Below are positions 1-64,000 of a stretch of DNA of 64,000 nucleotides, in pieces. A model generated the notes under the pieces. It had not been told where the DNA came from. It saw only the letters and a program-made list of their open reading frames with translations, and searched no databases. The stretch's first letter is position 1; every line of letters begins with the position of its first letter. The translations under genes were made by a program, and so were the position numbers. Source of the stretch: an uncultured Prevotellaceae bacterium (GTDB taxonomy: Bacteria > Bacteroidota > Bacteroidia > Bacteroidales > Bacteroidaceae); contig OMZE01000005.1 in assembly GCA_900315455.1 (NCBI GenBank), positions 1 through 64,000 on the forward strand. Reading direction: 5' to 3'.

Positions 1-1
1 C

Positions 2-952
2 GGAAGCGACGATGAACGCACACCCGAATTGATTATCGACCCTGTGGTAGAATTGGAGAAGCCTACGGCAACAACCACTCTCACCCTCTCAAATATGCCA
101 GTTATCGATGGCTCTGACTCGACAGAACCACTTCGAAGCCTGTTGGTCTATAGGTTGCTTGGCATCAAATGCCAGTGGCTTCAGAACCTGCACACCAATG
201 CCACATGGACAATAGAACCGATGTGGGATGAACTCGACACTGATGCCCGAAATAGCCTACAACGCATTCTGATGAACCGCAACACACACGGTTCGTTTGT
301 CAGTTTGATAGACGGTGAGGACGACCTCATCATCACGGCACGAGGCATCAGTCGGGACGAACAGAAATATGCCGAGGAGAAAAATGTCGCACTCACCTCC
401 TACCCCATTGCCAAAGATGCTTTTGCATTCATTGTCAATCCGAAGAACCCGGTACGCAATCTCACCATCGAGCAGATACAGAAAATCTACACTGGCGAGA
501 TACGCAACTGGAAGGAAGTGGGTGGCAATGATGCGACCATCCATCCCTACATCCGCAATGCCAATTCCGGGAGTCAGGAAAAGATGGAGACCATCGTCAT
601 GGCTGGACTCAAGATGATAGACTGGCCTGAAATGGTTGGCTATGTGATGCTCTCTCCCTATTTCCAATTGGAGCAAGATGAGAACGGTATCGCCTATACG
701 CCGTTCTACTATTATGACACCATTGTAAACGATGACCGCACACAGGTCATCGGCGTGAACGGTGTTGTGCCCGGTAAAAAGACCATCGAGAACGGCACCT
801 ATCCCTATATTACGGAAGTGATGGCCAGCGTCCGCACCGACACCAACAAGTCATCCACCACCTACCAGTTGTTCTACCAACTGGCAACGGGCCAACACAA
901 CGCCATCATCAAAGAAAGCGGATATTCCGTCATTGACCATGCTGGCAGATGA
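2..952 (+). CDS. PstS-like phosphate-type substrate-binding protein (5' truncated by window)
   Basis: The frame is open from base 2 and ends at 952, so the true start lies before the window. The visible 317 residues open with GSDDE, which looks like the residues just after a lipobox cysteine of an exported lipoprotein. The body resembles the PBP-like domain of PstS-type proteins: a segment with PIAKDAFAFIVNPKNPV followed by LT.EQI..IYTGEIRNWKEVGG, and a later RNANSGSQEKME stretch like the anion-binding SGS loop. The family binds phosphate or a related anion in the periplasm for an ABC transporter or for sensing. No transporter genes lie downstream in the window. The family call is fairly sure and the ligand is inferred. 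Confidence 0.85.
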   Translation, partial: GSDDERTPELIIDPVVELEKPTATTTLTLSNMPVIDGSDSTEPLRSLLVYRLLGIKCQWLQNLHTNATWTIEPMWDELDTDARNSLQRILMNRNTHGSFVSLIDGEDDLIITARGISRDEQKYAEEKNVALTSYPIAKDAFAFIVNPKNPVRNLTIEQIQKIYTGEIRNWKEVGGNDATIHPYIRNANSGSQEKMETIVMAGLKMIDWPEMVGYVMLSPYFQLEQDENGIAYTPFYYYDTIVNDDRTQVIGVNGVVPGKKTIENGTYPYITEVMASVRTDTNKSSTTYQLFYQLATGQHNAIIKESGYSVIDHAGR

Positions 953-1003
953 AGAAGATACCTTGTGATATTCAAGCAAATAAGAAAAAATAACTGAATT
1001 CTT

Positions 1004-1034
1004 TTTGCATTGTCTTCTACATTTGCTACTTTTA
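1004..1034 (+). promoter_or_regulatory. Possible Bacteroidota promoter for the 1195 gene
   Basis: TTTG at 1004-1007 is separated by 19 nt from TACTTTTA at 1027-1034, close to the TTTG/TAnnTTTG pair. The last base of the -7 box deviates. Between this and the 1195 start there are about 160 nt of leader with nothing else recognisable. Confidence 0.35.
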
Positions 1035-1194
1035 CAACCGATTAGCCCGATGATGCAACATCATCAACCGCATGCACTAACGCAGATGCACTAAGACGCC
1101 ATATTCTCCAAAGAACAGCACGCCTTACAGCATCCGCAATAGCGTACAGATGTTAACCATCGGTTATAAATGTGATTTATAAAACTACAATTTA

Positions 1195-2352
1195 ATGGAA
1201 CAGTTGAAACTTTGGATGACAACCGCCATCCTTATCATCAGCGGTACACTGGCAGGCCATGCACAAGATGCGGGAACGTTCAGCATAGCGACATTGGACG
1301 TTGACGGCTTGCCGCAAAAGATTTTAGTCGCTAAGGTGAACCCCGATGGCCCTGGTGGCGGTGGCAGTGTGAGAATAGGCCGCTACCTCCAGAAGAGGGG
1401 CTACGACATGGTATTTATGCAAGAGGACTTCAACTATCACGAGGAGTTGACAGTCCCCATGGAGGATGACTATCATTTGGATTCTTGGAGCGGTAACGTG
1501 GAAATAGATGGACATCAGATAGATTATCTGCATCTGCAGAACCACCGCTTCGGATGTGATGGTTTGATGGGAGCATGGCAGAAAGGCATTATGCTGACCT
1601 CAGTCAACAACACCCCTTGGGCGGCCAACTTCGGCAAGTTCAGCCATTCGTTGGACGAGATGGTGACCAAAGGCTTCCGCCGTTATGAACTGACACTGCC
1701 CGACGGCCAGCAGATAGTGGTTTATAATATGCACATGGATGCTGGCGACGTTGTCGACGAACGTGAGGGCAAGGACAGTCTTGACCATGACGCACGCCTC
1801 AAGCAGTGGGACCAACTGCGAGAAGATATCCTCAGCCGTTTAGACACACGCTCCGTCATCGTCGTAGGCAACACGAACAGTTACTACTGTCGCGACCAGG
1901 TAAAAAGCAAATTCATCGACGTGATAGAGGCCACGGGCCGTGCTACGGTGCGCGACGCATGGGTAGAACTGCAGAACGGAGGGAAATATCCAGACTTTGT
2001 ATCCAGTACCGTGAATTGCGAGGCTGAAGGCAATATTCTTGAAAGCGGCGAAGCGCCCGACAAGGTGCTGTATATTAATCCGACTGACGGACCAGGGATT
2101 CATGCCATCAGTTACCAACTCGACACCGTGGGCTATCTGCACGATGGCAAAATGCTGGGCGACCACTATCCAGTGAACGTCACTTTCCAGACGGGTAGTT
2201 CTAAGCCGTCGGGCATTGAAGGAATTGACAATGGACAGTCGACCGCCGGCAGTGAACTCTACAATCTCAACGGACAGCGAGTCGACGGCAGCACTCACGG
2301 CATCGTGATAGAGCGAGCCCAGGAGAAATCACACAAACGAATCATTAAATGA
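1195..2352 (+). CDS. Exported endonuclease/exonuclease/phosphatase (EEP) fold protein with Por-type tail
   Basis: 385 residues. Residues 1-23 form a signal peptide ending in GHAQ, so it acts outside the cytoplasm. The EEP/DNase I-like fold is indicated by MQEDFNY (metal-binding Glu region), NMHMDAG, a GNTNS motif at 225-229 and a closing DHYPVNV near residue 322 (the family D-H pair). Members hydrolyse phosphodiesters such as sphingomyelin, inositol phosphates or DNA; the substrate here cannot be read. The usual GD(T/F/L)N catalytic-site Asp is Asn226 here. The C-terminus LYNLNGQRVDGSTHGIVI resembles a type IX secretion tail. Its stop overlaps the next gene by 4 nt (ATGA), so the two are probably co-transcribed. 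Confidence 0.85.
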   Translation: MEQLKLWMTTAILIISGTLAGHAQDAGTFSIATLDVDGLPQKILVAKVNPDGPGGGGSVRIGRYLQKRGYDMVFMQEDFNYHEELTVPMEDDYHLDSWSGNVEIDGHQIDYLHLQNHRFGCDGLMGAWQKGIMLTSVNNTPWAANFGKFSHSLDEMVTKGFRRYELTLPDGQQIVVYNMHMDAGDVVDEREGKDSLDHDARLKQWDQLREDILSRLDTRSVIVVGNTNSYYCRDQVKSKFIDVIEATGRATVRDAWVELQNGGKYPDFVSSTVNCEAEGNILESGEAPDKVLYINPTDGPGIHAISYQLDTVGYLHDGKMLGDHYPVNVTFQTGSSKPSGIEGIDNGQSTAGSELYNLNGQRVDGSTHGIVIERAQEKSHKRIIK

Positions 2353-2360
2353 CCACAGAC

Positions 2361-3992
2361 ATGAAAAAACAAATCCTTATAGCACTTTTGATGATAAGTG
2401 CCAGCCTGAGTGCTTTGGCGCAGGATGCATACAATATTCTGTCTGAGTGTGACACTATCGTGAAGGCAAAAATAGAAAGTGTATCACTCGGAGAGCGCGA
2501 AGTGCGCCTATTTGTCTATGAATACCCATCCACGGATGCTGACGGGCAGCCTGTCACCATTAGCGGCATCATCATGTTGCCTGCCGATATTGCCAACGGC
2601 ACAACACCATGTGATGGTATCATCCTCTTCAACCACCACACCATAGGTGGCCCAGAAGATGCTCCCTCGCAAGGTGAACTCGATATCCCCAGCGCCATGC
2701 TGGCAAATCCCTTGAAGCCCAATTACATCATTGTCATGAGCGACTATATAGGCTACGGCTCGTCCATCGACCACAAGGTGGCCTACCTCTGCGGCGATAC
2801 CAATGGCCGCAACTGCCTTGACGGACTTCTGGCTGCCCGCCAGTTGCTTGACGACAGGCAGATTTCGAAGGGGAAATTCCTCTTCAACATGGGCTATTCG
2901 CAGGGAGGCACCGAGACCATGTATATTGCCAAGTTGCGCGACATGGAATACAAGGACCGCGGCATCACCTTCGACAAGACATTCTCGGGGGGCGGTATGC
3001 TTGACTGTGAGGAAGCCTATTCGGCATTCGTTGAAAAAGACCAGTGTGATGCCATCAACGACGTGGCAATGTTTCTTATCTCTGTCAACGAGAACTGCCA
3101 TCTGGGTATTGATTATCACGACCTGTTTCAAGAGCCATTGGCATCCCACGTGCAGGAGGTCATCGAGACGAAGAGCAAACGTGTGCTCTCTGACATCGGT
3201 GTGTCGAAACTCGACTCGCTTCACCAACTTCTGCAGCCTGATTATATGAATTTGCGCAGTGATGCCGCCAAAAACCTGCTGGCCAAGTTGGCAGAAATAA
3301 AAATCACCAACGGCTGGGTACCCGACACTACGCAGAATTATTACATTGAGCACAGCCGCCACGACAATTATGTCCCCATCAAGTGCGGACGTGCCATCAT
3401 CCCATGGTTGAAAGACCAAGGTTACAAAGCCAGTCTGGTGCCTGGCAAGACGAGACTGCAGACCAACACCATTGTCTTCAAACTGAATCATCAGCAGTCG
3501 GCAATCGTCTGGTTCATACAGACAATGGCTGCCGTGCAGGCATGGCCTGTCATCTATTATGAAGGCGAACAGAACCGCTACTATCATAATGTAGTCAAAG
3601 ACCTCAACTTGATGAAGGTTGTCAAGTTCCTTGAGAGCATGGGCATCGACCTGCGCAAGATGTTTGGTTCCAACGAGGCTCATGCCTACATGGCAGCCCG
3701 CGGCACCGATTTCTTTGAACTGCTTCAGAAGATAGAGGACACACTGGCTAAGGTTGACCTCACCATCTACGATGTCATCGAGATGATTATCGACTCCGGA
3801 ATCACTGGCGAAGACATCGTGGAGGTGTATGATTACATCAAGGGTTCAGATGCCTCATCTGCAGGAGAGACCAACATGTTCAGCGAAGATGTGGAAGTTC
3901 CGGTCTATCTGCTAAGGCTCTATGAGCAGATACTGGCCAACTGGTTCATGCTGGCAGGTGTAGATGTTCAATACGACCTGTGGGGATGGTAA
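2361..3992 (+). CDS. Exported alpha/beta hydrolase (secretory lipase-like)
   Basis: Starting at the ATG at 2361 gives 543 residues with a clean signal peptide (MKKQILIALL...ALAQ). An in-frame ATG at 2349 overlaps the previous stop and would add four residues, so either start is possible. The nucleophile elbow is GYSQGG with Ser180, and SRHDNYVP near residue 330 probably carries the acid of the triad. A long C-terminal helical part (residues about 370-543) has no catalytic motif I recognise. The family cleaves ester bonds in lipids or other acylated substrates. It lies directly behind the EEP enzyme, which suggests joint extracellular breakdown of a phospho- or acyl-containing substrate; that is inference. 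Confidence 0.83.
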   Translation: MKKQILIALLMISASLSALAQDAYNILSECDTIVKAKIESVSLGEREVRLFVYEYPSTDADGQPVTISGIIMLPADIANGTTPCDGIILFNHHTIGGPEDAPSQGELDIPSAMLANPLKPNYIIVMSDYIGYGSSIDHKVAYLCGDTNGRNCLDGLLAARQLLDDRQISKGKFLFNMGYSQGGTETMYIAKLRDMEYKDRGITFDKTFSGGGMLDCEEAYSAFVEKDQCDAINDVAMFLISVNENCHLGIDYHDLFQEPLASHVQEVIETKSKRVLSDIGVSKLDSLHQLLQPDYMNLRSDAAKNLLAKLAEIKITNGWVPDTTQNYYIEHSRHDNYVPIKCGRAIIPWLKDQGYKASLVPGKTRLQTNTIVFKLNHQQSAIVWFIQTMAAVQAWPVIYYEGEQNRYYHNVVKDLNLMKVVKFLESMGIDLRKMFGSNEAHAYMAARGTDFFELLQKIEDTLAKVDLTIYDVIEMIIDSGITGEDIVEVYDYIKGSDASSAGETNMFSEDVEVPVYLLRLYEQILANWFMLAGVDVQYDLWGW

Positions 3993-4062
3993 AAAACAGA
4001 AATCGCATATTGTAATCCATCCGCAGGATGTGCAAACCAAGCAACATCTTTTCCACGAGGAT

Positions 4063-4884
4063 CTACAATGACTTCGGCTGCAGGCTCTGGCGGTATTCGC
4101 TGGGCGACAGGCCGAGATGCTTGGTGCAGTAGCGGCTGAAATACGAAAGCGACGTGAAATTCATCAATTCGGCTATCTGGGTGAGCGACAGACGTTCGTC
4201 ACCCAGATAGTCTTTTAGTATAGGTATGGCGTGGCGGTCGATATACGAGGTGACACTGTGACCCGTCACACGCTTGATGGTGGAAGAGAGATACTTTGGC
4301 GACACGTTCAACCGCCCGGCATAATAACTCACATGACGTTCCGTGCGGCTGATGCCGGTAGCAAGCAGTTGCATCAGTTGTTTTACGATATAGGCAGTGC
4401 GGTCGGTATGGGAGTCGGTGGCTTCTTGCCGGGCATGCGACTCGAAGATGTCGTACATCATCGTCAGGCAGAGACTCCCCATCAGTTCGCGGTAGAACGA
4501 CAAGTGTCGGTCGCCTATGCGGTCGCGAAGCCGATGGAAATCAGCAAGAATATGGTCGGCGTGTTCCTCTGTGAGCGAGATGACGGGATTCTGATTCAAC
4601 GAGATGCTCCCCCCGATGCTATAGTTGTTTGACGGCAGCAGGTTCTGCAGGAACTTATAGTCGGCAGCAAACCACTCCACCTGCAGGTCGGTATGCGCAG
4701 CCAGGTTCTTCACTCTGTGAGGCATGGGAATCACCACCAGGTCGTTCTTCACGATGTGGTAGCACCGCTCATTGAACACAAAACTCCCCTCGCCATCCAT
4801 GCAGAGCAGATGCATGCAGGTATGACTCAACTCACGGGCATTCATCCCTTGAAAGTCAGTGGAATATAGGAAATCGACGTTCAA
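4063..4884 (-). CDS. AraC-family transcriptional regulator
   Basis: 273 residues. The C-terminal about 100 residues have the two-helix-turn-helix AraC/XylS layout: GRLNVSPKYLSSTIKRVTG, then LTQIAELMNFTSLSYFSRYCTKHLG and LSPSEYR. The N-terminal half looks like the small cupin-like sensor domain of the family (VVIPMPHRVKNLAAH). It is transcribed away from the acetyltransferase-SDR-flavodoxin-ADH-AKR operon across a 234-bp gap, so it most likely controls that operon and itself. The arrangement recalls E. coli YqhC next to yqhD and dkgA. The inducer is unknown. Confidence 0.93.
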   Translation of the reverse strand: MNVDFLYSTDFQGMNARELSHTCMHLLCMDGEGSFVFNERCYHIVKNDLVVIPMPHRVKNLAAHTDLQVEWFAADYKFLQNLLPSNNYSIGGSISLNQNPVISLTEEHADHILADFHRLRDRIGDRHLSFYRELMGSLCLTMMYDIFESHARQEATDSHTDRTAYIVKQLMQLLATGISRTERHVSYYAGRLNVSPKYLSSTIKRVTGHSVTSYIDRHAIPILKDYLGDERLSLTQIAELMNFTSLSYFSRYCTKHLGLSPSEYRQSLQPKSL

Positions 4885-4984
4885 ACCTTTGTCTTTTACT
4901 TGCGAAGATACACATTATTTATTATATAAGCGATTGTTTTCGGCAAAAAGTGAAAATAGTGATGCAATTTGTGCAACCGAAGTA

Positions 4985-5095
4985 TTGAAAAATCACCCTA
5001 CCTTTGCAATCGAAAAGTTCGATTACGAAGATGCTCACGCTCGGTAATTGCAAACGAGTTTGTATTGCTCTCGCTTCATCGTAACTTAGCAGTTT
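4985..5095 (+). promoter_or_regulatory. Degenerate two-unit copy of the composite hairpin/promoter repeat
   Basis: TACCTTTG at 4999-5006 is a canonical -7 box with no TTTG at the right distance. It is followed by a hairpin (AATCGAA, loop AAG, TTCGATT), then ACGAAGATGCTCACGCTCGG, an AT-rich segment, and TTTG (5059-5062)-N19-TAACTTAG (5082-5089). The order matches the repeats before the helicase, rlmN and holA genes. It probably carries the operon promoter for the gene at 5119, with AraC control from the divergent regulator. Confidence 0.55.
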
Positions 5096-5118
5096 GAATA
5101 CATAAAACAAATAAGACT

Positions 5119-5667
5119 ATGGATATTTTCGAGCAATTACGTTCAGGGGCCGACGTCGATATGGCAACGCCCGAGTATGCAGAGGCCATCAGGTATATGA
5201 CCGACTGCGCCAACATCTGTTTCAAGATCAACACCACTGCTCCTATGCCAGAGCAGATTCGCCCGCTGGAGGAAAAACTGTTTGACGGCCATCTCGACCC
5301 GACGAGTTATCTGATGCCACCGCTGCAGGTGGACTTTGCCTGCCAGATGAAGATTGGCAAGGGCGTGTTCGTGAACCACTCGCTGACCTGCATGGCTGCT
5401 GGCGGCATTACTATCGACGACGGGGTGATGATTGGACCCAATGTGCGTATCGTCACCGATAACCACGACTTCCAGAACCGCATGGTGCTGCGTTGCAAGC
5501 CCGTACACATCGGCCGCAACGCCTGGATTGGCGTGGGAGCCATTATCCTGCCGGGTGTCACTATCGGCGAGAATGCCGTTGTGGCAGCAGGAGCCGTTGT
5601 CACCAAAGACGTAGCGCCCAACACCATTGTGGGCGGTAATCCTGCTAAATTCATCAAAAACATATAA
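5119..5667 (+). CDS. Hexapeptide-repeat sugar O-acetyltransferase (maltose/galactoside acetyltransferase type)
   Basis: 182 residues, the usual length for the Maa/LacA/NodL group. The N-terminal helices are followed by left-handed beta-helix hexapeptide repeats (ITIDDGVMIGPNVRIVTDNHD, then IGRNAWIGVGAIILPGVTIGENAVVAAGAVV). The His of DNHD is the expected catalytic base, and the segment ending PNTIVGGNPAKFI is the family C-terminus. It transfers acetyl from acetyl-CoA to a sugar or related hydroxyl group in the cytosol. It is the first gene of a tight five-gene operon (gaps of 11-18 nt). Why an acetyltransferase belongs with aldehyde and quinone reductases is not obvious. Confidence 0.93.
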   Translation: MDIFEQLRSGADVDMATPEYAEAIRYMTDCANICFKINTTAPMPEQIRPLEEKLFDGHLDPTSYLMPPLQVDFACQMKIGKGVFVNHSLTCMAAGGITIDDGVMIGPNVRIVTDNHDFQNRMVLRCKPVHIGRNAWIGVGAIILPGVTIGENAVVAAGAVVTKDVAPNTIVGGNPAKFIKNI

Positions 5668-5685
5668 AAAAGAGGAGGAAAGGCA

Positions 5686-6531
5686 ATGATTTTCGACAGA
5701 AACAACGTGAAGGAAGTAGTGGCACTCTTGGGTGCCGGAAGTATGGGAACGGCTATCGTGCGTCGTATCGCAGCAGGTAAGAAAATTCTGCTGGGCGACA
5801 TCAGCAAGAAGGCATTGGAGCGTGTGGGCGACGATTTCCGCCGCAGCGGCTACGACGTGGAGACGATGGTGGTGAATGCTTTGCAGAAAGACAGCGTCGA
5901 GGCATTTGCCAAGAAGGCGGCAGAACTTGGTCAGGTAATGTACTTCATCGACACGGCAGGTGCTTCGCCCAATCAAGCCAATCCTGAGCATATCGTCGAC
6001 CTCGACATGGTGGGCACAGGCTATGCCGTGGATGCATTCGGCAAGGTGATGGCCGAGGGCGGTGCAGGACTCATCATCTCGAGTCAGGCAGCCTATATGT
6101 ACCCGATCCCCAACGATATCGAACTGCAACTGGTGAACACCCCAACCGAGGGGCTGAAAGACGTGAAATTCATTCAGGAAGTAGCCATGCAGAACAGTGG
6201 TTTTGCCTACATGATAGCCAAGCGCATGAACCACTTACAGGCGCAGCGTGCCGCCGCCACGAGTTGGCGCAGCCGTCGTGCACGCATCAACACCATCTCA
6301 CCGGGTGTCATCGTCACCCCGCTGGCCTACGATGAGTTCAATGCCAACGGCGAGGGCTACCAGCGTATGATTGACGCCTCTGCCGCCCAGCGCACGGGCA
6401 CCAGCGACGAGATAGCCGAGGTTGCCGCTTTCCTCTTAGGCGAGCATGCCAAATTTATCACCGGAACCGACCTGCTCATCGATGGCGGCGTGATTGCAGC
6501 CATCCGTACGGGCGAGTATCAATTAGGATAA
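5686..6531 (+). CDS. SDR-family NAD(P)-dependent oxidoreductase
   Basis: 281 residues. The C-terminal half is a standard classical SDR: a Ser in IISSQAAY, the YxxxK pair in YMIAK, INTISPGVIVTPL and FLLGEHAKFITGTDLLIDGG. The N-terminal nucleotide loop is unusual: ALLGAGSMGTAIVRRIA rather than TGxxxGIG, more like a GxGxxG dehydrogenase loop, followed by an acidic LLGDIS, which suggests NAD. A roughly 40-residue insertion lies between the Ser and Tyr motifs. It probably reduces a carbonyl or oxidises an alcohol in the cytosol. It is second in the operon, 18 nt after the acetyltransferase gene. Confidence 0.9.
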   Translation: MIFDRNNVKEVVALLGAGSMGTAIVRRIAAGKKILLGDISKKALERVGDDFRRSGYDVETMVVNALQKDSVEAFAKKAAELGQVMYFIDTAGASPNQANPEHIVDLDMVGTGYAVDAFGKVMAEGGAGLIISSQAAYMYPIPNDIELQLVNTPTEGLKDVKFIQEVAMQNSGFAYMIAKRMNHLQAQRAAATSWRSRRARINTISPGVIVTPLAYDEFNANGEGYQRMIDASAAQRTGTSDEIAEVAAFLLGEHAKFITGTDLLIDGGVIAAIRTGEYQLG

Positions 6532-6543
6532 AAACAAAAGAAT

Positions 6544-7173
6544 ATGAATATCAAGAGTATTATCACAGCCGCTTTAGCACTACTCGCATCGACAGCGTGC
6601 AGCGGCACAAAGCAACAACCAACAGAAGCATCATCAAACGAGTCAACAGATATGGTAAAAGAAAGAAAAACATTGGTAGTGTTCTTCTCGCATGCAGGAG
6701 ACAACTACGCAGTAGGAAACATAGAGGTGGGCAACACGAAGATTGTGGCCGACTATATTAGCGAGTTGACGGGTGCCGAGCAGTTTGAGATTGTGACGCA
6801 CAAGTATGACGGCATGGCCTATACACCGCTGATAAACCTTGCCAAGGAGGAAACGAAGAACGGCGAACTGCCTGAGTATGAGGGCGACGTGGACTTGAGC
6901 CCGTATGACACCGTGTTCATCGGAGGTCCTGTATGGTGGGGCACCTATCCTCAGGTGATGTTCACGTTTTTCAAGAAACATGCCAATGACCTGAAGGGCA
7001 AGACCGTCATCCCCTTTACTACCCATGAGGGCTCAGGCCTCGCCAACTGTGTGGAGGATGTGAAGGCAGCCTTCCCCGGTGCCAACGTACTGAAGGGGTT
7101 CAGCATCTACGGCCACGAGGTGCGTTCAGAAAAAGGCAAGGTTGAGAAGTGGCTAAAAGGATTAGGATATTAA
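6544..7173 (+). CDS. Exported (lipoprotein-type) flavodoxin
   Basis: 209 residues. Residues 1-19 form a lipoprotein signal ending STAC/S, so the mature protein should be lipid-anchored outside the cytoplasm. The flavodoxin fold follows: TLVVFFSHAGDNYAVG...GNTKIVADYI is the FMN phosphate loop in the extended form of the Flavodoxin_4 type, and VFIGGPVWWGTYP is the isoalloxazine-binding loop. It carries electrons via FMN. An extracytoplasmic flavodoxin needs exported FMN, so its partner may be another exported redox protein. It sits between the SDR and the YqhD-like dehydrogenase in the operon, and a second exported flavodoxin lies in the sister operon (16713). Confidence 0.9.
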   Translation: MNIKSIITAALALLASTACSGTKQQPTEASSNESTDMVKERKTLVVFFSHAGDNYAVGNIEVGNTKIVADYISELTGAEQFEIVTHKYDGMAYTPLINLAKEETKNGELPEYEGDVDLSPYDTVFIGGPVWWGTYPQVMFTFFKKHANDLKGKTVIPFTTHEGSGLANCVEDVKAAFPGANVLKGFSIYGHEVRSEKGKVEKWLKGLGY

Positions 7174-7191
7174 CTGTAAATAATAAGGACT

Positions 7192-8355
7192 ATGCAAAAC
7201 TTTGATTACATGACCCCCACTCGCCTTGTGTTTGGCGAGAATGCCATAGAGAAACTGCCTGCGGTGATGGCGGCAATCGGCAAGCGTGTGTTGCTGACCT
7301 ACGGCAGTGGCAGCATCAAGAAGATCGGTCTCTACGACCGCGTGAAGGAAATGTTGAAGGACTTCGAGATAACTGAACTTTCCGGCATCCAGCCCAACCC
7401 GAAATACAACCCCAGCGTGCTCGATGGCGTACGCCTCTGCAAGGAAAACGACATCGACGTCATTCTGGCTGTGGGCGGCGGCTCAGTACTCGACTGCTCA
7501 AAGGCCATCGCTGCAGGAGCAAAATACGACGGCGACCCGTGGGACTTGATTTCCTACAAGGTGAAGGCGCAGGCAGCATTGCCCATCGTCGATATCCTGA
7601 CCTTGGCTGCTACCGGCAGCGAATACGACTGCGGCGGTGTCATCTCACGCACGGAGACCAACGACAAGATAGGCTACATGGATCCGCTGCTCTTCCCTGT
7701 ATGCTCGTTCCTTGACCCCCGCTATACGTTCACCGTATCGAAGAAACAGACGGCGGCAGGATGCGCCGACGCCATGAACCATATCATGGAACAGTATTTC
7801 TGCGAGGACTCCACATTGCTGAATGACGGATTCTGCGAGGCCGGCCTGAAGAGCCTGATGGTGAATGCCAAGGCTTGTCTGGAGAATCCGGAGGACTATC
7901 GCGCACGGGCAGAGATGATGTTCACCTGCACCCTCGGCTGCAATGGCATATATGCACTTGGCAACAGTCCTTCGGGCTGGCCCTGTCACGGCATCGAGCA
8001 TGCCCTGAGCGCCTATTATGACATCACCCACGGCGAGGGTCTGGCCATCATCACCCCGCGTTGGATGCGCCATATCCTCAGCGACCGCACCATCGACCGC
8101 TTCGTGAAATACGGTGTCAACGTGTTCGGCATCGATGCCACACTGCCCAAGCAGGAAATCGCGGAAAAGGCTATCGACGCAACTTACGCTTTCTTCGAGA
8201 GCATCAACATCCCCATGCACCTGCGCGAGGTTGGCATAGATGACAGCCGCATCGACGAGATGGCCCATCACATCGCCGTGAACGAAGGACTGGAGAATGC
8301 CTACGTACCCCTGTCGGAACAGGATATCAAGGAAATCCTTATAGCATCATTATAA
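7192..8355 (+). CDS. Iron-containing alcohol dehydrogenase, YqhD/butanol dehydrogenase-like
   Basis: 387 residues, matching the group III Fe-ADH family in length. Visible marks are the nucleotide-binding LAVGGGSVLDCSKAIA, LAATGSEYDCGGVIS, the metal site Asp/His in CADAMNHIMEQYF and the GIEHALSAYYDITHGEGLAII segment with further metal-binding histidines. E. coli YqhD reduces short-chain aldehydes with NADPH and protects against aldehydes from lipid peroxidation. Its pairing with a DkgA-like aldo/keto reductase immediately downstream and an AraC regulator upstream copies the E. coli yqhC-yqhD-dkgA layout, which supports an aldehyde-detoxification role. Confidence 0.94.
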   Translation: MQNFDYMTPTRLVFGENAIEKLPAVMAAIGKRVLLTYGSGSIKKIGLYDRVKEMLKDFEITELSGIQPNPKYNPSVLDGVRLCKENDIDVILAVGGGSVLDCSKAIAAGAKYDGDPWDLISYKVKAQAALPIVDILTLAATGSEYDCGGVISRTETNDKIGYMDPLLFPVCSFLDPRYTFTVSKKQTAAGCADAMNHIMEQYFCEDSTLLNDGFCEAGLKSLMVNAKACLENPEDYRARAEMMFTCTLGCNGIYALGNSPSGWPCHGIEHALSAYYDITHGEGLAIITPRWMRHILSDRTIDRFVKYGVNVFGIDATLPKQEIAEKAIDATYAFFESINIPMHLREVGIDDSRIDEMAHHIAVNEGLENAYVPLSEQDIKEILIASL

Positions 8356-8366
8356 AAACAAGCACT

Positions 8367-9212
8367 ATGGAGTACATCAAGTTATACAATGGTGTTGAGA
8401 TGCCGACATTGGGCTACGGCGTGTTTCTGGTGAGTCCTGATGAGTGTGAGCGGTGCGTGACGGATGCGCTGAACGTGGGTTACCGACTGATAGATACCGC
8501 ACAAGCCTACCAGAATGAGGAAGGCGTGGGCAATGCCTGGCGCAAGAGCGGCATCAAGCGCGAGGATCTGTTTCTCGTGACAAAGGTGTGGATTTCGAAC
8601 AACGGTGAGGAGAAGGCAGCCAAGAGCATCGACGAGAGTCTGCGCAAGTTGCAGACAGAGTACATCGACCTGCTGCTCATCCACCAGGCCTACGGCGACG
8701 TGTTCGGCACATGGCGGGCGATGGAGAAAGCCTATCGCGCCGGCAAGGTGCGTGCCATCGGCGTGTCGAACTTCCAGGCAGGACGTTTCTTCGACTTCGC
8801 CCACTATGTGGAGGTGAAGCCGATGGTGAACCAGTTGCAGTGCAACACCCTCATCCAGCAGACCGGCATCGAGACTATCCACGCAGAATTCGGTACGAAA
8901 ATGATGGCATGGGGACCGCTCGGCGGACAAGGCGTTGACGGCATTGTGAAGAGCGAGACACTGGCTGCCATCGGGGAAAAATACAATAAGTCTGCTGCCC
9001 AGGTTGCCCTCCGCTGGCTCACCCAGCGCGGCATCGTCGCCATCCCCAAAAGCAGTCACAAAGAGCGTATGGCGCAAAACTTTGACATCTTCGACTTCAC
9101 CCTGAGCGATGCCGATATGGCGCAAATCGCCCAGATGAACCAACACGACACTGGCACCATCAACTTCAGCGACCCGCAGTTTGTGAAGTACCTGATAGAG
9201 ACTTACGGATAA
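8367..9212 (+). CDS. Aldo/keto reductase (DkgA-like)
   Basis: 281 residues, a standard length for AKR5-type reductases. The catalytic tetrad is visible: Asp in RLIDTAQAY, Tyr in the same segment, Lys in LFLVTKVW and His in DLLLIHQAYG. The NADPH-binding end is AIPKSSHKERMAQNFDIFDF. It reduces aldehydes and ketones such as methylglyoxal or 2,5-diketogluconate using NADPH. It is the last gene of the operon, 11 nt after the YqhD-like gene, and is followed by a stem-loop at 9304-9332. Confidence 0.95.
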   Translation: MEYIKLYNGVEMPTLGYGVFLVSPDECERCVTDALNVGYRLIDTAQAYQNEEGVGNAWRKSGIKREDLFLVTKVWISNNGEEKAAKSIDESLRKLQTEYIDLLLIHQAYGDVFGTWRAMEKAYRAGKVRAIGVSNFQAGRFFDFAHYVEVKPMVNQLQCNTLIQQTGIETIHAEFGTKMMAWGPLGGQGVDGIVKSETLAAIGEKYNKSAAQVALRWLTQRGIVAIPKSSHKERMAQNFDIFDFTLSDADMAQIAQMNQHDTGTINFSDPQFVKYLIETYG

Positions 9213-9301
9213 GCGAAAACAACGATTTTGGCGGGCGAATGTGGCAAAAGCGATGCACATTTTCCCGCTATTCGTTAGTTTAGCGGTTAAAACTTACACG
9301 T

Positions 9302-9400
9302 GGAATGCCAGGGAGTGATTATCCCTGGCATTTCTGCTGTTTCGGCTATGGTGAGGCGGTTAGCAGTTGTTCTATTCATTAATCACCGCTGTTTGTTGAC
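9302..9400 (-). pseudogene. Relic of the 3' part of an AraC-family gene
   Basis: Read on the minus strand, about 28 bp from 9328 are identical to the second HTH region of the AraC gene at 13262 (both encode TIAETAEM). The following codons give PGIITPWHS where the intact gene has LGFDYPQHF. Just upstream the homology continues as EQLLTA against QQLLNAGH, but in a shifted frame. No complete HTH or start can be formed. It is a decayed fragment left between the AKR operon and the C10 protease gene. Confidence 0.6.
9304..9332 (+). terminator. Stem-loop after the aldo/keto reductase operon
   Basis: A perfect 11-bp stem (AATGCCAGGGA / TCCCTGGCATT) with a 7-nt loop lies 91 nt after the AKR stop. No good T-run follows (TCTGCTGTTT), so it may be a weak or Rho-assisted terminator. 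The same stem position exists, with different bases, inside the intact AraC gene near 13323-13357. Confidence 0.45.
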
Positions 9401-9613
9401 GCGAATCAGCATTCTCCATATAAATTATAATAGAGTGTTAACGGTTAGTAAACAGAAAAGATTTTCCATTTTTCCCGAAAAATATGGCCCAAAGCGCAGA
9501 AAAGTGGGTTAAAATAGTTTAATTGTTATTACTATTGCTGGTATTTCCCTACTTTTGTGAAGATTAAACTACTTGACTTAACTAGCCAAAAACACACCAA
9601 CACATTATAATAT
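9401..9613. other. Intergenic stretch before the C10 protease gene, with promoter -7 box
   Basis: AT-rich, no credible gene. It contains TACTTTTG at 9550-9557, a full match to the TAnnTTTG -7 box, placed 56 nt before the protease ATG. No TTTG lies at 19-21 nt; the nearest ATTG (9522-9525) is 24 nt away. Nothing else is recognised. Confidence 0.5.
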
Positions 9614-12600
9614 ATGAAAAAGTACCTTTTCCTATTGTGGGCTGCTATTTGTTTTACCTATTCCAACGCAGCACCCATCAAGAAAAATTTAGCGAAAGAA
9701 AAAGCCCATTCTTTTGCGATTCAGAAAGGCTTGCATTTTGACAAAGAACTGAAAATGGTCAGTCAGGATGAGATGAAGGCTATCCTTGGTGAAGCACAGT
9801 CAGAAAGCCCTGGCTATTACATTTTCAACCATGGCAACCAACAAGGTTTCATGATTGTGTCGGGCGATGACTTAGCGCCTGAAATTTTGGGTTACAGTGA
9901 CACAGGGTCCATCGACCCAGAAAACATGCCCGACAACCTGAAAAAATGGCTTCAGTCCTACTCAGAACAAATCAAATACCTTTCGGCACACCCCTCTATG
10001 CGAATCAAACATAAGACCAACGATAATTTGGAGGAGGCCCGTGTGCCCGTTGGGCAATTATGCACTTCGGAATGGAACCAACGCGAACCTTATAACGACA
10101 GAACAGAATGGGTGACGGGGTGTGTGCCTACCGCCATGGCTCAGTTGTTGTACTACTATAGGAAAACAACCGTCAATGCCACACTCAAAGAAATCCCCGG
10201 ATACACGACCAGTACCAAAAAGACCGAGATACCCGCCATCCCCGCAGGAACCATCCTGGATTGGGACAATATGCTCGACACCTATCCCAACAAAGGTGCA
10301 GATGCCACTGAAGCACAGAGGAAAGCCGTTGCAGACTTGATGTATTATTGTGGGGTATGTTGTGAAGCAGATTATGGATATTATTCAGGAGAGACCCCGG
10401 CGTATGATGGAATGATAGCCTCTTCTCTCATGGAGTATTTCGGATTTGACGAGAAAGCCAAGTATGTATCCAAAGACCTGTATACGATTGATGAATGGGA
10501 CAGAATTCTTTACAATGAATTGTCGCATTCCAGACCCATTATTTATGGTGCCAGTAATACATCAGGAGGGCACGAGTTTATTATAGATGGCTTTGATGGT
10601 GAGAGCCTCTACCATGTGAACTGGGGATGGGGAGGAGGTGGAAATGGATATTTCCGTCTCTCAGTAATGGACCCCAATGAACATCATGAAGATGATGGAT
10701 TTGCGTCAAGTGCCGGTTATACTTCAGGTCAGGTCGCTCTCATCTGTGCAGCGCCACAGGTGGATGATGACCCCATTGTCTTTGAAAACAAAGGTGTAGA
10801 AGCCATGTTCACGGCCTCCGGCAAAACCTATTTAACCTGCAGGTACTACAATAGAACTGGCGAAACGAACACTTTTGATCTTGGCCTTGCCTATAAGAAT
10901 ACGGAAGACGAATTGATTCCATTCTATTGGAGACCGTTCGAAGTAACCTTGGGCAACAATCACTATAACGGTTTTTCAGTAGATTTGTATGATAGATATT
11001 TCAAGAATTTGCCAGCCGGCACCTACCAAATCATTCCCATCTATAGATATACCGACAATAAAGAAGAGTGGTTTGAGTGCAATCATCAAGACGATGAATT
11101 CGGAATGATAGAATGGGATGGCACCCAAGTCACCTCTGTATCATATAGTAGCCACGAGCCCATTCAATCAAAGTTGACCATCCGTGAAGTGACATTCAAT
11201 GGAGATGACATGGTGGGTAACAAACAAAATATAGACTTGGTCGTAGAATGTAAGGAAGCAGATTTCAAAGGGGTTTTATACATGTTTATGAATACTGCCG
11301 ACGAGATCAGCGGTAGTCCTTGGAGAGCATGTACCAGTATACATCAAGGTGGCTGTCAGAATGTGCGTTATACTTTTTACCCAAAGGCAGCAGGCACTTA
11401 TAATATCTGGATTGCGACAGACAACAAGGGAACTAATGTAATAGGGAAATATCAGCATATATATCTTGAAAACACCGAGATGTTGGACCTGGAAATCACG
11501 GATGCTGAAATTGCCCATGTTGACCCATCGACTCTCAATGCCGATGTCAAGAAAATCTACGGCAACGACATCAAAGTGACATTGAAATTGAAGAATCCCT
11601 CAAACAAGTATCCATTCTCACAGTCGCTATGGTTCTACTTCAGAAGGTCTTCGGCTATTGATGGTTATTATAACGTGCTCAAATACGATGTCCAACAAGT
11701 GATTATTCCCCCCGGTGGAACGAAAGAGGTCACATTCATGGCTGAAGATGTGATAGGCGGCTATTACCGATTTGATATGATGTCCCTCGCAAGCAATAGT
11801 CCTACTTATACTCACGACAAACTAAAGACCTATCAATTGAACAAAGGCGTCATCACTTACAAAGCCGACATGAGTGAAGTGGCTTCTCCAGTGCCAAGCA
11901 ATGGCGTATATGCTGTACCCAGCGACGCCGTCGCCGTGGATTTCTCTGCTTCAGGTATCACAAGTGTAACCCCCAATGCCAATGCCAACACAGTCTATCT
12001 GTTTGGCGCTGATGACGTGGTGCCCGCCTCGCTTAATGGATACAATGTCATCAAATCAGGTGTGGCAGACAACATCAGCATCGACGCTTCGAAAGACTTC
12101 TATTCACCCATCAATTTCACTGCCAAGAAGATGAGTTATTCGTATGTGCCAAGCAAGTACACCAACGGCAAAGGCGGATGGGAGGCCATCGTACTGCCTT
12201 TCGATGTCACTGCAGCCTATGCCGATGAGAAGGAAATCACATGGTTCCATCATTCTAAGGACTACGACCATGATTTCTGGGTGAAAAGATACAGCGACCA
12301 AGATACGGAGAGCGGGAAAGTGTATTTTGACTATGCCGACCAATTCAAGGCACACATACCCTATATCGTCGCCATACCGGGAGCACATTGGGGTCCCGAA
12401 TCAGACTTGTCGGGTAAGACCATCACTTTCTCAGGAGAGAACGCCGAGTATGATACTTCGAGAAAACTGGTTTCCTCGTCAAGTGTCTATTCCTTCAGAG
12501 GTACCTACTGCACCAAGCAGATTGACGAAGACATCTATTATCTGAATGCGGAGGGCAATGCCTTTACAAAAGTGGCAGGTTATACCGTTCCGCCATTCCG

Positions 12601-12853
12601 TGCGTATTTTGCAAAGCGTTATGAGGATGACGAATCATCTTCGGCCAATGTTTCAAGTCTGATCATTGGTTCGCATGACGACATCCCCACGTCTATCGTA
12701 TCTCCCTTCCTGTCGGAAGACACTCAGGTAGAAATCTATTCCATCAATGGTGTCAAGGTGCGAGATGCCTCATATAGAGATGGTATGCTGGATGTCAGCG
12801 GCCTCTCAAAAGGCATTTACATTGTGAAAGGAAAGAAAATGATCATACAATAA
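9614..12853 (+). CDS. Secreted C10-family cysteine protease (interpain/streptopain-like), T9SS tail
   Basis: 1079 residues. A signal peptide (residues 1-19, ending SNAA) precedes a SpeB-like propeptide (about 20-150; YYIFNHGNQQGFMIVSGDD is typical) and the papain-fold catalytic domain. Catalytic Cys170 is in VTGCVPTAMAQ and catalytic His320 in GGHEFIIDGF, followed by HVNWGWGG. A long region of Ig-like modules (about 380-1000) may bind host or matrix targets. The C-terminus has the type A T9SS sorting pattern (VEIYSINGVKV...GLSKGIYIVKGKKM). It is expected on the surface or released, degrading proteins. It resembles Prevotella intermedia interpain A. A 67-residue ORF follows 14 nt downstream. 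Confidence 0.94.
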   Translation: MKKYLFLLWAAICFTYSNAAPIKKNLAKEKAHSFAIQKGLHFDKELKMVSQDEMKAILGEAQSESPGYYIFNHGNQQGFMIVSGDDLAPEILGYSDTGSIDPENMPDNLKKWLQSYSEQIKYLSAHPSMRIKHKTNDNLEEARVPVGQLCTSEWNQREPYNDRTEWVTGCVPTAMAQLLYYYRKTTVNATLKEIPGYTTSTKKTEIPAIPAGTILDWDNMLDTYPNKGADATEAQRKAVADLMYYCGVCCEADYGYYSGETPAYDGMIASSLMEYFGFDEKAKYVSKDLYTIDEWDRILYNELSHSRPIIYGASNTSGGHEFIIDGFDGESLYHVNWGWGGGGNGYFRLSVMDPNEHHEDDGFASSAGYTSGQVALICAAPQVDDDPIVFENKGVEAMFTASGKTYLTCRYYNRTGETNTFDLGLAYKNTEDELIPFYWRPFEVTLGNNHYNGFSVDLYDRYFKNLPAGTYQIIPIYRYTDNKEEWFECNHQDDEFGMIEWDGTQVTSVSYSSHEPIQSKLTIREVTFNGDDMVGNKQNIDLVVECKEADFKGVLYMFMNTADEISGSPWRACTSIHQGGCQNVRYTFYPKAAGTYNIWIATDNKGTNVIGKYQHIYLENTEMLDLEITDAEIAHVDPSTLNADVKKIYGNDIKVTLKLKNPSNKYPFSQSLWFYFRRSSAIDGYYNVLKYDVQQVIIPPGGTKEVTFMAEDVIGGYYRFDMMSLASNSPTYTHDKLKTYQLNKGVITYKADMSEVASPVPSNGVYAVPSDAVAVDFSASGITSVTPNANANTVYLFGADDVVPASLNGYNVIKSGVADNISIDASKDFYSPINFTAKKMSYSYVPSKYTNGKGGWEAIVLPFDVTAAYADEKEITWFHHSKDYDHDFWVKRYSDQDTESGKVYFDYADQFKAHIPYIVAIPGAHWGPESDLSGKTITFSGENAEYDTSRKLVSSSSVYSFRGTYCTKQIDEDIYYLNAEGNAFTKVAGYTVPPFRAYFAKRYEDDESSSANVSSLIIGSHDDIPTSIVSPFLSEDTQVEIYSINGVKVRDASYRDGMLDVSGLSKGIYIVKGKKMIIQ

Positions 12854-12867
12854 AAAGAGAGAAACCC

Positions 12868-13071
12868 ATGAAGAAATCATATTATATCCAACCCATGGTC
12901 TATTTGGTGGAGACAAGCAATTTCTGCAGCATTCATGACCCAAGTGGTGCAAGCGATCCCAGCGTAGGCGCCAACCAGGCACTGTTTTTTGATGAAGAAG
13001 AGGAGAAAGCAATCCGCAATTTCAATAGTAACCATTTGGACGACCACCTCAGTCGTCTATGGGATGATTAA
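12868..13071 (+). CDS. Small hypothetical protein next to the C10 protease
   Basis: 67 residues, 14 nt after the protease stop, so probably the same transcript. It begins MKKSYYIQPMVYLVETSNFC, with no hydrophobic signal sequence, and ends in an acidic tail (FDEEEEKAI...LDDHLSRLWDD). Short proteins opening MKKxYxxPxxxVxE are common in Prevotella, but I know no function for them. C10 proteases in other bacteria can have inhibitor genes adjacent, but this protein is shorter and does not resemble a propeptide. I do not assign a function. Confidence 0.65.
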   Translation: MKKSYYIQPMVYLVETSNFCSIHDPSGASDPSVGANQALFFDEEEEKAIRNFNSNHLDDHLSRLWDD

Positions 13072-13163
13072 TTGAAATTCTACCGGAAAAGCCTTCACTT
13101 CCAGGGTGTACAGAAAGTTCATTTGTATTCTGTCATCAAAAGTGACCTGGCAAGATAGTTAAA

Positions 13164-13199
13164 AGAACGGAGTACCTTAATGAGAAGATACTCCGTTCT
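13164..13199. terminator. Bidirectional terminator hairpin
   Basis: An 11-bp perfect stem (AGAACGGAGTA / TACTCCGTTCT) with a 14-nt loop lies between two convergent units, the C10 protease operon and the AraC gene at 13262. T-rich sequence follows on each side but is short (TATATTT on +, CTTTTAAC on -). Confidence 0.65.
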
Positions 13200-13261
13200 A
13201 TATTTAAGCCAGAATTCTCAAAAATAGAGAAACTGCCATCGCAAACTGTCGTCACATCAGC

Positions 13262-14182
13262 CTATCGTTTTTTCTGGTACTCGCTGGGCGAGATGCCGAA
13301 GTGGCGTTTGAACGTACGCGTGAAATGCTGGGGATAATCGAACCCCAGCATTTCTGCTGTTTCGGCTATGGTATGGCCAGCGTTGAGCAGTTGCTGGGCG
13401 CGCTGCATGATGAAACGTCGGATGGCAGAAGAGGCGTTGTCGCCCGTCATCTGACGGATGAGGTCGCCGAAATAGTTGGGTGAGAGAAACAACTCCTGGG
13501 CACAGTAGCGCACAGTGGGCAAGCCATGCTCACGGTAATGCTGTTTATCATAGTAGTTTTTCAGCAAGGTGTCGAAACGGATAAGCAAATCGTTGGTCTG
13601 GCTCTGGGCCTCGGTCTGAAACTGGCGGTTGTAGAATCGCGCAGAGTATTCCAGAATCAACTGGAGGTATGTCACCACGATGTTCTTCAGGCGCGGGTCG
13701 TCGGCATGGGTCTGCAGTTCGTGGCGAATCATCTTCATACACATGGCCAGCGTACGCTGTTCATCGGGCAGCATCTGCAGTGCCTCACTGTCGTAGTAGG
13801 AGAAGAAGTGGTAGTCGCCAATATGTTTCTCCAATGCTGTGCCCGCAATCAGTTGGGGCGAGAACATCAGCACCCATCCACGGATATGGATAATCTCACC
13901 GTTGTCGGTGACGCCACCCATCTGTCCGGGAGCCACACACATCAGCGAGCCCGACGAGAAGCGGTACTGGCCTTGTCCGTAGCGGATGGTGTAGGGGCTC
14001 TCCTCGACGAGGAAAAGACCGTAGACACCATAGTTGCAGAGCGCATGGCGACAGGCATCCAGTTCATCGTAGTGGACCACGCAGATATCATCGTGCAACT
14101 GTTCGGCACCGACATACCGGGCATAGTCATTGGGACTGTTTACTTGCAATATTTTCTCCATATTCAAGTGCAAATATACCAC
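13262..14182 (-). CDS. AraC-family transcriptional regulator
   Basis: 306 residues. The C-terminal AraC HTH pair is clear: YCAQELFLSPNYFGDLIRQMTG, then TIAETAEMLGFDYPQHFTRTFKRHFGISPSEYQ. The N-terminal part (residues 1-170) looks like a cupin-like ligand domain. It is transcribed divergently from the aldo/keto reductase operon at 14356 and the 173-bp gap holds three CCGTAAA repeats that could be its sites. A fragment of a very similar gene survives at 9302-9400, at the end of the other oxidoreductase operon, so the two loci may share ancestry. Confidence 0.94.
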   Translation of the reverse strand: MVYLHLNMEKILQVNSPNDYARYVGAEQLHDDICVVHYDELDACRHALCNYGVYGLFLVEESPYTIRYGQGQYRFSSGSLMCVAPGQMGGVTDNGEIIHIRGWVLMFSPQLIAGTALEKHIGDYHFFSYYDSEALQMLPDEQRTLAMCMKMIRHELQTHADDPRLKNIVVTYLQLILEYSARFYNRQFQTEAQSQTNDLLIRFDTLLKNYYDKQHYREHGLPTVRYCAQELFLSPNYFGDLIRQMTGDNASSAIRRFIMQRAQQLLNAGHTIAETAEMLGFDYPQHFTRTFKRHFGISPSEYQKKR

Positions 14183-14197
14183 TTTTTATTGCAGATT

Positions 14198-14263
14198 CCG
14201 TAAAAATGGTAGGTCAATCCGTAAAATATTTAGCATATCAAGACAATAATTACCGTAAATTTG
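14198..14263 (+). promoter_or_regulatory. Putative AraC operator repeats and -7 box for the 14356 operon
   Basis: CCGTAAAA occurs at 14198-14205 and 14219-14226, 21 bp apart (two helical turns), and CCGTAAAT at 14253-14260. The third copy overlaps TAAATTTG (14256-14263), a match to TAnnTTTG. No TTTG stands at the -33 distance, as expected for an activator-dependent promoter. The link to the divergent AraC protein is inference. Confidence 0.5.
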
Positions 14264-14355
14264 CAATCGAAATGAGAATCGACCACGAGAACAGGCGGTG
14301 CCTCAGCAATTGAAAGCCTGGACAGTCGTCACACCAACTTAAAAACAGAAAATAT

Positions 14356-15291
14356 ATGAGCAAGATTGCATTAGGAACCTGGGCCTGGGGCGCAGGAGCA
14401 TTTGGAGGAGACTCCGTGTTTGGAAGCAATACCAACGTTGAGAACCTGAAACCTGTTTTCGACGCTGCGATGAAGGCAGGGTTGAACCTCTGGGACACTG
14501 CCACCGTCTATGGCATGGGCGAGTCGGAAAAGATTCTCGCCACGCTGGCCAGTGACTACCGCCGTGAGGAAGTAGAGATCAGCACGAAGTTCACACCGCA
14601 GTTGGCAGAGGTGTATGGCAACTCGGTAGAGAAAATGGCCGAAGCATCGCTGGAACGTATGGGCCTGGACTACATCGACATCTACTGGATTCACAACCCG
14701 ATGGACGTGGAGCGCTGGACGCCAGGACTGATTCCCCTGCTGCAGTCGGGCAAGGTGAAGCGCGTGGGCGTGTCGAACCACAACATTGCCGAAATACGTC
14801 GTGCCAATGAGATTCTTGGCGAGGCCGGCTTCAAGGTATCTGCCGTGCAGAACCACTTCTCGCTGCTCTACCGCTCGAGTGAGAAGGGCGGTGTGCTGGA
14901 CTACTGCAAGCAGAACGGCATCGAGTTCTGGGCCTATATGGTGCTGGAACAAGGCGCGCTCAGCGGCAAATATAACAAGGAGAACCCGCTGCCCGCCGAG
15001 AGTGACCGTGGCAAGAAATACAACCCCGTGCTGCCGCAGTTGGAGGCGCTGACCAACGAGATGACCGCCATAGGACAGAAATACGGCGCATCCTGTTCGC
15101 AGATAGGCATTGCCTGGGCCATTGCCAAGGGTACACTGCCCATTATCGGAGCCACTAAGGAGCGCCACGTCGTCGAGGCTGCCGAGGCCTCCAAGATTGT
15201 GTTGACAGCAGAGGAAATTGCCCGTCTGGAACAATTGGCCGATGCTACGGGCATCGACACCCGTGGCGGATGGGAGCACTCGATGGAATAA
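14356..15291 (+). CDS. Aldo/keto reductase
   Basis: 311 residues. AKR marks are LNLWDTATVYG (catalytic Asp and Tyr), EISTKF (Lys), DIYWIHNPMD (His) and the cofactor end PIIGATKERHVVEAAEA. The IGAT pattern is that of the larger YajO/Tas-type AKRs, usually NADPH-dependent. Cytosolic, no signal peptide. It is the first gene of the second AraC-controlled operon, with a gap of 12 nt to the amidohydrolase fusion. Substrate unknown; reduction of reactive carbonyls is plausible. Confidence 0.94.
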   Translation: MSKIALGTWAWGAGAFGGDSVFGSNTNVENLKPVFDAAMKAGLNLWDTATVYGMGESEKILATLASDYRREEVEISTKFTPQLAEVYGNSVEKMAEASLERMGLDYIDIYWIHNPMDVERWTPGLIPLLQSGKVKRVGVSNHNIAEIRRANEILGEAGFKVSAVQNHFSLLYRSSEKGGVLDYCKQNGIEFWAYMVLEQGALSGKYNKENPLPAESDRGKKYNPVLPQLEALTNEMTAIGQKYGASCSQIGIAWAIAKGTLPIIGATKERHVVEAAEASKIVLTAEEIARLEQLADATGIDTRGGWEHSME

Positions 15292-15303
15292 TCTATTAAT
15301 GGT

Positions 15304-16647
15304 ATGAGATTACGGATAACATTGTTGGCAACACTTCTTGCGACAACCGCACTTGCTCAGGGCGTGATGGATGTGCACAGTCACATCATCACTCCTGAGT
15401 TTGTGTCGGCATTGGAGAGCGAAGGGCGACTGATGGACGAGGGATTCCCCCTGCCTAAGTACGACGTGACGGAGCATCTGCGATGGATGGACGAGGCGGG
15501 TGTGCAGACTTCTGTACTGACACTGGCTGCCCCTCAGCCGTCATCACCAGAAGTAGTGAGGCAAACCAACGAGACTGCCGCCCGTATCAAGGAGGAGCAC
15601 CCAGGCAGGTTCCTGTTTTGTGCCGCCCTCCCGCTGCCCGATGTCACTAAAGCCATTGAAGAGGCGAAGTACGCACTCGATGTGCTGAAGGCAGACGGTA
15701 TCAAACTGGCGACAAATGTTGGCGGTCAGTATCTTGGTGCACCCGAACTCGACACACTTTTCTCTGTATTGAATGAGCGGCGGGCAGTCATCATCCTGCA
15801 CCCCCATTGTCCTGAGCCTGTAAACAAGCAGGTAATGGCGCAAACACCGCTCGCCATGCAGGAATACCTCGCGGAGACCACCCGTGCTGTGACGAACATG
15901 ATTAGCCGTAACGTACTGGCCCGCTATCCGCAACTGAAGGTTGTCGTGCCCCATTGCGGTGCCTACCTGCCGCTGGCCATCCCCCGTATGAAGTCGCTGA
16001 CACCTGTGATGCAGGCAAACAAGATGGTGGGCGAGATTGACTTTGATGCCAACCTCCGTGCGTTGTATTACGACCTTGCCGGTGCACATAGCCCAGAGAC
16101 CATCCGCATGCTGCTCGCCATCACTACGCCCGACCACCTGCTCTACGGATCCGACTATCCCTATGTTGCTCCGCAGGTGCTCACCCAAAGTCTCGCCCGC
16201 ATGAAGCAATATCTATCCACAGAGCCCGACTTTGCGCCGTTCAGCGAGATGATACTCCACAAGAATGCGCAGTGGCTTATGGGGCAGGCTGCCGAGAAGC
16301 CGACAGCCGAAGGCCGCACTGCCGACGGCATGCTCTTCCGCTTGGCAGAAATAGAGGTTCATCCCCAGTATCTGAAGGAATACCTCGCCGCTGCTGCCGA
16401 GATACAAAAAGCGAGTCTCGCCGAGGAGCCCGGTGTCGTCTGCCTGTTTCCCACGCAGACCAAGGAAGACTCCACCCAGATTCGCATCCTCGAGATCTAC
16501 GCCTCGCAGCAGGCCTATCAGCACCACATCCAGACCGCCCACTTCCTGAAGTACAAACAGGGCACGCTCCACATGGTGAAGCATCTGAAGTTGCAAGACC
16601 TCCAGCCGCTGACACCAGAGACAATGAACAAGGTCTTCAAACGGTAG
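15304..16647 (+). CDS. Exported amidohydrolase fused to an ABM-type monooxygenase domain
   Basis: 447 residues. A signal peptide (1-18, ending LAQ) is followed by an Amidohydro_2 TIM-barrel: the metal motif DVHSHIITP, IILHPHCPEP, VVPHCGAYLP and LLYGSDYPYV with the late metal Asp. Relatives decarboxylate or hydrolyse aromatic acids (ACMSD/gamma-resorcylate decarboxylase type). Residues about 345-447 form a separate ferredoxin-like ABM domain (AEIEVHPQYLKEYLAAA, EPGVVCLFP, RILEIYASQQAY.HH..T.HF), the family of small quinol monooxygenases. I know no characterised protein with this pairing and an export signal. It points to handling of an aromatic or quinone compound in the periplasm; that is inference. 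Confidence 0.88.
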   Translation: MRLRITLLATLLATTALAQGVMDVHSHIITPEFVSALESEGRLMDEGFPLPKYDVTEHLRWMDEAGVQTSVLTLAAPQPSSPEVVRQTNETAARIKEEHPGRFLFCAALPLPDVTKAIEEAKYALDVLKADGIKLATNVGGQYLGAPELDTLFSVLNERRAVIILHPHCPEPVNKQVMAQTPLAMQEYLAETTRAVTNMISRNVLARYPQLKVVVPHCGAYLPLAIPRMKSLTPVMQANKMVGEIDFDANLRALYYDLAGAHSPETIRMLLAITTPDHLLYGSDYPYVAPQVLTQSLARMKQYLSTEPDFAPFSEMILHKNAQWLMGQAAEKPTAEGRTADGMLFRLAEIEVHPQYLKEYLAAAAEIQKASLAEEPGVVCLFPTQTKEDSTQIRILEIYASQQAYQHHIQTAHFLKYKQGTLHMVKHLKLQDLQPLTPETMNKVFKR

Positions 16648-16712
16648 CAATAAATGCATGAAGAAAATAATGTAACGCTTTGCAGCGTGATTCTAATTCA
16701 AACACAGAGACA

Positions 16713-17459
16713 ATGAAAAGACAAATTCTCATGTTATTGGCAGCAATGCTGCTGACATACTGTTCGGAAGACAGCGACATAACGGCTCAGAACACCCCAA
16801 CTCCACAGGGTGCAGGCAAGACACTCGTGGTGTATTACAGTTATACGAACAACTGCCACGAGATTGTGCAGACGCTGACCTCGCAGATTGAGGCCGACGT
16901 GATGCGCATAGAGCCTGCCGACAAGACGCAGAAGTATGAGGCCAACAATTATGCCATCGGCACGCAGTTGCTGAACGCGATACAGGCAGCGCCCAATGAT
17001 GCCGCAAGTTATCCCGCCATCGACCCCGTGAGCATCACCGACCTCACGCCCTATCAGAACATCATCATCGTCACGCCCTTATGGTGGAGTCAGATGGCAG
17101 CCATTTTACAGACCTACCTCTTTCATCATGGTGCGGAAATGGCAGGCAAAAACGTTGGACTGATTGTGTCGAGTGCCAGCAGCGGCATCAGCGGTGTGGT
17201 GAGCGACTGCAAGCGTCTGGTGCCCGACGGCAACTATTTCAGCGAGAACCTGTGGATCAACAACTCCAACCGCTCCAACCGCAGCACACTGATTCAGAAC
17301 TGGCTCACGGCTATCAACTATAGCGCCGTGACAGCCATCAATACTCCTGCCACAAAGAGCGCTGCTACAGGCGGTTACTACTCGCTCTCCGGTCAGCGTC
17401 TGCAGCATGCTCCGAAACACGGAATATTCATCGCCGACGGGAAGAAAGTAAGCAGGTAA
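16713..17459 (+). CDS. Exported flavodoxin with Por-type C-terminal tail
   Basis: The ATG at 16713 gives 248 residues and a lipoprotein signal (MKRQILMLLAAMLLTYC/S); an in-frame ATG at 16680 would put 11 polar residues before it and is less likely. The flavodoxin core is TLVVYYSYTNNCHEIVQTL (FMN phosphate loop) and IIVTPLWWSQMAA. The tail YYSLSGQRLQHAPKHGIFIADGKKV resembles the end of type IX secretion substrates, here on a putative lipoprotein. FMN-dependent electron carrier outside the cytoplasm. Third gene of the operon. It is a distant paralogue of the flavodoxin at 6544. Confidence 0.88.
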   Translation: MKRQILMLLAAMLLTYCSEDSDITAQNTPTPQGAGKTLVVYYSYTNNCHEIVQTLTSQIEADVMRIEPADKTQKYEANNYAIGTQLLNAIQAAPNDAASYPAIDPVSITDLTPYQNIIIVTPLWWSQMAAILQTYLFHHGAEMAGKNVGLIVSSASSGISGVVSDCKRLVPDGNYFSENLWINNSNRSNRSTLIQNWLTAINYSAVTAINTPATKSAATGGYYSLSGQRLQHAPKHGIFIADGKKVSR

Positions 17460-17489
17460 AAAAAGAAGAACACCTAAAGAAACAATGAT

Positions 17490-18527
17490 ATGATGGAATA
17501 CGTTAAACTCGGAAACTCCGACCTGCAGGTGTCGCGCATCTGCCTGGGGTGCATGGGATTCGGCGACCCGACCATCGGACAACACTCATGGACGATTGGC
17601 GAGGAGCCTACACGCGAGATTATCCGCCGTTCGCTCGAACTGGGCGTGAACTTCTTCGACACGGCGATTGCCTACCAGTTGGGCACATCGGAACAGTATG
17701 TAGGACGAGCCCTGAGAGACATGGCCCGGCGTGAGGACGTGGTGGTGGCCACAAAATTCCTGCCGCGAACCGACGAGGACATCGAGAAAGGTATCGACGG
17801 GCGACAGCATGTGCTGAACAACATCGACCTGAGCCTGCAGCACCTCGGCATGGACTATGTGGACCTCTACATCTATCATATCTGGGACTACAAGACGCCT
17901 GCCGAGGAAATCCTTGAGGGCATGAACGAGGCCGTAGACCAGGGCAAGGCACGCTACATCGGCATTGCCAACGTGTATGCCTATCAGTTGGCGAAGATGA
18001 ATGCGCTGGCCGAACAGAGGGGCTGGAAGAAATTCGTCTCGGTGCAGAACCACTACAATCTGATTATGCGCGAAGAGGAGCGTGAGATGCAGCCCCTGTG
18101 CCGCGAGGACAACATAGCACAGACGCCCTACAGCGCTCTGGCTTCGGGCAAACTGGCAAAGCGCCCGGGCGATACATCGAAGCGACAGCAGGAAGACTCG
18201 TTCATGCACTTCAAATACGATGCCACCGCCGAGCAGGACAACCGTATCGTGGAACGTGTGGTGGAACTGGCCCACCGCTATGGTGTGGAGATGACCCAGA
18301 TAGCGCTGGCCTGGCTGCTGACGAAGGTGGAGTCGCCCATTGTCGGGGCCACCAAACAGCACCACATCGAGGGAGCCGTAAAGGCACTCGACATCCATCT
18401 TTCAGGAGATGACCTCCGCTATCTGGAAGAACCTTACGTGCCGCACAATCTCTCTGGCGTGATGGCTGTCAACAAGCCCGTCATGAGCGAGGAACCCGTA
18501 TGGGTTGCAGCAAAAAGAAACAAGTAA
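17490..18527 (+). CDS. Aldo/keto reductase (YajO/Tas type)
   Basis: 345 residues; the first two codons are both ATG (17490, 17493) and either may start. AKR signatures are MGFGDP, VNFFDTAIAYQLGTSE (Asp, Tyr), VVVATKF (Lys), VDLYIYHIWD (His) and the cofactor segment SPIVGATKQHHIEGAVKALD. It is the longer AKR type that often acts on quinones, chalcones or glyceraldehyde-type substrates with NADPH. It lies between the flavodoxin and the CMD-cupin gene, with gaps of 30 and 12 nt. Confidence 0.94.
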   Translation: MMEYVKLGNSDLQVSRICLGCMGFGDPTIGQHSWTIGEEPTREIIRRSLELGVNFFDTAIAYQLGTSEQYVGRALRDMARREDVVVATKFLPRTDEDIEKGIDGRQHVLNNIDLSLQHLGMDYVDLYIYHIWDYKTPAEEILEGMNEAVDQGKARYIGIANVYAYQLAKMNALAEQRGWKKFVSVQNHYNLIMREEEREMQPLCREDNIAQTPYSALASGKLAKRPGDTSKRQQEDSFMHFKYDATAEQDNRIVERVVELAHRYGVEMTQIALAWLLTKVESPIVGATKQHHIEGAVKALDIHLSGDDLRYLEEPYVPHNLSGVMAVNKPVMSEEPVWVAAKRNK

Positions 18528-18539
18528 CATAGAACCGCA

Positions 18540-19544
18540 ATGAAAAGAACAGTAATATTTTTAATCGCATTATTAACAATGGCAACAATACAAGCACAGA
18601 CGCTGACAGAGCGTCAGAAGGGTTTGGCAGCATGTGCCTGCCTAATGGCACAGGGTGATATGGAACGACTGGAACCTGCCGTACGGCAGGCACTCGATGG
18701 TGGCGTAACCATCAACGAACTGAAAGAAGCATTCTCGCAACTCTACGCCTACACGGGATTTCCACGGAGTTTGAACGCGCTGGGTGTACTGAATAAAGTA
18801 TTGGAAAACAAACAGGCGAACTGGCAAGAGGGCAAGCCCTGGACTCGCCCTGCCGAGTGGGACGATGCCCGCAAGGCCTACGAACTGGGTGTGAAGAACC
18901 AGACGCAACTTTCTGGACAGCCCTTCGACTACACTTTCTGCCCGCAGGACGACTACTACCTGAAGTCACACCTCTTCGGCGACATCTTCGCCGGCGAGGG
19001 TCTGACACCTGCCGACCGCGAGATAGTGACCGTTGCTGCGCTGAGTGGTCTCGAAGGCGTGGCACCCCAACTCGCTGCCCACAAGAAGGGCGCGGTGAAC
19101 ATGGGCAACTCGCAGCAGGCAGTGGATGAACTCTGCCGCTGGCTCTGTGAGGAGGGCTATACGCTGAACACCAAATGGGCCAAGGGCGAACCGAATCCAT
19201 ATGGCACATATTTCATCGGGCAGAGTTATCTCGCCGACGTTGGCGGTGGCGTGATGAACGTGACTTTCGAGCCCCGTTGCCGCAACAACTGGCATATTCA
19301 CCACAAACAGGTGCAGGTATTGATTTGCGTAGCCGGCCGCGGCTGGTATCAGGAGTGGGGCAAAGAACCGCAGGAGATGACTCCCGGCACCATCATCGCC
19401 ATTCCTGCCGAGGTGAAACACTGGCACGGAGCCGCCAAGGATTCCTGGTTCCAGCACCTGACCTACCACAAGGATGTGCAAGAGGGAGCGAGCAACGAAT
19501 GGTGCGAGCCTGTGACAGATGAAATATACAGCCAATTACCATAA
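18540..19544 (+). CDS. Exported carboxymuconolactone-decarboxylase-like/cupin fusion protein
   Basis: 334 residues. A signal peptide (1-20, ending IQAQ) is followed by two CMD/AhpD-like helical segments: residues about 22-100 (LKEAFSQLYAYTGFPRSLNAL) and about 150-210 (LTPADREIVTVAALSGLEGVAPQLAAH). A C-terminal cupin (about 235-315) carries the metal histidines in NNWHIHH and KHWHG. CMD-cupin proteins are often annotated as gamma-carboxymuconolactone decarboxylases or peroxidase-like enzymes; the exact reaction is not known to me. The AhpD-type CxxC redox pair is not seen. Last gene of the operon. Confidence 0.9.
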   Translation: MKRTVIFLIALLTMATIQAQTLTERQKGLAACACLMAQGDMERLEPAVRQALDGGVTINELKEAFSQLYAYTGFPRSLNALGVLNKVLENKQANWQEGKPWTRPAEWDDARKAYELGVKNQTQLSGQPFDYTFCPQDDYYLKSHLFGDIFAGEGLTPADREIVTVAALSGLEGVAPQLAAHKKGAVNMGNSQQAVDELCRWLCEEGYTLNTKWAKGEPNPYGTYFIGQSYLADVGGGVMNVTFEPRCRNNWHIHHKQVQVLICVAGRGWYQEWGKEPQEMTPGTIIAIPAEVKHWHGAAKDSWFQHLTYHKDVQEGASNEWCEPVTDEIYSQLP

Positions 19545-19647
19545 GGCGTGTGGACAGGACTTCGCCAAATAGGCATATCTCTGCTTAAAAGAAAGTGGGG
19601 ACACACCCTTATTCCCTATTGTTGAAGGCAAGAAAGCACAAGAAAAA

Positions 19648-19679
19648 TTTGGTTTTTTGACGGCATCGTATTACCTTCG
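19648..19679 (+). promoter_or_regulatory. Promoter of the His/Cys-rich protein and TonB receptor genes
   Basis: TTTG at 19648-19651, a 20-nt spacer, then TACCTTCG at 19672-19679 (7 of 8 to TAnnTTTG). It decides the start at 19696, because an upstream in-frame ATG at 19657 lies inside the promoter. The surrounding GAAAGCACAAG...GGCATCGTATTACC resembles a single degenerate copy of the composite promoter repeat. Confidence 0.6.
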
Positions 19680-19695
19680 CAGCGTGAAAGGAATC

Positions 19696-20046
19696 ATGAT
19701 GCGACGGAAATGGTATGCACGCCTGCTGTTGGCCGTGTTTGTGCCGATGCTGCTGCTCTCGCTGGTACATGTGCACGAGCAGGGAATGGTGGAGGAGGCG
19801 GCATGTGCCGACTGTGCCCACCATGTACACCACAGCCATCTGGCATCGGCCGACTACTGTATGGACAGTTGTGTGCTATGCCAGATGCTGAGTCTGCCTT
19901 TCATCGCCGCCGTCTTGTTGTTGATAGCCCTTTTTTCAGCCAAGGGGAAGGACCTGCCTTTGCAGACGACAGCCTTTTTGGTCAGCGGCTATGCCAACAA
20001 CAAGTCGTGCAGGGCACCACCTTATTCTTTTTTATTGAAAATGTAA
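19696..20046 (+). CDS. Small His/Cys-rich membrane protein
   Basis: 116 residues from the ATG at 19696. Two hydrophobic segments (about 8-26 and 58-80) flank a 30-residue loop very rich in His and Cys: HVHEQ, then CADCAHHVHHSHLASADYC and CVLCQ. This looks like a metal-binding loop on the periplasmic side. It lies just before a TonB-dependent receptor and shares its promoter, so a role in sensing, trapping or passing a metal such as zinc or copper is plausible. I recognise no named family. Confidence 0.7.
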   Translation: MMRRKWYARLLLAVFVPMLLLSLVHVHEQGMVEEAACADCAHHVHHSHLASADYCMDSCVLCQMLSLPFIAAVLLLIALFSAKGKDLPLQTTAFLVSGYANNKSCRAPPYSFLLKM

Positions 20047-20050
20047 GATT

Positions 20051-20111
20051 ACCGCTTCGCGGTGCATTCTTCTATCGGACGCAGCGACTGCGTCCCTACA
20101 GCATGTGCTGT
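20051..20111. repeat. Cluster of three adjacent perfect hairpins (REP-like)
   Basis: Three inverted repeats follow one another: ACCGC-TTC-GCGGT (20051-20063), GGACGCAG-CGA-CTGCGTCC (20077-20095) and ACAGCA-TG-TGCTGT (20098-20111). They fill the space between the small membrane protein and the TonB receptor. They may limit read-through or protect the upstream mRNA, or be a mobile REP-type element. Confidence 0.65.
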
Positions 20112-20192
20112 ACTGGCTGCGAGGAGACGGGAACACCCCGGCTCTACTTGACGGTCAGTGAAATAGAACCATCAATAAAAAAGACCATTACA

Positions 20193-22538
20193 ATGAAAAC
20201 CATCATATTGCTGCTGTTGGCACTCACCCCGTGGTGTGCCATGGCAGATACACCCATACCACCATCATCACTCAGCGGCAAGGTGACTGATGCCGTGGAC
20301 AACGAGCCACTGATAGGCGTAACCCTCTATATTGCCGAACTGAACCAGACCACCATCACCGACATCAACGGGCATTACCAATTTGAGTCGCTGCCCCAGA
20401 AGACCGTGACGCTGCAGGTGAGTTATGTGGGGCATCAGACCATCATCAAGGAGGTGGACCTGAGCCGCACCCGACAACTCGACTTCGTGATGAAAGAGAG
20501 CAATGCCATGATCAACGAGGTGGTGGTGACAGGCATCACCGGCGGACAACTGCTGAAAGACTCGCCCACCCCTGTGGCCATCGTTGCACAGCGCGACCTG
20601 CTCAACACCTCGTCGACAAACATCATCGATGCCATCGCACGCCGTCCCGGCATGGCCCAGGTGACCACTGGCAGCGGTATCTCGAAACCCGTGATACGCG
20701 GACTGGGCTACAACCGCATCGTGACCGTGGTAGACGGCATACGCCAGGAAGGACAGCAATGGGGCGACGAGCACGGCATAGAACTCGATGCACAAAACGT
20801 GAACAGCATAGAGATACTGAAAGGTCCTGCCTCGCTTACCTACGGTTCCGACGCCATGGCCGGCGTGGTGATTTTCCACAGCCGTCCGGCCCTGCCCTCC
20901 GGACAGATACGCGGGTCGGTATCCGCCGAATACCAGACAAACAACGGACTATGGGGCTACTCGCTGAACATGGGCGGCAACAAGAAAGGTATCGTGTGGG
21001 ACACCCGCTTCAGTCAGAAAGCCGCCCATGCCTACAAGAACAAGCGCGACGGATATGTGCTCGGCACGCAGTTTGCCGAGCGTGCCCTCAGCGGCATGTT
21101 GGGCGTAAACCGCCGCTGGGGCTTCAGTCACCTGCAGTTGAGTTACTACCACCTCATCCCCACGATGACCGAAGGCGAGCGCGATGAGACGGGAGCCTTC
21201 GTAAAGCCCGTGCTCATCGACGGCGAAGAAAGTGAGGCAACTGCCACTCACCACGACCTGACCACCTATCACCATGGCTTCCCCTACCAACAAATACACC
21301 ACTACAAGGCGACACTCGACAACTCCGTCTACATCGGCTCGGGCACGCTGAAGATGCTGGTGGGCTATCAGAACAACCGCAGGCAGGAGTTTGAAGAACT
21401 GGAAACACCCGACGAGAGCGGTCTCGACTTCATGTTGCACACCCTCAGTTACGACATGCGCTACGCCCTGCAGAACGCCAATGGGCTGAAGGTGAACGCC
21501 GGCATCGCCGGAATGTATCAGCGGTCGTTGAACAAAGGAGAGGAAGTGCTCATCCCCGCCTATGCGCTCAACGACATCGGTGCGTACGTCACTGCCGGAT
21601 ACAAAAACAACGGGTGGAGTATGAGCGGTGGTCTGCGCGCCGACATGCGCCACGTGCACTCCTTCGCCCTGGAAGACCACTTCGAGCAATTCTCACGCAC
21701 CTTCCGCGCGGTGACAGGCAGCGTGGGCGTGGTAAGGGAACTGGGCAGCAACATGCACGTGAAACTGAACGTAGCACGAGGTTTCCGTGCACCCAACCTG
21801 AGCGAGTTGGGGTCGAACGGCGAACACGAGGGCACCTTCCGCTACGAAGTGGGTAATGCCGACCTACGGCCAGAATACAGTTGGCAAGCCGACTTAGGGT
21901 GGGACTTCACCTCGCCCATCGTGTCGGCACAAGTAGCCCTGTTTGCCAACTTCATCGACAACTACATCTTTGCCAGTAGGCAACCTGGTGTGGAGACAGA
22001 CGGACTGCCCACCTATAAGTTCACCCAAGGCGATGCCCGGCTGCTCGGCGGCGAGGCCACCATCGACATCCACCCCGTGGAGCGTCTGCACTTCGAGAAC
22101 AGCCTGTCGGTGGTGGATGCCCGTCAGCGCCATCAGCCTGCCGACCGCCGCTTCCTGCCCCGCACACCCGCTACCCGCTGGGTGTCGGAGTTGAGTTACG
22201 ACCTGGTGCGCGACGGCCATGTGCTCAACAACACTTTCGTGAAGATAGGGATGGAGTGCACCCTACGCCAAAGCCACGCCTACACCGCCGACGATACGGA
22301 GACCGTCACTCCCTCGTATACCCTCCTCAACCTCACCGTGGGTACCGACATCCTGTGGCATCACCGCAACCTATGCTCAGTGAGCCTGAATGCCGACAAC
22401 CTGACCAACCGTGCCTACCAGAGTCACCTCAGCCGTCTGAAATACGCTGGCGTGAACCCTGTGACAGGCCGTCAGGGCATCTGCAACATGGGTCGCTGTT
22501 TCTCACTGAAGGTAGTGGTGCCGATTATTATATTTTAA
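20193..22538 (+). CDS. TonB-dependent outer-membrane receptor with carboxypeptidase-regulatory-like domain
   Basis: The ATG at 20193 gives 781 residues and a signal peptide (1-19, ending AMA). Next come the CarboxypepD_reg-like domain (LSGKVTDAVDNEPLIGVTLYI, about 27-105), the TonB plug (VVVTGITGGQLLKDSPTPVAIV, PVIRGLGYNRIVTVVDGIRQEGQQWGDEHG) and a 22-strand barrel ending in a terminal Phe, as for BamA substrates. Single-component receptors with this VxGLGxxRI..VDGIR plug often import metals or metal complexes. No SusD gene follows, so glycan import is unlikely. The His/Cys-rich protein upstream supports a metal ligand. Confidence 0.92.
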   Translation: MKTIILLLLALTPWCAMADTPIPPSSLSGKVTDAVDNEPLIGVTLYIAELNQTTITDINGHYQFESLPQKTVTLQVSYVGHQTIIKEVDLSRTRQLDFVMKESNAMINEVVVTGITGGQLLKDSPTPVAIVAQRDLLNTSSTNIIDAIARRPGMAQVTTGSGISKPVIRGLGYNRIVTVVDGIRQEGQQWGDEHGIELDAQNVNSIEILKGPASLTYGSDAMAGVVIFHSRPALPSGQIRGSVSAEYQTNNGLWGYSLNMGGNKKGIVWDTRFSQKAAHAYKNKRDGYVLGTQFAERALSGMLGVNRRWGFSHLQLSYYHLIPTMTEGERDETGAFVKPVLIDGEESEATATHHDLTTYHHGFPYQQIHHYKATLDNSVYIGSGTLKMLVGYQNNRRQEFEELETPDESGLDFMLHTLSYDMRYALQNANGLKVNAGIAGMYQRSLNKGEEVLIPAYALNDIGAYVTAGYKNNGWSMSGGLRADMRHVHSFALEDHFEQFSRTFRAVTGSVGVVRELGSNMHVKLNVARGFRAPNLSELGSNGEHEGTFRYEVGNADLRPEYSWQADLGWDFTSPIVSAQVALFANFIDNYIFASRQPGVETDGLPTYKFTQGDARLLGGEATIDIHPVERLHFENSLSVVDARQRHQPADRRFLPRTPATRWVSELSYDLVRDGHVLNNTFVKIGMECTLRQSHAYTADDTETVTPSYTLLNLTVGTDILWHHRNLCSVSLNADNLTNRAYQSHLSRLKYAGVNPVTGRQGICNMGRCFSLKVVVPIIIF

Positions 22539-22600
22539 AGGAAAGATAGAGGAGAGCCCCATATCTACATTTTGACACGCCATGACAGAGAAGATGACTG

Positions 22601-24784
22601 TCAGCGGCGGATGAGGGTGGAGCCGGTGAGAGAAGGGTCGGAAGCAGAGACCTGGATGGCATAGATGCCATGGGGCAGATGGCTGAGGTCGAGAGAGGCG
22701 CTGCCACCAAAGGGCTGCACCTTGGCAGACATCAACTGTGTGCCCGAGGTAGAGAACACTCTCACAGAGAACGGCTCCACCCCTTCATGTGGGAAGAAGA
22801 GCCGGAGCAGCCCCTCATTCGAGAGGGAGAACGTGACGGCTCTGGGCTGGCTGTCGGAAATTTCCTCTACTTTAGACAATCCAAGGATATAGAGCAATCC
22901 CCTGTAAGCATCGATTTCGCCATAGCCATAGAGATTGTTGGGATAATCGAGCGAGGAGTCGTAATGGTGGCTCGTCTCGCGGATGACCTCCATCACGTCG
23001 TCGCGGCTGAGGGTAGGTTTAGCCTCGAGCCACAAGGCGATGATGCCCGCCACCACCGGCGACGACATCGACGTGCCGCTATTGGCATTCCAGGCGTAGG
23101 TGCGGCCATTGAACTCGAAGTGCTCCACATCGGAAGCGATGTCGGAGGCCTCGGGACAAGCCTCAAGGTAATACGAACTATAAGAAGAGATGACGTTGGT
23201 GCCCGGAGCCATCACGTCGGGCTTCACCCGCTCGTCGTAGGTGGGTCCGACAGAGGAATAGGCACTGCGCTCACCATGCTCCCCCATATCGTAGACATGC
23301 GGGTCGCCGAGGTAGTTGACGAACTGCGTGCGGTAGCCCGTTGCCCCCACACAGATGGCTGCCGGTGCGCTCGACGGGGAGTGGATGGAATAGGCATTGC
23401 TAGCCAGCGACTTGTTTTCCGCCCCGAGATACCCCGACCCACGAAACATCTCTATCTCCGTATCACTGCCTATCAGGTCGACCCCAACATAATAATCAGC
23501 CCCCAACCGCTTGTCGGTTTTGAGCACCACCTCCACCACATCGTCGGAAGCATTGAAGCAAGAGGGGTAGCGGGTAGCGGATATATAATAAGGTTTTCCG
23601 CCCGCCTCAAGGGTGTCGGTGAGGAGCGAGTCGGGCCGTTGGTAGATGGCCGAAGGCTCAAGGATGTATTCGGTATGTCCTTTCTCCGGTCCTTCGAAGA
23701 TGAGACGCAACCGATAGTCATCGCTTTTGGCCCTTATAGAGAAAAAAGCCGCCGACGCACTTGTCACCACACTCACCCTTGCCGATTCCAGTCCAACGGG
23801 TTTCCTCACATGATTGACCTGCTGGCCGGCATTCCCCGCTGAGGACACGAAGATTCGTCCTGGGCCTACGAGGCTATCGAGCACCTCATAGTAGAGTTGG
23901 TCGTCGCCGCGGAAATCCATCGACGAGCCTTCGCTGAACGAAATCACACACGGTTTACCTACCGATGCGGCGTAGTCGAAGATATACTTGAAACCCAAAG
24001 CATCGGTGGCGTAGGTGAACTTATAGAGGTCGGCAGAGTCGATAAGCGCGACATCCTCGGACACGGCATTGCTCACCAGGCAGATGTCGCTGGCGGGAGC
24101 CATGCCCCGATAAGGAGAGTTGTAGCCGCTGCCCGCCGCACTTCCCAAGGTGTGGGTGCCATGCGAGATGATGAGGCCGTCGCGCGAATGGGCGTAAGCC
24201 TTCAGCGCCTCTTCGGTGGTGTACTCCGCCCCCACATAGAGACTGCTGCCCACGGTGTCGGTGGAAAGGAAATCCCAGAACCGCTTGATGCGGTATTCGG
24301 TGAGGTCGGTGTTGTAGAAATTGGGATGGGTGAGGTCGAAGCCGATATCCTCTATGCCCACCACCACGCCACGGCCGGTGAACGCCTGCGGAAGCCGCTC
24401 CCCGGCATGCACCTTCGTGCCGCCCAGGAGCACCACGGTGGTGTCCATGTGCAAGGAGTTGCCCTGGCGCGCTTCTATGCGCAACACCTCGGGCGACAGC
24501 GAGAGGGCGGCGAGGCTGCGCAAGGGGATGCTGGCGATGTGGATATTGCCGAAACGTGCCAGGCTGCGGCAGCCATGGCGTGAGAAGAGGCTGTCGGCAT
24601 GGCTTGTCACGCGTACGAAAGCACACATCTCGCGTTGGCCTGCCGACGGCATCCTGCGCATCATGGTGCGGTTTTCCAATACCGCCTGCCTTACCATCGA
24701 AGACATCTTTGAATAGTCGGCCTGCTGAGCCATCACGCCAAGGGCTTGGACCAATAAAATAAGCAATATGAACGATTTTCTCAT
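22601..24784 (-). CDS. Exported S8 subtilisin-family serine protease with T9SS tail
   Basis: The ATG at 24784 gives 727 residues and a signal peptide (MRKSFILLILLVQALGVMAQ); an in-frame codon 17 residues earlier would spoil it. The triad is complete: Asp146 in GIEDIGFDLTHP, His208 in HGTHTLGSAAG, Ser572 in NSGTSMSSPVVAGI. The C-terminal 80 residues (FSVRVFSTSGTQLMSAKV...LSHLPHGIYAIQVS) are a type A T9SS sorting domain. It should be a surface or secreted endopeptidase. It stands alone, convergent with the TonB receptor gene. Confidence 0.94.
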   Translation of the reverse strand: MRKSFILLILLVQALGVMAQQADYSKMSSMVRQAVLENRTMMRRMPSAGQREMCAFVRVTSHADSLFSRHGCRSLARFGNIHIASIPLRSLAALSLSPEVLRIEARQGNSLHMDTTVVLLGGTKVHAGERLPQAFTGRGVVVGIEDIGFDLTHPNFYNTDLTEYRIKRFWDFLSTDTVGSSLYVGAEYTTEEALKAYAHSRDGLIISHGTHTLGSAAGSGYNSPYRGMAPASDICLVSNAVSEDVALIDSADLYKFTYATDALGFKYIFDYAASVGKPCVISFSEGSSMDFRGDDQLYYEVLDSLVGPGRIFVSSAGNAGQQVNHVRKPVGLESARVSVVTSASAAFFSIRAKSDDYRLRLIFEGPEKGHTEYILEPSAIYQRPDSLLTDTLEAGGKPYYISATRYPSCFNASDDVVEVVLKTDKRLGADYYVGVDLIGSDTEIEMFRGSGYLGAENKSLASNAYSIHSPSSAPAAICVGATGYRTQFVNYLGDPHVYDMGEHGERSAYSSVGPTYDERVKPDVMAPGTNVISSYSSYYLEACPEASDIASDVEHFEFNGRTYAWNANSGTSMSSPVVAGIIALWLEAKPTLSRDDVMEVIRETSHHYDSSLDYPNNLYGYGEIDAYRGLLYILGLSKVEEISDSQPRAVTFSLSNEGLLRLFFPHEGVEPFSVRVFSTSGTQLMSAKVQPFGGSASLDLSHLPHGIYAIQVSASDPSLTGSTLIRR

Positions 24785-25088
24785 AAGGAAGATACTATCA
24801 AAATAATGATTGCAAAATAAGCGAAAAATAATCAATTCAGCAAATATTTTCTCCTCAAAGGAGGTTTTTGCGCGAAAGCAATGTTTTTTTGACGTAGGTC
24901 AAAAAAAGGGGATTTTGGCGCAAACAAAGCATAAAAAACCTTGATGATGGGGATGAAACGTCCTATCTTTGCACCAGCCAATGCGACCTAAAACGGCAGC
25001 AAAAGGCTAAAAGGATAACACAAATTTATTGAGTAGAAAGAGAGCCATGAGGGCTCTGAGATTGTTTAATTAAAAGAAAGGTAAAAAG
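24785..25088. other. Intergenic region with the promoter of the small secreted protein
   Basis: Contains CTTG at 24940-24943, 20 nt and TATCTTTG at 24964-24971, a good promoter, then a 117-nt leader with a small hairpin (AGAGCC / GGCTCT, 25041-25057). The long structured leader is unusual beside the very short leaders elsewhere in the window. A weak CTCCT/AGGAG stem at 24851-24863 lies upstream. No gene seen. Confidence 0.6.
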
Positions 25089-25451
25089 ATGAAAAGATTG
25101 TTTTTTAGCGTAATCGTCATGATGAGCATGACAGTGGCATTTGCAGGAAACGAGGATAACAACGCCACAAACTTCACCAAGGCTTACATGATGGAAGTGA
25201 ACGTGAACAAGTTGGGACAGGCCCTGAACCTGAGCCGTGACCAGTACGGTTTCATGGAGGACGCAATGGACGTGTTCTCTGCCGACCTGATGTGCATTGC
25301 CTCTGCTGAGGAGGACTCTCGCCAGGCTATGATGCAAAATGCCTTGAAGAAGAACCTCTCTGCTACCCGCAGTATTCTCACCAAGACACAGTATCACAAG
25401 TATCTCAGACTGCTCAACGCCACACTCAACAACCGTGGATTGAACAAATAA
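25089..25451 (+). CDS. Small exported helical protein of unknown function
   Basis: 120 residues. A signal peptide (1-19, MKRLFFSVIVMM...AFA) precedes about 100 residues that look all-helical with regular hydrophobic spacing (NKLGQALNLSRDQYGFMEDAMDVF, SATRSILTKTQYHKYLRLLNATLNN). No enzyme motif and no lipobox are present. It is a single-gene unit with its own promoter and a strong terminator. It may be a periplasmic or secreted protein typical of Prevotellaceae; I recognise no family. Confidence 0.75.
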   Translation: MKRLFFSVIVMMSMTVAFAGNEDNNATNFTKAYMMEVNVNKLGQALNLSRDQYGFMEDAMDVFSADLMCIASAEEDSRQAMMQNALKKNLSATRSILTKTQYHKYLRLLNATLNNRGLNK

Positions 25452-25475
25452 TACAAAAAGACAACTAAACCGTAT

Positions 25476-25507
25476 AGAGGGACACCGCAGGGTGTCTCTC
25501 TTTTTTT
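25476..25507 (+). terminator. Rho-independent terminator
   Basis: A 10-bp stem with one G-T pair (GAGGGACACC / GGTGTCTCTC), a short loop and a run of seven T. It ends the single-gene unit at 25089. Confidence 0.85.
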
Positions 25508-25517
25508 GTCTTGGGCA

Positions 25518-25822
25518 GAGTTCGGGAATGCAAAAAAACTCTTCGGTTTTTTGGCTTTCCGCTCGCTTAATCGTATACCTTTGACTTCGCCGAAGGTACT
25601 TGCGCTCGGCAATGGAAAGAAAAACTTTGTCTTTTCTTTCGCATTGCGCTCGCTTATTCGTACTTTGCCGCTGTGCGGCGAAGGTACTCACGCTCGGGAA
25701 ATTCCAAATAAAATTTGGATTTCCGCTCGCTTAATCGTACTTTGCCGCTGTGCGGCGAAGGTACTCACGCTCGGGAAATTCCAAATAAAATTTGGATTTC
25801 CGCTCGCTTAATCGTACCTTTG
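25518..25822 (+). repeat. Four-unit array of composite hairpin/promoter repeats before the helicase gene
   Basis: Units begin near 25518, 25603, 25691 and 25768; the last two spacings are 88 and 77 bp. Each has CTCGG, an AT-rich hairpin, CGCTCGCTTAATCG and a -7-like box; units 2 and 3 continue with CCGC-TGT-GCGG and CGAAGGTACTCA. Only the last, gene-proximal unit is a full promoter: TTTG (25791-25794)-N20-TACCTTTG (25815-25822). Units 2 and 3 have TACTTTG (25661-25667, 25738-25744), one base short. Unit 1 has TACCTTTG but a 22-nt spacer. Confidence 0.85.
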
Positions 25823-25826
25823 TCAA

Positions 25827-27989
25827 ATGGAACGGAACGAACAACTGCGTATTGCCTGGAACTTTGTGGAACATACGGGGAAGACCATCTTTCTCACGGG
25901 AAAAGCAGGAACGGGAAAGACCACTTTTCTGAAGACTGTGGTGGAACGGTCGAAGAAGCGGTCGATAGTCGTAGCCCCCACCGGTGTGGCCGCCATCAAT
26001 GCTGGCGGCATGACGATTCACTCGTTTTTCCAACTCCCCTTATCGCCATACGTTCCCAACACCACGTACAAGGCGAAATTCGACTTCAGCCGTGACAAGC
26101 GGCGTGTCATCGCCTCCATCGACCTGCTCATTATCGATGAGATTTCGATGGTGCGCGGCGACCTGCTCGATGCCGTGGACAACGTGCTGCGCCGCTACCG
26201 CAACCACTTCCTTCCCTTCGGCGGTGTGCAACTGCTGATGATCGGCGACCTGCAACAACTCACCCCCGTGGTGACACCTGCCGACGAACAGTTGCTCAAA
26301 CCCTATTACGACACCCCCTATTTCTTCAGTTCGAAAGCACTGGCACAGACCGACTACGTGACGATACAACTCGACAAGGTGTATCGCCAGCAAGACGAGG
26401 CTTTCATCGACATCCTGAACCATATCCGCGAAGGACAGCCCAGCGACGAAGACCTCGCACGCCTGAACACCCGCTGTCTTCCACATTTCACCCCCAGGGC
26501 GGAAGAGGCATATATCAGGCTCACCACGCACAACCGGTTGGCCGACCAATACAACGACAGGGAACTCGCCCGACTCACCACAACACCCCATGTGTATAAC
26601 GCCGAGGTGGAGGGTGCGTTTCCCGCCACCTCATATCCCACCAGCGAGAAACTGGTGCTGAAGACAGGCACCCAGGTGATGTTTGTGAAGAACGACCCCT
26701 CCGGCGAACACCTCTACTACAACGGCAAGATAGGACGTGTGGTGGGCCTGGAGCCAACGAAGGTGACGGTGCAGTGTCAGGACGACGACAGTTGCATCGA
26801 AGTGGAGCCCCTGACGTGGGAGAACACCCGCTACACCCTCAATACAGAGACACAGGAGATAGAGACAAAGGTGGAGGGGGAGTTCACGCAATTCCCCTTG
26901 AGGCTGGCATGGGCCATTACCATCCACAAGAGCCAGGGTCTTACCTTCGATCACGCCATCATCGACGCCAACATGTCGTTTGCGCCAGGACAGGTGTATG
27001 TGGCGCTGAGCCGTTGCCGCAGCCTCGAGGGCATGGTGCTCTCGTCGCCCATCCCACGGTCGGCCATCCTCTCCGACCATCGTGTAGACTCGTACATTGC
27101 CCAACAGGAAGCGCATGCCCGCCAGAGCATTGCCCGACTGCCACAACTCAAGGAAGAATATTTCAGGCACTTGCTCACAGAACTGTTCGACTTCAGCGAG
27201 TTGGTGACCCATCAGGAACATCTCACGCGCGTGTTTGTGGAGTACTTCTCACGAAGTCATGCCCAATTGGAACTGTTGCACAAGCAGACCCTTGAGCAAA
27301 TGCGGAAAGAGGTGATGGACATAGCAGAACGTTGGCTCTCCACCATCCGGCAAAGCAGCATGGAGACGTTGCACTCCGATGCCTTCCTGCAACGGGTGAG
27401 CAAAGGTGCCGAATACTTCGGCCAACACCTCGACCAACTCTTCGAGAAACCCCTGAGGATGTCGGAAGAGGTGAAGAGCAACAACAAACGAGCCATGAAA
27501 CGGTTGGGCAACATCCTCACCGACTTCAAGCAGAGTTATGGTGCCCGACAAACCCTTCTTTACCAGATTGCCATCAAAGGATTCACCATCGAGCACTACC
27601 TACGGGAGAAACAACGGGCCATGCTCAACATGATGGCCATGGAAGAGGAGACGGGACGCAGCGTGAGAAAACGTCAGGAAAAGCCGAAGAAGCCGAAGGA
27701 GCCCAAAGAGAAGTCGTGGGCCATCACCCTGAGGATGCGCAAGGAAGGGCTGCAGCCCGAAGAGATTGCCGTGAAGCGGTGCCTCGCCATGAGTACCATC
27801 ATCGGTCATCTTATCCGTTACCTAGAAACGGGCGACATCACTATCGACGAAATCATCTCGCCCGAGCGCCAGCATGCCATACGCAAGGCCATCGACACCG
27901 TGGGCAGTGAGGGTTCTTTCTCGGAAATAAAAGCATTGTGCCCTCCCGGCACGACCTACGATGAAATCAGACTGATGATGCAACCATAA
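25827..27989 (+). CDS. PIF1/RecD2-like SF1B helicase with C-terminal HTH domain
   Basis: 720 residues. The motor motifs are Walker A GKAGTGKTT (25-33), APTGVAAINAGG, Walker B LLIIDEISM, GDLQQL, the YRQ...F motif III region, then HKSQGLTFDHAIID and YVALSRCRSLEG of the 2B domain. The C-terminus has a long helical region, a basic KPKKPKEPKEK linker and a winged-helix-like HTH_40-type domain (GLQPEEIAVKRCLAMSTIIGHLIRYLETG). It unwinds DNA 5'-3', probably in repair or at stalled forks; the C-terminal part resembles RecQ tails. The ATG is only 4 nt after the promoter -7 box, so the mRNA is probably leaderless. Confidence 0.92.
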   Translation: MERNEQLRIAWNFVEHTGKTIFLTGKAGTGKTTFLKTVVERSKKRSIVVAPTGVAAINAGGMTIHSFFQLPLSPYVPNTTYKAKFDFSRDKRRVIASIDLLIIDEISMVRGDLLDAVDNVLRRYRNHFLPFGGVQLLMIGDLQQLTPVVTPADEQLLKPYYDTPYFFSSKALAQTDYVTIQLDKVYRQQDEAFIDILNHIREGQPSDEDLARLNTRCLPHFTPRAEEAYIRLTTHNRLADQYNDRELARLTTTPHVYNAEVEGAFPATSYPTSEKLVLKTGTQVMFVKNDPSGEHLYYNGKIGRVVGLEPTKVTVQCQDDDSCIEVEPLTWENTRYTLNTETQEIETKVEGEFTQFPLRLAWAITIHKSQGLTFDHAIIDANMSFAPGQVYVALSRCRSLEGMVLSSPIPRSAILSDHRVDSYIAQQEAHARQSIARLPQLKEEYFRHLLTELFDFSELVTHQEHLTRVFVEYFSRSHAQLELLHKQTLEQMRKEVMDIAERWLSTIRQSSMETLHSDAFLQRVSKGAEYFGQHLDQLFEKPLRMSEEVKSNNKRAMKRLGNILTDFKQSYGARQTLLYQIAIKGFTIEHYLREKQRAMLNMMAMEEETGRSVRKRQEKPKKPKEPKEKSWAITLRMRKEGLQPEEIAVKRCLAMSTIIGHLIRYLETGDITIDEIISPERQHAIRKAIDTVGSEGSFSEIKALCPPGTTYDEIRLMMQP

Positions 27990-28030
27990 GCGGGAGCACC
28001 ATCTGCCTCCGTTAACCGGCAAAGCCGTAT

Positions 28031-28086
28031 GCGACAAAAAAACTTCTGTTTTTGTTTTGCTTTCCGCTCGGTTTGCACTACCTTTG
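28031..28086 (+). promoter_or_regulatory. Single composite repeat unit acting as slyD promoter
   Basis: TTTG (28056-28059), 19 nt, TACCTTTG (28079-28086), with the upstream GCTTTCCGCTCG and A/T hairpin arms of the repeat family. It gives a leader of roughly 35 nt before the ATG at 28129. Confidence 0.75.
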
Positions 28087-28128
28087 CCATCGAGGCTTCA
28101 AGGACAACAATCAAACCCCTATATTTTT

Positions 28129-28695
28129 ATGGACAACAAATACATTTCGGTGAACTACCAACTCTATGCCGACGCCGACGGCGAGAAACAGATGATAGAA
28201 GAAACTCCCGAAGGCCAGCCCTTCTGGTTTATCACAGGCATGGGTATCACACTGCCTGAGTTTGAGAAAGCCCTTTTCGACCTGAACAAGGGCGACACCT
28301 TCGACTTTGTGATCAACAAGGACGATGCCTATGGCGACTACGAGGACGACCGCGTGGTAGACCTGGAGAAGAGCATCTTCATGCCCGACGGCAAACTCGA
28401 CACGAAGGTGGTGTATGAAGGAGCCATCATCCCATTGATGAACGAGGACGGCAACCGTTTCAACGGCCGTATCCTGGAAATCGGTGAGAAAGAAGTGACC
28501 GTGGACCTGAACCATCCTTACGCCGGACTCGACCTGAACTTCAAGGGAACGGTGGTGGAGAGCCGTCTTGCCACCAACGAAGAGATGGAGCGCATGGCAA
28601 AATTCCTCAGTGGAGAGGGATGTGGCGGATGCGGCGGTGGTGACTGCGGCGGATGCAGCGGCGGCGACTGTGGCAGCGGTTGTGGCGGATGCTGA
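28129..28695 (+). CDS. slyD: SlyD-like FKBP-type peptidyl-prolyl isomerase with Cys-rich tail
   Basis: 188 residues from the ATG at 28129. The FKBP core with an inserted chaperone (IF) domain is visible: [30 protein letters not shown], then the IF segment, then [20 protein letters not shown]. SlyD catalyses proline isomerisation and binds nickel or other metals for metalloenzyme maturation. The tail is unusual: the last 25 residues are Gly with seven Cys ([13 protein letters not shown]...), where E. coli SlyD is His-rich. The tail suits soft metals. Cytosolic. aroC starts 13 nt after it. Confidence 0.93.
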
Positions 28696-28708
28696 AAACC
28701 CAACGACA

Positions 28709-29785
28709 ATGAGAAATACTTTTGGAAACCTCTTTACCCTCACCACTTATGGCGAGAGCCATGGGCCAGCAGTGGGCGGTGTGATAGACGGCATGCCAGC
28801 CGGTGTGGAAGTGGACATGGCGTTTATCCAGCATGAACTCGACCGGAGGCGTCCGGGACAGAGCGACCTCACCACCTCCCGCGACGAAGCCGACAAGGTG
28901 GAGTTGCTCAGCGGTGTGTTTGAAGGCAAGACCACTGGTGCGCCCATCGGCTTCCTGGTACGCAACACCAACCACCACTCACAAGACTACGAGAGTCTGA
29001 GATGCGTCTTCAGACCCTCGCATGCCGACTTCACATACCAACAAAAATACGGTATTAGAGACCATCGAGGAGGTGGCCGTACATCGGCGCGAACAACCAT
29101 CAGCCGGTGCGTGGGAGGGGCATTCGCAAAACTGATGCTCAGAAAACTGGGCATTACCGTACGGGCCTACACATCGCAGGTGGGCGACATCATGCTCGAC
29201 CGCGACTACCACCGCTACAACCTGGAAGAGGCGGAGCGCAATGCGCTGAGATGTCCCGACCCGGTGAAAGCCGAGGAGATGGCCGGTCTGATACGTGAGG
29301 TGAAATCGCAAGGCGACACCATTGGCGGTATCATCACCTGTGTGGTGAGCGGTTGTCCCATAGGTATGGGTGAGCCGGAATTTGGCAAGTTGCATGCCGC
29401 CTTGGGTGGCGCGATACTGAGCATCAACGCTGTGAAAGGCTTTGAATATGGCGACGGATTTGCCTGTGCCTCATGCCGTGGCAGCGAACTCAACGACGTG
29501 TTTGTGTCGAAAGACGGTCGTGTGAGCACTGCCACCAACCATAGCGGAGGTATCCAAGGTGGTGTGAGCAATGGCGAAGACATCTTTTTCCGTGTGGCCT
29601 TCAAGCCCGTTCCCACAATCCTCATGGAACAAGACACCGTAGACATGGAGGGCAATCCCACCACAGTGAAGGCACGTGGTCGGCACGACCCCTGTGTGCT
29701 GCCCAGGGCCGTTCCCATTGTGGAAGCCATGACCGCCATGGTCATGGCCGACTACATTCTGCTTGACAAGACTATCAAGATGTAA
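28709..29785 (+). CDS. aroC: Chorismate synthase
   Basis: 358 residues from the ATG at 28709 ([19 protein letters not shown]), the family length. Signatures are [61 protein letters not shown] and [18 protein letters not shown]. It converts EPSP to chorismate with reduced FMN, the last common step of aromatic amino-acid biosynthesis. Cytosolic tetramer. It is placed 13 nt behind slyD and probably transcribed with it; no other aro gene is in the window. Confidence 0.98.
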
Positions 29786-29874
29786 TTTTTAATAGGGGAT
29801 ACATCGGAAATGTTAAAATTTCCCAATCCGACAAAAAATCATCGCAAATATGCCAATTTTTTTTGAAATTGCTA

Positions 29875-29882
29875 TATATTTG
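29875..29882 (+). promoter_or_regulatory. -7 box of a possible small RNA
   Basis: TATATTTG matches TAnnTTTG exactly, 90 nt after aroC. No TTTG lies at 19-21 nt upstream; TATG at 29849-29852 is 22 nt away. No ORF follows before the terminator at 29952. Confidence 0.45.
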
Positions 29883-29887
29883 CACTT

Positions 29888-29984
29888 GATTAGTTGGGGT
29901 TTGGGAAAATCCCCATTAATTTAGTTAAGTCTAGTTTAGTTTTTGTGTTGGTTGAGGGCAGCATTTTTGCTGCCCTCAAATTTT
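29888..29984 (+). ncRNA. Candidate small RNA of about 95 nt
   Basis: A promoter-like TATATTTG, a short GGGG/CCCC stem at about 29894-29914, and a strong 12-bp terminator at 29952-29984 enclose a stretch with no ORF, between aroC and the convergent pyrD. This is the layout of an independent sRNA gene. The sequence is not one I recognise as 6S, tmRNA, RNase P or SRP RNA. Confidence 0.35.
29952..29984 (+). terminator. Strong Rho-independent terminator
   Basis: A 12-bp perfect stem (TTGAGGGCAGCA / TGCTGCCCTCAA) with a T loop, followed by ATTTTTG. It ends aroC and/or the candidate small RNA. Confidence 0.88.
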
Positions 29985-30030
29985 TGTTACGTATATGCAT
30001 CTATACAGATGATGTCAGGCGTTCAACGCG

Positions 30031-30936
30031 TCAAATCACCCCTATTATTTCCTTCACGCTGCTGCATCCATGACTGTCGAGCCATGCATTGATGCCGTCG
30101 ATGATCTTCACCGTCACGGTGGGGTCGAGGAAATTGGCCGTACCCACCTCGATGGCGGTAGCCCCTACCATGAGGAACTCGATGGCATCAGTGGCGTTGG
30201 AGATGCCTCCCAGGCCTACTACAGGAATCTTCACTGCCTTTGCCACCTGCGACACCATTCTCAGTGCCACTGGCTTCACGGCGGGTCCGCTGAGCCCTCC
30301 TGTGCCGATGCTGAGCAGCGACTGCCTTCGTTCGATATCTACCGCCATTCCCATAAGGGTATTGATGAGCGACACGCTATCGGCTCCCTCCGCTTCGCAC
30401 ACCCTTGCTATCTCCGCTATATCCGTGACATTGGGTGAGAGTTTCACGATGAGCGTCTTGTGGTAGCGCTGCCGCACGGCCTTCACCACGGCTGCCGCCC
30501 CCTTGGTGGTCACACCGAAAGCCATTCCGCCTTGTCTGACGTTAGGACAAGAGATGTTGAGTTCGATAGCAGGGATGTTATTTAGCGCATCGATTCTCGC
30601 GGCACACTCAGCATAGTCGTCGACCGTCGAGCCGCTCACATTGACAATCATATTGGTATCGATATCCTTTATCAATGGGTAGATATGCTCACAGAAATAA
30701 TCGACGCCCTTGTTTTGCAGTCCCACGCAGTTGAGCATCCCCGAAGCCGTCTCTGCCATTCTCGGGTAGTCGTTTCCCTGCCGGGGGTGGAGAGTGGTAC
30801 CTTTTACGATGATGCCTCCCAGACGTCGCAGGTCGATGAAATCGGAGAACTCCAGTCCATAGCCAAATGTGCCGGAAGCGGTCATGACCGGATTCTTCAG
30901 CGACAAGTCAGAAATATTTACATTTAGATTGGCCAT
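30031..30936 (-). CDS. pyrD: Dihydroorotate dehydrogenase B, catalytic subunit
   Basis: 301 residues, class 1B. Seen are [13 protein letters not shown], the [11 protein letters not shown] segment with the FMN-binding Lys, the active-site Cys in [16 protein letters not shown], and the phosphate loop [30 protein letters not shown]. It oxidises dihydroorotate to orotate in pyrimidine synthesis and passes electrons to PyrK. The start codon region overlaps the end of pyrK by 13 nt, so the two are translationally coupled. Confidence 0.97.
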
Positions 30937-31703
30937 AACAATTGATTAATATTTAACACTGGTCCGTCTTTACAAACACATATATTCCCCTCTTTGGTAT
31001 TCTCTACGCAACACAGGCAAGCACCCAGTCCGCATGCCATCTTGTTTTCGAGCGACACCTCACAGTCGATGCCGTTGGCCTTGGCATATCTCGCCACTGC
31101 CATCATCATGGGCTTGGGTCCACAGGTATAGATATGATCGAAATGTTCGTCGGCAAGGATGGAATGCTGCGTGACAAAGCCCTTTTCGCCTGCCGACCCG
31201 TCCTCTGTGGTGAGCAGCACCCTGCCGTACTGCTGGAAGAGGGACAGTTCAAGCAGGTCCTCGCTTCGCCGGGCTCCCAACAGGAAAGTGGGTTGGCATC
31301 CCATCTGGTGCAGGCGCTGTCCCAGGAACAGCAGTGGAGCCACCCCTACTCCACCCCCCACGAGTAAGGGACGGACGTCGGTGGTATGGGGCAGGGAAAA
31401 ACCGTTGCCCAGGGGTATCATGCAGTTAAGAAAATTGCCTCTTCGCAGGCTTCCCAATTGGCGAGTGCCATCACCCACCATGGCTACCAGCATCCACACC
31501 TCATTGCGTTGTTCGTCGACAAAATTGATGGAAATGGGGCGTCTCAGGAAGGTACTCTGTGAGCCGTCGACACGTAGTTCGGCGAACTGTCCTGGAATCA
31601 TCTCCGGGAGTTGAGTGTCGTGGGTCAGTTTGATGAGCACATGCCGCTCACCGAGTTGTTCCACAGACACTACTTTCAAGTCTAACAAGTATTTTTTCAT
31701 CAT
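30924..31703 (-). CDS. pyrK: Dihydroorotate dehydrogenase electron-transfer subunit
   Basis: 259 residues; two ATGs at the start (31703, 31700). It has a ferredoxin-reductase-like FAD domain ([18 protein letters not shown]), an NAD domain ([26 protein letters not shown]) and a C-terminal 2Fe-2S ligand set ([11 protein letters not shown]...[10 protein letters not shown]). It links PyrD to NAD+. It precedes pyrD on the minus strand and overlaps it. Confidence 0.97.
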
Positions 31704-31748
31704 GCCACAAAATTACTACAAAGCAAGTGAATAAAGAAGGAAAAGCAC

Positions 31749-31786
31749 AAAAAAATACGGGCACTCACCTTCAAGCGATGCCCGTA
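31749..31786 (-). terminator. Terminator of the XRE regulator gene
   Basis: Read on the minus strand, an 8-bp stem (TACGGGCA / TGCCCGTA) is followed by a run of seven T. It separates the regulator unit from pyrK-pyrD. Confidence 0.75.
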
Positions 31787-31905
31787 ATCCGAAGAAATGT
31801 TATCCATTTTTGAAAACATCGACGTAAGAGGCTATATCACAAAGCCTACGCCCAATAAAATAATTGATTGATTGGAAATGTATATTAATAGAATATGTGT
31901 ACTGT

Positions 31906-32349
31906 CTAAGTTGTTTTGGGCACGAATGCCTCATAAGTGTTGTCATCGTAGAACACCCTTATCTCGGTGATCCTGCGTTTCAGTATGTCAATTTTTTTCT
32001 GTCCAGAAATGGTGTTTTCCTTATCAGTTAATCCTTGACCATTGTTTTTCTTCGTCTTTCCCTCATGAGTTTCTCCATTTCCCTCCGATAGGGTGGGAGC
32101 AGGTGCTTCATGCTGGATTTCCAGGACGTCCTGTCTCTCAGTGTCATACATTGAGCCTTCACCGAAAAGCAACCATGCGAGGCTGATATTGGGAATCTTC
32201 TTACGGATGGCCTCCACCTGGTTGATCGTGGGCTTCGTACGTCCTGTGAAGATGCCACTCAACACTGCAGCGGAGATGCCGGTGAATTTAGAGAAGGCCT
32301 GCTGGGTCATATGCTGTGACTCCATGATGAGTTTGATTCTATCTTTCAT
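31906..32349 (-). CDS. XRE-type helix-turn-helix regulator
   Basis: 147 residues. The N-terminal 65 residues are a Cro/CI-type HTH (MTQQAFSKFTGISAAVLSGIFTGRTKPTINQVEAI, then ISLAWLLFGEGSM). A polar linker of about 50 residues and a short basic C-terminus follow, probably for dimerisation. DNA-binding regulator, common in Bacteroidota. A perfect promoter (TTTG-N20-TACCTTTG) lies upstream and a near-palindromic 14-mer overlaps its -7 box, so autorepression is likely. It is a single-gene unit facing an unusually long empty AT-rich region. Confidence 0.9.
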   Translation of the reverse strand: MKDRIKLIMESQHMTQQAFSKFTGISAAVLSGIFTGRTKPTINQVEAIRKKIPNISLAWLLFGEGSMYDTERQDVLEIQHEAPAPTLSEGNGETHEGKTKKNNGQGLTDKENTISGQKKIDILKRRITEIRVFYDDNTYEAFVPKTT

Positions 32350-32397
32350 AAGAGAAGATACCTGTTTATGCCTTGTTTTGACTCATTTCACTAAGAT

Positions 32398-32433
32398 TTT
32401 ACAAAGGTAAATCCTTTTTTTGAATTTTGCAAA
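32398..32433 (-). promoter_or_regulatory. Promoter and putative operator of the XRE gene
   Basis: On the minus strand TTTG (32433-32430), 20 nt, TACCTTTG (32409-32402). The palindrome TTTACAAAGGTAAA (32398-32411) covers the -7 box. Confidence 0.75.
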
Positions 32434-33054
32434 CTTTTTAAGGAAAAATTTCAATTATGTGAATTTGCGTTTTTAAATTTAATTTTATCAACAATTCACA
32501 TTTTTAAAGAGACACAATGGTTTACAAATGTAAATCATGCTTTCCTTGCAGAAAATGTTTACAAGGGAAAAATCGAACGGAAAAATGCAAAATATTGGGA
32601 TTAAATTCATTATACAGAACGGCGTCGCCGTTTTTAAGACAAATTCACTAAAATACGTGTTTTCTATGTGTTTAGGGTTAAAAAGTCGTAAAACGAAATG
32701 ACGTAACACGTTGGGGTTGTGTAGGTTACTATGGTATATGCATAAAGTATATTTATTCATTTATGTTTGTTAACTTTGATAATTTGGATTTGTTGATTGG
32801 TTTGCATTTACATTTGTTGATTTACTTATGTTAACAACAAATAAGAATTTATGTTTTTAAATTGTTGATTTTTACAATTCTTGTTTGCAAATTCGAATGT
32901 TAAAAATTGCAAACGTGATGGTTTTCCTGGTCGATTGAGTCGATTTTTGGCTGTTTTTCGAATTTTGTTGACGACGGTCTTGTTTTCGTCTGAAAATTGG
33001 AGTTTTGGAGGGCAGAAAATGGCGGAAGGAGTTGTTTGCTTGCATTTTAGGCCG
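32412..33054. other. Gene-free AT-rich region between the XRE regulator and holA
   Basis: About 640 bp with no credible gene. It holds a second operator-like palindrome TTTACAAATGTAAA (32521-32534) and a degenerate third (32807-32820), a 9-bp inverted repeat ATGTGAATT/AATTCACAT (32457-32465, 32493-32501), a terminator-like stem AACGGC/GCCGTT with a T-run (32618-32635), repeated TTTGTTGA words and GTTAAC sites (32770-32850), and a less AT-rich segment (about 32900-33055). Short open frames here have poor composition. Confidence 0.6.
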
Positions 33055-33082
33055 AAAAAACGCCCCATGAGAATGGAGCGTT
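33055..33082 (-). terminator. Terminator of holA
   Basis: On the minus strand, a 10-bp stem with one G-T pair (AACGCTCCAT / ATGGGGCGTT), a 4-nt loop and six T. Confidence 0.8.
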
Positions 33083-33114
33083 CCAGGAATTCAGGAGGTA
33101 TTTTTTCTGTAATT

Positions 33115-34125
33115 TTAGTGCAGAATGAAGTATACGAGTTCTTTCAGCAGGTCTCCTGGGGTGGTATTTGGGTTGTCTATACCCTTACTTTTTGCGTCGG
33201 TGACTCTGATTTGGTGAATGATTTGCATTGTTTTCCATCCATTGAAAGAATCTCTGGCAGTAATGAAGTTTTTTGCGATATAAGAAGATGAAAGATTGAG
33301 TGCAGCCATCACTCCCCTTTCGCTTTTATCGGCAGCATAGTGTAAGATCATCAGGTCTTGGAAGAACTTGAAGAGTCCGGGAAGGAACGCATAGAGTGAA
33401 GCCGTCTTGGGATTGCTGTCAATATATTTTACTATCCTATTTGCCTTAAACACATCCCTTCTGATGATGGCGTCGCGCAGTTCGAAGAAGTTATAGTCTT
33501 TGCTGATGCCTATTTTGCTTTCTACGATTTCCGGTGTCACCACCCTTTTGTCATCAATGTCGATGAGTGTCTTGTCGAGTTCGGAAGCCAGTCGTGAGAG
33601 GTCGTTGCCCACGGCGTCGGCCACCATCTGTTTTGCCTTTGGTTGGATGGTAGCGTTTTTCTCCTTCAGGTATTTTTCGACGAATGCCGGAATTTCCCAA
33701 TCCTTTTTCTTTGCGCTGTCGAAGATGACTCCCTTAGCCGCTGCCTCCTTCATGAAGGACAGTCGGTTGCTGAGTTTCCCCTTATAACTGATGACGAGGA
33801 TGGTAGATGGTGATGGTTTCTCGAAATAGTATTTCAGTTTGTCCCACCCTTTCATGTTTTGTGCCTCTTTCACGATGACCACCTGGTATTGTGCCATCAT
33901 GGGGAAACGCTTTGCCATGTCGGCGACTTGCGATGCGTTGGTGTCGAGGCCATAGACAACAGTTTGGTTGAAGTCTCTCTCCTCGGGTGTGAGTACGTTG
34001 TTCTCGAGATACTGCGTCACCTTATCTATATAATAAGGTTCTTCGCCCATGATGAAGTAGATGGGTTTGAATTTTCGCTGCTTGAGGTCGGCCATCAGCG
34101 TCTCGTAGGTAGTTTTCCCAGCCAT
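33115..34125 (-). CDS. holA: DNA polymerase III subunit delta
   Basis: 336 residues, typical for Bacteroidota HolA. N-terminal DNA_pol3_delta features are YFIMGEEPYYIDKVTQYLE, MMAQYQVVIVKEAQNMK and a C-terminal collar-like helical domain. It opens the beta clamp in the clamp-loader complex. Its upstream region carries a two-unit composite promoter repeat on the minus strand. Divergent from the HsdR_N-like gene. Confidence 0.93.
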   Translation of the reverse strand: MAGKTTYETLMADLKQRKFKPIYFIMGEEPYYIDKVTQYLENNVLTPEERDFNQTVVYGLDTNASQVADMAKRFPMMAQYQVVIVKEAQNMKGWDKLKYYFEKPSPSTILVISYKGKLSNRLSFMKEAAAKGVIFDSAKKKDWEIPAFVEKYLKEKNATIQPKAKQMVADAVGNDLSRLASELDKTLIDIDDKRVVTPEIVESKIGISKDYNFFELRDAIIRRDVFKANRIVKYIDSNPKTASLYAFLPGLFKFFQDLMILHYAADKSERGVMAALNLSSSYIAKNFITARDSFNGWKTMQIIHQIRVTDAKSKGIDNPNTTPGDLLKELVYFILH

Positions 34126-34194
34126 AATGAGTGAGTGATGCTAATTAAATTGCACAAAATGGGTGAAACGTCCCCGAAATGCACATGTTTTTAT

Positions 34195-34365
34195 TATCTT
34201 TGCAAAGATAATGAAAGTCGAGCGCAGAACAAAATGAACTTGTTCATTTTTTATGCCGAGACGCATCTTATCTTAGCCACGTTGTGGCAAAGTAATGAAA
34301 GTCGAGCGCAGAACAAAATGAACTTATTCATTTTTTATGCCGAGACGCATCTTATCTTCGCCACA
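34195..34365 (-). repeat. Two-unit array of composite hairpin/promoter repeats before holA
   Basis: Unit length 84 bp. Read on the minus strand, the gene-proximal unit has TTTG (34233-34230)-N19-TATCTTTG (34210-34203), a perfect promoter for holA with a leader near 70 nt. The upstream unit has TTTG (34317-34314)-N19-TACTTTG (34294-34288), one base short, followed by hairpin GCCAC-AAC-GTGGC. Each unit also holds an AAAATGAA/TTCATTTT hairpin. The proximal -7 box lies in an 18-bp perfect palindrome (TTATCTTTG CAAAGATAA). Confidence 0.85.
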
Positions 34366-34389
34366 TTATACAATAACCTATTTTGAGTG

Positions 34390-34848
34390 ATGGTTGACTT
34401 AACTCTCCCCTCTTTCGGGATCAGGATTATGGAGCGTGGCGGCAAGCGCGTGGTATTCGACCCACTCCGTCGCCGTTATGTGTCGCTTACTCCAGAGGAG
34501 TGGGTGCGCCAGCATTTTGTCAACTACCTGACTGCCCACCTTGGTTACCCGATGGCTCTGCTTGCCAACGAGGTGGAGTTGCAAGTTGGCCAAAAGCGGC
34601 TTCGTTGCGACACTGTTGTTTACGGCAAGCAGGCCGAGCCTCTGATGATAGTGGAATACAAGGCACCCCACATCCCTGTCACCCAGAAGGTGTTCGACCA
34701 GGTATCCGCCTACAACCTGCTGTTGCATGTCGACTATCTCCTGGTGAGCAATGGAGTGGAGCACTATTGTTGCAAGATGGACTATGACAATCAAAAATAT
34801 TTATTTTTGGAGTCTATCCCGACATACGAAAACATTTTACAAAAGTAA
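34390..34848 (+). CDS. HsdR N-terminal-like nuclease-fold protein
   Basis: 152 residues from the ATG at 34390; a GTG codon directly before is in frame. It matches the type I restriction enzyme R N-terminal domain (HSDR_N): YPMALLANEVELQVGQKRLRCDTVVYGKQAEPLMIVEYKAP is the PD-(D/E)xK layout with E, D and ExK. No HsdM/HsdS or helicase part is present, so this is the stand-alone Bacteroidota form, a putative nuclease of unknown role. It is divergent from holA. Confidence 0.88.
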   Translation: MVDLTLPSFGIRIMERGGKRVVFDPLRRRYVSLTPEEWVRQHFVNYLTAHLGYPMALLANEVELQVGQKRLRCDTVVYGKQAEPLMIVEYKAPHIPVTQKVFDQVSAYNLLLHVDYLLVSNGVEHYCCKMDYDNQKYLFLESIPTYENILQK

Positions 34849-34872
34849 CATTTGACACATTAAGAACAAGAT

Positions 34873-35673
34873 ATGGGTATTTTCAAATGGATAGGTGGAG
34901 CCCTTGGTTTCATGTTCGCTCCCCCACTCGGTATCTTTTTAGGTTATTTTCTTGGCAGCATCATCGACGGCATCATCGATGGCAGTGAGAGTTCCTCGTA
35001 CCAGTCGGAGGACTACGCCCAATCCAGCGATACCGGCAGCCGATATGATACTGGTCGCCGCAACAGTTTTCTTTTTTCTCTGTTGGTATTGGCTTCCTAT
35101 GTGATTCGTGCCGACGGCAAGGTGATGCACTCTGAGATGGAGTATGTACGCAGGTTTCTCCGTGTGAATTTCGGAGAGTCGTCGGTGGAGCAAGGCAATC
35201 AGATTATCCTCCGCTTATTGGAGGAGCAGAAGAAATCGCCTTATCTCTTCCAACAGCGTATCCGTCAGGTGTGCCAGCAGATTGCCGGTGCGTTGAATTA
35301 CAGTGAGCGTTTGCAGTTGCTCAACTTTCTCGTCGACCTGGCCAAGTCGGACGGCACTGTTCCCCAGTCGGAACTGAATGCCCTCTACGAGATAGCCCAG
35401 AACATGGGGTTGTCGCGCAGTGATGTCGATATGATGGTCAACCTGGAGCGTGGAAGCAGTTCTGAAGGCACGTTGGAAGAAGCCTACAAGGTTCTTGGTG
35501 TATCTCCCACCGCCACCGACGACGAAGTGAAGAAGGCCTACCGCAAGTTGGCCCTTGAGCACCATCCCGACCGTGTGTCGGCCCTTGGTGACGATGTGCG
35601 CAAGGCTGCCGAGAAGAAGTTCCAGGAGATTAACGCGGCGAAGGAGAAGATATGGAAATCGAGGGGACTTTAG
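34873..35673 (+). CDS. TerB/DnaJ-domain protein (DjlA-like)
   Basis: 266 residues. A glycine-rich hydrophobic N-terminus ([27 protein letters not shown]) suggests membrane insertion. A TerB-like helical domain (about 60-180) and a C-terminal J domain (about 200-266) with the HPD motif in LEHHPDRV follow. The DjlA architecture means a membrane-linked DnaK co-chaperone. It lies 24 nt after the HsdR_N-like gene and probably shares its transcript. Confidence 0.93.
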
Positions 35674-35712
35674 TCTGGACTTTGCCCGATTGAGAATTGT
35701 ACAGAAAAAGCA

Positions 35713-35741
35713 CAGAGGCGCCTTTTGGGCGCCTCTGTTTT
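35713..35741. terminator. Bidirectional terminator
   Basis: A 10-bp stem CAGAGGCGCC / GGCGCCTCTG with a T loop and TTTTG after it. It lies between the convergent djlA-like gene and aldA; the minus side reads into CTTTTTC. Confidence 0.85.
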
Positions 35742-35757
35742 GTTGATGTGTGGTATT

Positions 35758-37197
35758 TTACTCGTAGTGTGTGTCGAGGTATACCACTTTCGTGACGAGG
35801 TATTCTTCCACGCCATGTTTTCCGTCGGCCCCACCGATGCCACTCTTTTTCATTCCGGCATGGAATCCCTGCATGGCCTCGAAGTGCTCGCGGTTGATAT
35901 ACACCTCTCCGAATTCCAGTTCTCTGCACACCTTGGCAGCGATGTCGATGCTCTTGGTGTACACCGACGACGCCAGTCCGTATTCCACGTCGTTGGCCCA
36001 TGCGATGACCTGGTCGATATTGTCGAACTCCACGAGAGGGATGACCGGTCCGAAAGTCTCCTCGTGCACGATGTCGAAGTCCTGCTTCACGTCATCGAGC
36101 ACGGTAGCGGCATAGAAGTAGCCCTTCTCCCCCACTCTGTTTCCGCCGCAGAGCAGTTTTGCTCCCTGTTTGATGGCGTTGGCCACCTTTGCCTCCACGC
36201 TCTCGAGCGCGCGTTGCTCCACGAGAGGTCCCATGTCGACGCTGTCGTCGGCGCAAGGGTCGCCCACCTTCACAGCCTTCATCTTCTTGACGAGGATGTC
36301 GGTGAACTCCTTCTTGATATCCTTATGCACATACACTCGCTCTGCATTGTTGCAGATCTGTCCGTTGTTTCCTATTCTCGAGTCCACCACCCATTGTGCG
36401 GCAGCCTCAAGGTCGGCATCTGGGAACACGATGGCGGGAGCCTTTCCTCCCAGTTCGAGCGACACCTTTGTGATATTGTCGGCGGCAGCCTTCATGATGC
36501 TCTCTCCAGCCCCCACGCTTCCGGTGACGCTGACGATGCCGATTTTCGGGCTTGCTGCCAATGCGTTGCCCACCACCGAGCCTTTTCCTGTGATGACGTT
36601 GAAGACGCCAGCGGGCAGCCCTGTCTCATCCACCACCTTGGCGAACTCGCAGCAGTTTTCCGGTGTGAGTTGTGAGGGTTTGATGACGATGGTACATCCT
36701 GTGATGAGTGCAGCGCCCGCCTTTCGTGCGATGAGGAAGAAGGGGAAGTTCCATGGCAAGATGCCAGCCACCACGCCGATGGGTTCTTTGAAGAGCATGA
36801 TGTTTTCGCCCCTTCTGTCGCTGGGAATTATCTCGCCCTCTATCTGTCGTGCGAACGTGGCCATGTAGTCGAAGTAGTCGGCGGTGACTGCCACCTCTAC
36901 GGTAGCCCAGTTGCGTGTCTTTCCTTGTTCGCGCATGATGATGTCGACGAACTCGTTTTGTCTTTTCCTGATGCCGTCGGCCATTTTCTTCAGGTAAGCC
37001 GCCCTCTCTATTGCCGGTGTCTTTGCCCAGGCTTTCTGTGCTGCCTTAGCAGCGTCGAGTACTTCGTCCACCTCTTCCACGGTACCTTCCGGTTGACGGC
37101 TGATTACCTCTTCGGTAGAGGGGTTGAGGACTTTGATCCATTTGCCCGACTTGCTTTCAACGAACTTGCCGTTGATGTACATTTTTAAGTCTTTCAT
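35758..37197 (-). CDS. aldA: Aldehyde dehydrogenase (lactaldehyde dehydrogenase type)
   Basis: 479 residues, the same length as E. coli AldA. ALDH signatures are PWNFPFF, KPSQLTPE, TGSVGAGESI, VSLELGGKAP (general-base Glu), NNGQICNNAERV with catalytic Cys282 and EETFGPVIPL. It oxidises lactaldehyde or glycolaldehyde to the acid with NAD+, usually after fucose or rhamnose breakdown. No deoxysugar genes are nearby. The substrate is inferred from overall resemblance. Confidence 0.92.
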   Translation of the reverse strand: MKDLKMYINGKFVESKSGKWIKVLNPSTEEVISRQPEGTVEEVDEVLDAAKAAQKAWAKTPAIERAAYLKKMADGIRKRQNEFVDIIMREQGKTRNWATVEVAVTADYFDYMATFARQIEGEIIPSDRRGENIMLFKEPIGVVAGILPWNFPFFLIARKAGAALITGCTIVIKPSQLTPENCCEFAKVVDETGLPAGVFNVITGKGSVVGNALAASPKIGIVSVTGSVGAGESIMKAAADNITKVSLELGGKAPAIVFPDADLEAAAQWVVDSRIGNNGQICNNAERVYVHKDIKKEFTDILVKKMKAVKVGDPCADDSVDMGPLVEQRALESVEAKVANAIKQGAKLLCGGNRVGEKGYFYAATVLDDVKQDFDIVHEETFGPVIPLVEFDNIDQVIAWANDVEYGLASSVYTKSIDIAAKVCRELEFGEVYINREHFEAMQGFHAGMKKSGIGGADGKHGVEEYLVTKVVYLDTHYE

Positions 37198-37432
37198 AAA
37201 CTTGATTGTTTTAGTTAGAGAAATATAGGTTAAGTATCACATTCGCTTCACTTGTGTCAATTAAAAGGGAGTTGATGGGGAGTATGCCCACATCATTACC
37301 CATTGATTTGGCATGATGTCTTATCAAGATGGCATAAACCATTTTTATTCCATCATTTCCTCCGCTTGCGAGAATTGCGTATGGAATAGTGCTGTTTTCT
37401 CCTTGACTTGTTTTTTCACCACAAAAATATAG
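37198..37432. other. Leader of aldA with degenerate short repeats
   Basis: No gene. CATTCGCTTCACTTGTGTC (about 37240-37258) and CTCCGCTTGCGAGAATTGCG (about 37359-37378) look like worn copies of the repeat at 38347. A -7 box TATTTTTG (minus, 37429-37422) with TTGG 19 nt upstream is the likely aldA promoter, giving a leader of about 220 nt. Confidence 0.45.
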
Positions 37433-37468
37433 AAAAAAAATCATAATCCAAGCGGATTATGATTTTTT
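37433..37468 (-). terminator. Terminator of the Zn-ribbon gene
   Basis: A 15-bp stem (AAAAAATCATAATCC / GGATTATGATTTTTT) with a 4-nt loop; T-runs on both strands. It overlaps the -33 region of the aldA promoter. Confidence 0.85.
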
Positions 37469-37513
37469 AAAAGTTTTGTGAAGAGACACTTCTATCGGGA
37501 GACAATCCCGGGT

Positions 37514-38338
37514 TTAGTTTTCTTCTGTATTCTCGCTTTTTCTTCTGCTGCGTGTTGAACGCTTTTTGGGCTTTTCCTCTGTTGTGATTTTCACGCCGGC
37601 CAATTCGGGGTCGATGAGGATACGGCCGCAATACTCGCACACGATGATTTTCTTGTGCATCTTGATGTCGAGTTGTCGCTGTGGCGGGATTTTGTTGAAG
37701 CATCCACCGCAAGCGTCGCGCTGCACATACACCACACCCAGACCGTTGCGGGCGTTCTTACGGATGCGCTTGAAACTGGTGAGCAGACGAGGTTCGATTT
37801 TCACCTCCAGGTCGGCAGCCTTGCTCTTGAGTTTGTCCTCTTCTTCCTTGGTTTCCTGCATGATTTCATCGAGTTCACCTTTTTTCTCCTCGAGTATCTG
37901 CGTGCGGTCTTCCACAAGTTCCTGGTTTTGCTTGAGCACTTCCTGCCTCTCTTCTATCCTTGTCTGAGCCTCTCGGATTTTCTTGTTGCAGAGTTCGATT
38001 TCGAGCGTCTGGTATTCTATCTCCTTGCTCAGCGTGTCATACTCCCTGTTGTTCTTCACCTCGTTGAGTTGCTCATTGTATCTTGCCACGCTGGCCTCTG
38101 CCTCGGCGATATCACCCTTTCTCTGGGTGATGGCGTTCTGGAACTCAGAGATTTCGTTCTCTATTTTCTCGATGCGTGTGCGCAGACCTGTGATTTCGTC
38201 TTCCAGGTCTTGCACCTCCAGGGGCAGTTCGCCTCTGAGCGCTCTCTTCTCATCGATCTGCGAAAGTGTGGACTGCAGTTCGAAGAGAGTTTCCAGTTTC
38301 TTCTCAACTGGTAAGTCTGTAGGATCTTTTTTTGCCAT
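37514..38338 (-). CDS. Coiled-coil C4 zinc-ribbon protein
   Basis: The ATG at 38338 gives 274 residues (MAKKDPTDL); one 18 nt upstream is also in frame. Residues about 12-190 form a long coiled coil, followed by the zinc ribbon with CGGC and CEYC, then a Lys/Arg-rich tail (KKRSTRSRRKS). It is the widespread family annotated as a Zn-ribbon nucleic-acid-binding protein, found beside Nif3-like genes, as here. Function is not settled; RNA binding is likely. Confidence 0.92.
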   Translation of the reverse strand: MAKKDPTDLPVEKKLETLFELQSTLSQIDEKRALRGELPLEVQDLEDEITGLRTRIEKIENEISEFQNAITQRKGDIAEAEASVARYNEQLNEVKNNREYDTLSKEIEYQTLEIELCNKKIREAQTRIEERQEVLKQNQELVEDRTQILEEKKGELDEIMQETKEEEDKLKSKAADLEVKIEPRLLTSFKRIRKNARNGLGVVYVQRDACGGCFNKIPPQRQLDIKMHKKIIVCEYCGRILIDPELAGVKITTEEKPKKRSTRSRRKSENTEEN

Positions 38339-38346
38339 ATTACTTA

Positions 38347-38407
38347 AGTTTCGCATTCGCTCCGCTTACGGAAGTTAAAGGGAATTCCTTCGCTTGCGCA
38401 AGTTGAG
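38347..38407. repeat. Short palindromic repeat, second family
   Basis: Contains TTCGCATTCGCTCCGCTTAC, then GGAAGTTAAAGGGAATTCC and CTTCGCTTGCGCAAG, with small stems TCCG/CGGA and CTTG/CAAG. Similar words recur near 37240, 37359 and 56910. It fills the gap between the Zn-ribbon and Nif3-like genes. Confidence 0.6.
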
Positions 38408-38413
38408 TCATAA

Positions 38414-39199
38414 TTATAAATAGATAATCGGGTTGGTATTGAGTTTTGTCAGGTAGCACCCGACGCCCTCACATTTTTCCTTGATGATGGATTGCAATAT
38501 TTCGCTGGTGAATTGTTCGCTTTGGTAGTGTCCGATGACGCAGACCTGTATTTCCTGGTCATGTCCGAAGAAGTCGTGGTAGTGCATCTCCCCGGTGACG
38601 AAGGCGTCGGCCCCTTGTGCAATGGCATCATCGAGGAGGAATGCCCCTGCCCCACCGCAGAGAGCCACCCGTTGGATGTCGCGCTGCAGGAGTTGGTTGG
38701 CCTGTACGCAAGCCACGTTGAACGTATCTTTCAGCATCTTCATGAAGTCGGCCGCTCTCATGGGTTGTGGCAGCATGCCCACCACCCCACTGCCACTCTC
38801 AACGCCCATGACGTTTTTTGGCGCAAGGAACTGGATGTCGTGGAGCATCATTTTCTCCGCTATCTTGAAGTTCACCCCACCTTTAGCATTATCGAGGTTG
38901 GTGTGCATCGAGATGATGGCGATATTGTTTTTCACCGCTTTCATCACACAGCGTTGCACCATATTGGCATCCGACACCTGTTTGAGTCCTCGGAAGATGA
39001 GCGGGTGGTGCGACACGATGAGGTTGCAGCCCAGTTGCACGGCCTCATCGATGACCTCTTCGGTCACGTCAAGACACAATAATGCCCCTGATGCATCCGT
39101 CTCTGTCAGTCCCACTTGCAGGCCGGCATTATCGTAGTCTTCCTGCAGGGGCAGAGGCGCGAACTGTTCAAGGGCATGGAGCACTTCTTTTATTTTCAC
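38414..39199 (-). CDS. Nif3-like dinuclear metal centre protein
   Basis: 261 residues, the short form without the central insertion. Metal ligands are in NLIVSHHPLIF, MHTNLDN and the late GHYQSEQFTSE, with GEMHYHDFF. It is annotated in many genomes as GTP cyclohydrolase I type 2/NIF3; the biochemical role is unresolved. It is paired with the Zn-ribbon gene, a common neighbour. Confidence 0.95.
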   Translation of the reverse strand: MKIKEVLHALEQFAPLPLQEDYDNAGLQVGLTETDASGALLCLDVTEEVIDEAVQLGCNLIVSHHPLIFRGLKQVSDANMVQRCVMKAVKNNIAIISMHTNLDNAKGGVNFKIAEKMMLHDIQFLAPKNVMGVESGSGVVGMLPQPMRAADFMKMLKDTFNVACVQANQLLQRDIQRVALCGGAGAFLLDDAIAQGADAFVTGEMHYHDFFGHDQEIQVCVIGHYQSEQFTSEILQSIIKEKCEGVGCYLTKLNTNPIIYL

Positions 39200-39312
39200 G
39201 CTTGTCTGCTTTTGGTTCCAAAAACATTAGTTTGCAAAGTTAGTGAGATTTAGGGAGAATCCGCTATTCTCGGGCAAGGAATTAACTTTTTTTATCAAGT
39301 TGGAAGGAGAAG

Positions 39313-39375
39313 ATGGGCGGGATGGGCTATATGGGCAGAATGGGCGGGATGGGCAGAGTAGGCGAGGTGGGCTAT
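39313..39375. repeat. 9-bp G-rich tandem repeat (seven units)
   Basis: Units ATGGGCGGG, ATGGGCTAT, ATGGGCAGA, ATGGGCGGG, ATGGGCAGA, GTAGGCGAG and GTGGGCTAT run without interruption. The plus strand has repeated GGG tracts. It lies between the endonuclease and Nif3-like genes. Confidence 0.85.
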
Positions 39376-39392
39376 GAGCCCAGGCCGCCCCT

Positions 39393-40337
39393 TTACTTTC
39401 CGGTGTTTCCCCTCGAGCGCGCCTTATAGACCTGCCATTCCTGGTTCATCGTCTCGATGCTGGCTGCCTCGATAATGTTTTCCACCTTGTCATCGAGTCT
39501 GGGAAAGAAATCGATGCCCGTAAGTTTTTCCACTTCGTCTACAGACTTGATGCAGTCGGTCATCTTTCTGTGTTTTCCGCTATTGGGATAGACGAAGCCT
39601 ATGGCTTTCGACTTCCCCCTGTCGTCGAGGATGACCTTGAAGAAAGCATCGGGCACCGCCACTTTATTCTTTCCGATGGTCTTTCTCACCCCATTGTAAA
39701 AAATGGGTCCTGTGACGATGTAGATATCGCCTATGCTTCTTGCCCAATAGCGGCACTGTATTTCGAGGTCGTTCCAGTCGCCCTTGTTCAGCCAGTGGTT
39801 TTGCGGGCAGATATTGGAGAAGAGAAACGACTGCATCTGCGCCCTTCGGTCCCATTTGTTGTCGCCTGAGGGACACATATGTCCTCTGTCGTAACGCGAA
39901 TCATAGTAGTCGTCGTCGGTAGCCCTTGGGTAAGGCACGTCCATGTCTTCCGTAAACTCCATGTTGTCGCGGTAGTTGTTGCCATTGGTGTGTGCTTTGG
40001 TGAGATGCCAAGCCACCCAGTTGGGTATCTTACGGTCTTTGTTGTACGACACGAAATAGCCTTCGCGCTTGAGCAGCAGTTCTGCTGTGGCGTTCATCCT
40101 GGCAGGAATCTCCATGGCGTTGAACGTAGCCTTTTTCTTTTCCCTCGCCTTCTTGGTGTCGCTTGTGGTAGTGGAAGTATTGTCGGTCTTTGATTCTTCC
40201 CAATAATAGAAAGACGTTGCCTGTTGGTCTTCGTCAGCAGGTTCTGGCGTCTTGCTCTTCTTGCATCCCACGAGGGTGAGTATTATGAGTGCGGCACAGC
40301 ACACCATTCTCTCCAATGTATCATTTCTCATTGCCAT
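39393..40337 (-). CDS. DNA/RNA non-specific endonuclease, lipoprotein
   Basis: Taking the ATG at 40337 gives 314 residues and a lipoprotein signal ending LTLVGC/K; further in-frame upstream sequence is AT-rich and lacks a plausible start. The beta-beta-alpha-metal nuclease domain is clear: YDRGHMCPSGDNKWD (DRGH motif with catalytic His) and SNICPQNHWLNKGDWNDLE (metal Asn). It degrades DNA and RNA outside the cytoplasm, for nutrient uptake or defence of the cell surface. A 60-residue Thr/Lys-rich linker follows the lipid anchor. Confidence 0.92.
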   Translation of the reverse strand: MAMRNDTLERMVCCAALIILTLVGCKKSKTPEPADEDQQATSFYYWEESKTDNTSTTTSDTKKAREKKKATFNAMEIPARMNATAELLLKREGYFVSYNKDRKIPNWVAWHLTKAHTNGNNYRDNMEFTEDMDVPYPRATDDDYYDSRYDRGHMCPSGDNKWDRRAQMQSFLFSNICPQNHWLNKGDWNDLEIQCRYWARSIGDIYIVTGPIFYNGVRKTIGKNKVAVPDAFFKVILDDRGKSKAIGFVYPNSGKHRKMTDCIKSVDEVEKLTGIDFFPRLDDKVENIIEAASIETMNQEWQVYKARSRGNTGK

Positions 40338-40529
40338 GGTGGTTAGTCGTTTGATGTTGTCATTGACAAGCGACAAAAATAATAAAAATATGAATAAAGT
40401 CTTATAGAAATGCACAAAAAAGACAATTTTCATAAGAAAAACGACATCTCTATCTGTCATTTTGTTCTTTTTTTTGAAAACAAGACCATTTTTCTTGTTC
40501 ATACCCACAAAAAAATGCTGGATTTTATC

Positions 40530-40537
40530 TAATTTTG
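40530..40537 (+). promoter_or_regulatory. -7 box of the agmatine operon
   Basis: TAATTTTG matches TAnnTTTG, 21 nt before the aguA ATG. No clear -33 element. Confidence 0.5.
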
Positions 40538-40558
40538 CATTTAGAAGACTGACGCATC

Positions 40559-41629
40559 ATGCCAAACGACACCTATTTTCCCGCCGAATGGCATTACCAA
40601 AGTGGGGTACAACTTACCTGGCCCCATGCCGGCACCGACTGGAAAGACTGTCTTGACGAGATTACCGAGACATTCTTGCAGTTGGCGAAAGCCATTGCCA
40701 GCCATGAGCATCTGCTTGTGGTCTGTCCCGACGTGTGGGAACTGCGCGTGTTGCTCTCACAGCATCTCACCGCCGAGGAGATGCACCGTGTGCTCTTCTG
40801 CTGGTGCGACACCAATGACACATGGGCGCGCGACCATGGTGCCATCACCCTCCTCCACCCCACTCCTGACGGAGAAGTTCCCCTGTTGCTCAACTTCAAG
40901 TTCAATGGTTGGGGCGAGAAGTTCCCTTCCGACCTCGACGATGCCATCACCGGCGAGGTAGCCAACCATGGCCTGTTTCATGTCCCCCTTACCGACCACT
41001 CTGATTTCGTGCTCGAAGGCGGTTCGATAGAAACCGACGGCCTTGGCACCCTTTTCACCACCAGCATGTGCCTTCTGGCTCCCCATCACAACCCGTCGCT
41101 CACCCAAGCCGAGATAGAGGAGCGTCTGAAGTCGATGCTGTGTGTAGACCGTGTGGTATGGCTCGACCACGGCTCGCTGTTGGGCGACGACACCGACGGC
41201 CATATCGACACCATTGTGCGCTGCGCCCCCGACCACACCCTGCTCTACGTGGGGTGCGATGATACCGGCGACCCCCAATATGCCGATTTCCTCGCCTTGG
41301 AGCAACAACTTCAGGCTTTGCGCACCATCGACGGCAAGCCCTACCGTCTGCTCCGCCTTCCCATGCCCACTCCCATTTATGACGACGGCACCCGTTTGCC
41401 CGCCACCTACGCCAACTTTTTGGTGATTAATGGTGCTGTGATAGTGCCCACCTACCGTCAGCCCCGCAACGACGACATGGCCGCCGCCACCATTGCCCAG
41501 GCATTCCCCGGCCGCGAGGTCATCCGTATCGACGCCACCACGGTGATACGCCAGCATGGTTCGCTCCACTGCCTCACCATGCAATATCCCGATGGTGTGC
41601 TGGTGAAGCCCAACCCCGTGAACATCTGA
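40559..41629 (+). CDS. aguA: Agmatine deiminase
   Basis: 356 residues, PAD_porph family. Active-site pieces are FKFNGWGEKF, LEGGSIETDG, DDTDGHIDT and catalytic Cys338 in HGSLHCLTMQ. It hydrolyses agmatine to N-carbamoylputrescine and ammonia. The next gene encodes the enzyme that uses this product, which supports agmatine over peptidyl-arginine as substrate. Cytosolic. Confidence 0.95.
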   Translation: MPNDTYFPAEWHYQSGVQLTWPHAGTDWKDCLDEITETFLQLAKAIASHEHLLVVCPDVWELRVLLSQHLTAEEMHRVLFCWCDTNDTWARDHGAITLLHPTPDGEVPLLLNFKFNGWGEKFPSDLDDAITGEVANHGLFHVPLTDHSDFVLEGGSIETDGLGTLFTTSMCLLAPHHNPSLTQAEIEERLKSMLCVDRVVWLDHGSLLGDDTDGHIDTIVRCAPDHTLLYVGCDDTGDPQYADFLALEQQLQALRTIDGKPYRLLRLPMPTPIYDDGTRLPATYANFLVINGAVIVPTYRQPRNDDMAAATIAQAFPGREVIRIDATTVIRQHGSLHCLTMQYPDGVLVKPNPVNI

Positions 41630-41653
41630 AACCATTTTGTTGCTATCCTGTCT

Positions 41654-42562
41654 ATGAAACAACTGAAAATAGGTATTGTGCAACAGCACAACACCGCCGA
41701 CACCGCCGACAACATGCGCCGCCTTGCCGCAAGCATCACCTCCCTCTCCCAGCAGGGAGCACAACTCATCGTCCTCCAGGAGTTGCACAACTCGCTCTAT
41801 TTCTGCCAAACCGAGGATGTGGGAGAGTTTGACCAGGCAGAACCTGTCCCCGGCCCTTCGACTGCATTTTACGGTGCATTGGCCAAGGAGTGCCATGTGG
41901 TGCTGGTGACCTCACTTTTCGAGCGTCGTGCCCCCGGTCTCTACCACAACACCGCCGTGGTGTTCGACAGCGACGGCAACATGGCCGGCCGATATCGCAA
42001 GATGCACATCCCCGACGACCCTGCCTATTATGAGAAGTTCTACTTCACCCCCGGCGACCTCGGTTTCCATCCCATCGACACCAGCGTGGGCCGTTTGGGC
42101 GTGATGGTATGCTGGGACCAATGGTATCCCGAGGCAGCGCGACTGATGGCCCTTGCCGGTGCCGACCTGCTCATCTACCCCACCGCCATCGGCTATGAGA
42201 GCAGCGACACCCCCGAGGAACAGCAACGTCAGCGTGAGGCATGGACCACCGTGCAGCGCGGCCATGCCGTAGCCAACGGTCTTCCTGTGGTAGCCGTCAA
42301 CCGTGTGGGGCATGAGCCAGACCCCTCGGGCCAGACCCGTGGCATCATGTTCTGGGGAAGCAGTTTTGTGGCTGGTCCACAGGGCGAGTTGCTCTACCGT
42401 GCCAATGCCGATGACGAGGCTACCGCCGTAGTGGATGTCGACCTCGACCACAGCGAGCAAGTACGTCGCTGGTGGCCCTTTCTCCGCGACCGCCGCATAG
42501 AGGATTATGGGGATATTGTCAGGAGATTCAGGGACACTGGGCTTTGCCCAAATGAAAAATAA
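41654..42562 (+). CDS. aguB: N-carbamoylputrescine amidase
   Basis: 302 residues, nitrilase superfamily. The triad is Glu in LIVLQELHNSLYFCQ, Lys in YRKMHIPDDPAYYEKFYF and Cys153 in GVMVCWDQWYPEAARL. It converts N-carbamoylputrescine to putrescine, CO2 and ammonia. It is 24 nt after aguA. Together the two complete the arginine-agmatine route to polyamines; the arginine decarboxylase is not in the window. Confidence 0.97.
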   Translation: MKQLKIGIVQQHNTADTADNMRRLAASITSLSQQGAQLIVLQELHNSLYFCQTEDVGEFDQAEPVPGPSTAFYGALAKECHVVLVTSLFERRAPGLYHNTAVVFDSDGNMAGRYRKMHIPDDPAYYEKFYFTPGDLGFHPIDTSVGRLGVMVCWDQWYPEAARLMALAGADLLIYPTAIGYESSDTPEEQQRQREAWTTVQRGHAVANGLPVVAVNRVGHEPDPSGQTRGIMFWGSSFVAGPQGELLYRANADDEATAVVDVDLDHSEQVRRWWPFLRDRRIEDYGDIVRRFRDTGLCPNEK

Positions 42563-42609
42563 AAGGGATTTAAAGAGACCTTACCTTTTTTGGCGTCTTT
42601 ATTGCGCTA

Positions 42610-43857
42610 TTATTCCTTTCGCTTGATTGCCATCCAACCTGCTATGCACAGTGCTATGATGGCCATTGCCATCACCGCGATGAAGAAGCGGCGATAGCCG
42701 AGATAGTCTTGCATAACACCGGTGAGACATCCCGATATGATGATTGAGGCGATGACCAGCGACCAGCACATGTCGAGATGCACCTTTTCGCACACTTCCC
42801 CGTTGCCATACATTATATATAATATGAATGCCACTATGCCGAATCCGCAGCACCACTGCTCCACTGACAGGCAGACGGTGACGAGCCACAGTTCACTGGG
42901 CATGGTATAGGCCAAGAACACATATATGGCATCGGGCAGGGTGAAAGCCAGAGCCATCACCAGACACCATTTCCTCAGTCCGTTTTTCCTCACACATTCC
43001 ACCCCCATCACATATCCTGCCATGGCGATGATTGTTGCCACGGTACAGAAGGCAAATCCCATCTCCTGTGGACTGAACGAGAGTCCGCCGATGCTGCCTT
43101 TGTCGACGAGGAAGAGCAAGGTGCCTCTCCACAAGAAGAACTCATGCAGTGGAAAGAACAAGACGAAGAGCGCGAAGAGCCATCTCCTGTCGGCTTTCCA
43201 CCAATCCGCCATCGCTGTCTTGCGCTGTTGCCATGCTTCCACGACGGCAACATTTCTCCCCGTATCACTCATCTTGCCCACGGCAGCCCAAAGCAGGAAA
43301 GCGATGATGAGCACGATGGCTGTCGCCACCTTGAATGCCAGGGTCCACGACTCCTCGATATTTCTCGACACCACCTCCATGTTGCCTGCCAGCAACATCA
43401 TCACCCCCATGACGATGACCACAGCCATCAGTTTGCAGGGCACCATGGCTTTCAGTACGCCATAGTTCCTCTTTTCCAAGAGTTCCCTATTGTTTTCCGC
43501 GGCAGCAGCATCAAAACAAGCCCCGGCGATAGATGCCACCGCAAAGGCCACCCACATCTTCCAGTTGTCAGGGAAAAGAGTCATATTCTCCGCCACGACA
43601 TACATGGTCACGCCAAAGAGCACGAGTGAGAGCACCATCCACCATTTGCGTTGCCCCATAGTTTCCATCACAGGAGAGAGGAAGGGTCGCAGTGCCAACG
43701 GCAGCAAGAAGAGCGATGTGACAAGTGTTGCCACTCCATTGCCCATACCCAGCCGATTGAACATCACCAGGGATACAGCCATGAGCATCACCACCATACC
43801 CCTCGCGAAGCAAAGCAGAGGCAACGAAGCGTGGAATCGGTTTATTCTCTTTTGCAT
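42610..43857 (-). CDS. MFS permease, AmpG-related
   Basis: 415 residues, 12 predicted membrane segments. The layout and short motifs (MGNGVATLVTSLFLLPLALRPFLSPVMET; FVLFFPLHEFFLWRGTLLFLVDKG) resemble the AmpG branch of the MFS and the neighbouring permease. Inner membrane. It is third in a minus-strand unit behind the multidomain protein and the AmpG-like gene, 18 nt from the latter. The likely substrate is a cell-wall fragment or sugar; this is context only. Confidence 0.85.
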   Translation of the reverse strand: MQKRINRFHASLPLLCFARGMVVMLMAVSLVMFNRLGMGNGVATLVTSLFLLPLALRPFLSPVMETMGQRKWWMVLSLVLFGVTMYVVAENMTLFPDNWKMWVAFAVASIAGACFDAAAAENNRELLEKRNYGVLKAMVPCKLMAVVIVMGVMMLLAGNMEVVSRNIEESWTLAFKVATAIVLIIAFLLWAAVGKMSDTGRNVAVVEAWQQRKTAMADWWKADRRWLFALFVLFFPLHEFFLWRGTLLFLVDKGSIGGLSFSPQEMGFAFCTVATIIAMAGYVMGVECVRKNGLRKWCLVMALAFTLPDAIYVFLAYTMPSELWLVTVCLSVEQWCCGFGIVAFILYIMYGNGEVCEKVHLDMCWSLVIASIIISGCLTGVMQDYLGYRRFFIAVMAMAIIALCIAGWMAIKRKE

Positions 43858-43875
43858 TTTCTCTTGAGGATGAAC

Positions 43876-45159
43876 TTATTCTTTTTTCTTTCCGAACTCA
43901 GGGTCGATTTTGATGAAGGCTGTCACGGCAAAGGTGATGATGCAAAGGAACATGACGATGATGAAGAAGGTGGAGTAGCCCACCGCATCCTTTATCCATC
44001 CCGACACCATGCCGGGGAGCATCAGTCCGAGGTACGACAACCCCGTGCAGATGGCATAGTGCGAAGTCTTGAACTCACCCTGGCTGTAATAAAGCATGTA
44101 GAGCGTCAGTGCGGTGAATCCCAGCCCATAGCCGAACTGCTCGATGAACAGACATGAACTGATGAGGAACAAGTTTCCCGGCTGCGCGAAACTGAGATAC
44201 ACATATACGATATCGGGCAGTGTGATGGCGCAGACGAAGGGCCACAGCCATCGTTTCAGTCCGTCGCGGCTTGCCAGCATGCCACCCACGATGCCGCCCA
44301 AGAGCAGTCCGATGAGTCCTACCGTGCCGTAAGCCAATCCGAAAGCCTCCTTGGTGAGGCCCAGTCCCCCCTCCTCCATCGGCCGCAGCAAGAACGTGCT
44401 GGCCATTTTGGTGAGCATGGCTTCAGGGAAACGATAGAGCAGCAGGAAGAGCAATACGAAGACTATTTGCTTGACGGGCACCTTGGTGAAGAACGAGGTG
44501 AGCATCTGCCACAGTCCGCGTGCCACATCACTTGCCGTAAGCCCATCGTTCTTCCGGTCTACTGGTCTTGGCATGGCAAAGCGATGATAGAGCCAGATGG
44601 CTATGAATATGGCAGAGAGTCCGAAGAAGATGAGGCTCCATGTGAAAGCCTTGCTGTCGGGGAATATCTCCTGCAACACTCCTGCCAACCACACCAGCAC
44701 CCCCTGTCCGAAGATGACAGCGATGCGGTAGAATGTGTTGCGGATGCCCACGAACCACGACTGGTCGTGACTATCGAGGTCGAGCATATAGAAGCCGTCG
44801 GCAGCGATGTCGTGCGTGGCACTGGAGAAGGCCATGAGGAAGAAGAAGAACATCGTGCCCTGGAACCAGAATGACGTGTTCACCGTGAATGCCACTCCTG
44901 CAAACGCCGCTCCCAGGAGCAGTTGCATGGTGAGCACCCACCATCGTTTGGTCTTGAACAGGTCAACGAACGGACTCCACAGCGGCTTGATGACCCACGG
45001 CAGTCCGAGCCAACTCGTATAGAGGGCTATCTCGGTGTCGGTCATGCCCATTTCCATGTACATCACCACTGCCACGGTCATTACCACCACATTGGGCAGA
45101 CCTTCGGCGAAATATAGCGTGGGAATCCATGCCCACGGGTTTCTCTTTTTTTCCATCAT
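43876..45159 (-). CDS. ampG: AmpG-like muropeptide permease
   Basis: The ATG at 45159 (MMEKKRNPWAW) gives 428 residues; sequence further upstream belongs to the preceding gene's end. AmpG features are WIPTLYFAEGLPNVVVM at the N-terminus, SWLGLPWVIKPLWSPFVDLFKTKRWW, SATHDIAADGFYM and RFPEAMLTKMASTFLL. Twelve membrane segments. AmpG imports anhydromuropeptides for peptidoglycan recycling. The gene begins 2 nt after the SpoIID-domain fusion gene ends, which ties the two together. Confidence 0.87.
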   Translation of the reverse strand: MMEKKRNPWAWIPTLYFAEGLPNVVVMTVAVVMYMEMGMTDTEIALYTSWLGLPWVIKPLWSPFVDLFKTKRWWVLTMQLLLGAAFAGVAFTVNTSFWFQGTMFFFFLMAFSSATHDIAADGFYMLDLDSHDQSWFVGIRNTFYRIAVIFGQGVLVWLAGVLQEIFPDSKAFTWSLIFFGLSAIFIAIWLYHRFAMPRPVDRKNDGLTASDVARGLWQMLTSFFTKVPVKQIVFVLLFLLLYRFPEAMLTKMASTFLLRPMEEGGLGLTKEAFGLAYGTVGLIGLLLGGIVGGMLASRDGLKRWLWPFVCAITLPDIVYVYLSFAQPGNLFLISSCLFIEQFGYGLGFTALTLYMLYYSQGEFKTSHYAICTGLSYLGLMLPGMVSGWIKDAVGYSTFFIIVMFLCIITFAVTAFIKIDPEFGKKKE

Positions 45160-45161
45160 GC

Positions 45162-48100
45162 TTACCTGTAAAGTTTCTTTATCTGCGCTCCACGGTAGTA
45201 GTGAAGCAGTATCTGGTCGTAGGAGAATCCCTTCTCTCCCATCATTGCCGCGCCTATCTGACAGAGTCCCACGCCGTGTCCCCATCCTGCACCGTGCAGG
45301 ATGAACCGTGCGGGCAGTCCGTCGGTCTCACCCTCAGTATCGACGACGAAAGCCGAACTGAGCAGGTGAGTCTCGCTGAGCGCGCGTCTTATCTCCAGTT
45401 CCTTCCCTATGGTGAGGGTGTGCTCAGTACCCTCTATGCGCAGTTTCGAGATACGTCCACTTCGGCCGCGCTCCACCACGGTGAGTGCCTTGATGCCGCC
45501 GAAATCTATTTTCAGTTTGTCGGCCACGAGGCGTGCCACCTCCTCCTGACTGAGCACAACCCTCCATCGATAGAAATCGGAGGTTTCGGTGTCGTAGTCG
45601 TTGAGCACCTGTTGGAGCACATTGGCATCAGAAGTGTTGCAGTAAGCCTCCGGACTGTCAAGAATCCATTTTCTGGCGTTCTGCTCCACCCTCAAGTCTA
45701 TTAGTCCTCCCTCTGCCCTGTCGGGCACCGACCTCAGGTAAGGTTTCGCGAGGTTATCCCAACAATACTGGAACTCCTCCGTCACTCCTCCACAGCACTT
45801 GCTGAAACGTGCATCGCAGATGTCGCCGTCGAAGACGAGCACCTGTCCTCTTGTGGCCTCCACGGCTGCCGCCGCCTTCCGTCCCACCGCTCTGGTGATG
45901 CCCTGGTAGCGCTGACAGTGGTCGTCGGCGCAGACGTCGAAGATGGTATGGTCTTCGCGGTCGTACCATTTGATGAGTTCGTCGTCTTTCTTGACGAAGG
46001 AGAAGAAATTCTCTCCCGACTTCTTCAGGTTGTTGCGTCGTTCCATCTGTGCAAGGAGCCAACTCCGTGAGATGACGGCATGCGCCTTGAGCAGTTCGTC
46101 GGATGCCGTTGCCTTCATCTCGCTGGAGATGACGCTGGTGAGGTATTCCTCTACCGGCAGCAGGTTGATGGCACACACCTTGTCGGCCTCCACCACCAGC
46201 CGCAGAGCCCCTCTGAAGGTCTGCACTTCTTTCCGCTCCCAATGGAAGTCGATGCCTATGGTGACATCGTGGAGCGAGAACGAAGCCTGCGCATTCTTCG
46301 GAACAAATGACAGTTCGCGGTACTGCCTTCCGCCCCATGCAATGCCTCCTTCAGAGAACTCCACCACCTGTTCACCCTCGATGCTCTCCCCTTTTGCCAT
46401 GTACGGCATATTGAGAGAGAACCTGATGGTCTTTCCGCTCACTATACCCACAGCCACCTGTGGTTCTTTCGCGCTGTTCTTTTCGTTTCGTTTCTCTGCC
46501 GTTTTTCCTTTCAGCAAGTCTATCACGGCAGCCATATCATCGTCGCTGATAGCCACTTCCCTGAGTATACCGATGGCACTCTCGGCACTGATGCGGTCGA
46601 AATCGTCGCGCCGTGGCGTGATGAGGAGTCCTGCCATGTCGAGAGCCCCCGGACTGACAAGCATCTGCCTGTCGCCCTCGTCGTAGTAGCATGCCGGGCG
46701 GTGGCGCCGCCGTGGGAAGACCACAGAGAGGAACTCCTCCTTTGTTCTCCAACTCACGATGTTCATCATGGGTTCCTCTCCCCTCTGTCGTTCCGCATCC
46801 TTCACCTCGCCATCCAGGGCCTGATAGAGTTTCCTGAACAGCCGTTCGTCGTTCGTCCTGTCCTGGCTTCTGATGAGCAACGCATGACAGGGATAGTCGT
46901 CGATGACATAGATGCCGTTGCCCTCATCGATGGTCACCAATGGCTGCAGGTTGCGGCATAGCCGTGGCCATGCCGTTTGCAGCGGCAGTTGTCCTGTCGT
47001 GCCCGCCTGCAGGTGCAAGTGGTCGGGAGCCGAGGCCCCGCATCGTGGTCCGTTGTAGAACACTGTGATTTCGGGATTTGTCTCGAGCAACTTATGTATC
47101 TCCGAATAGTTGTCGGCTATCTGCTGAGGCTGGTGCCGTCGCGCGGTTATAGTAAAATGAGAGTTGAGTATGGGGAATGGATTCACGAGGATATCCAGTT
47201 TTGCGTCGAAGGGCTTGACGATTTGTTCCTCTGGCCGGTTTTTCGCACAGAGGAAACACGGGCGCTCGCTGATATCCTGTTTCGACACTTTCGCCCCCGT
47301 GGAGACGATGCGAGCGGGATTCCACTGTGCCACGAGCGAGATGGTGTTGTCGTCGTTCTGCAGTTGCCGTGTCTCCACGGCATTCAGGTCGCGGTAGCGC
47401 TGTCGGGCATCAGGCCACAGTTCAAGTTGTCGGTTGAAGAACCTCACGAGCGAATTGTCCTCCATATAGTTTCCCTTTCCGCTGGCCATGCGTTGGCGTG
47501 CGGCTATCTCAAGGGTGCGCAGTTGGTCCTTGTAGGTGTTGTTGGCGTTCACTCGCTCTATGGAGAGTGCGGCGTCGCTATTTCCTCCCCACCGGCGGCA
47601 GAGGTACAGTTCGTCGTAGATACGTCCGATGCGGTATCTGCGGCTGAAAGCCAGTCCCATGGCATAGTCTTCGCCATAACTGGTATTGGGCAAGAGAATC
47701 TGTCTTAGCAGTGGTGTGAAGAATGCGCGTGGTGCTCCCAGTCCGTTGATGCGCAGCGCGTTGTTGCACCCATTGTCTTCGGTCCACTCACGATGGTCGA
47801 TGATTCCCGGCGGCAGCGTGTTGAGGTCGAAGTCACACATTCTGTATGCCCCCACCACCATTGCAGCCCGCTGTTTGTAGAACGCGTCGACGATGCGTTG
47901 CAGCGTTTGAGGCGAAGAGTAGAGGTCATCGCTGTCGAGTTGCACGGCGAAGCGTCCGCAGCGGTCGTCGACGACAGCGGTGTTCCAGCATCCGCCGATG
48001 CCCAAGTCGGTGCGGTCGGGGATGATGTGCACGAGGCGTGGGTTGTCGTATGCTTTCAGCAGTTGTGTAGTGCGGTCGGTGGAATGGTTGTCGACGACGA

Positions 48101-48947
48101 TGACGTTGTAGTCGAACGAGGTTTTCTGCGACAGTGCAGAATCCACCGCATCGCAGATGGTCTTCTCCCTGTTGTATACAGGTATGATGACCGATGCCTC
48201 GTACTTGAAATCCTGTTCCTTGAAGTCGGGCGTGGCATAACTGTTGGTGTCCACCAGTGCCCCAATCTCCCTCAGGTGGTTGGTGGCAGCCTTCTCCATC
48301 TCTACCTGCACCTCACGGTTGCGTGGGTTCACATAGTCGAACTGTTTCTCTCCACTTGCCCTGAGGTCGAGTTCCTGTTCGGTATACAGGTATTCGTTCA
48401 AGTGCAAGAGGGTTCCCTTGCGGCTGATGAAGAGGCGCAGGTCGTAGATGCCCGCAAACTGGTATTGCGGCAGTTTCTCCTGTCGCAAGTATTCGTGCAG
48501 CAGTTCCGAGCGTATGAGGAGTATCGACCCGAAGTCGAAGTCGTCGCGGATGCTGCCCGGTTGGTAGTCGATAACAGGATGCTTCACCGCCTTGCCGTTT
48601 TCCATGGAATAGTGGTCGGCATAGACGAGTGCCGCCCCTGCATCCTTGGCCACCCTAAGGAGCCGTTCGGCGGCATACATGCCGAGGGTGACGGGAGTGC
48701 TCTTCGTGAAGAGCATCACGAAGTCGGCCTCTGTATGTTGTTGCATGGCTACTACGGCAGCCGTAGACTGCAACCTGTTGACGGGCAGCAGGGTACAGTC
48801 TGCCGGGCAGTCGCCTTCGGGCTGCTGTCCTTCACCCACGAGCAGGTAGATATGATGTATGGTCTTGTCGGTGCGCAACTGGCTCACTGTCATCTCTGCC
48901 ACGTCCATGTTGTCGCACGGCAGGAAGCAGTCGATTTTTCCTCTCAT
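45162..48947 (-). CDS. Multidomain protein: two GT-A-like domains, DUF4922 (HIT/GalT-like) and SpoIID domain
   Basis: 1261 residues from the ATG at 48947. No signal peptide or membrane segment is seen. Residues 1-235 look like a degenerate GT-A domain ([34 protein letters not shown]). Residues 243-513 are a clear GT2 glycosyltransferase ([49 protein letters not shown]). Residues 550-740 are a DUF4922/HIT-like nucleotidyltransferase ([32 protein letters not shown] at 643-647). Residues 828-1261 are SpoIID/LytB-like ([15 protein letters not shown] with the catalytic Glu, [33 protein letters not shown]). SpoIID relatives cleave peptidoglycan glycan strands outside the cytosol, so a cytosolic copy is odd. 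Confidence 0.88.
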
Positions 48948-48972
48948 ATTGCTTAAAGTTGTTTGCAAAGTC

Positions 48973-48980
48973 CAAAATTA
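48973..48980 (-). promoter_or_regulatory. -7 box for the multidomain protein operon
   Basis: TAATTTTG on the minus strand, 25 nt before the ATG at 48947. No TTTG at the -33 distance. It argues against a start at the TTG codon at 48968. Confidence 0.5.
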
Positions 48981-49080
48981 CAACAAAAAAATGAGAATCC
49001 GTGAAGAGGTGGTGCTTTTTATCGTTTTTTCGTGGAAAAGGGAAGGGTTCTGAGGTTTGAGAATTGAGATTTATGCCTCA

Positions 49081-49113
49081 AAAGAGTGGCACTGCATCTG
49101 CTGCAGTGCCACC
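49081..49113 (-). terminator. Terminator of the PepSY-like gene
   Basis: An 11-bp perfect stem (GTGGCACTGCA / TGCAGTGCCAC), 5-nt loop, followed on the minus strand by CTCTTTTG. Confidence 0.75.
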
Positions 49114-49159
49114 TTGCCCGTTTCCTTGGAAAGGGCTATGACAAAAACGATGAATAATT

Positions 49160-49600
49160 TCAGTCATCCATACCAATAAGCATTCCACTGTGATTGAATT
49201 TCAAGTCGAGGTCGTTGGAGAGTTCTATATCATATCCATGGCGTTCCTTGTCGATTTTCACGATCTGCACACCGGGGAAGTTGGTCTCCACATAAGTAGC
49301 GATGGGTTGTGGCACGAGGGCGGCAGGCACAGCCTTCAACTTGCAGTCCACTTTATCCCATTCACCTTTTTTGTCGAAGTCGATCTCAGTACCATCCTTG
49401 AGTCGCACCTCATACCTTGTTTTCATGAACTCGGAATCTTTTTGTGCGAAGAGGACGGGGTTGTCAGGGAAGTTAGTTGTGATAAACGTCCTGGCTGCTG
49501 CGGGGAGTTGCTCAGGAGTAATCATCTTATCTTTGGCAAAGCACGAAGTCAGTGCTACTACAAATACCAATGCTACCATGCTAAATCTTGTCGCTTTCAT
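49160..49600 (-). CDS. PepSY-like (DUF2874) exported protein
   Basis: 146 residues from the ATG at 49600. The signal peptide ends LTSC/FAKDK, which reads either as a lipobox or as signal peptidase I cleavage after CFA. Two repeats of the PepSY-like pattern follow (LPAAARTFITTNFPDNPVLFAQKD...RYEVRLKDGTEIDFDKKGEWDKVD; then PQPIATYVETNFPGVQIVKIDKE...YDIELSNDLDLKFNHSGMLIGMDD). The family is common in the Bacteroidota periplasm and may inhibit or sense proteases or envelope stress. Single-gene unit with its own promoter and terminator. Confidence 0.92.
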   Translation of the reverse strand: MKATRFSMVALVFVVALTSCFAKDKMITPEQLPAAARTFITTNFPDNPVLFAQKDSEFMKTRYEVRLKDGTEIDFDKKGEWDKVDCKLKAVPAALVPQPIATYVETNFPGVQIVKIDKERHGYDIELSNDLDLKFNHSGMLIGMDD

Positions 49601-49657
49601 ATTTTTAAAGTTTAAATTGTTATTATTGTTTTTTTCGTTATTTGTCTGATGACATTG

Positions 49658-49690
49658 CAAATATAGCAATAATTTCTGCTCAGTTCCAAA
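49658..49690 (-). promoter_or_regulatory. Promoter of the PepSY-like gene
   Basis: On the minus strand TTTG (49690-49687), 21 nt, TATATTTG (49665-49658). Leader about 50 nt. Confidence 0.8.
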
Positions 49691-49931
49691 AAAACAACCC
49701 AAAAATAACGAAATTCCATAAGACCAAGAGCCGCTAATTGGACAAGAAAAAGAAAAGTCCTTCTTTTCTGTCCGAAAACATGTTAAAGACATACCGTAAA
49801 GAACTAATTTTATCTAATTTTTCTGTTTTTCCCAACCAAACATTCATCGTTTATGAAAAAAGCAGTAATTTAGAAGCCATGATATAATAAATCGCATGTG
49901 ATTGCGTATATATAATAAGGAGAAAACTATC

Positions 49932-50657
49932 ATGAAAAGAGGAAAAAAGATATGCAAGACCCTGAAGGAGGTGCGTATGCAGGTGGCCAGAGCCAACGAC
50001 ATCGACTATACCCCCGCTGAGTGCCACCATGAAGGCGACTGCGCCGGCACCTGTCCGAAGTGCGAGGCCGAGGTGCGGTATTTAGAGCGTCAACTCAATA
50101 TGCGCCGACAGTTGGGCAAGGCTGTGGCGGTGGTGGGTGTGAGCGTGGGACTGGCAGCCCTCAGCGCCTGCAAGACCCATAAGACCACCCCTACCGAACT
50201 TGGTGGAGATGTGACTGTAGGCACTGATGCCCCGACAATAGAAATGACCGAGGGCATTGTGCCCATGATGCCCGACACCACGGCTGTTGAGGTGGAGCCC
50301 GTTGCCGAGGAGTCCACTGAAGCCATCTATGGTGAGAACTCCGATATTCCTGACACTGTAGAGCCACCCACCTATCCCGGTGGCATGGCAGCCTTGTCGC
50401 AGTTTCTCAACGAAAACATCAAATATCCCAAGGAGGCAGAAAAGGCGAAGATTGAGGGACGCGTGCTGGTGGGGTTCATCGTTGATGTGGATGGGGCCAT
50501 CTCCGAGTCGCGTGTGGAGCATTCCAGTCATCCACTGCTCGACCGCGAGGCACTTCGCGTCATCCGCCTGATGCCTGCTTGGAACCCTGCTAAGGAAAAA
50601 GCCTCCGGCAAGCCAGTGAAAGTAAGATATCATCTGCCTGTGACCTTCAAGTTGTAG
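49932..50657 (+). CDS. TonB-domain protein with Cys-rich cytosolic N-terminus
   Basis: 241 residues from the ATG at 49932; an ATG 30 nt upstream is in frame but AT-rich. Residues 1-60 carry ICKTLKEVRMQVARANDIDY and four close cysteines (C31, C37, C41, C44: ECHHEGDCAGTCPKCEAEV), like a zinc or Fe-S site. A membrane helix (about 68-86) and an acidic/Pro linker lead to the TonB C-terminal domain (YPGGMAALSQFLNENIKYPKEAEKAKIEGRVLVGFIVDVDG...LPAWNPA-type end). It should link the inner-membrane ExbBD motor to outer-membrane receptors. The N-terminal module is not part of classical TonB. Confidence 0.88.
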   Translation: MKRGKKICKTLKEVRMQVARANDIDYTPAECHHEGDCAGTCPKCEAEVRYLERQLNMRRQLGKAVAVVGVSVGLAALSACKTHKTTPTELGGDVTVGTDAPTIEMTEGIVPMMPDTTAVEVEPVAEESTEAIYGENSDIPDTVEPPTYPGGMAALSQFLNENIKYPKEAEKAKIEGRVLVGFIVDVDGAISESRVEHSSHPLLDREALRVIRLMPAWNPAKEKASGKPVKVRYHLPVTFKL

Positions 50658-50675
50658 GCATCAATTTTTGGACTT

Positions 50676-51149
50676 ATGGAGAATCAAATAAAAACCAACA
50701 AGGCCCTGAAAGGCTTGCGGCAGTTGGCGATTCTGGCTGCTGTAAGTATTGCATTTGCCTTTATGGCTTGCGAGAGCCAGATGACAGGCCTTGACGAAAC
50801 CCGCGGTTCAGACCCCAAGATTCTGGCACCTGGCAGCCAAATCTTTGTAGACTACGAGCAGCAGGCCTCCTTCCCCGGCGGCGAGCAGGCCCTTCTCGAT
50901 TTTCTGGACCAGAACGTGCGCTATCCTGACGGCTATGAGGGGTGTGCCCAGGGCCGAGTAGTAGTTACATTCACCATCAATTATGACGGCAACGTCATCA
51001 ACCCCAAGGTGACACGAAGCCTCGACAAGCCATTAGATGACGAGGCATTGCGTGTGGTAAGACTCATGCCCAAATGGATACCAGCGAAAGAGAACGGGAA
51101 ATGCAAGAGAGTGAAGTACACCCTACCCATTCCCTTCAAATTGAAATAA
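50676..51149 (+). CDS. TonB C-terminal-domain protein, possible lipoprotein
   Basis: 157 residues. The N-terminal hydrophobic segment ends FMAC/E, a possible lipobox. The rest is a TonB_C domain (FPGGEQALLDFLDQNVRYPDGYEG.AQGRVVVTFTINYDGNVI, RVVRLMPKWIPAKENGK). There is no proline-rich spacer, so it is too short to span the periplasm from the inner membrane; it may act as a partner of the preceding TonB protein, 18 nt upstream. Confidence 0.88.
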   Translation: MENQIKTNKALKGLRQLAILAAVSIAFAFMACESQMTGLDETRGSDPKILAPGSQIFVDYEQQASFPGGEQALLDFLDQNVRYPDGYEGCAQGRVVVTFTINYDGNVINPKVTRSLDKPLDDEALRVVRLMPKWIPAKENGKCKRVKYTLPIPFKLK

Positions 51150-51172
51150 GACATCGCCATGTCCCCCCTTGT

Positions 51173-51430
51173 CGCGAAGCGGCGAAGGTACTTCGCTCGG
51201 GAAAGCAAAAAAATCTGCGTATTTTGTTTTGATTTCCGCTCGCATAATCGTACTTTGCCGCTTCGCGGCGAAGGTACTCACGCTCGGGAAAGCAAAAAAA
51301 TCTGCGATTTTTGTTTTGATTTCCGCTCGCTTAATCGTACTTTGCCGCTTCGCGGCGAAGGGACTCACGCTCGGGAAAGCAAAAAAATCTGCGATTTTTT
51401 TTGCTTTCCACTCGCTTAATCGTACCTTTG
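51173..51430 (+). repeat. Three-unit array of composite hairpin/promoter repeats before rlmN
   Basis: CTCGGGAAAGC marks the units at 51196, 51283 and 51370 (period 87 bp). The first two end in TTTG-N19-TACTTTG (51251-51257, 51338-51344), one base short, followed by GCCGC-TTC-GCGGC and CGAAGG. The last ends in TTTG (51400-51403)-N19-TACCTTTG (51423-51430), a perfect promoter, 12 nt before the rlmN ATG. The last unit also has a near-perfect 16-bp A/T hairpin whose 3' arm includes the TTTG. Confidence 0.88.
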
Positions 51431-51442
51431 CAAACGGAAACA

Positions 51443-52489
51443 ATGGACTGTAAGAAACAGACACTGATAGGCATGACGCTTGCCGAACTGAAGCAAGTCG
51501 CCGTGCAAATGGGTATGCCCCCCTTCACAGGGGGGCAAATAGCCAGTTGGCTTTACCGAAACGCTGTCGCTACGGTAGACGAGATGTCCAATATCTCGAA
51601 GGCCAACCGTGAGAAATTGTCGGAGAGTTATGAGGTGGGCCTCATGCCTCCCACCGACTGCCAGCGCTCGGTAGACGGTACGGTGAAATACCTCTTCCCC
51701 ACCAGCAACGGGAAGACGGTGGAGACCGTCTATATCCCCGATGGCGAGCGTGCCACGCTCTGTGTGTCGTCGCAGGTGGGATGCAAGATGGGATGTCTGT
51801 TCTGCCAGACCGGTCGCCAAGGGTTTGAGGGCAACCTCACCGCCGGCGACATCCTCAATCAAATCTACGCCCTTCCCGAGCGCGACACCCTCACCAACAT
51901 CGTGTTCATGGGACAAGGAGAACCGATGGACAACCTCGACAACGTGCTCCGAGCCACGGAAATCCTCACCGCCCCCTACGGATGGGCATGGAGTCCGAAG
52001 CGTATCACCGTGAGCAGCGTGGGCATAAAAAGCAAGTTGCGCCGCTTCCTCGACGAGAGCGAATGCCATGTGGCCATCAGCCTCCACTCCCCCCTCCATG
52101 AGCAGCGTGCGATGTTGATGCCCGCCGAGCGTGCGATGCCCATCGCCGACGTGGTGTCGCTGTTGCGCGAGTACGACTTCACCCATCAGCGCCGTCTCTC
52201 GTTCGAGTACATCGTCTTTGGCGGTCTGAACGACACCATCACCCATGCAAAGGAAATTCTGCGGTTGCTCCGAGGACTGGAATGCCGCATCAACCTCATC
52301 CGCTTCCATCACATTCCCGGCAGCGACCTCCGCGAAGCCAGTGAAGAGCGCATGGAGCAGTTGCGCGACTATCTTACCCAGCACGGCATCTTCACCACCA
52401 TCCGTGCCAGTCGCGGACAGGACATCTTTGCCGCCTGCGGTCTGCTGAGCACGGCAAAGAAGATTGCCACCGAACGTGGGCAGGCATAA
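51443..52489 (+). CDS. rlmN: 23S rRNA (adenine2503-C2)-methyltransferase
   Basis: 348 residues from the ATG at 51443. Radical-SAM cluster cysteines C114, C118 and C121 (CKMGCLFC), SAM-binding MGQGEPMDN, SVGI, SLHSP and the acceptor Cys332 in AACGLL. It methylates A2503 of 23S rRNA, and often A37 of some tRNAs, improving translational fidelity. Stand-alone gene driven by the repeat-array promoter. Confidence 0.98.
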   Translation: MDCKKQTLIGMTLAELKQVAVQMGMPPFTGGQIASWLYRNAVATVDEMSNISKANREKLSESYEVGLMPPTDCQRSVDGTVKYLFPTSNGKTVETVYIPDGERATLCVSSQVGCKMGCLFCQTGRQGFEGNLTAGDILNQIYALPERDTLTNIVFMGQGEPMDNLDNVLRATEILTAPYGWAWSPKRITVSSVGIKSKLRRFLDESECHVAISLHSPLHEQRAMLMPAERAMPIADVVSLLREYDFTHQRRLSFEYIVFGGLNDTITHAKEILRLLRGLECRINLIRFHHIPGSDLREASEERMEQLRDYLTQHGIFTTIRASRGQDIFAACGLLSTAKKIATERGQA

Positions 52490-52588
52490 GAGAGAAAGTC
52501 CTTCAAAACCTTATAGACCACATCAAATAATATACGGCTACCTATCCGGCTGCCATCAATATAATCACCATTTTTCAAAGACACTGAT

Positions 52589-53656
52589 ATGGAAGAGAAT
52601 AAAATCCGCATTGCTATCACCCACGGCGACACCAATGGTATCGGTTACGAGACTATTTTCAAGACTTTCTCCGACCCCACCATGCTTGAGTTGTGCACCC
52701 CCATCATCTACGGCTCTCCAAAGATAGCCGCCTACCACCGCAAGACATTGGGCATTCAAGCCAACTTCAGCATCATCAACAAGGCAGAAGACGCCCACGC
52801 CGACAAACTCAACATGCTCACCTGCTTCGACGACGAGGTGAAGGTGGAACTGGGCTCTCCCACGGCAGCCTCTGCCATGGCCGCCCATAAAGCCCTCACA
52901 CGCGCCTTCGACGATGCCAAAGCAGGTCTTGTCGACGCTGTGGTGACACTGCCCGCAAATGCCATGACGAATTCGGCTGACGATACGACCGGCGACACCC
53001 CACAGGAGAAGCCACAAAGCACGCCGCTGGTGGTGCATGTGAGCGACGAGTTGCGCATCGCCTCTGTCACCGGTGACATGTCACTTGCCGATGCCCTCCG
53101 GTTACTGACCAAGGAACTCATCGTGGAGAAGGCCACCATGCTCCACGATGCCCTGCGTCGCGATTTCCGCCTTTCCAACCCCCGCATCGCCCTGCTTCAG
53201 GTCAACCCACAGTCAGGCACCGAGGAAGAGACACTCCTCAAGCCCGCCATCGACGACCTGCACGCCGCTGGTGTGGGCGCCTTCGGCCCCTACCCTGCCG
53301 ACGCCTTCTTCAGCCAGTTTGAGCATACGAAGTTCGACGCCATCCTCACCATGTATCACGACCAGGCCATGGCCCCCTTCCGCCTGTTGTCGAGAGAGGC
53401 CGACGTGACACTGACTGCCGGTCAGCCCATCGTCGTCACCTCGCCAGGTTTCGGTCCGCAGTATGAGATTGCCGGCAAGGGAACAGCCGATGAGAGTGCC
53501 CTTCGCTACGCCATCTACCTCGCCATCGATGCCGTGCGCCATCGCCGCGACTATGACGCCCCTCTTGCCAATCCCCTGAAGAAACTCTACCACGAGAAAC
53601 GTGACGAGAGCGAGAAGGTGCGTTTCACCATTCCCAAGAAGCACGAGCAGCACTAA
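52589..53656 (+). CDS. pdxA: PdxA-family dehydrogenase homologue with altered active site
   Basis: 355 residues, the right length and overall layout for 4-hydroxythreonine-4-phosphate dehydrogenase: HGDTNGIGYE (13-19), PIIYGSPKIAAYHR, YHDQAMAPF (256-264), AGKGTADESALRYAIYLAID. However the usual GHTE metal-His segment is missing (residues about 130-155 are polar and degenerate), LNPHAGE is VNPQSGTEEE (205-214), and TSPxHGT is TSPGFGPQ. Two of the three metal-binding histidines are therefore absent, and only His257 remains. It may have another substrate or be inactive for pyridoxal phosphate synthesis. The family is sure, the function is not. Confidence 0.85.
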   Translation: MEENKIRIAITHGDTNGIGYETIFKTFSDPTMLELCTPIIYGSPKIAAYHRKTLGIQANFSIINKAEDAHADKLNMLTCFDDEVKVELGSPTAASAMAAHKALTRAFDDAKAGLVDAVVTLPANAMTNSADDTTGDTPQEKPQSTPLVVHVSDELRIASVTGDMSLADALRLLTKELIVEKATMLHDALRRDFRLSNPRIALLQVNPQSGTEEETLLKPAIDDLHAAGVGAFGPYPADAFFSQFEHTKFDAILTMYHDQAMAPFRLLSREADVTLTAGQPIVVTSPGFGPQYEIAGKGTADESALRYAIYLAIDAVRHRRDYDAPLANPLKKLYHEKRDESEKVRFTIPKKHEQH

Positions 53657-53684
53657 AGAAGTTTCGTAAAAAAATCTGCCAAAA

Positions 53685-53717
53685 TTGCAGTTTTCTCAGT
53701 AAAAATATGTAATTTTG
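53685..53717 (+). promoter_or_regulatory. Promoter of the sigma54-type activator gene
   Basis: TAATTTTG (53710-53717) with TTG 22 nt upstream (53685-53687). The ATG follows 7 nt later, so the leader would be 0-4 nt. Confidence 0.55.
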
Positions 53718-53724
53718 TCACCCG

Positions 53725-54942
53725 ATGAAAGCATACAACCTTCAAGACATCAAGCGCAACTACAACATCGTGGGCAACTGCGATGCGCTGAACCGTGCTC
53801 TGAACATCGCCCTGCAGGTGGCCGACACCGACCTGTCGGTACTCATCGAGGGTGAGAGTGGCGTGGGAAAGGAAATCATTCCCCGTCTCATCCACGACCA
53901 TTCCCCCCGCCGGCGCCAGAAATACTTTGCAGTGAACTGCGGAGCCATTCCCGAGGGAACCATCGACAGCGAACTCTTCGGTCATGAGAAAGGCGCGTTC
54001 ACCGATGCCGTGAACGAGAGCAAGGGTTACTTTGGCAATGCCGACAAGGGGACCATCTTCCTCGACGAAGTGGGCGAACTGCCCATTGCCACCCAAGCCC
54101 GCCTGTTGCGCGTGCTCGAGAGCGGCGAATACATCCGTGTGGGCGGTCAGCAGGTGATGAAGACCGATGTACGCGTGGTGGCCGCCACCAACGTGAATAT
54201 CCGCAAGGCTGTCAGCGAGGGCCGTTTCCGCGAAGACCTCTACTACCGTCTGAACACCATCCCTATTCAAATGCCCCCGCTCCGCGAACGCGGCAACGAC
54301 ATCCTGCTGCTCTTCCGCCTGTTTGCCATGCAGATAGCCGAGAAATACCGTCTTCCCCGCATCACGCTCGACGAGGCTGCCCAGCAGCGTATGCTCTCCT
54401 ACAAATGGCCCGGCAACGTGCGTCAACTGAAGAACATCACCGAACAGATGTCGGTGCTCAGTGAGAAGCGCGAGATTGATGCCGAGACCATCCGCCACTT
54501 CATCCCCGACGACGGCAACACCACTCTCCCAGCCACCATCACCCCTGTAGGTGGGAGCCACAGTTACGAGAACGAGCGCGAGGCTGTCTTCAAGATGCTC
54601 CTCGACCTTGGCAACAACGTGAAGGACCTGCGCCGCGAACTCAACGGCCTGCGCAAACTCATCGACGAGAACAACACCATTGCCAGTCAGGGACAGGCCC
54701 TGAGCACACAATATTCCATGCACCTCGAAGCCGAGCGCCATGAGTCGCCCTCCGTGGAAGACGCTGTGGCAGAGGAGATTTCGGAATCCGAGCCCGAGAG
54801 CCTGAACATGAAGGAAGTGGAGAAAAACAAGATACTGAAAGCCCTGGAGCGTAACAACGGCAACCGCAAACTTGCCGCCTTAGCCCTTGGCATGTCCGAC
54901 CGCTCCCTGTACCGCAAACTCAAACAATATGGAATCACCTAA
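53725..54942 (+). CDS. Sigma54-interacting AAA+ transcriptional activator with Fis-type HTH
   Basis: 405 residues. The AAA+ domain starts almost at the N-terminus, with no receiver or sensor domain: Walker A GESGVGKE, NCGAIPEG, ELFGHEKGAFTDA, Walker B GTIFLDEV, RLLRVLE, NVRIVAATN-like segment, FREDLYYRLN, KWPGNVRQL. The sigma54-contact loop is GAFTDA (90-95) instead of GAFTGA. A linker of about 80 residues ends in a Fis-type HTH (NKILKALERNNGNRKLAALALGMSDRSLYRKL). It sits before lptE and secG, a recurrent Bacteroidota order. Its stop overlaps lptE by 14 nt. Confidence 0.92.
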   Translation: MKAYNLQDIKRNYNIVGNCDALNRALNIALQVADTDLSVLIEGESGVGKEIIPRLIHDHSPRRRQKYFAVNCGAIPEGTIDSELFGHEKGAFTDAVNESKGYFGNADKGTIFLDEVGELPIATQARLLRVLESGEYIRVGGQQVMKTDVRVVAATNVNIRKAVSEGRFREDLYYRLNTIPIQMPPLRERGNDILLLFRLFAMQIAEKYRLPRITLDEAAQQRMLSYKWPGNVRQLKNITEQMSVLSEKREIDAETIRHFIPDDGNTTLPATITPVGGSHSYENEREAVFKMLLDLGNNVKDLRRELNGLRKLIDENNTIASQGQALSTQYSMHLEAERHESPSVEDAVAEEISESEPESLNMKEVEKNKILKALERNNGNRKLAALALGMSDRSLYRKLKQYGIT

Positions 54943-55453
54943 GAACAAGGTTGCCGCTGCCGTTGCCATGCTCGCCATCGCCCTTGTGTCGATGGCGTGC
55001 AGTGTGCAGTATAAGTTCAACAGTTCCAGCATCGACTACACCAAGACGAAGACCATCACCATCGCCGATTTCCCCATCCGTTCCAGTTACGTATGGGGAC
55101 CGATGCAGACCATCTTCAACAACCAGTTGAAAGACATCTTCGCCAACCACACCCGTCTGGTGCAGGTGAAGCGCAATGGCGACCTGAAGATAGAAGGCGA
55201 GATTACCCAATACAACCAGCGCAACAAGAGTGTGTCGAGCGAGGGCTACTCTTCGCTTACCGAACTCTCCATGACTGTTGTCGTGCGTTTCACCAACAAC
55301 GTGAACCACGACGAAGACTTCGAGGAAAGTTTCACTGCCACCGCCTCCTACGACAGCCGGCAGTCGCTCAACTCCGTACAGGAAACGCTGGTGACAGAGA
55401 TGGTAGAAGACATTACCGAACAGATATTCAACGCCACTGTGGCCAACTGGTAA
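54929..55453 (+). CDS. lptE: LPS-assembly lipoprotein LptE (Bacteroidota type)
   Basis: 174 residues from the ATG at 54929, overlapping the activator gene by 14 nt. The lipoprotein signal ends SMAC/S. The LptE-type alpha/beta fold is suggested by YKFNSSSIDYTKTKTITIADFPIRSSYV, LEGEITQYN-type and a Ser/Thr-rich strand pattern. LptE plugs LptD at the outer membrane for LPS insertion. The family call rests on layout and synteny, since LptE is poorly conserved. Confidence 0.85.
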   Translation: MESPKNKVAAAVAMLAIALVSMACSVQYKFNSSSIDYTKTKTITIADFPIRSSYVWGPMQTIFNNQLKDIFANHTRLVQVKRNGDLKIEGEITQYNQRNKSVSSEGYSSLTELSMTVVVRFTNNVNHDEDFEESFTATASYDSRQSLNSVQETLVTEMVEDITEQIFNATVANW

Positions 55454-55457
55454 AGTT

Positions 55458-56189
55458 ATGGACCTGAGACAACTCATCGAGCATCCCGAACTGATGAACA
55501 AGGAGACCCTTTACGATCTCCGCTCGCTCATCGCGCAGCATCCCTATTACCAGACAGCACGCCTGCTGATGCTCAAGAACCTGTATCTGCTGCACGACTC
55601 CTCTTTCGACGATGAGTTGCGCCGCGCTGCCATCTACATCACCGACCGCACCAAACTCTTCGACCTGGTGGAAGCCGGGCACTATCAACTGAAGCCCCAG
55701 CCCCACCGTCGCAAGAAGGCGCCTGCCAGTCCGACCGACCGCACGCTTACCCTCATCGACAACTTCCTCAACACGGTTCCCGACGCTCCAGCCCCTCCTA
55801 CCGCCCCGAGGAAGCGTTTGCCCACAGCCACAGACGCCACGGTCGACTACGTGGCATACCTTTTGCGGGAAGAAGAGGGAGACCCGCAGCAAGAAGGCCG
55901 CGAGATGCGTGGCCAAAGCCTCATCGACAAGTTCATCAACGACGAGGGCGGGAAGATGACACTGAAAGACCAGCCCGAATATGCGCCTCCAGCAGAAGAA
56001 CCAGGAAAAAATGCTGAAGAAGGCTATTTTACCGAAACTTTAGCCCGAATTTACGTCAAACAAGGCAGATATTCGAAGGCTTTGGAAATTATTAAGCGAT
56101 TAAATTTGAATTATCCAAAAAAAAGTGCTTACTTTGCAGACCAAATTCGTTTTTTGGAAAAATTGATTACAAACAACAATAAAAAATAA
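55458..56189 (+). CDS. Conserved hypothetical protein between lptE and secG
   Basis: 243 residues, no signal peptide. The N-terminal helices (MDLRQLIEHPELMNKETLYDLRSLIAQHPYYQTARLLMLKNLY) and C-terminal helices (TETLARIYVKQGRYSKALEIIKRLNLNYPKKSAYFADQIRFLEKL) look like TPR-type repeats, joined by a Pro/Arg-rich linker. The 3' end of the gene is AT-richer than the rest. The position between lptE and secG is conserved in Bacteroidota, so an envelope or secretion-related scaffold role is possible. Not recognised further. Confidence 0.85.
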   Translation: MDLRQLIEHPELMNKETLYDLRSLIAQHPYYQTARLLMLKNLYLLHDSSFDDELRRAAIYITDRTKLFDLVEAGHYQLKPQPHRRKKAPASPTDRTLTLIDNFLNTVPDAPAPPTAPRKRLPTATDATVDYVAYLLREEEGDPQQEGREMRGQSLIDKFINDEGGKMTLKDQPEYAPPAEEPGKNAEEGYFTETLARIYVKQGRYSKALEIIKRLNLNYPKKSAYFADQIRFLEKLITNNNKK

Positions 56190-56198
56190 AGGAAAAAG

Positions 56199-56678
56199 AT
56201 GTTTTACTATTTATTCGTAATTCTTATCGTCATCGCCTCGCTGCTGATGATTGGTATAGTACTTATTCAAGAGTCAAAAGGTGGTGGACTGTCGTCGAAC
56301 TTCTCTGCCGGCAACCAACTCGCCGGTGTACGCAAGACTACCGACTTCATCGAGAAAGCCACATGGGGACTTGCCATCGCCATGGTAGTGCTCAGCGTGC
56401 TCTGCGCTTACTTCGCACCCACTGCCATAACTGAGCAAAGCGCCGTTGAGGCCACTACAACCAACCCGTTGACCAACCCTGCCACACAGCAGAACTTCGG
56501 TGTTACCCCACAGGCTGCTGAAGGCCAGGCTGCTGCTCCTGCTGCTGAAGGTCAGGCTGCCCCCGCTCAAGGTCAGGCTACTCCCGCTCAAGGTCAGGCT
56601 ACTCCCGCTCAAGGTCAGGCTGCTCCTGCTGCTGATGCAGCCCCTGCCGCCGCTCCTGCTGCCGATGCTCAGAAATAA
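56199..56678 (+). CDS. secG: Preprotein translocase subunit SecG with Ala/Gln/Pro-rich tail
   Basis: 159 residues. SecG core: two membrane helices around VLIQESKGGGLSSNFSAGNQLAGVRKTTDFIEKATW. SecG supports SecYE during export. The C-terminal about 70 residues are a low-complexity tail (AAEGQAAAP..., PAQGQAT repeats), much longer than in most SecG. The tail is encoded by 21-bp direct repeats and may vary in length. Confidence 0.95.
   Translation: MFYYLFVILIVIASLLMIGIVLIQESKGGGLSSNFSAGNQLAGVRKTTDFIEKATWGLAIAMVVLSVLCAYFAPTAITEQSAVEATTTNPLTNPATQQNFGVTPQAAEGQAAAPAAEGQAAPAQGQATPAQGQATPAQGQAAPAADAAPAAAPAADAQK
56563..56625 (+). repeat. 21-bp in-frame tandem repeat in secG
   Basis: Three copies beginning CCCGCTCAAGGTCAGGCT at 56563, 56584 and 56605, each encoding PAQGQA(T/A). 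In-frame units allow length change without breaking the gene. Confidence 0.85.
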
Positions 56679-56708
56679 AAGGCTACGGATTAAAAAACCG
56701 TCTAAAAA

Positions 56709-56740
56709 TTTGGCGATTAGAATTAATTCGATTATCTTTG
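56709..56740 (+). promoter_or_regulatory. Promoter of tRNA-His
   Basis: TTTG (56709-56712), exactly 20 nt, TATCTTTG (56733-56740), a full consensus match ending 30 nt before the tRNA. Confidence 0.88.
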
Positions 56741-56770
56741 CACCCGCTTTTTAACCAAAAGCGGAACATG

Positions 56771-56844
56771 GTGCCCGTAGTTCAGTTGGTTAGAGCGTCA
56801 GATTGTGGTTCTGAATGTCGGGGGTTCGAGTCCCCCCGGGCACA
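56771..56844 (+). tRNA. tRNA-His (GTG anticodon)
   Basis: Acceptor GTGCCCG pairs with CGGGCAC; D arm GTTC...GAGC; anticodon stem TCAGA/TCTGA with loop TTGTGGT (anticodon GTG); T arm GGGGG-TTCGAGT-CCCCC. CCA is not encoded. A G stands before position 1, but position 73 is A rather than the C usual for bacterial tRNA-His. Confidence 0.97.
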
Positions 56845-56852
56845 CATGAAAT

Positions 56853-56890
56853 CGAAGGTCCTGCAAGCAATTGCAGGGCTTTCGTTTTTT
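56853..56890 (+). terminator. Terminator of tRNA-His
   Basis: A 14-bp imperfect stem (CGAAGGTCCTGCAA / TTGCAGGGCTTTCG) followed by TTTTTT. Confidence 0.85.
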
Positions 56891-56907
56891 ATATAGGTTT
56901 TTGTTTT

Positions 56908-56946
56908 TGTACTCGCTCCACTTACGGAAAGGAAAGGGGAATCAAA
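56908..56946. repeat. Copy of the second short repeat family
   Basis: ACTCGCTCCACTTACGGAAA then GGAAAGGGGAATC, similar to 38347-38385. It lies in the 215-bp gap before the M13 peptidase gene, where nothing else but the -7 box at 57042 is recognised. Confidence 0.5.
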
Positions 56947-57041
56947 GCGACGTATGCACTGCGTATTTACCCTTTTAGGTGATTATGAACAATAAAACAT
57001 AAATTCTACAACACTTTGAACATGGAATCGAGTTTTTTAGT

Positions 57042-57049
57042 TATTTTTG
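57042..57049 (+). promoter_or_regulatory. -7 box of the M13 peptidase gene
   Basis: TATTTTTG matches TAnnTTTG. A TTTG at 57015-57018 is 23 nt upstream, slightly too far. Confidence 0.5.
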
Positions 57050-57105
57050 CAGCCGGAAAACACATTTTGGATAAAAAATTCAAATCAGCATAAGAGTACA
57101 TTGAT

Positions 57106-59133
57106 ATGAGAAAACTTTTCTTATTTGCAGCCTTGGCATTCACGGTTATTTCCGTTAATGCACAGACAACAGGTTCTTCGGGCATTGACCCCAAGAACCT
57201 TGACACCACCGTTCGTCCTGGCGACGACTTCTTCCAGTATGCCGCTGGAGGCTGGATGGCCACCCACCCCCTCGACGACGAACATTCCGAAAACGACGCC
57301 TTCACCGAACTCTACGAGAAGAGCCAGGAAGACATCCGTGCCCTGATTATGGAATATGCCTCCACCCCACAGGAGAAAGGGTCGCTTGGCCAGAAGATAG
57401 GTTCCCTTTACAACCTGATGATGGACAGCGTGCGCCTGAACCGTGAGGGATGGCAGCCCCTGAAGCCCACCCTCGACCGCATCGCAGCCATCAAGGACCG
57501 CCGCGAATACCAACTCGTGACAGCCCAACTCGACCGCCGTGGTGAAAATACGATGATGTATGGCATCGGTATAGGTGCCGACCAGCGCAATGCCGACCAG
57601 AACATCGTAGGGGTGAGTCAGGGCGGTATCGGTCTGGGCACCCGTGACTATTACCTGAACGACGATGAGCAAACCCTCCGTATCCGTGAAGCCTACCAGA
57701 ACATGCTCCACCGCTACTTTGTGATGGCCGGTAACGACGAAGATGCCGCCACCCGCAAGACCGCTGCCGTGATGGCCATAGAGACCCGCATCGCCAAAGC
57801 CAGTTACAGCCGGGTGCAGTTGCGCGACATTGACGCCAACTACCACAAGATGAGTTACAACCAACTGGTATGCGACTTCCCCGGCATCGACTGGGGCAAC
57901 GTCTTTCTCGCCAGCGGTTTCCCTGCCTTCGATGCTGTGGACGTTGGCCAGCCCGAACCCATCCATGAAGTGGAAAAAATACTTGCCGACACCCCACTCG
58001 ACGACCTGAAGGCCTATGCCGAGGCGAAGGTTATCAGCGGTGCTGCCAGCATCCTGAGCGATGATTTCCGTGCTGAGTCATTCAAACTGAGTTCGGTGTT
58101 GAGCGGTGTGCAGCAAGACCGTCCGCGCTGGAAGCGTGCCGTGTCATTGGTGAGCGGCGTGCTGGGTGAGGCCATCGGCAAACTCTATGTGGAGAAGCAT
58201 TTCCCCGAGTCGAGCAAGCAACGTATGCTCCAGTTGGTGCGCAACCTGCAGACCGCCCTCTCGCAGCGAATCGAGGAAGCCACTTGGATGAGTGCCGAGA
58301 CAAAAGCCCAGGCCAAGGACAAACTCGACAACTTCATCGTGAAAATCGGCTATCCCGACAAATGGAAAGACTATGACGGTCTGCAGGTAGACGAGAGCCT
58401 GTCGCTATACGAGAACCTTGCCAATATCTCCGAGTTCATGACAATGGATGTGATACGCCGCAAGGTGAACCAGCCCGTTGACAAGACCGAGTGGCTGATG
58501 ACCCCACAAACCATCAATGCCTACTACAACCCCACCACCAACGAGATTTGCTTCCCCGCAGCCATCCTCCAGCCACCCTTCTTCGACCCCAATGCCGACG
58601 ATGCCGTGAACTATGGTGCCATTGGCGGCGTGATAGGCCATGAGATGAGCCACGGTTTCGACGACCAGGGAAGCCAGTTCGACAAACACGGCAACCAGCA
58701 CAACTGGTGGACAGAGCAAGACAAGAAGAACTACGAGGCACGCACGAAAGTGCTTGAAGAATACTTCAACAAGGTGGAGGCCGTTCCCGGCAAGTACATC
58801 AACGGCAAGCAGACCCTTGGAGAGAACATCGGCGACAACGGTGGTCTGAATATCGCCTTCCGTGCCTTTCAGAATGCCATGAAGCAACAGCCGTTGGGCA
58901 CTGTCGATGGTTTCACACCCGAGCAGCGCTTCTTCCTCTCCTGGGCAAGGGTATGGGCCTGCAATGCCCGTCCGGAGTATGTGGAATACCTCATCACCGT
59001 AGACACCCACTCGCCCAACAAAGCCCGCGTCAATGCTGCCCTTCCCCATATCGATGCCTGGTATGACGCTTTCAAGGTGAAGCGTGGCGACCGTCTTTTT
59101 CTCCCGAAGAAGAAGCGTGCGCAGATTTGGTAA
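57106..59133 (+). CDS. M13-family (neprilysin/PepO-like) zinc metallopeptidase
   Basis: 675 residues, full family length. A signal peptide (1-20, ending VNAQ) means periplasmic or secreted. The zinc site is HEMSH (His512, His516) in VIGHEMSHGFDDQGSQFD, with the downstream ENIGDNGGL supplying the third ligand, and NAYYNPTTNEICFPAAILQ forms the substrate-binding NxY region. It cleaves short peptides on the amino side of hydrophobic residues. No lipobox. Single-gene unit with a strong terminator. Confidence 0.96.
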   Translation: MRKLFLFAALAFTVISVNAQTTGSSGIDPKNLDTTVRPGDDFFQYAAGGWMATHPLDDEHSENDAFTELYEKSQEDIRALIMEYASTPQEKGSLGQKIGSLYNLMMDSVRLNREGWQPLKPTLDRIAAIKDRREYQLVTAQLDRRGENTMMYGIGIGADQRNADQNIVGVSQGGIGLGTRDYYLNDDEQTLRIREAYQNMLHRYFVMAGNDEDAATRKTAAVMAIETRIAKASYSRVQLRDIDANYHKMSYNQLVCDFPGIDWGNVFLASGFPAFDAVDVGQPEPIHEVEKILADTPLDDLKAYAEAKVISGAASILSDDFRAESFKLSSVLSGVQQDRPRWKRAVSLVSGVLGEAIGKLYVEKHFPESSKQRMLQLVRNLQTALSQRIEEATWMSAETKAQAKDKLDNFIVKIGYPDKWKDYDGLQVDESLSLYENLANISEFMTMDVIRRKVNQPVDKTEWLMTPQTINAYYNPTTNEICFPAAILQPPFFDPNADDAVNYGAIGGVIGHEMSHGFDDQGSQFDKHGNQHNWWTEQDKKNYEARTKVLEEYFNKVEAVPGKYINGKQTLGENIGDNGGLNIAFRAFQNAMKQQPLGTVDGFTPEQRFFLSWARVWACNARPEYVEYLITVDTHSPNKARVNAALPHIDAWYDAFKVKRGDRLFLPKKKRAQIW

Positions 59134-59177
59134 CAATCAGTGTTTTCTACACCCTCAAATAAAGAGGGGCACAATAA

Positions 59178-59216
59178 AAAAAATCCCTGATACTCAGCCG
59201 AGTATCAGGGATTTTT
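59178..59216. terminator. Bidirectional terminator
   Basis: A 14-bp perfect stem (AATCCCTGATACTC / GAGTATCAGGGATT), loop AGCC, T-runs on both strands. It separates the M13 gene from the convergent tRNA-Lys. Confidence 0.92.
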
Positions 59217-59236
59217 ATTTCTACGCTTTCTTTTAG

Positions 59237-59309
59237 TGATCCGCTTGGGGCTCGAACCCAAGACCCCAACATTAAAAGTGTTGTGCTCTACCAACTGAGC
59301 TAGCGGATC
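59237..59309 (-). tRNA. tRNA-Lys (TTT anticodon)
   Basis: On the minus strand: acceptor GATCCGC/GCGGATC, D arm GCTC...GAGC, anticodon loop CTTTTAA (TTT), T arm with GGTTCGAGCC, discriminator A. CCA is not encoded. Its promoter is at 59332-59363. Confidence 0.97.
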
Positions 59310-59331
59310 TCCGTTACATTAAAAGCGAGTG

Positions 59332-59363
59332 CAAAGGTAGTATATTTTTCAATAACTGCCAAA
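59332..59363 (-). promoter_or_regulatory. Promoter of tRNA-Lys
   Basis: On the minus strand TTTG (59363-59360), 20 nt, TACCTTTG (59339-59332), a full consensus match. Confidence 0.88.
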
Positions 59364-59419
59364 TTTATTTTCCACTTTTTATAGAAAGATGGTCAAAACC
59401 ACTCCAAAACGGCTTCATT

Positions 59420-60598
59420 TCACTCCTCTTTCATGGCGAGAAGCGCTCTTGGTGAGGACATTTCGGGCGACACGGGACCGTCGGGCAGCGGACTTCCGTC
59501 GTCGACAGGTTCGTCGGGCGGCCCTTCAACCTCTTCTTCCTTGGTGACATATCGCTGGTAATAGGCGATGAGCAACGTGGTAAGCGGCAAGGCGATGATG
59601 AGCCCGACGAAGCCAAGCAACGCACCCCACACCGACAGCGACAACAAGAGGATGGCGGGGTTTAGCCCCATTGCCGACCCCATGATTTTCGGTGTGGTGA
59701 CCATGTCGGTGATGATTTGCACGATGATGAACACGAGCACAGCCATTCCGAAGATGACCCAGAAATTCTGTCCGGTGTCAGCCGCCTTGAGCAAGGCAAG
59801 GAATGCAGTGGGGATGAGCGCAAAAGTATGCAGGTAGGGCACGAGGTCCATGATGCCGATGAGTATTCCCATGCCTATGGCCATGGGGAAATCGATGATG
59901 GTGAATCCGATACAAAACATGATGCCCATGCAGAGCGCCACAAGTCCCTGTCCGCGGATGTAGTTGTTGAGTTCGCGCTCTACGTCGTCCATGAGCGAAA
60001 TCCAGAACGGCCTCGATTTTTTCGGGAAGATTTTCACCCAGTTGTTGGTGAGGTATTCGTAGTCGAGGAGGATGAAGAACATATACAGCAAGGCGATACA
60101 CGACGCCACGATGCTGATGACGATGTTTGCCGTTTTCCCCACGAAGGAGAAGAGCCTTGGCATAGTGATCTTCAGTGTTTCGATGAAGTCGCGGCTTTGG
60201 AAGAACTCCATCACGCGCTCACGGTTCTGGTTGAGCCACTCGTGTATCATGGCAGAGAAGTCGCCTTTTGCCGACTGCTGGTTGAGGTATTTCATCAGCA
60301 CGACCCCCAGTCTTTCGAATTGCTCTATCATGGGAGGAATGATGAAATAGAACACCCCTGCGAGGATGATGGTTACCCCAAGCAGGGTGACGACGATGGC
60401 CAACGGGCGTGTAGGCACATGGAGCCGGTATTGCACAAACTTCACGGCAGGATAGAGCAGGTAGGCCAAGAGCCATCCCACAAAGAATGGCAGGAGCACT
60501 TTTCCCAGCAATTTGAAAAGAAAGAAGATGCCAATGATGACCACTGTGATGATGGTCCACCGTGCGAGTTTGTCGAATGTAATCTTTCCTTCTAACAT
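59420..60598 (-). CDS. AI-2E-family transporter (PF01594)
   Basis: 392 residues with about eight membrane segments. Typical pieces are LPFFVGWLLAYLLYPAVKFVQYR, YFIIPPMIEQFERLG and the conserved core YIRGQGLVALCMGIMFCIGFTIIDFPMAIGMGILIGIMDLVPYL, then GLNPAILLLSLSVWGALLGFVGLIIALPLTTLL. The family includes the AI-2 exporter TqsA and Na+/H+ antiporters, so substrate is open. An acidic Pro-rich C-terminal tail follows. Its start is 34 nt downstream of the tdk stop on the same strand. Confidence 0.93.
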   Translation of the reverse strand: MLEGKITFDKLARWTIITVVIIGIFFLFKLLGKVLLPFFVGWLLAYLLYPAVKFVQYRLHVPTRPLAIVVTLLGVTIILAGVFYFIIPPMIEQFERLGVVLMKYLNQQSAKGDFSAMIHEWLNQNRERVMEFFQSRDFIETLKITMPRLFSFVGKTANIVISIVASCIALLYMFFILLDYEYLTNNWVKIFPKKSRPFWISLMDDVERELNNYIRGQGLVALCMGIMFCIGFTIIDFPMAIGMGILIGIMDLVPYLHTFALIPTAFLALLKAADTGQNFWVIFGMAVLVFIIVQIITDMVTTPKIMGSAMGLNPAILLLSLSVWGALLGFVGLIIALPLTTLLIAYYQRYVTKEEEVEGPPDEPVDDGSPLPDGPVSPEMSSPRALLAMKEE

Positions 60599-60632
60599 AA
60601 ATAATATTCAGGCGAAAACTGTTTCATTTTTC

Positions 60633-61208
60633 TCACCCCTCCACCGCCTTGCGGTAGCATTCGCGGCAGAGCGGTTCGTATTGTGCTTTCTCTCCCAAGA
60701 GCACACGTTTATCGTCGTTTACCAAGCGATGGCTGACGTATGCCAGAGCCCCACATCTCACACAGATGGCATGCACCTTGGTCACCTCGTCGGCGATGGC
60801 ACACAATGCCGGCATCGGACCGAAAGGCTTGCCCCGGAAGTCCATGTCGAGTCCGGCGATGATAACCCTCACCCCCCTGTTGGCCAGTTGGTTGCATACA
60901 TCCACCAGCCCGTCGTCGAGGAATTGCGCCTCATCGATGCCCACCACGTCGATGTCTGACGAGAGCAGCAAGATGGTTCCCGAAGTATCAACAGGAGTGC
61001 TGACGATGGAGTTGCGGTCGTGGCTCACCACCTCCTCGTCAGAGTATCTTGTGTCGATAGCGGGTTTGAAGATTTCCACCCGCTGTTTGGCAAACACAGC
61101 GCGCTTGACACGCCGGATGAGTTCTTCGGTTTTCCCCGAGAACATCGATCCGCACACCACTTCTATTCTTCCGGGCCGGTGCAGTTCCCCAATAGCATTG
61201 TCGGTCAT
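60633..61208 (-). CDS. tdk: Thymidine kinase
   Basis: The ATG at 61208 gives 192 residues; an in-frame codon 13 residues earlier would lie across the promoter -7 box. Seen are the P-loop [20 protein letters not shown], the lasso region [14 protein letters not shown] and zinc-type Cys pairs (CVRCGA, CRECYR). It phosphorylates thymidine with ATP in the salvage pathway. The leader is only about 8 nt. Confidence 0.97.
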
Positions 61209-61216
61209 GGTGATTG

Positions 61217-61247
61217 CAAAATTACGAAGATTATGCGAACTAACCAA
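61217..61247 (-). promoter_or_regulatory. Promoter of tdk
   Basis: On the minus strand TTG (61247-61245), 20 nt, TAATTTTG (61224-61217), ending 8 nt before the ATG. Back to back with the rsmI promoter. Confidence 0.7.
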
Positions 61248-61293
61248 CGATAGAGTGCAAAATGTTACTAAAATGTAAAATTGGCGGAATTAT

Positions 61294-61324
61294 TTTGCCA
61301 TTTCTATGAATTGGTGTATATTTG
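61294..61324 (+). promoter_or_regulatory. Promoter of rsmI
   Basis: TTTG (61294-61297), 19 nt, TATATTTG (61317-61324), perfect to consensus, ending 9 nt before the ATG at 61334. Confidence 0.82.
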
Positions 61325-61333
61325 CCCCCAATT

Positions 61334-62041
61334 ATGGGCATATTGTATATCGTTCCCACCCCTGTAGGCAACCTGGAAGACATCACGCTCAGGGCCTTGA
61401 GGGTGCTGAAGGAGTCGGACTTGATTCTGGCTGAAGACACCCGGACAACCGGTCTGTTGCTGAAGCACTACGACATCCACAACCAGTTGCTCTCTCACCA
61501 CAAATTCAATGAGCACGGCACTACTGGCGGTATAGTGGAGCGTCTGCGGTCGGGTCAGACGATAGCCTTGGTGAGCGATGCCGGCACTCCGGGCATCAGC
61601 GACCCCGGTTTTTTCCTGGTGAGAGAAGCGGTGTCTGCCGGCATAGAGGTGCAGTGCCTTCCTGGCGCCACGGCATTTGTCCCTGCGCTGGTGAGTTCTG
61701 GCCTTCCCGACGACCGTTTCTGTTTTGAGGGATTCCTTCCGCAGAAGAAAGGCCGTCAGACCCGTCTGGCATCATTGGCCAACGAGCAGCGCACAATGGT
61801 CTTCTACGAGTCGCCCTACCGCTTGGTAAAGACGTTAACCCAGTTGTCGGAAGTGCTGGGTGCCGACCGCCGAGCATGTGTGGCCCGTGAGATCAGCAAG
61901 TTGCACGAGGAGTGCCGCCGCGGTACGCTGTCGGAGTTGGTTGCCCATTTCACCTCCACTCCCCCCCGTGGCGAGATAGTGATTGTAGTAGCGGGCTGTG
62001 ATGCCCCATCCCATAAGCATCAACGAGAGCAAGAAGATTGA
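61334..62041 (+). CDS. rsmI: 16S rRNA (cytidine1402-2'-O)-methyltransferase
   Basis: 235 residues from the ATG at 61334. Tetrapyrrole-methylase fold with LYIVPTPVGNLEDIT, AEDTRTTGLLLKHY, ALVSDAGTPGISDPGF, CLPGATAFVPALVSSGLP and FYESPYRLVKTL. It methylates the ribose of C1402 in the ribosomal decoding centre. A 12-nt-upstream in-frame ATG is inside the promoter and is rejected. Confidence 0.98.
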   Translation: MGILYIVPTPVGNLEDITLRALRVLKESDLILAEDTRTTGLLLKHYDIHNQLLSHHKFNEHGTTGGIVERLRSGQTIALVSDAGTPGISDPGFFLVREAVSAGIEVQCLPGATAFVPALVSSGLPDDRFCFEGFLPQKKGRQTRLASLANEQRTMVFYESPYRLVKTLTQLSEVLGADRRACVAREISKLHEECRRGTLSELVAHFTSTPPRGEIVIVVAGCDAPSHKHQREQED

Positions 62042-62066
62042 ACCCATCTCAAAAACGAAGAATAAA

Positions 62067-62936
62067 ATGAAGAAAGTATTGTTTTTAGCCCTTTGTGCGC
62101 TGTTGGTCGTTGGCTGCCAGGAAGAGAAGAAAGAGCCAGTAGCCGTTGTTCCCGACCAGAGCGCATTGGTAGACTCGCTTCAGCAGGTGATAGAAGGCCG
62201 TGACAGCGAGATCAACGAGATTATGACGACGCTGAATCAGATTCAGGAAGGCTTCCGCTTGATTACCGAGGCTGAAGGTCGTGTGACGCTTGCCAAGAAT
62301 GGCGAGGGCACAGACAAGGCCGCAAAGATCAAGAGCGACATCGAGTTTATCCAGAACAAGATGAAGACCAATCGCGAAATGATAGAGAAATTGCGCGCTC
62401 AACTCAACGAAAGCACCATCAAGGGCAACGAGTTGAAGCAGACGTTGGAGAACACCATTGCAAGTTTCCAGCGTCAAATTACCGAGAAGGACCGTCAGTT
62501 GAGCGAACTCCAGGCTGCTCTTGAGGCCAAGGACATCCACATCACTCAGTTGGACCAGCGCATAGATGACCTCCATCAAGACGTGACCGAACTGCAGACA
62601 GAGAGTTCCCAGAAGTCGAAGACCATCAGTGAGCAAGACAAGCAATTGAACACCGCCTACTATGTGTTTGGCACGAAGAGCGAGTTGAAGCAGCAGCGCA
62701 TTCTTGAGAAGAACGAGGTGTTGCGTAAGGACTTCAACAAGAACTACTTCACGAAGATAGACATCCGCACCGAGCGCACCATTCCCCTCTACTCTAAGTC
62801 GGCGAAAGTGCTTACCTCCCATCCAGCCAGTTCCTACCGTCTGGAAGCCGATGCCAACAAGAACTACACACTCCGTATCCTTGACCCCAACCAGTTCTGG
62901 AGCACCAGCAAGTATTTGGTCATCCAGGTGAAATAA
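62067..62936 (+). CDS. Coiled-coil lipoprotein
   Basis: 289 residues from the ATG at 62067. Lipoprotein signal ends LLVVGC/Q. Residues about 30-205 form a long coiled coil (LVDSLQQVIEGRDSEINEIMTTLNQIQEG, KIKSDIEFIQNKMKTNREMIEKL and so on); the last 85 residues are a small beta-rich domain. It resembles Bacteroidota envelope proteins that I recall being annotated as Cbp1-family collagen-binding adhesins, but I am not certain. It follows rsmI by 25 nt and ends at a strong terminator. Confidence 0.85.
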   Translation: MKKVLFLALCALLVVGCQEEKKEPVAVVPDQSALVDSLQQVIEGRDSEINEIMTTLNQIQEGFRLITEAEGRVTLAKNGEGTDKAAKIKSDIEFIQNKMKTNREMIEKLRAQLNESTIKGNELKQTLENTIASFQRQITEKDRQLSELQAALEAKDIHITQLDQRIDDLHQDVTELQTESSQKSKTISEQDKQLNTAYYVFGTKSELKQQRILEKNEVLRKDFNKNYFTKIDIRTERTIPLYSKSAKVLTSHPASSYRLEADANKNYTLRILDPNQFWSTSKYLVIQVK

Positions 62937-62962
62937 CACCAATCAGCCATTTTGGCACAAAC

Positions 62963-63006
62963 AATCCCCCATACTCTCTCGGCAACGAGCAAGTATGGGG
63001 GATTTT
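62963..63006 (+). terminator. Terminator after the coiled-coil lipoprotein
   Basis: A 13-bp perfect stem (AATCCCCCATACT / AGTATGGGGGATT) with a 16-nt loop and a short T-run. It lies between convergent genes. Confidence 0.85.
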
Positions 63007-63054
63007 CCTTCGTGAATCCTATGATTTCCCTGGCATTCTCTGGCACTTGGGGTA

Positions 63055-64000
63055 TTACCGGTAGCCGCTTCCGCCACCGCCGCCGCTTCCGCCGCCACCG
63101 CTGTAGGAGGAACTGCCCCCACCGCCCGAACTGCTGTGGTAGTCGTGTGAACTTTCCCTGGCTGCTGCCCGCTCTGCCGCCAACTCCTGAGGTGTCTTGT
63201 AACTGGCTGCATAACTGACGGCGGAGTTGGCCAGCGTTGACAGCGCCGCTGTACTTGCAAACACATCAGAGTCGCAGAGCACATCCTTGAGTTTACCCAG
63301 TTGGCTGAAGTCGGGCATTGCCTTTTTCATATCTTCCGCCACCTGGTCGGCGATGCCGAAGACGGTGGCATATACCAGATAGTCTTTCCATAGTTTTACC
63401 TCCTCGATGGTATGCTCTCCTGCCAAGGTGAAGTCTTCGAGGAACTTTTTCAGTCCGAACACCTCTCCTGTTTGCTTACTGGTGAGCCCATACAGACTCA
63501 TATTGGTATTTTTCTCGAGTTCGCTTCTCATCTTGCGTGCCATATCCCTCAGCGAGAGCGTATCCTTGTGCACAAAATCCTTCAGTTCGTTGGGATCGAG
63601 CACATGGTCGGGTCCTGCTGCCTTGTAGAGCAGTTTTTGCAGGTAGTAAGCATAGTCGTGAAACATGTGCTTTCCTTCCACATCCGCCACGAGGAAGCGT
63701 TTATGGATTTTACCCTTATTGTCGGCCACCTTCACCACGGAGAGCCGGTTGTTGTAGACCATGCGCAGGATGTATGCCCTCCGCAGTGCATCGAGGTCTT
63801 TGCTTCCCTTCACGGCGAAGAACGTACCCGCCACTTTGTTGAGGTCGTCGCCCAGTGGTATACCCCTGAACCAGTGGTCTACCCTACCCTTGAGGTTTCC
63901 GAAGAGTCCGAACATCAGTTTGTCTTTATCACACCGCTGCTTGGTGAGAATCGGTGTGGCTATCACGATAACAGGTCCGAGGATTAAGAGCAGCACCCAT
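63055..64000 (-). CDS. DUF2207-type membrane protein, C-terminal part (truncated by window)
   Basis: The frame is open to the window end, so the N-terminus lies outside. The visible 315 residues start in a membrane segment (WVLLLILGPVIVIATPIL), followed by a cytosolic helical region (LRRAYILRMVYNNRLSVVKVADNKGK) and a tail of Gly and Ser (SSSGGGGSSSYSGGGGSGGGGGSGYR) that is characteristic of DUF2207 proteins. Inner membrane; function unknown. Confidence 0.82.
   Translation of the reverse strand, partial: WVLLLILGPVIVIATPILTKQRCDKDKLMFGLFGNLKGRVDHWFRGIPLGDDLNKVAGTFFAVKGSKDLDALRRAYILRMVYNNRLSVVKVADNKGKIHKRFLVADVEGKHMFHDYAYYLQKLLYKAAGPDHVLDPNELKDFVHKDTLSLRDMARKMRSELEKNTNMSLYGLTSKQTGEVFGLKKFLEDFTLAGEHTIEEVKLWKDYLVYATVFGIADQVAEDMKKAMPDFSQLGKLKDVLCDSDVFASTAALSTLANSAVSYAASYKTPQELAAERAAARESSHDYHSSSGGGGSSSYSGGGGSGGGGGSGYR

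Follow-up and report, generated by a model that had tools for sequence, protein, structure and literature searches.

Proteins of the SpoIID/LytB family are usually exported or anchored in a membrane, and those of the lytic transglycosylase class form an anhydro ring at MurNAc. Known SpoIIDs make such anhydro ends, and we know of no SpoIID that opens them. Two members, both acting outside the cytosol, have been described: the C. difficile enzyme requires a peptide-free glycan (PMC6221140), and the Waddlia enzyme is reported to have a muramidase-like action on denuded glycan (PMC6635528). Among gene clusters, the closest described one is an operon of T. forsythia, for which PMC5388701 gives the order xanthan lyase, gtf, gtf, lytB, ampG, ybbC (Tanf_08345-08370), a shared transcript with murT, murK and murQ that extends to Tanf_08385, control of Tanf_08345-08385 by GppX and the label glycosylation-related. 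From gene order and annotation, the second gtf is taken here as DUF4922 and lytB as SpoIID. T. forsythia AmpG takes up GlcNAc-anhMurNAc and GlcNAc-MurNAc and is required when the organism grows on wall fragments; its growth was lower on Slt70 (anhydro) digests than on mutanolysin digests and poor on free anhMurNAc, and AnmK and AmgK are said to be absent from P. gingivalis (PMC7670621). Furthermore, anhMurNAc is not phosphorylated by T. forsythia MurK (PMC5790795). In a literature search that covers few subscription journals, no study of the proteins encoded by the two gtf genes and lytB, and no functional study of DUF4922, was found.

The locus described here lies in a window of 64,000 nucleotides, the whole stretch of DNA that was analysed, and consists of a fusion gene followed by AmpG-like permease genes (Table 1). 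Its nearest named relatives in a scan of genome contigs were from uncultured Prevotellaceae, from which its order was taken to be Bacteroidales. The order gtf, gtf, lytB, ampG of the T. forsythia operon matches the fusion gene and its permease. The two differ in that T. forsythia has three separate genes in place of the single fusion gene and has ybbC and murTKQ after ampG, a place taken in the window by a second MFS gene. Moreover, T. forsythia has murQ, whereas no MurQ was seen in the draft genome of the window, which carries presumed AmgK/MurU-like genes elsewhere. Scans for promoters and terminators returned 2 sites (4.2 expected) and 12 sites (5.3 expected), respectively.

Table 1. Positions of the genes, domains and motif of the fusion locus in the window
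Feature	Position	Strand	Details
Second, diverged AmpG-like MFS gene	42610..43857	minus	Same gene run, after first permease
AmpG-like MFS permease	43876..45159	minus	ATG at 45159, two bases past fusion stop codon
GT-A/GT-A/DUF4922/SpoIID fusion protein	45162..48947	minus	1261 residues; ATG 48947, stop TAA 45164-45162
N-terminal GT-A-like domain	48207..48947	minus	Residues 1-247; no Pfam match
GT2 glycosyltransferase domain	47502..48206	minus	Residues 248-482; QLDSDD
DUF4922 domain	46500..47468	minus	Residues about 494-816; predicted Apa2 fold, HLHLQ
SpoIID/LytB domain	45168..46478	minus	Residues about 824-1260; catalytic-type Glu943, GWGHGVG 1221-1227
H-x5-C-x3-HC motif	45915..45950	minus	H1000, C1006, H1010, C1011 of SpoIID domain

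A preliminary description of this DNA had proposed a single chain with two GT-A-like domains, a DUF4922 domain and a SpoIID domain, and this architecture, with a putative GT-A fold for the N-terminal domain, was borne out by translation of the window, which gave one unbroken ORF, by profile matches and by predicted structures. Pfam and NCBIfam models matched the chain at residues 252-382 (GT2), 503-649 (DUF4922) and 926-1258 (complete SpoIID/LytB). The GT2 domain scored 76.5 bits against PF00535 (cut-off, 23.3), and its D338, D340 and D341 were invariant among 50 sequences. Within the GT pair, the GT2 signature is found only in the second domain; residues 1-247 gave no match to Pfam, and a profile comparison between them and the GT2 domain returned a probability of 9.7%. 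The chondroitin polymerase K4CP (2z86) aligns across both GT domains of the predicted model, in which the fusion, like K4CP, would have tandem GT-A domains, two per chain. Unlike in K4CP, the recognisable GT2 signature is confined to the second of these, and the domain arrangement deviates between the two (rmsd, 21.5). As modelled, the GT pair resembles chondroitin polymerase, a likeness that does not imply polymer synthesis.

The DUF4922 domain matched PF16269 at 206.8 bits (cut-off, 23.6), and H643, H645 and Q647 of its HLHLQ motif were invariant among 52 sequences. Its predicted structure has the fold of the Ap4A phosphorylase Apa2 (4i5t), with the HxHxQ motif, at 14-15% identity; it stayed below the Pfam Ap4A_phos_N cut-off (19.6 versus 23.1 bits), and ADP-glucose phosphorylase (2h39) and GalT were more distant fold matches. 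The generic label HIT/GalT-like of the preliminary description was replaced by Apa2-like on the basis of the predicted structure. An Apa2/GalT-type domain would be compatible with sugar re-activation, and the fold would equally suit a phosphorylase that breaks nucleotide-sugars. The SpoIID domain matched TIGR02669 (170 bits; cut-off, 83.3) and PF08486 (82.7 bits; cut-off, 23) and fell below the cut-off of TIGR02870, the stage II sporulation protein D equivalog (133.1 versus 234.75 bits). Its catalytic Glu lies in an SEM context, and the predicted structure has the family fold, with C. difficile SpoIID (5i1t) and B. anthracis 4rwr as matches to the model. The H-x5-C-x3-HC motif is likely the counterpart of the C. 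difficile zinc site, whose H134, C140, H145 and C146 correspond by motif spacing to H1000, C1006, H1010 and C1011. Two features set the fusion apart from SpoIID/LytB lytic transglycosylases, namely, its lack of a signal peptide or membrane anchor and the joining of its SpoIID domain to GT and Apa2-like domains.

Signal peptides were judged from hydropathy and by eye. By hydropathy, neither a signal peptide nor a membrane segment was found in the 1261-residue chain, in agreement with the preliminary description: the highest 19-residue window reached 1.26, compared with 2.91 for the AmpG control. Signal-like N-termini were seen in 5 of 57 stand-alone SpoIIDs (L135, L205, L207, L209 and L210), and 44 of the remaining 52 have 15 residues or fewer ahead of the conserved beginning of the domain. 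The eight exceptions are L079, which is cut by a contig end; L200, which has a hydrophobic extension, yet has an internal Met that fits its relative L201; and L073, L144, L169, L178, L202 and L203, none with a clear signal, where other starts are possible or the motif varies. In a FastTree phylogeny of 121 SpoIIDs, rooted on four of the five signal-bearing sequences and leaving out frames of <300 codons (the two pieces of the broken L191 gene among them), these five all fell outside the 116 others (group support, 0.72). Both sorts occur within single genomes, G035 (L204 and L205) and G156 (L206 and L207). One exported-type SpoIID gene (L209, 4488-6760) has a four-base overlap with the end of an LpxB gene.

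By sequence, then, the fusion protein is of the cytosolic type, as had been claimed, and most stand-alone members of its clade likewise start at the domain. An unrecognised export route could still take it to the periplasm, where its SpoIID domain would act on the wall. The characterised SpoIIDs known to us, among them those of PMC6221140 and PMC6635528, do work outside the cytosol, and the lytB product of T. forsythia carries the annotation "amidase enhancer precursor" (PMC5388701). Nevertheless, we regard this as highly improbable, since the fusion chain has no hydrophobic segment, its SpoIID domain sits C-terminal to nucleotide-using domains and the 44 clade members begin at the domain while five other SpoIIDs keep their signals.

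The scan of genome contigs confirmed 146 related stretches, the best 80 of which were used as loci. Among these best 80 of 146, the triple fusion was present in 54, from many assemblies, isolates among them, and the parts were split over two or three ORFs in 22 (GT plus DUF4922 with a separate SpoIID, 10; GT with DUF4922 plus SpoIID, 7; three separate genes, 5); the other four were incomplete in the stretch or seemingly broken (L061, L076, L077 and L079). In other Bacteroidota, GT, DUF4922 and SpoIID are separate genes of about 490, 335 and 445 codons, which often, although not always, adjoin. SpoIID and DUF4922 do therefore occur as separate neighbours, in split loci of other genomes, a point that the preliminary description had proposed to check. 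It had also named a frameshift or the joining of separate genes as a possible refutation, and such an assembly artefact might be suspected from the separate genes of other genomes. However, recurrence of the triple fusion across so many assemblies rules it out, leaving a practically negligible probability. In the fusion, the three genes of one module (GT didomain, DUF4922 and SpoIID) are joined, and since these genes stand apart, often adjoining, in other Bacteroidota, it records a pre-existing partnership.

An AmpG-like MFS gene was the next gene in 71 of the best 80 of 146 loci (median gap, 6 bases), lay within three genes in 2 more and was unseen in the next three in 4; in the remaining 3, the stretch ends before its position can be judged. 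This linkage, together with the co-transcribed T. forsythia operon (PMC5388701), supports the connection to imported wall glycans made in the preliminary description, which had suggested an enzyme that cuts and re-activates them. The term wall glycans was too broad, the likely substrate being peptide-free disaccharides with or without a 1,6-anhydro ring. The first permease of the window scored 167.6 bits against TIGR00901, below the cut-off of 350 bits that no AmpG match in 149 genomes of the order reached; the second AmpG-like gene (42610-43857) is kept in close relatives (54% in L009) and absent from others.

The ORFs of 140 loci (the best 80 of 146 and 60 around split genes) were clustered, and ten neighbour-cluster representatives were annotated. 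NamZ neighbours were present in 11 of the 140 loci, BadF-type kinases in 11 and 7 (two clusters), golvesin-C proteins of about 1000 residues in 8, proteins with GH3 and a beta-lactamase-family domain in 7 and GT4-type proteins in 16. We take the kinases to be of the MurK family, the ybbC of T. forsythia to be NamZ and, from its position, a cluster in 4 loci to be MurQ-like; what is called "xanthan lyase" in the T. forsythia operon may correspond to the golvesin-C protein. By eye, NamZ and GH3 neighbours have signal peptides or lipoboxes at their start, and the kinases and MurQ do not; the NamZ and GH3/beta-lactamase neighbours thus look exported, and those of the MurK and MurQ types look cytosolic. 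Beside AmpG, it is the proteins of the module that recur without signals and with glycan-enzyme domains. Elsewhere in the phylum, in other classes, signal-less SpoIID genes frequently have a GT4-type glycosyltransferase gene (about 370 codons) behind them (L192, L193, L195, L196, L153, L160 and others), often with no AmpG-like gene in the stretch that was fetched. In L170, a signal-less NagZ-type GH3 gene (8525-9604) adjoins GT-DUF4922, which contradicts a full replacement of NagZ by the module.

For counts across genomes, presence of DUF4922 alone was taken as presence of the module. Among 149 genomes of the order, AmpG was found in all 40 with DUF4922 versus 15 of 109 without (five of these 15 matches, in G339, G345, G356, G402 and G432, are weak), SpoIID in 40/40 versus 49/109, MurQ in 23/40 versus 15/109 and AnmK in 6/40 versus 94/109. 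A weak partial DUF4922 match (G424) was not counted; including it gives 7/41 versus 93/108 for AnmK. MurQ was counted in 38 genomes with matches at E values of 1.4e-50 or better; the other matches listed lay mostly in frames as long as GlmS (about 610-655 codons) and were not counted, and G402 (E value, 3e-19) and a few shorter-frame matches are also omitted. From the genomes with listed coordinates, 100 of the 149 were fetched for a GlmS tree as a control for relatedness, of which 3 had no GlmS frame and 97 were used, including 24 of the 40 module genomes. Among 14 independent pairs, chosen greedily on this one midpoint-rooted gene tree, AnmK differed in 8 and was absent from the module member in all 8 (two-sided sign test, 0.008), and AmpG differed in 13 and was present in the module member in all 13. 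Thus, the module in Bacteroidales tends to stand where AnmK is missing. The trend was weaker in a phylum sample of 296 genomes, with AnmK in 17/41 DUF4922 genomes versus 189/255 others, or 20/44 versus 186/252 if three uncounted weak DUF4922 matches, all in genomes with AnmK (G027, G136 and G160), are included; Bacteroides ihuae, a named control, has module and AnmK together.

AmpG is present and AnmK absent in 34 of the 40 module genomes (clear MurQ in 17 of the 34), so an imported anhydro-disaccharide needs another handler. Conversely, 82 of the 94 genomes with AnmK but no module lack AmpG; import, not this step, may therefore be what separates the two sets, which may reflect two alternative recycling layouts and not a single-enzyme swap. 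Across the order sample, 71 of 149 genomes have AnmK without an AmpG match or clear MurQ. MurQ was considered as a general exit and set aside, being clear in just 23 of the 40 module genomes and unseen in that of the window. The latter has one SpoIID match and two AmpG-model matches, both at the fusion locus; AnmK was not found, and the sole MurQ-model match is of GlmS length, absences that are provisional in a draft assembly whose 93 contigs carry an estimated contamination of 8%. Elsewhere in this genome (L223, 2344-4716), a kinase (APH) fused to a RapZ C-terminal domain lies beside a sugar nucleotidyltransferase, a pair that we take, from its domain types, to be AmgK/MurU-like.

On balance, and with modest confidence, we favour the view that the fusion protein processes, in the cytosol, peptide-free wall disaccharides brought in through the adjoining AmpG-like permease. 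It probably breaks down recycled cell-wall pieces inside the cell, and the module is best read as an AnmK-independent cytosolic salvage system whose chemistry we infer. Such a system would share an imported substrate and downstream sugars with the AnmK-NagZ-MurQ and AmgK-MurU pathways, in neither of which a counterpart of the module is known to us, and would differ from the former where AnmK is missing. The permease would bring peptide-free disaccharides into the cytosol, and the SpoIID domain would act on the anhydroMurNAc end, opening the ring with water or another acceptor by lytic-transglycosylase machinery. Protonation and water attack at the site where this enzyme class forms the ring would achieve such opening. 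Ring opening would yield MurNAc, usable by AmgK/MurU or MurK/MurQ, and the GlcNAc part would pass through a nucleotide-sugar, by way of the GT domains and Apa2-like phosphorylase. Ring opening by a SpoIID would be chemically reasonable, the Waddlia member being reported as hydrolytic (PMC6635528), and peptide-free glycan is both the described SpoIID substrate and what T. forsythia AmpG imports. The presence of a GT alongside an Apa2-type phosphorylase points to UDP-GlcNAc as the intermediate through which the GlcNAc-MurNAc bond would be handled. The complete route would combine opening of the 1,6-anhydro ring in GlcNAc-anhMurNAc by a SpoIID of the cytosol with a split of the disaccharide into MurNAc and GlcNAc-1-phosphate by the GT, reversed with UDP, and an Apa2-like NDP-sugar phosphorylase; as one joint proposal, it is tentative and doubtful. 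If true, it would amount to a net energy-saving phosphorolysis that spares AnmK, with intermediates channelled by the triple fusion.

Salvage in general is favoured by the AmpG linkage and co-occurrence, the avoidance of AnmK, the intact catalytic motifs and the signal-less SpoIID clade. Against it stand the weaker AnmK avoidance in the phylum, the 6 of 40 order genomes with both AnmK and module, the lower growth of T. forsythia on anhydro digests (PMC7670621) and the other-class SpoIIDs beside GT4-type genes without AmpG in the fetched stretch; the NagZ-type gene in L170 speaks against a NagZ-replacing role. The retained catalytic Glu, zinc-site motif and C. difficile-type fold would also fit an ordinary lytic transglycosylase that trims longer imported peptide-free glycans to GlcNAc-anhMurNAc, with GT and DUF4922 recharging the sugars. 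We think this improbable, as T. forsythia AmpG is known for disaccharides (PMC7670621) and the product would still require AnmK, absent in those 34 of 40 module genomes. Also unlikely is a biosynthetic role, in which the GT-A pair would assemble a glycan or glycoconjugate from recycled GlcNAc or MurNAc, with DUF4922 supplying or trimming the nucleotide-sugar and SpoIID editing or releasing what is made, be it a polymer, a signal or a primed wall unit. The predicted likeness of the GT pair to chondroitin polymerase, the intact GT2 motifs, the additional GT4-type gene near SpoIID in split genomes and the glycosylation-related label of the T. forsythia operon (PMC5388701) are consistent with it, but none of the ten annotated neighbour types is a flippase or polymer exporter, a weak argument against biosynthesis, and NamZ and MurK-type kinases are present.

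Wall recycling bears on beta-lactam responses, on the release of immune-active fragments and on the survival of MurNAc auxotrophs. If cytosolic salvage by the module is correct, Bacteroidales would have an AnmK-free route with a SpoIID enzyme in the cytosol, a new location and possibly a new reaction for this family, and DUF4922 would gain a metabolic place. Elsewhere in the window, adjoining genes of the agmatine deiminase type (PAD_porph) and for a carbon-nitrogen hydrolase (40559-42562, plus strand) are convergent with the recycling operon. Tandem arrays at 25647-25822 and 51179-51431, with 77 and 87 bases per unit, share a core that includes CGGCGAAGGTACTCACGCTCGGGAAA, and a third array, with 84 bases per unit, lies at 34202-34364.
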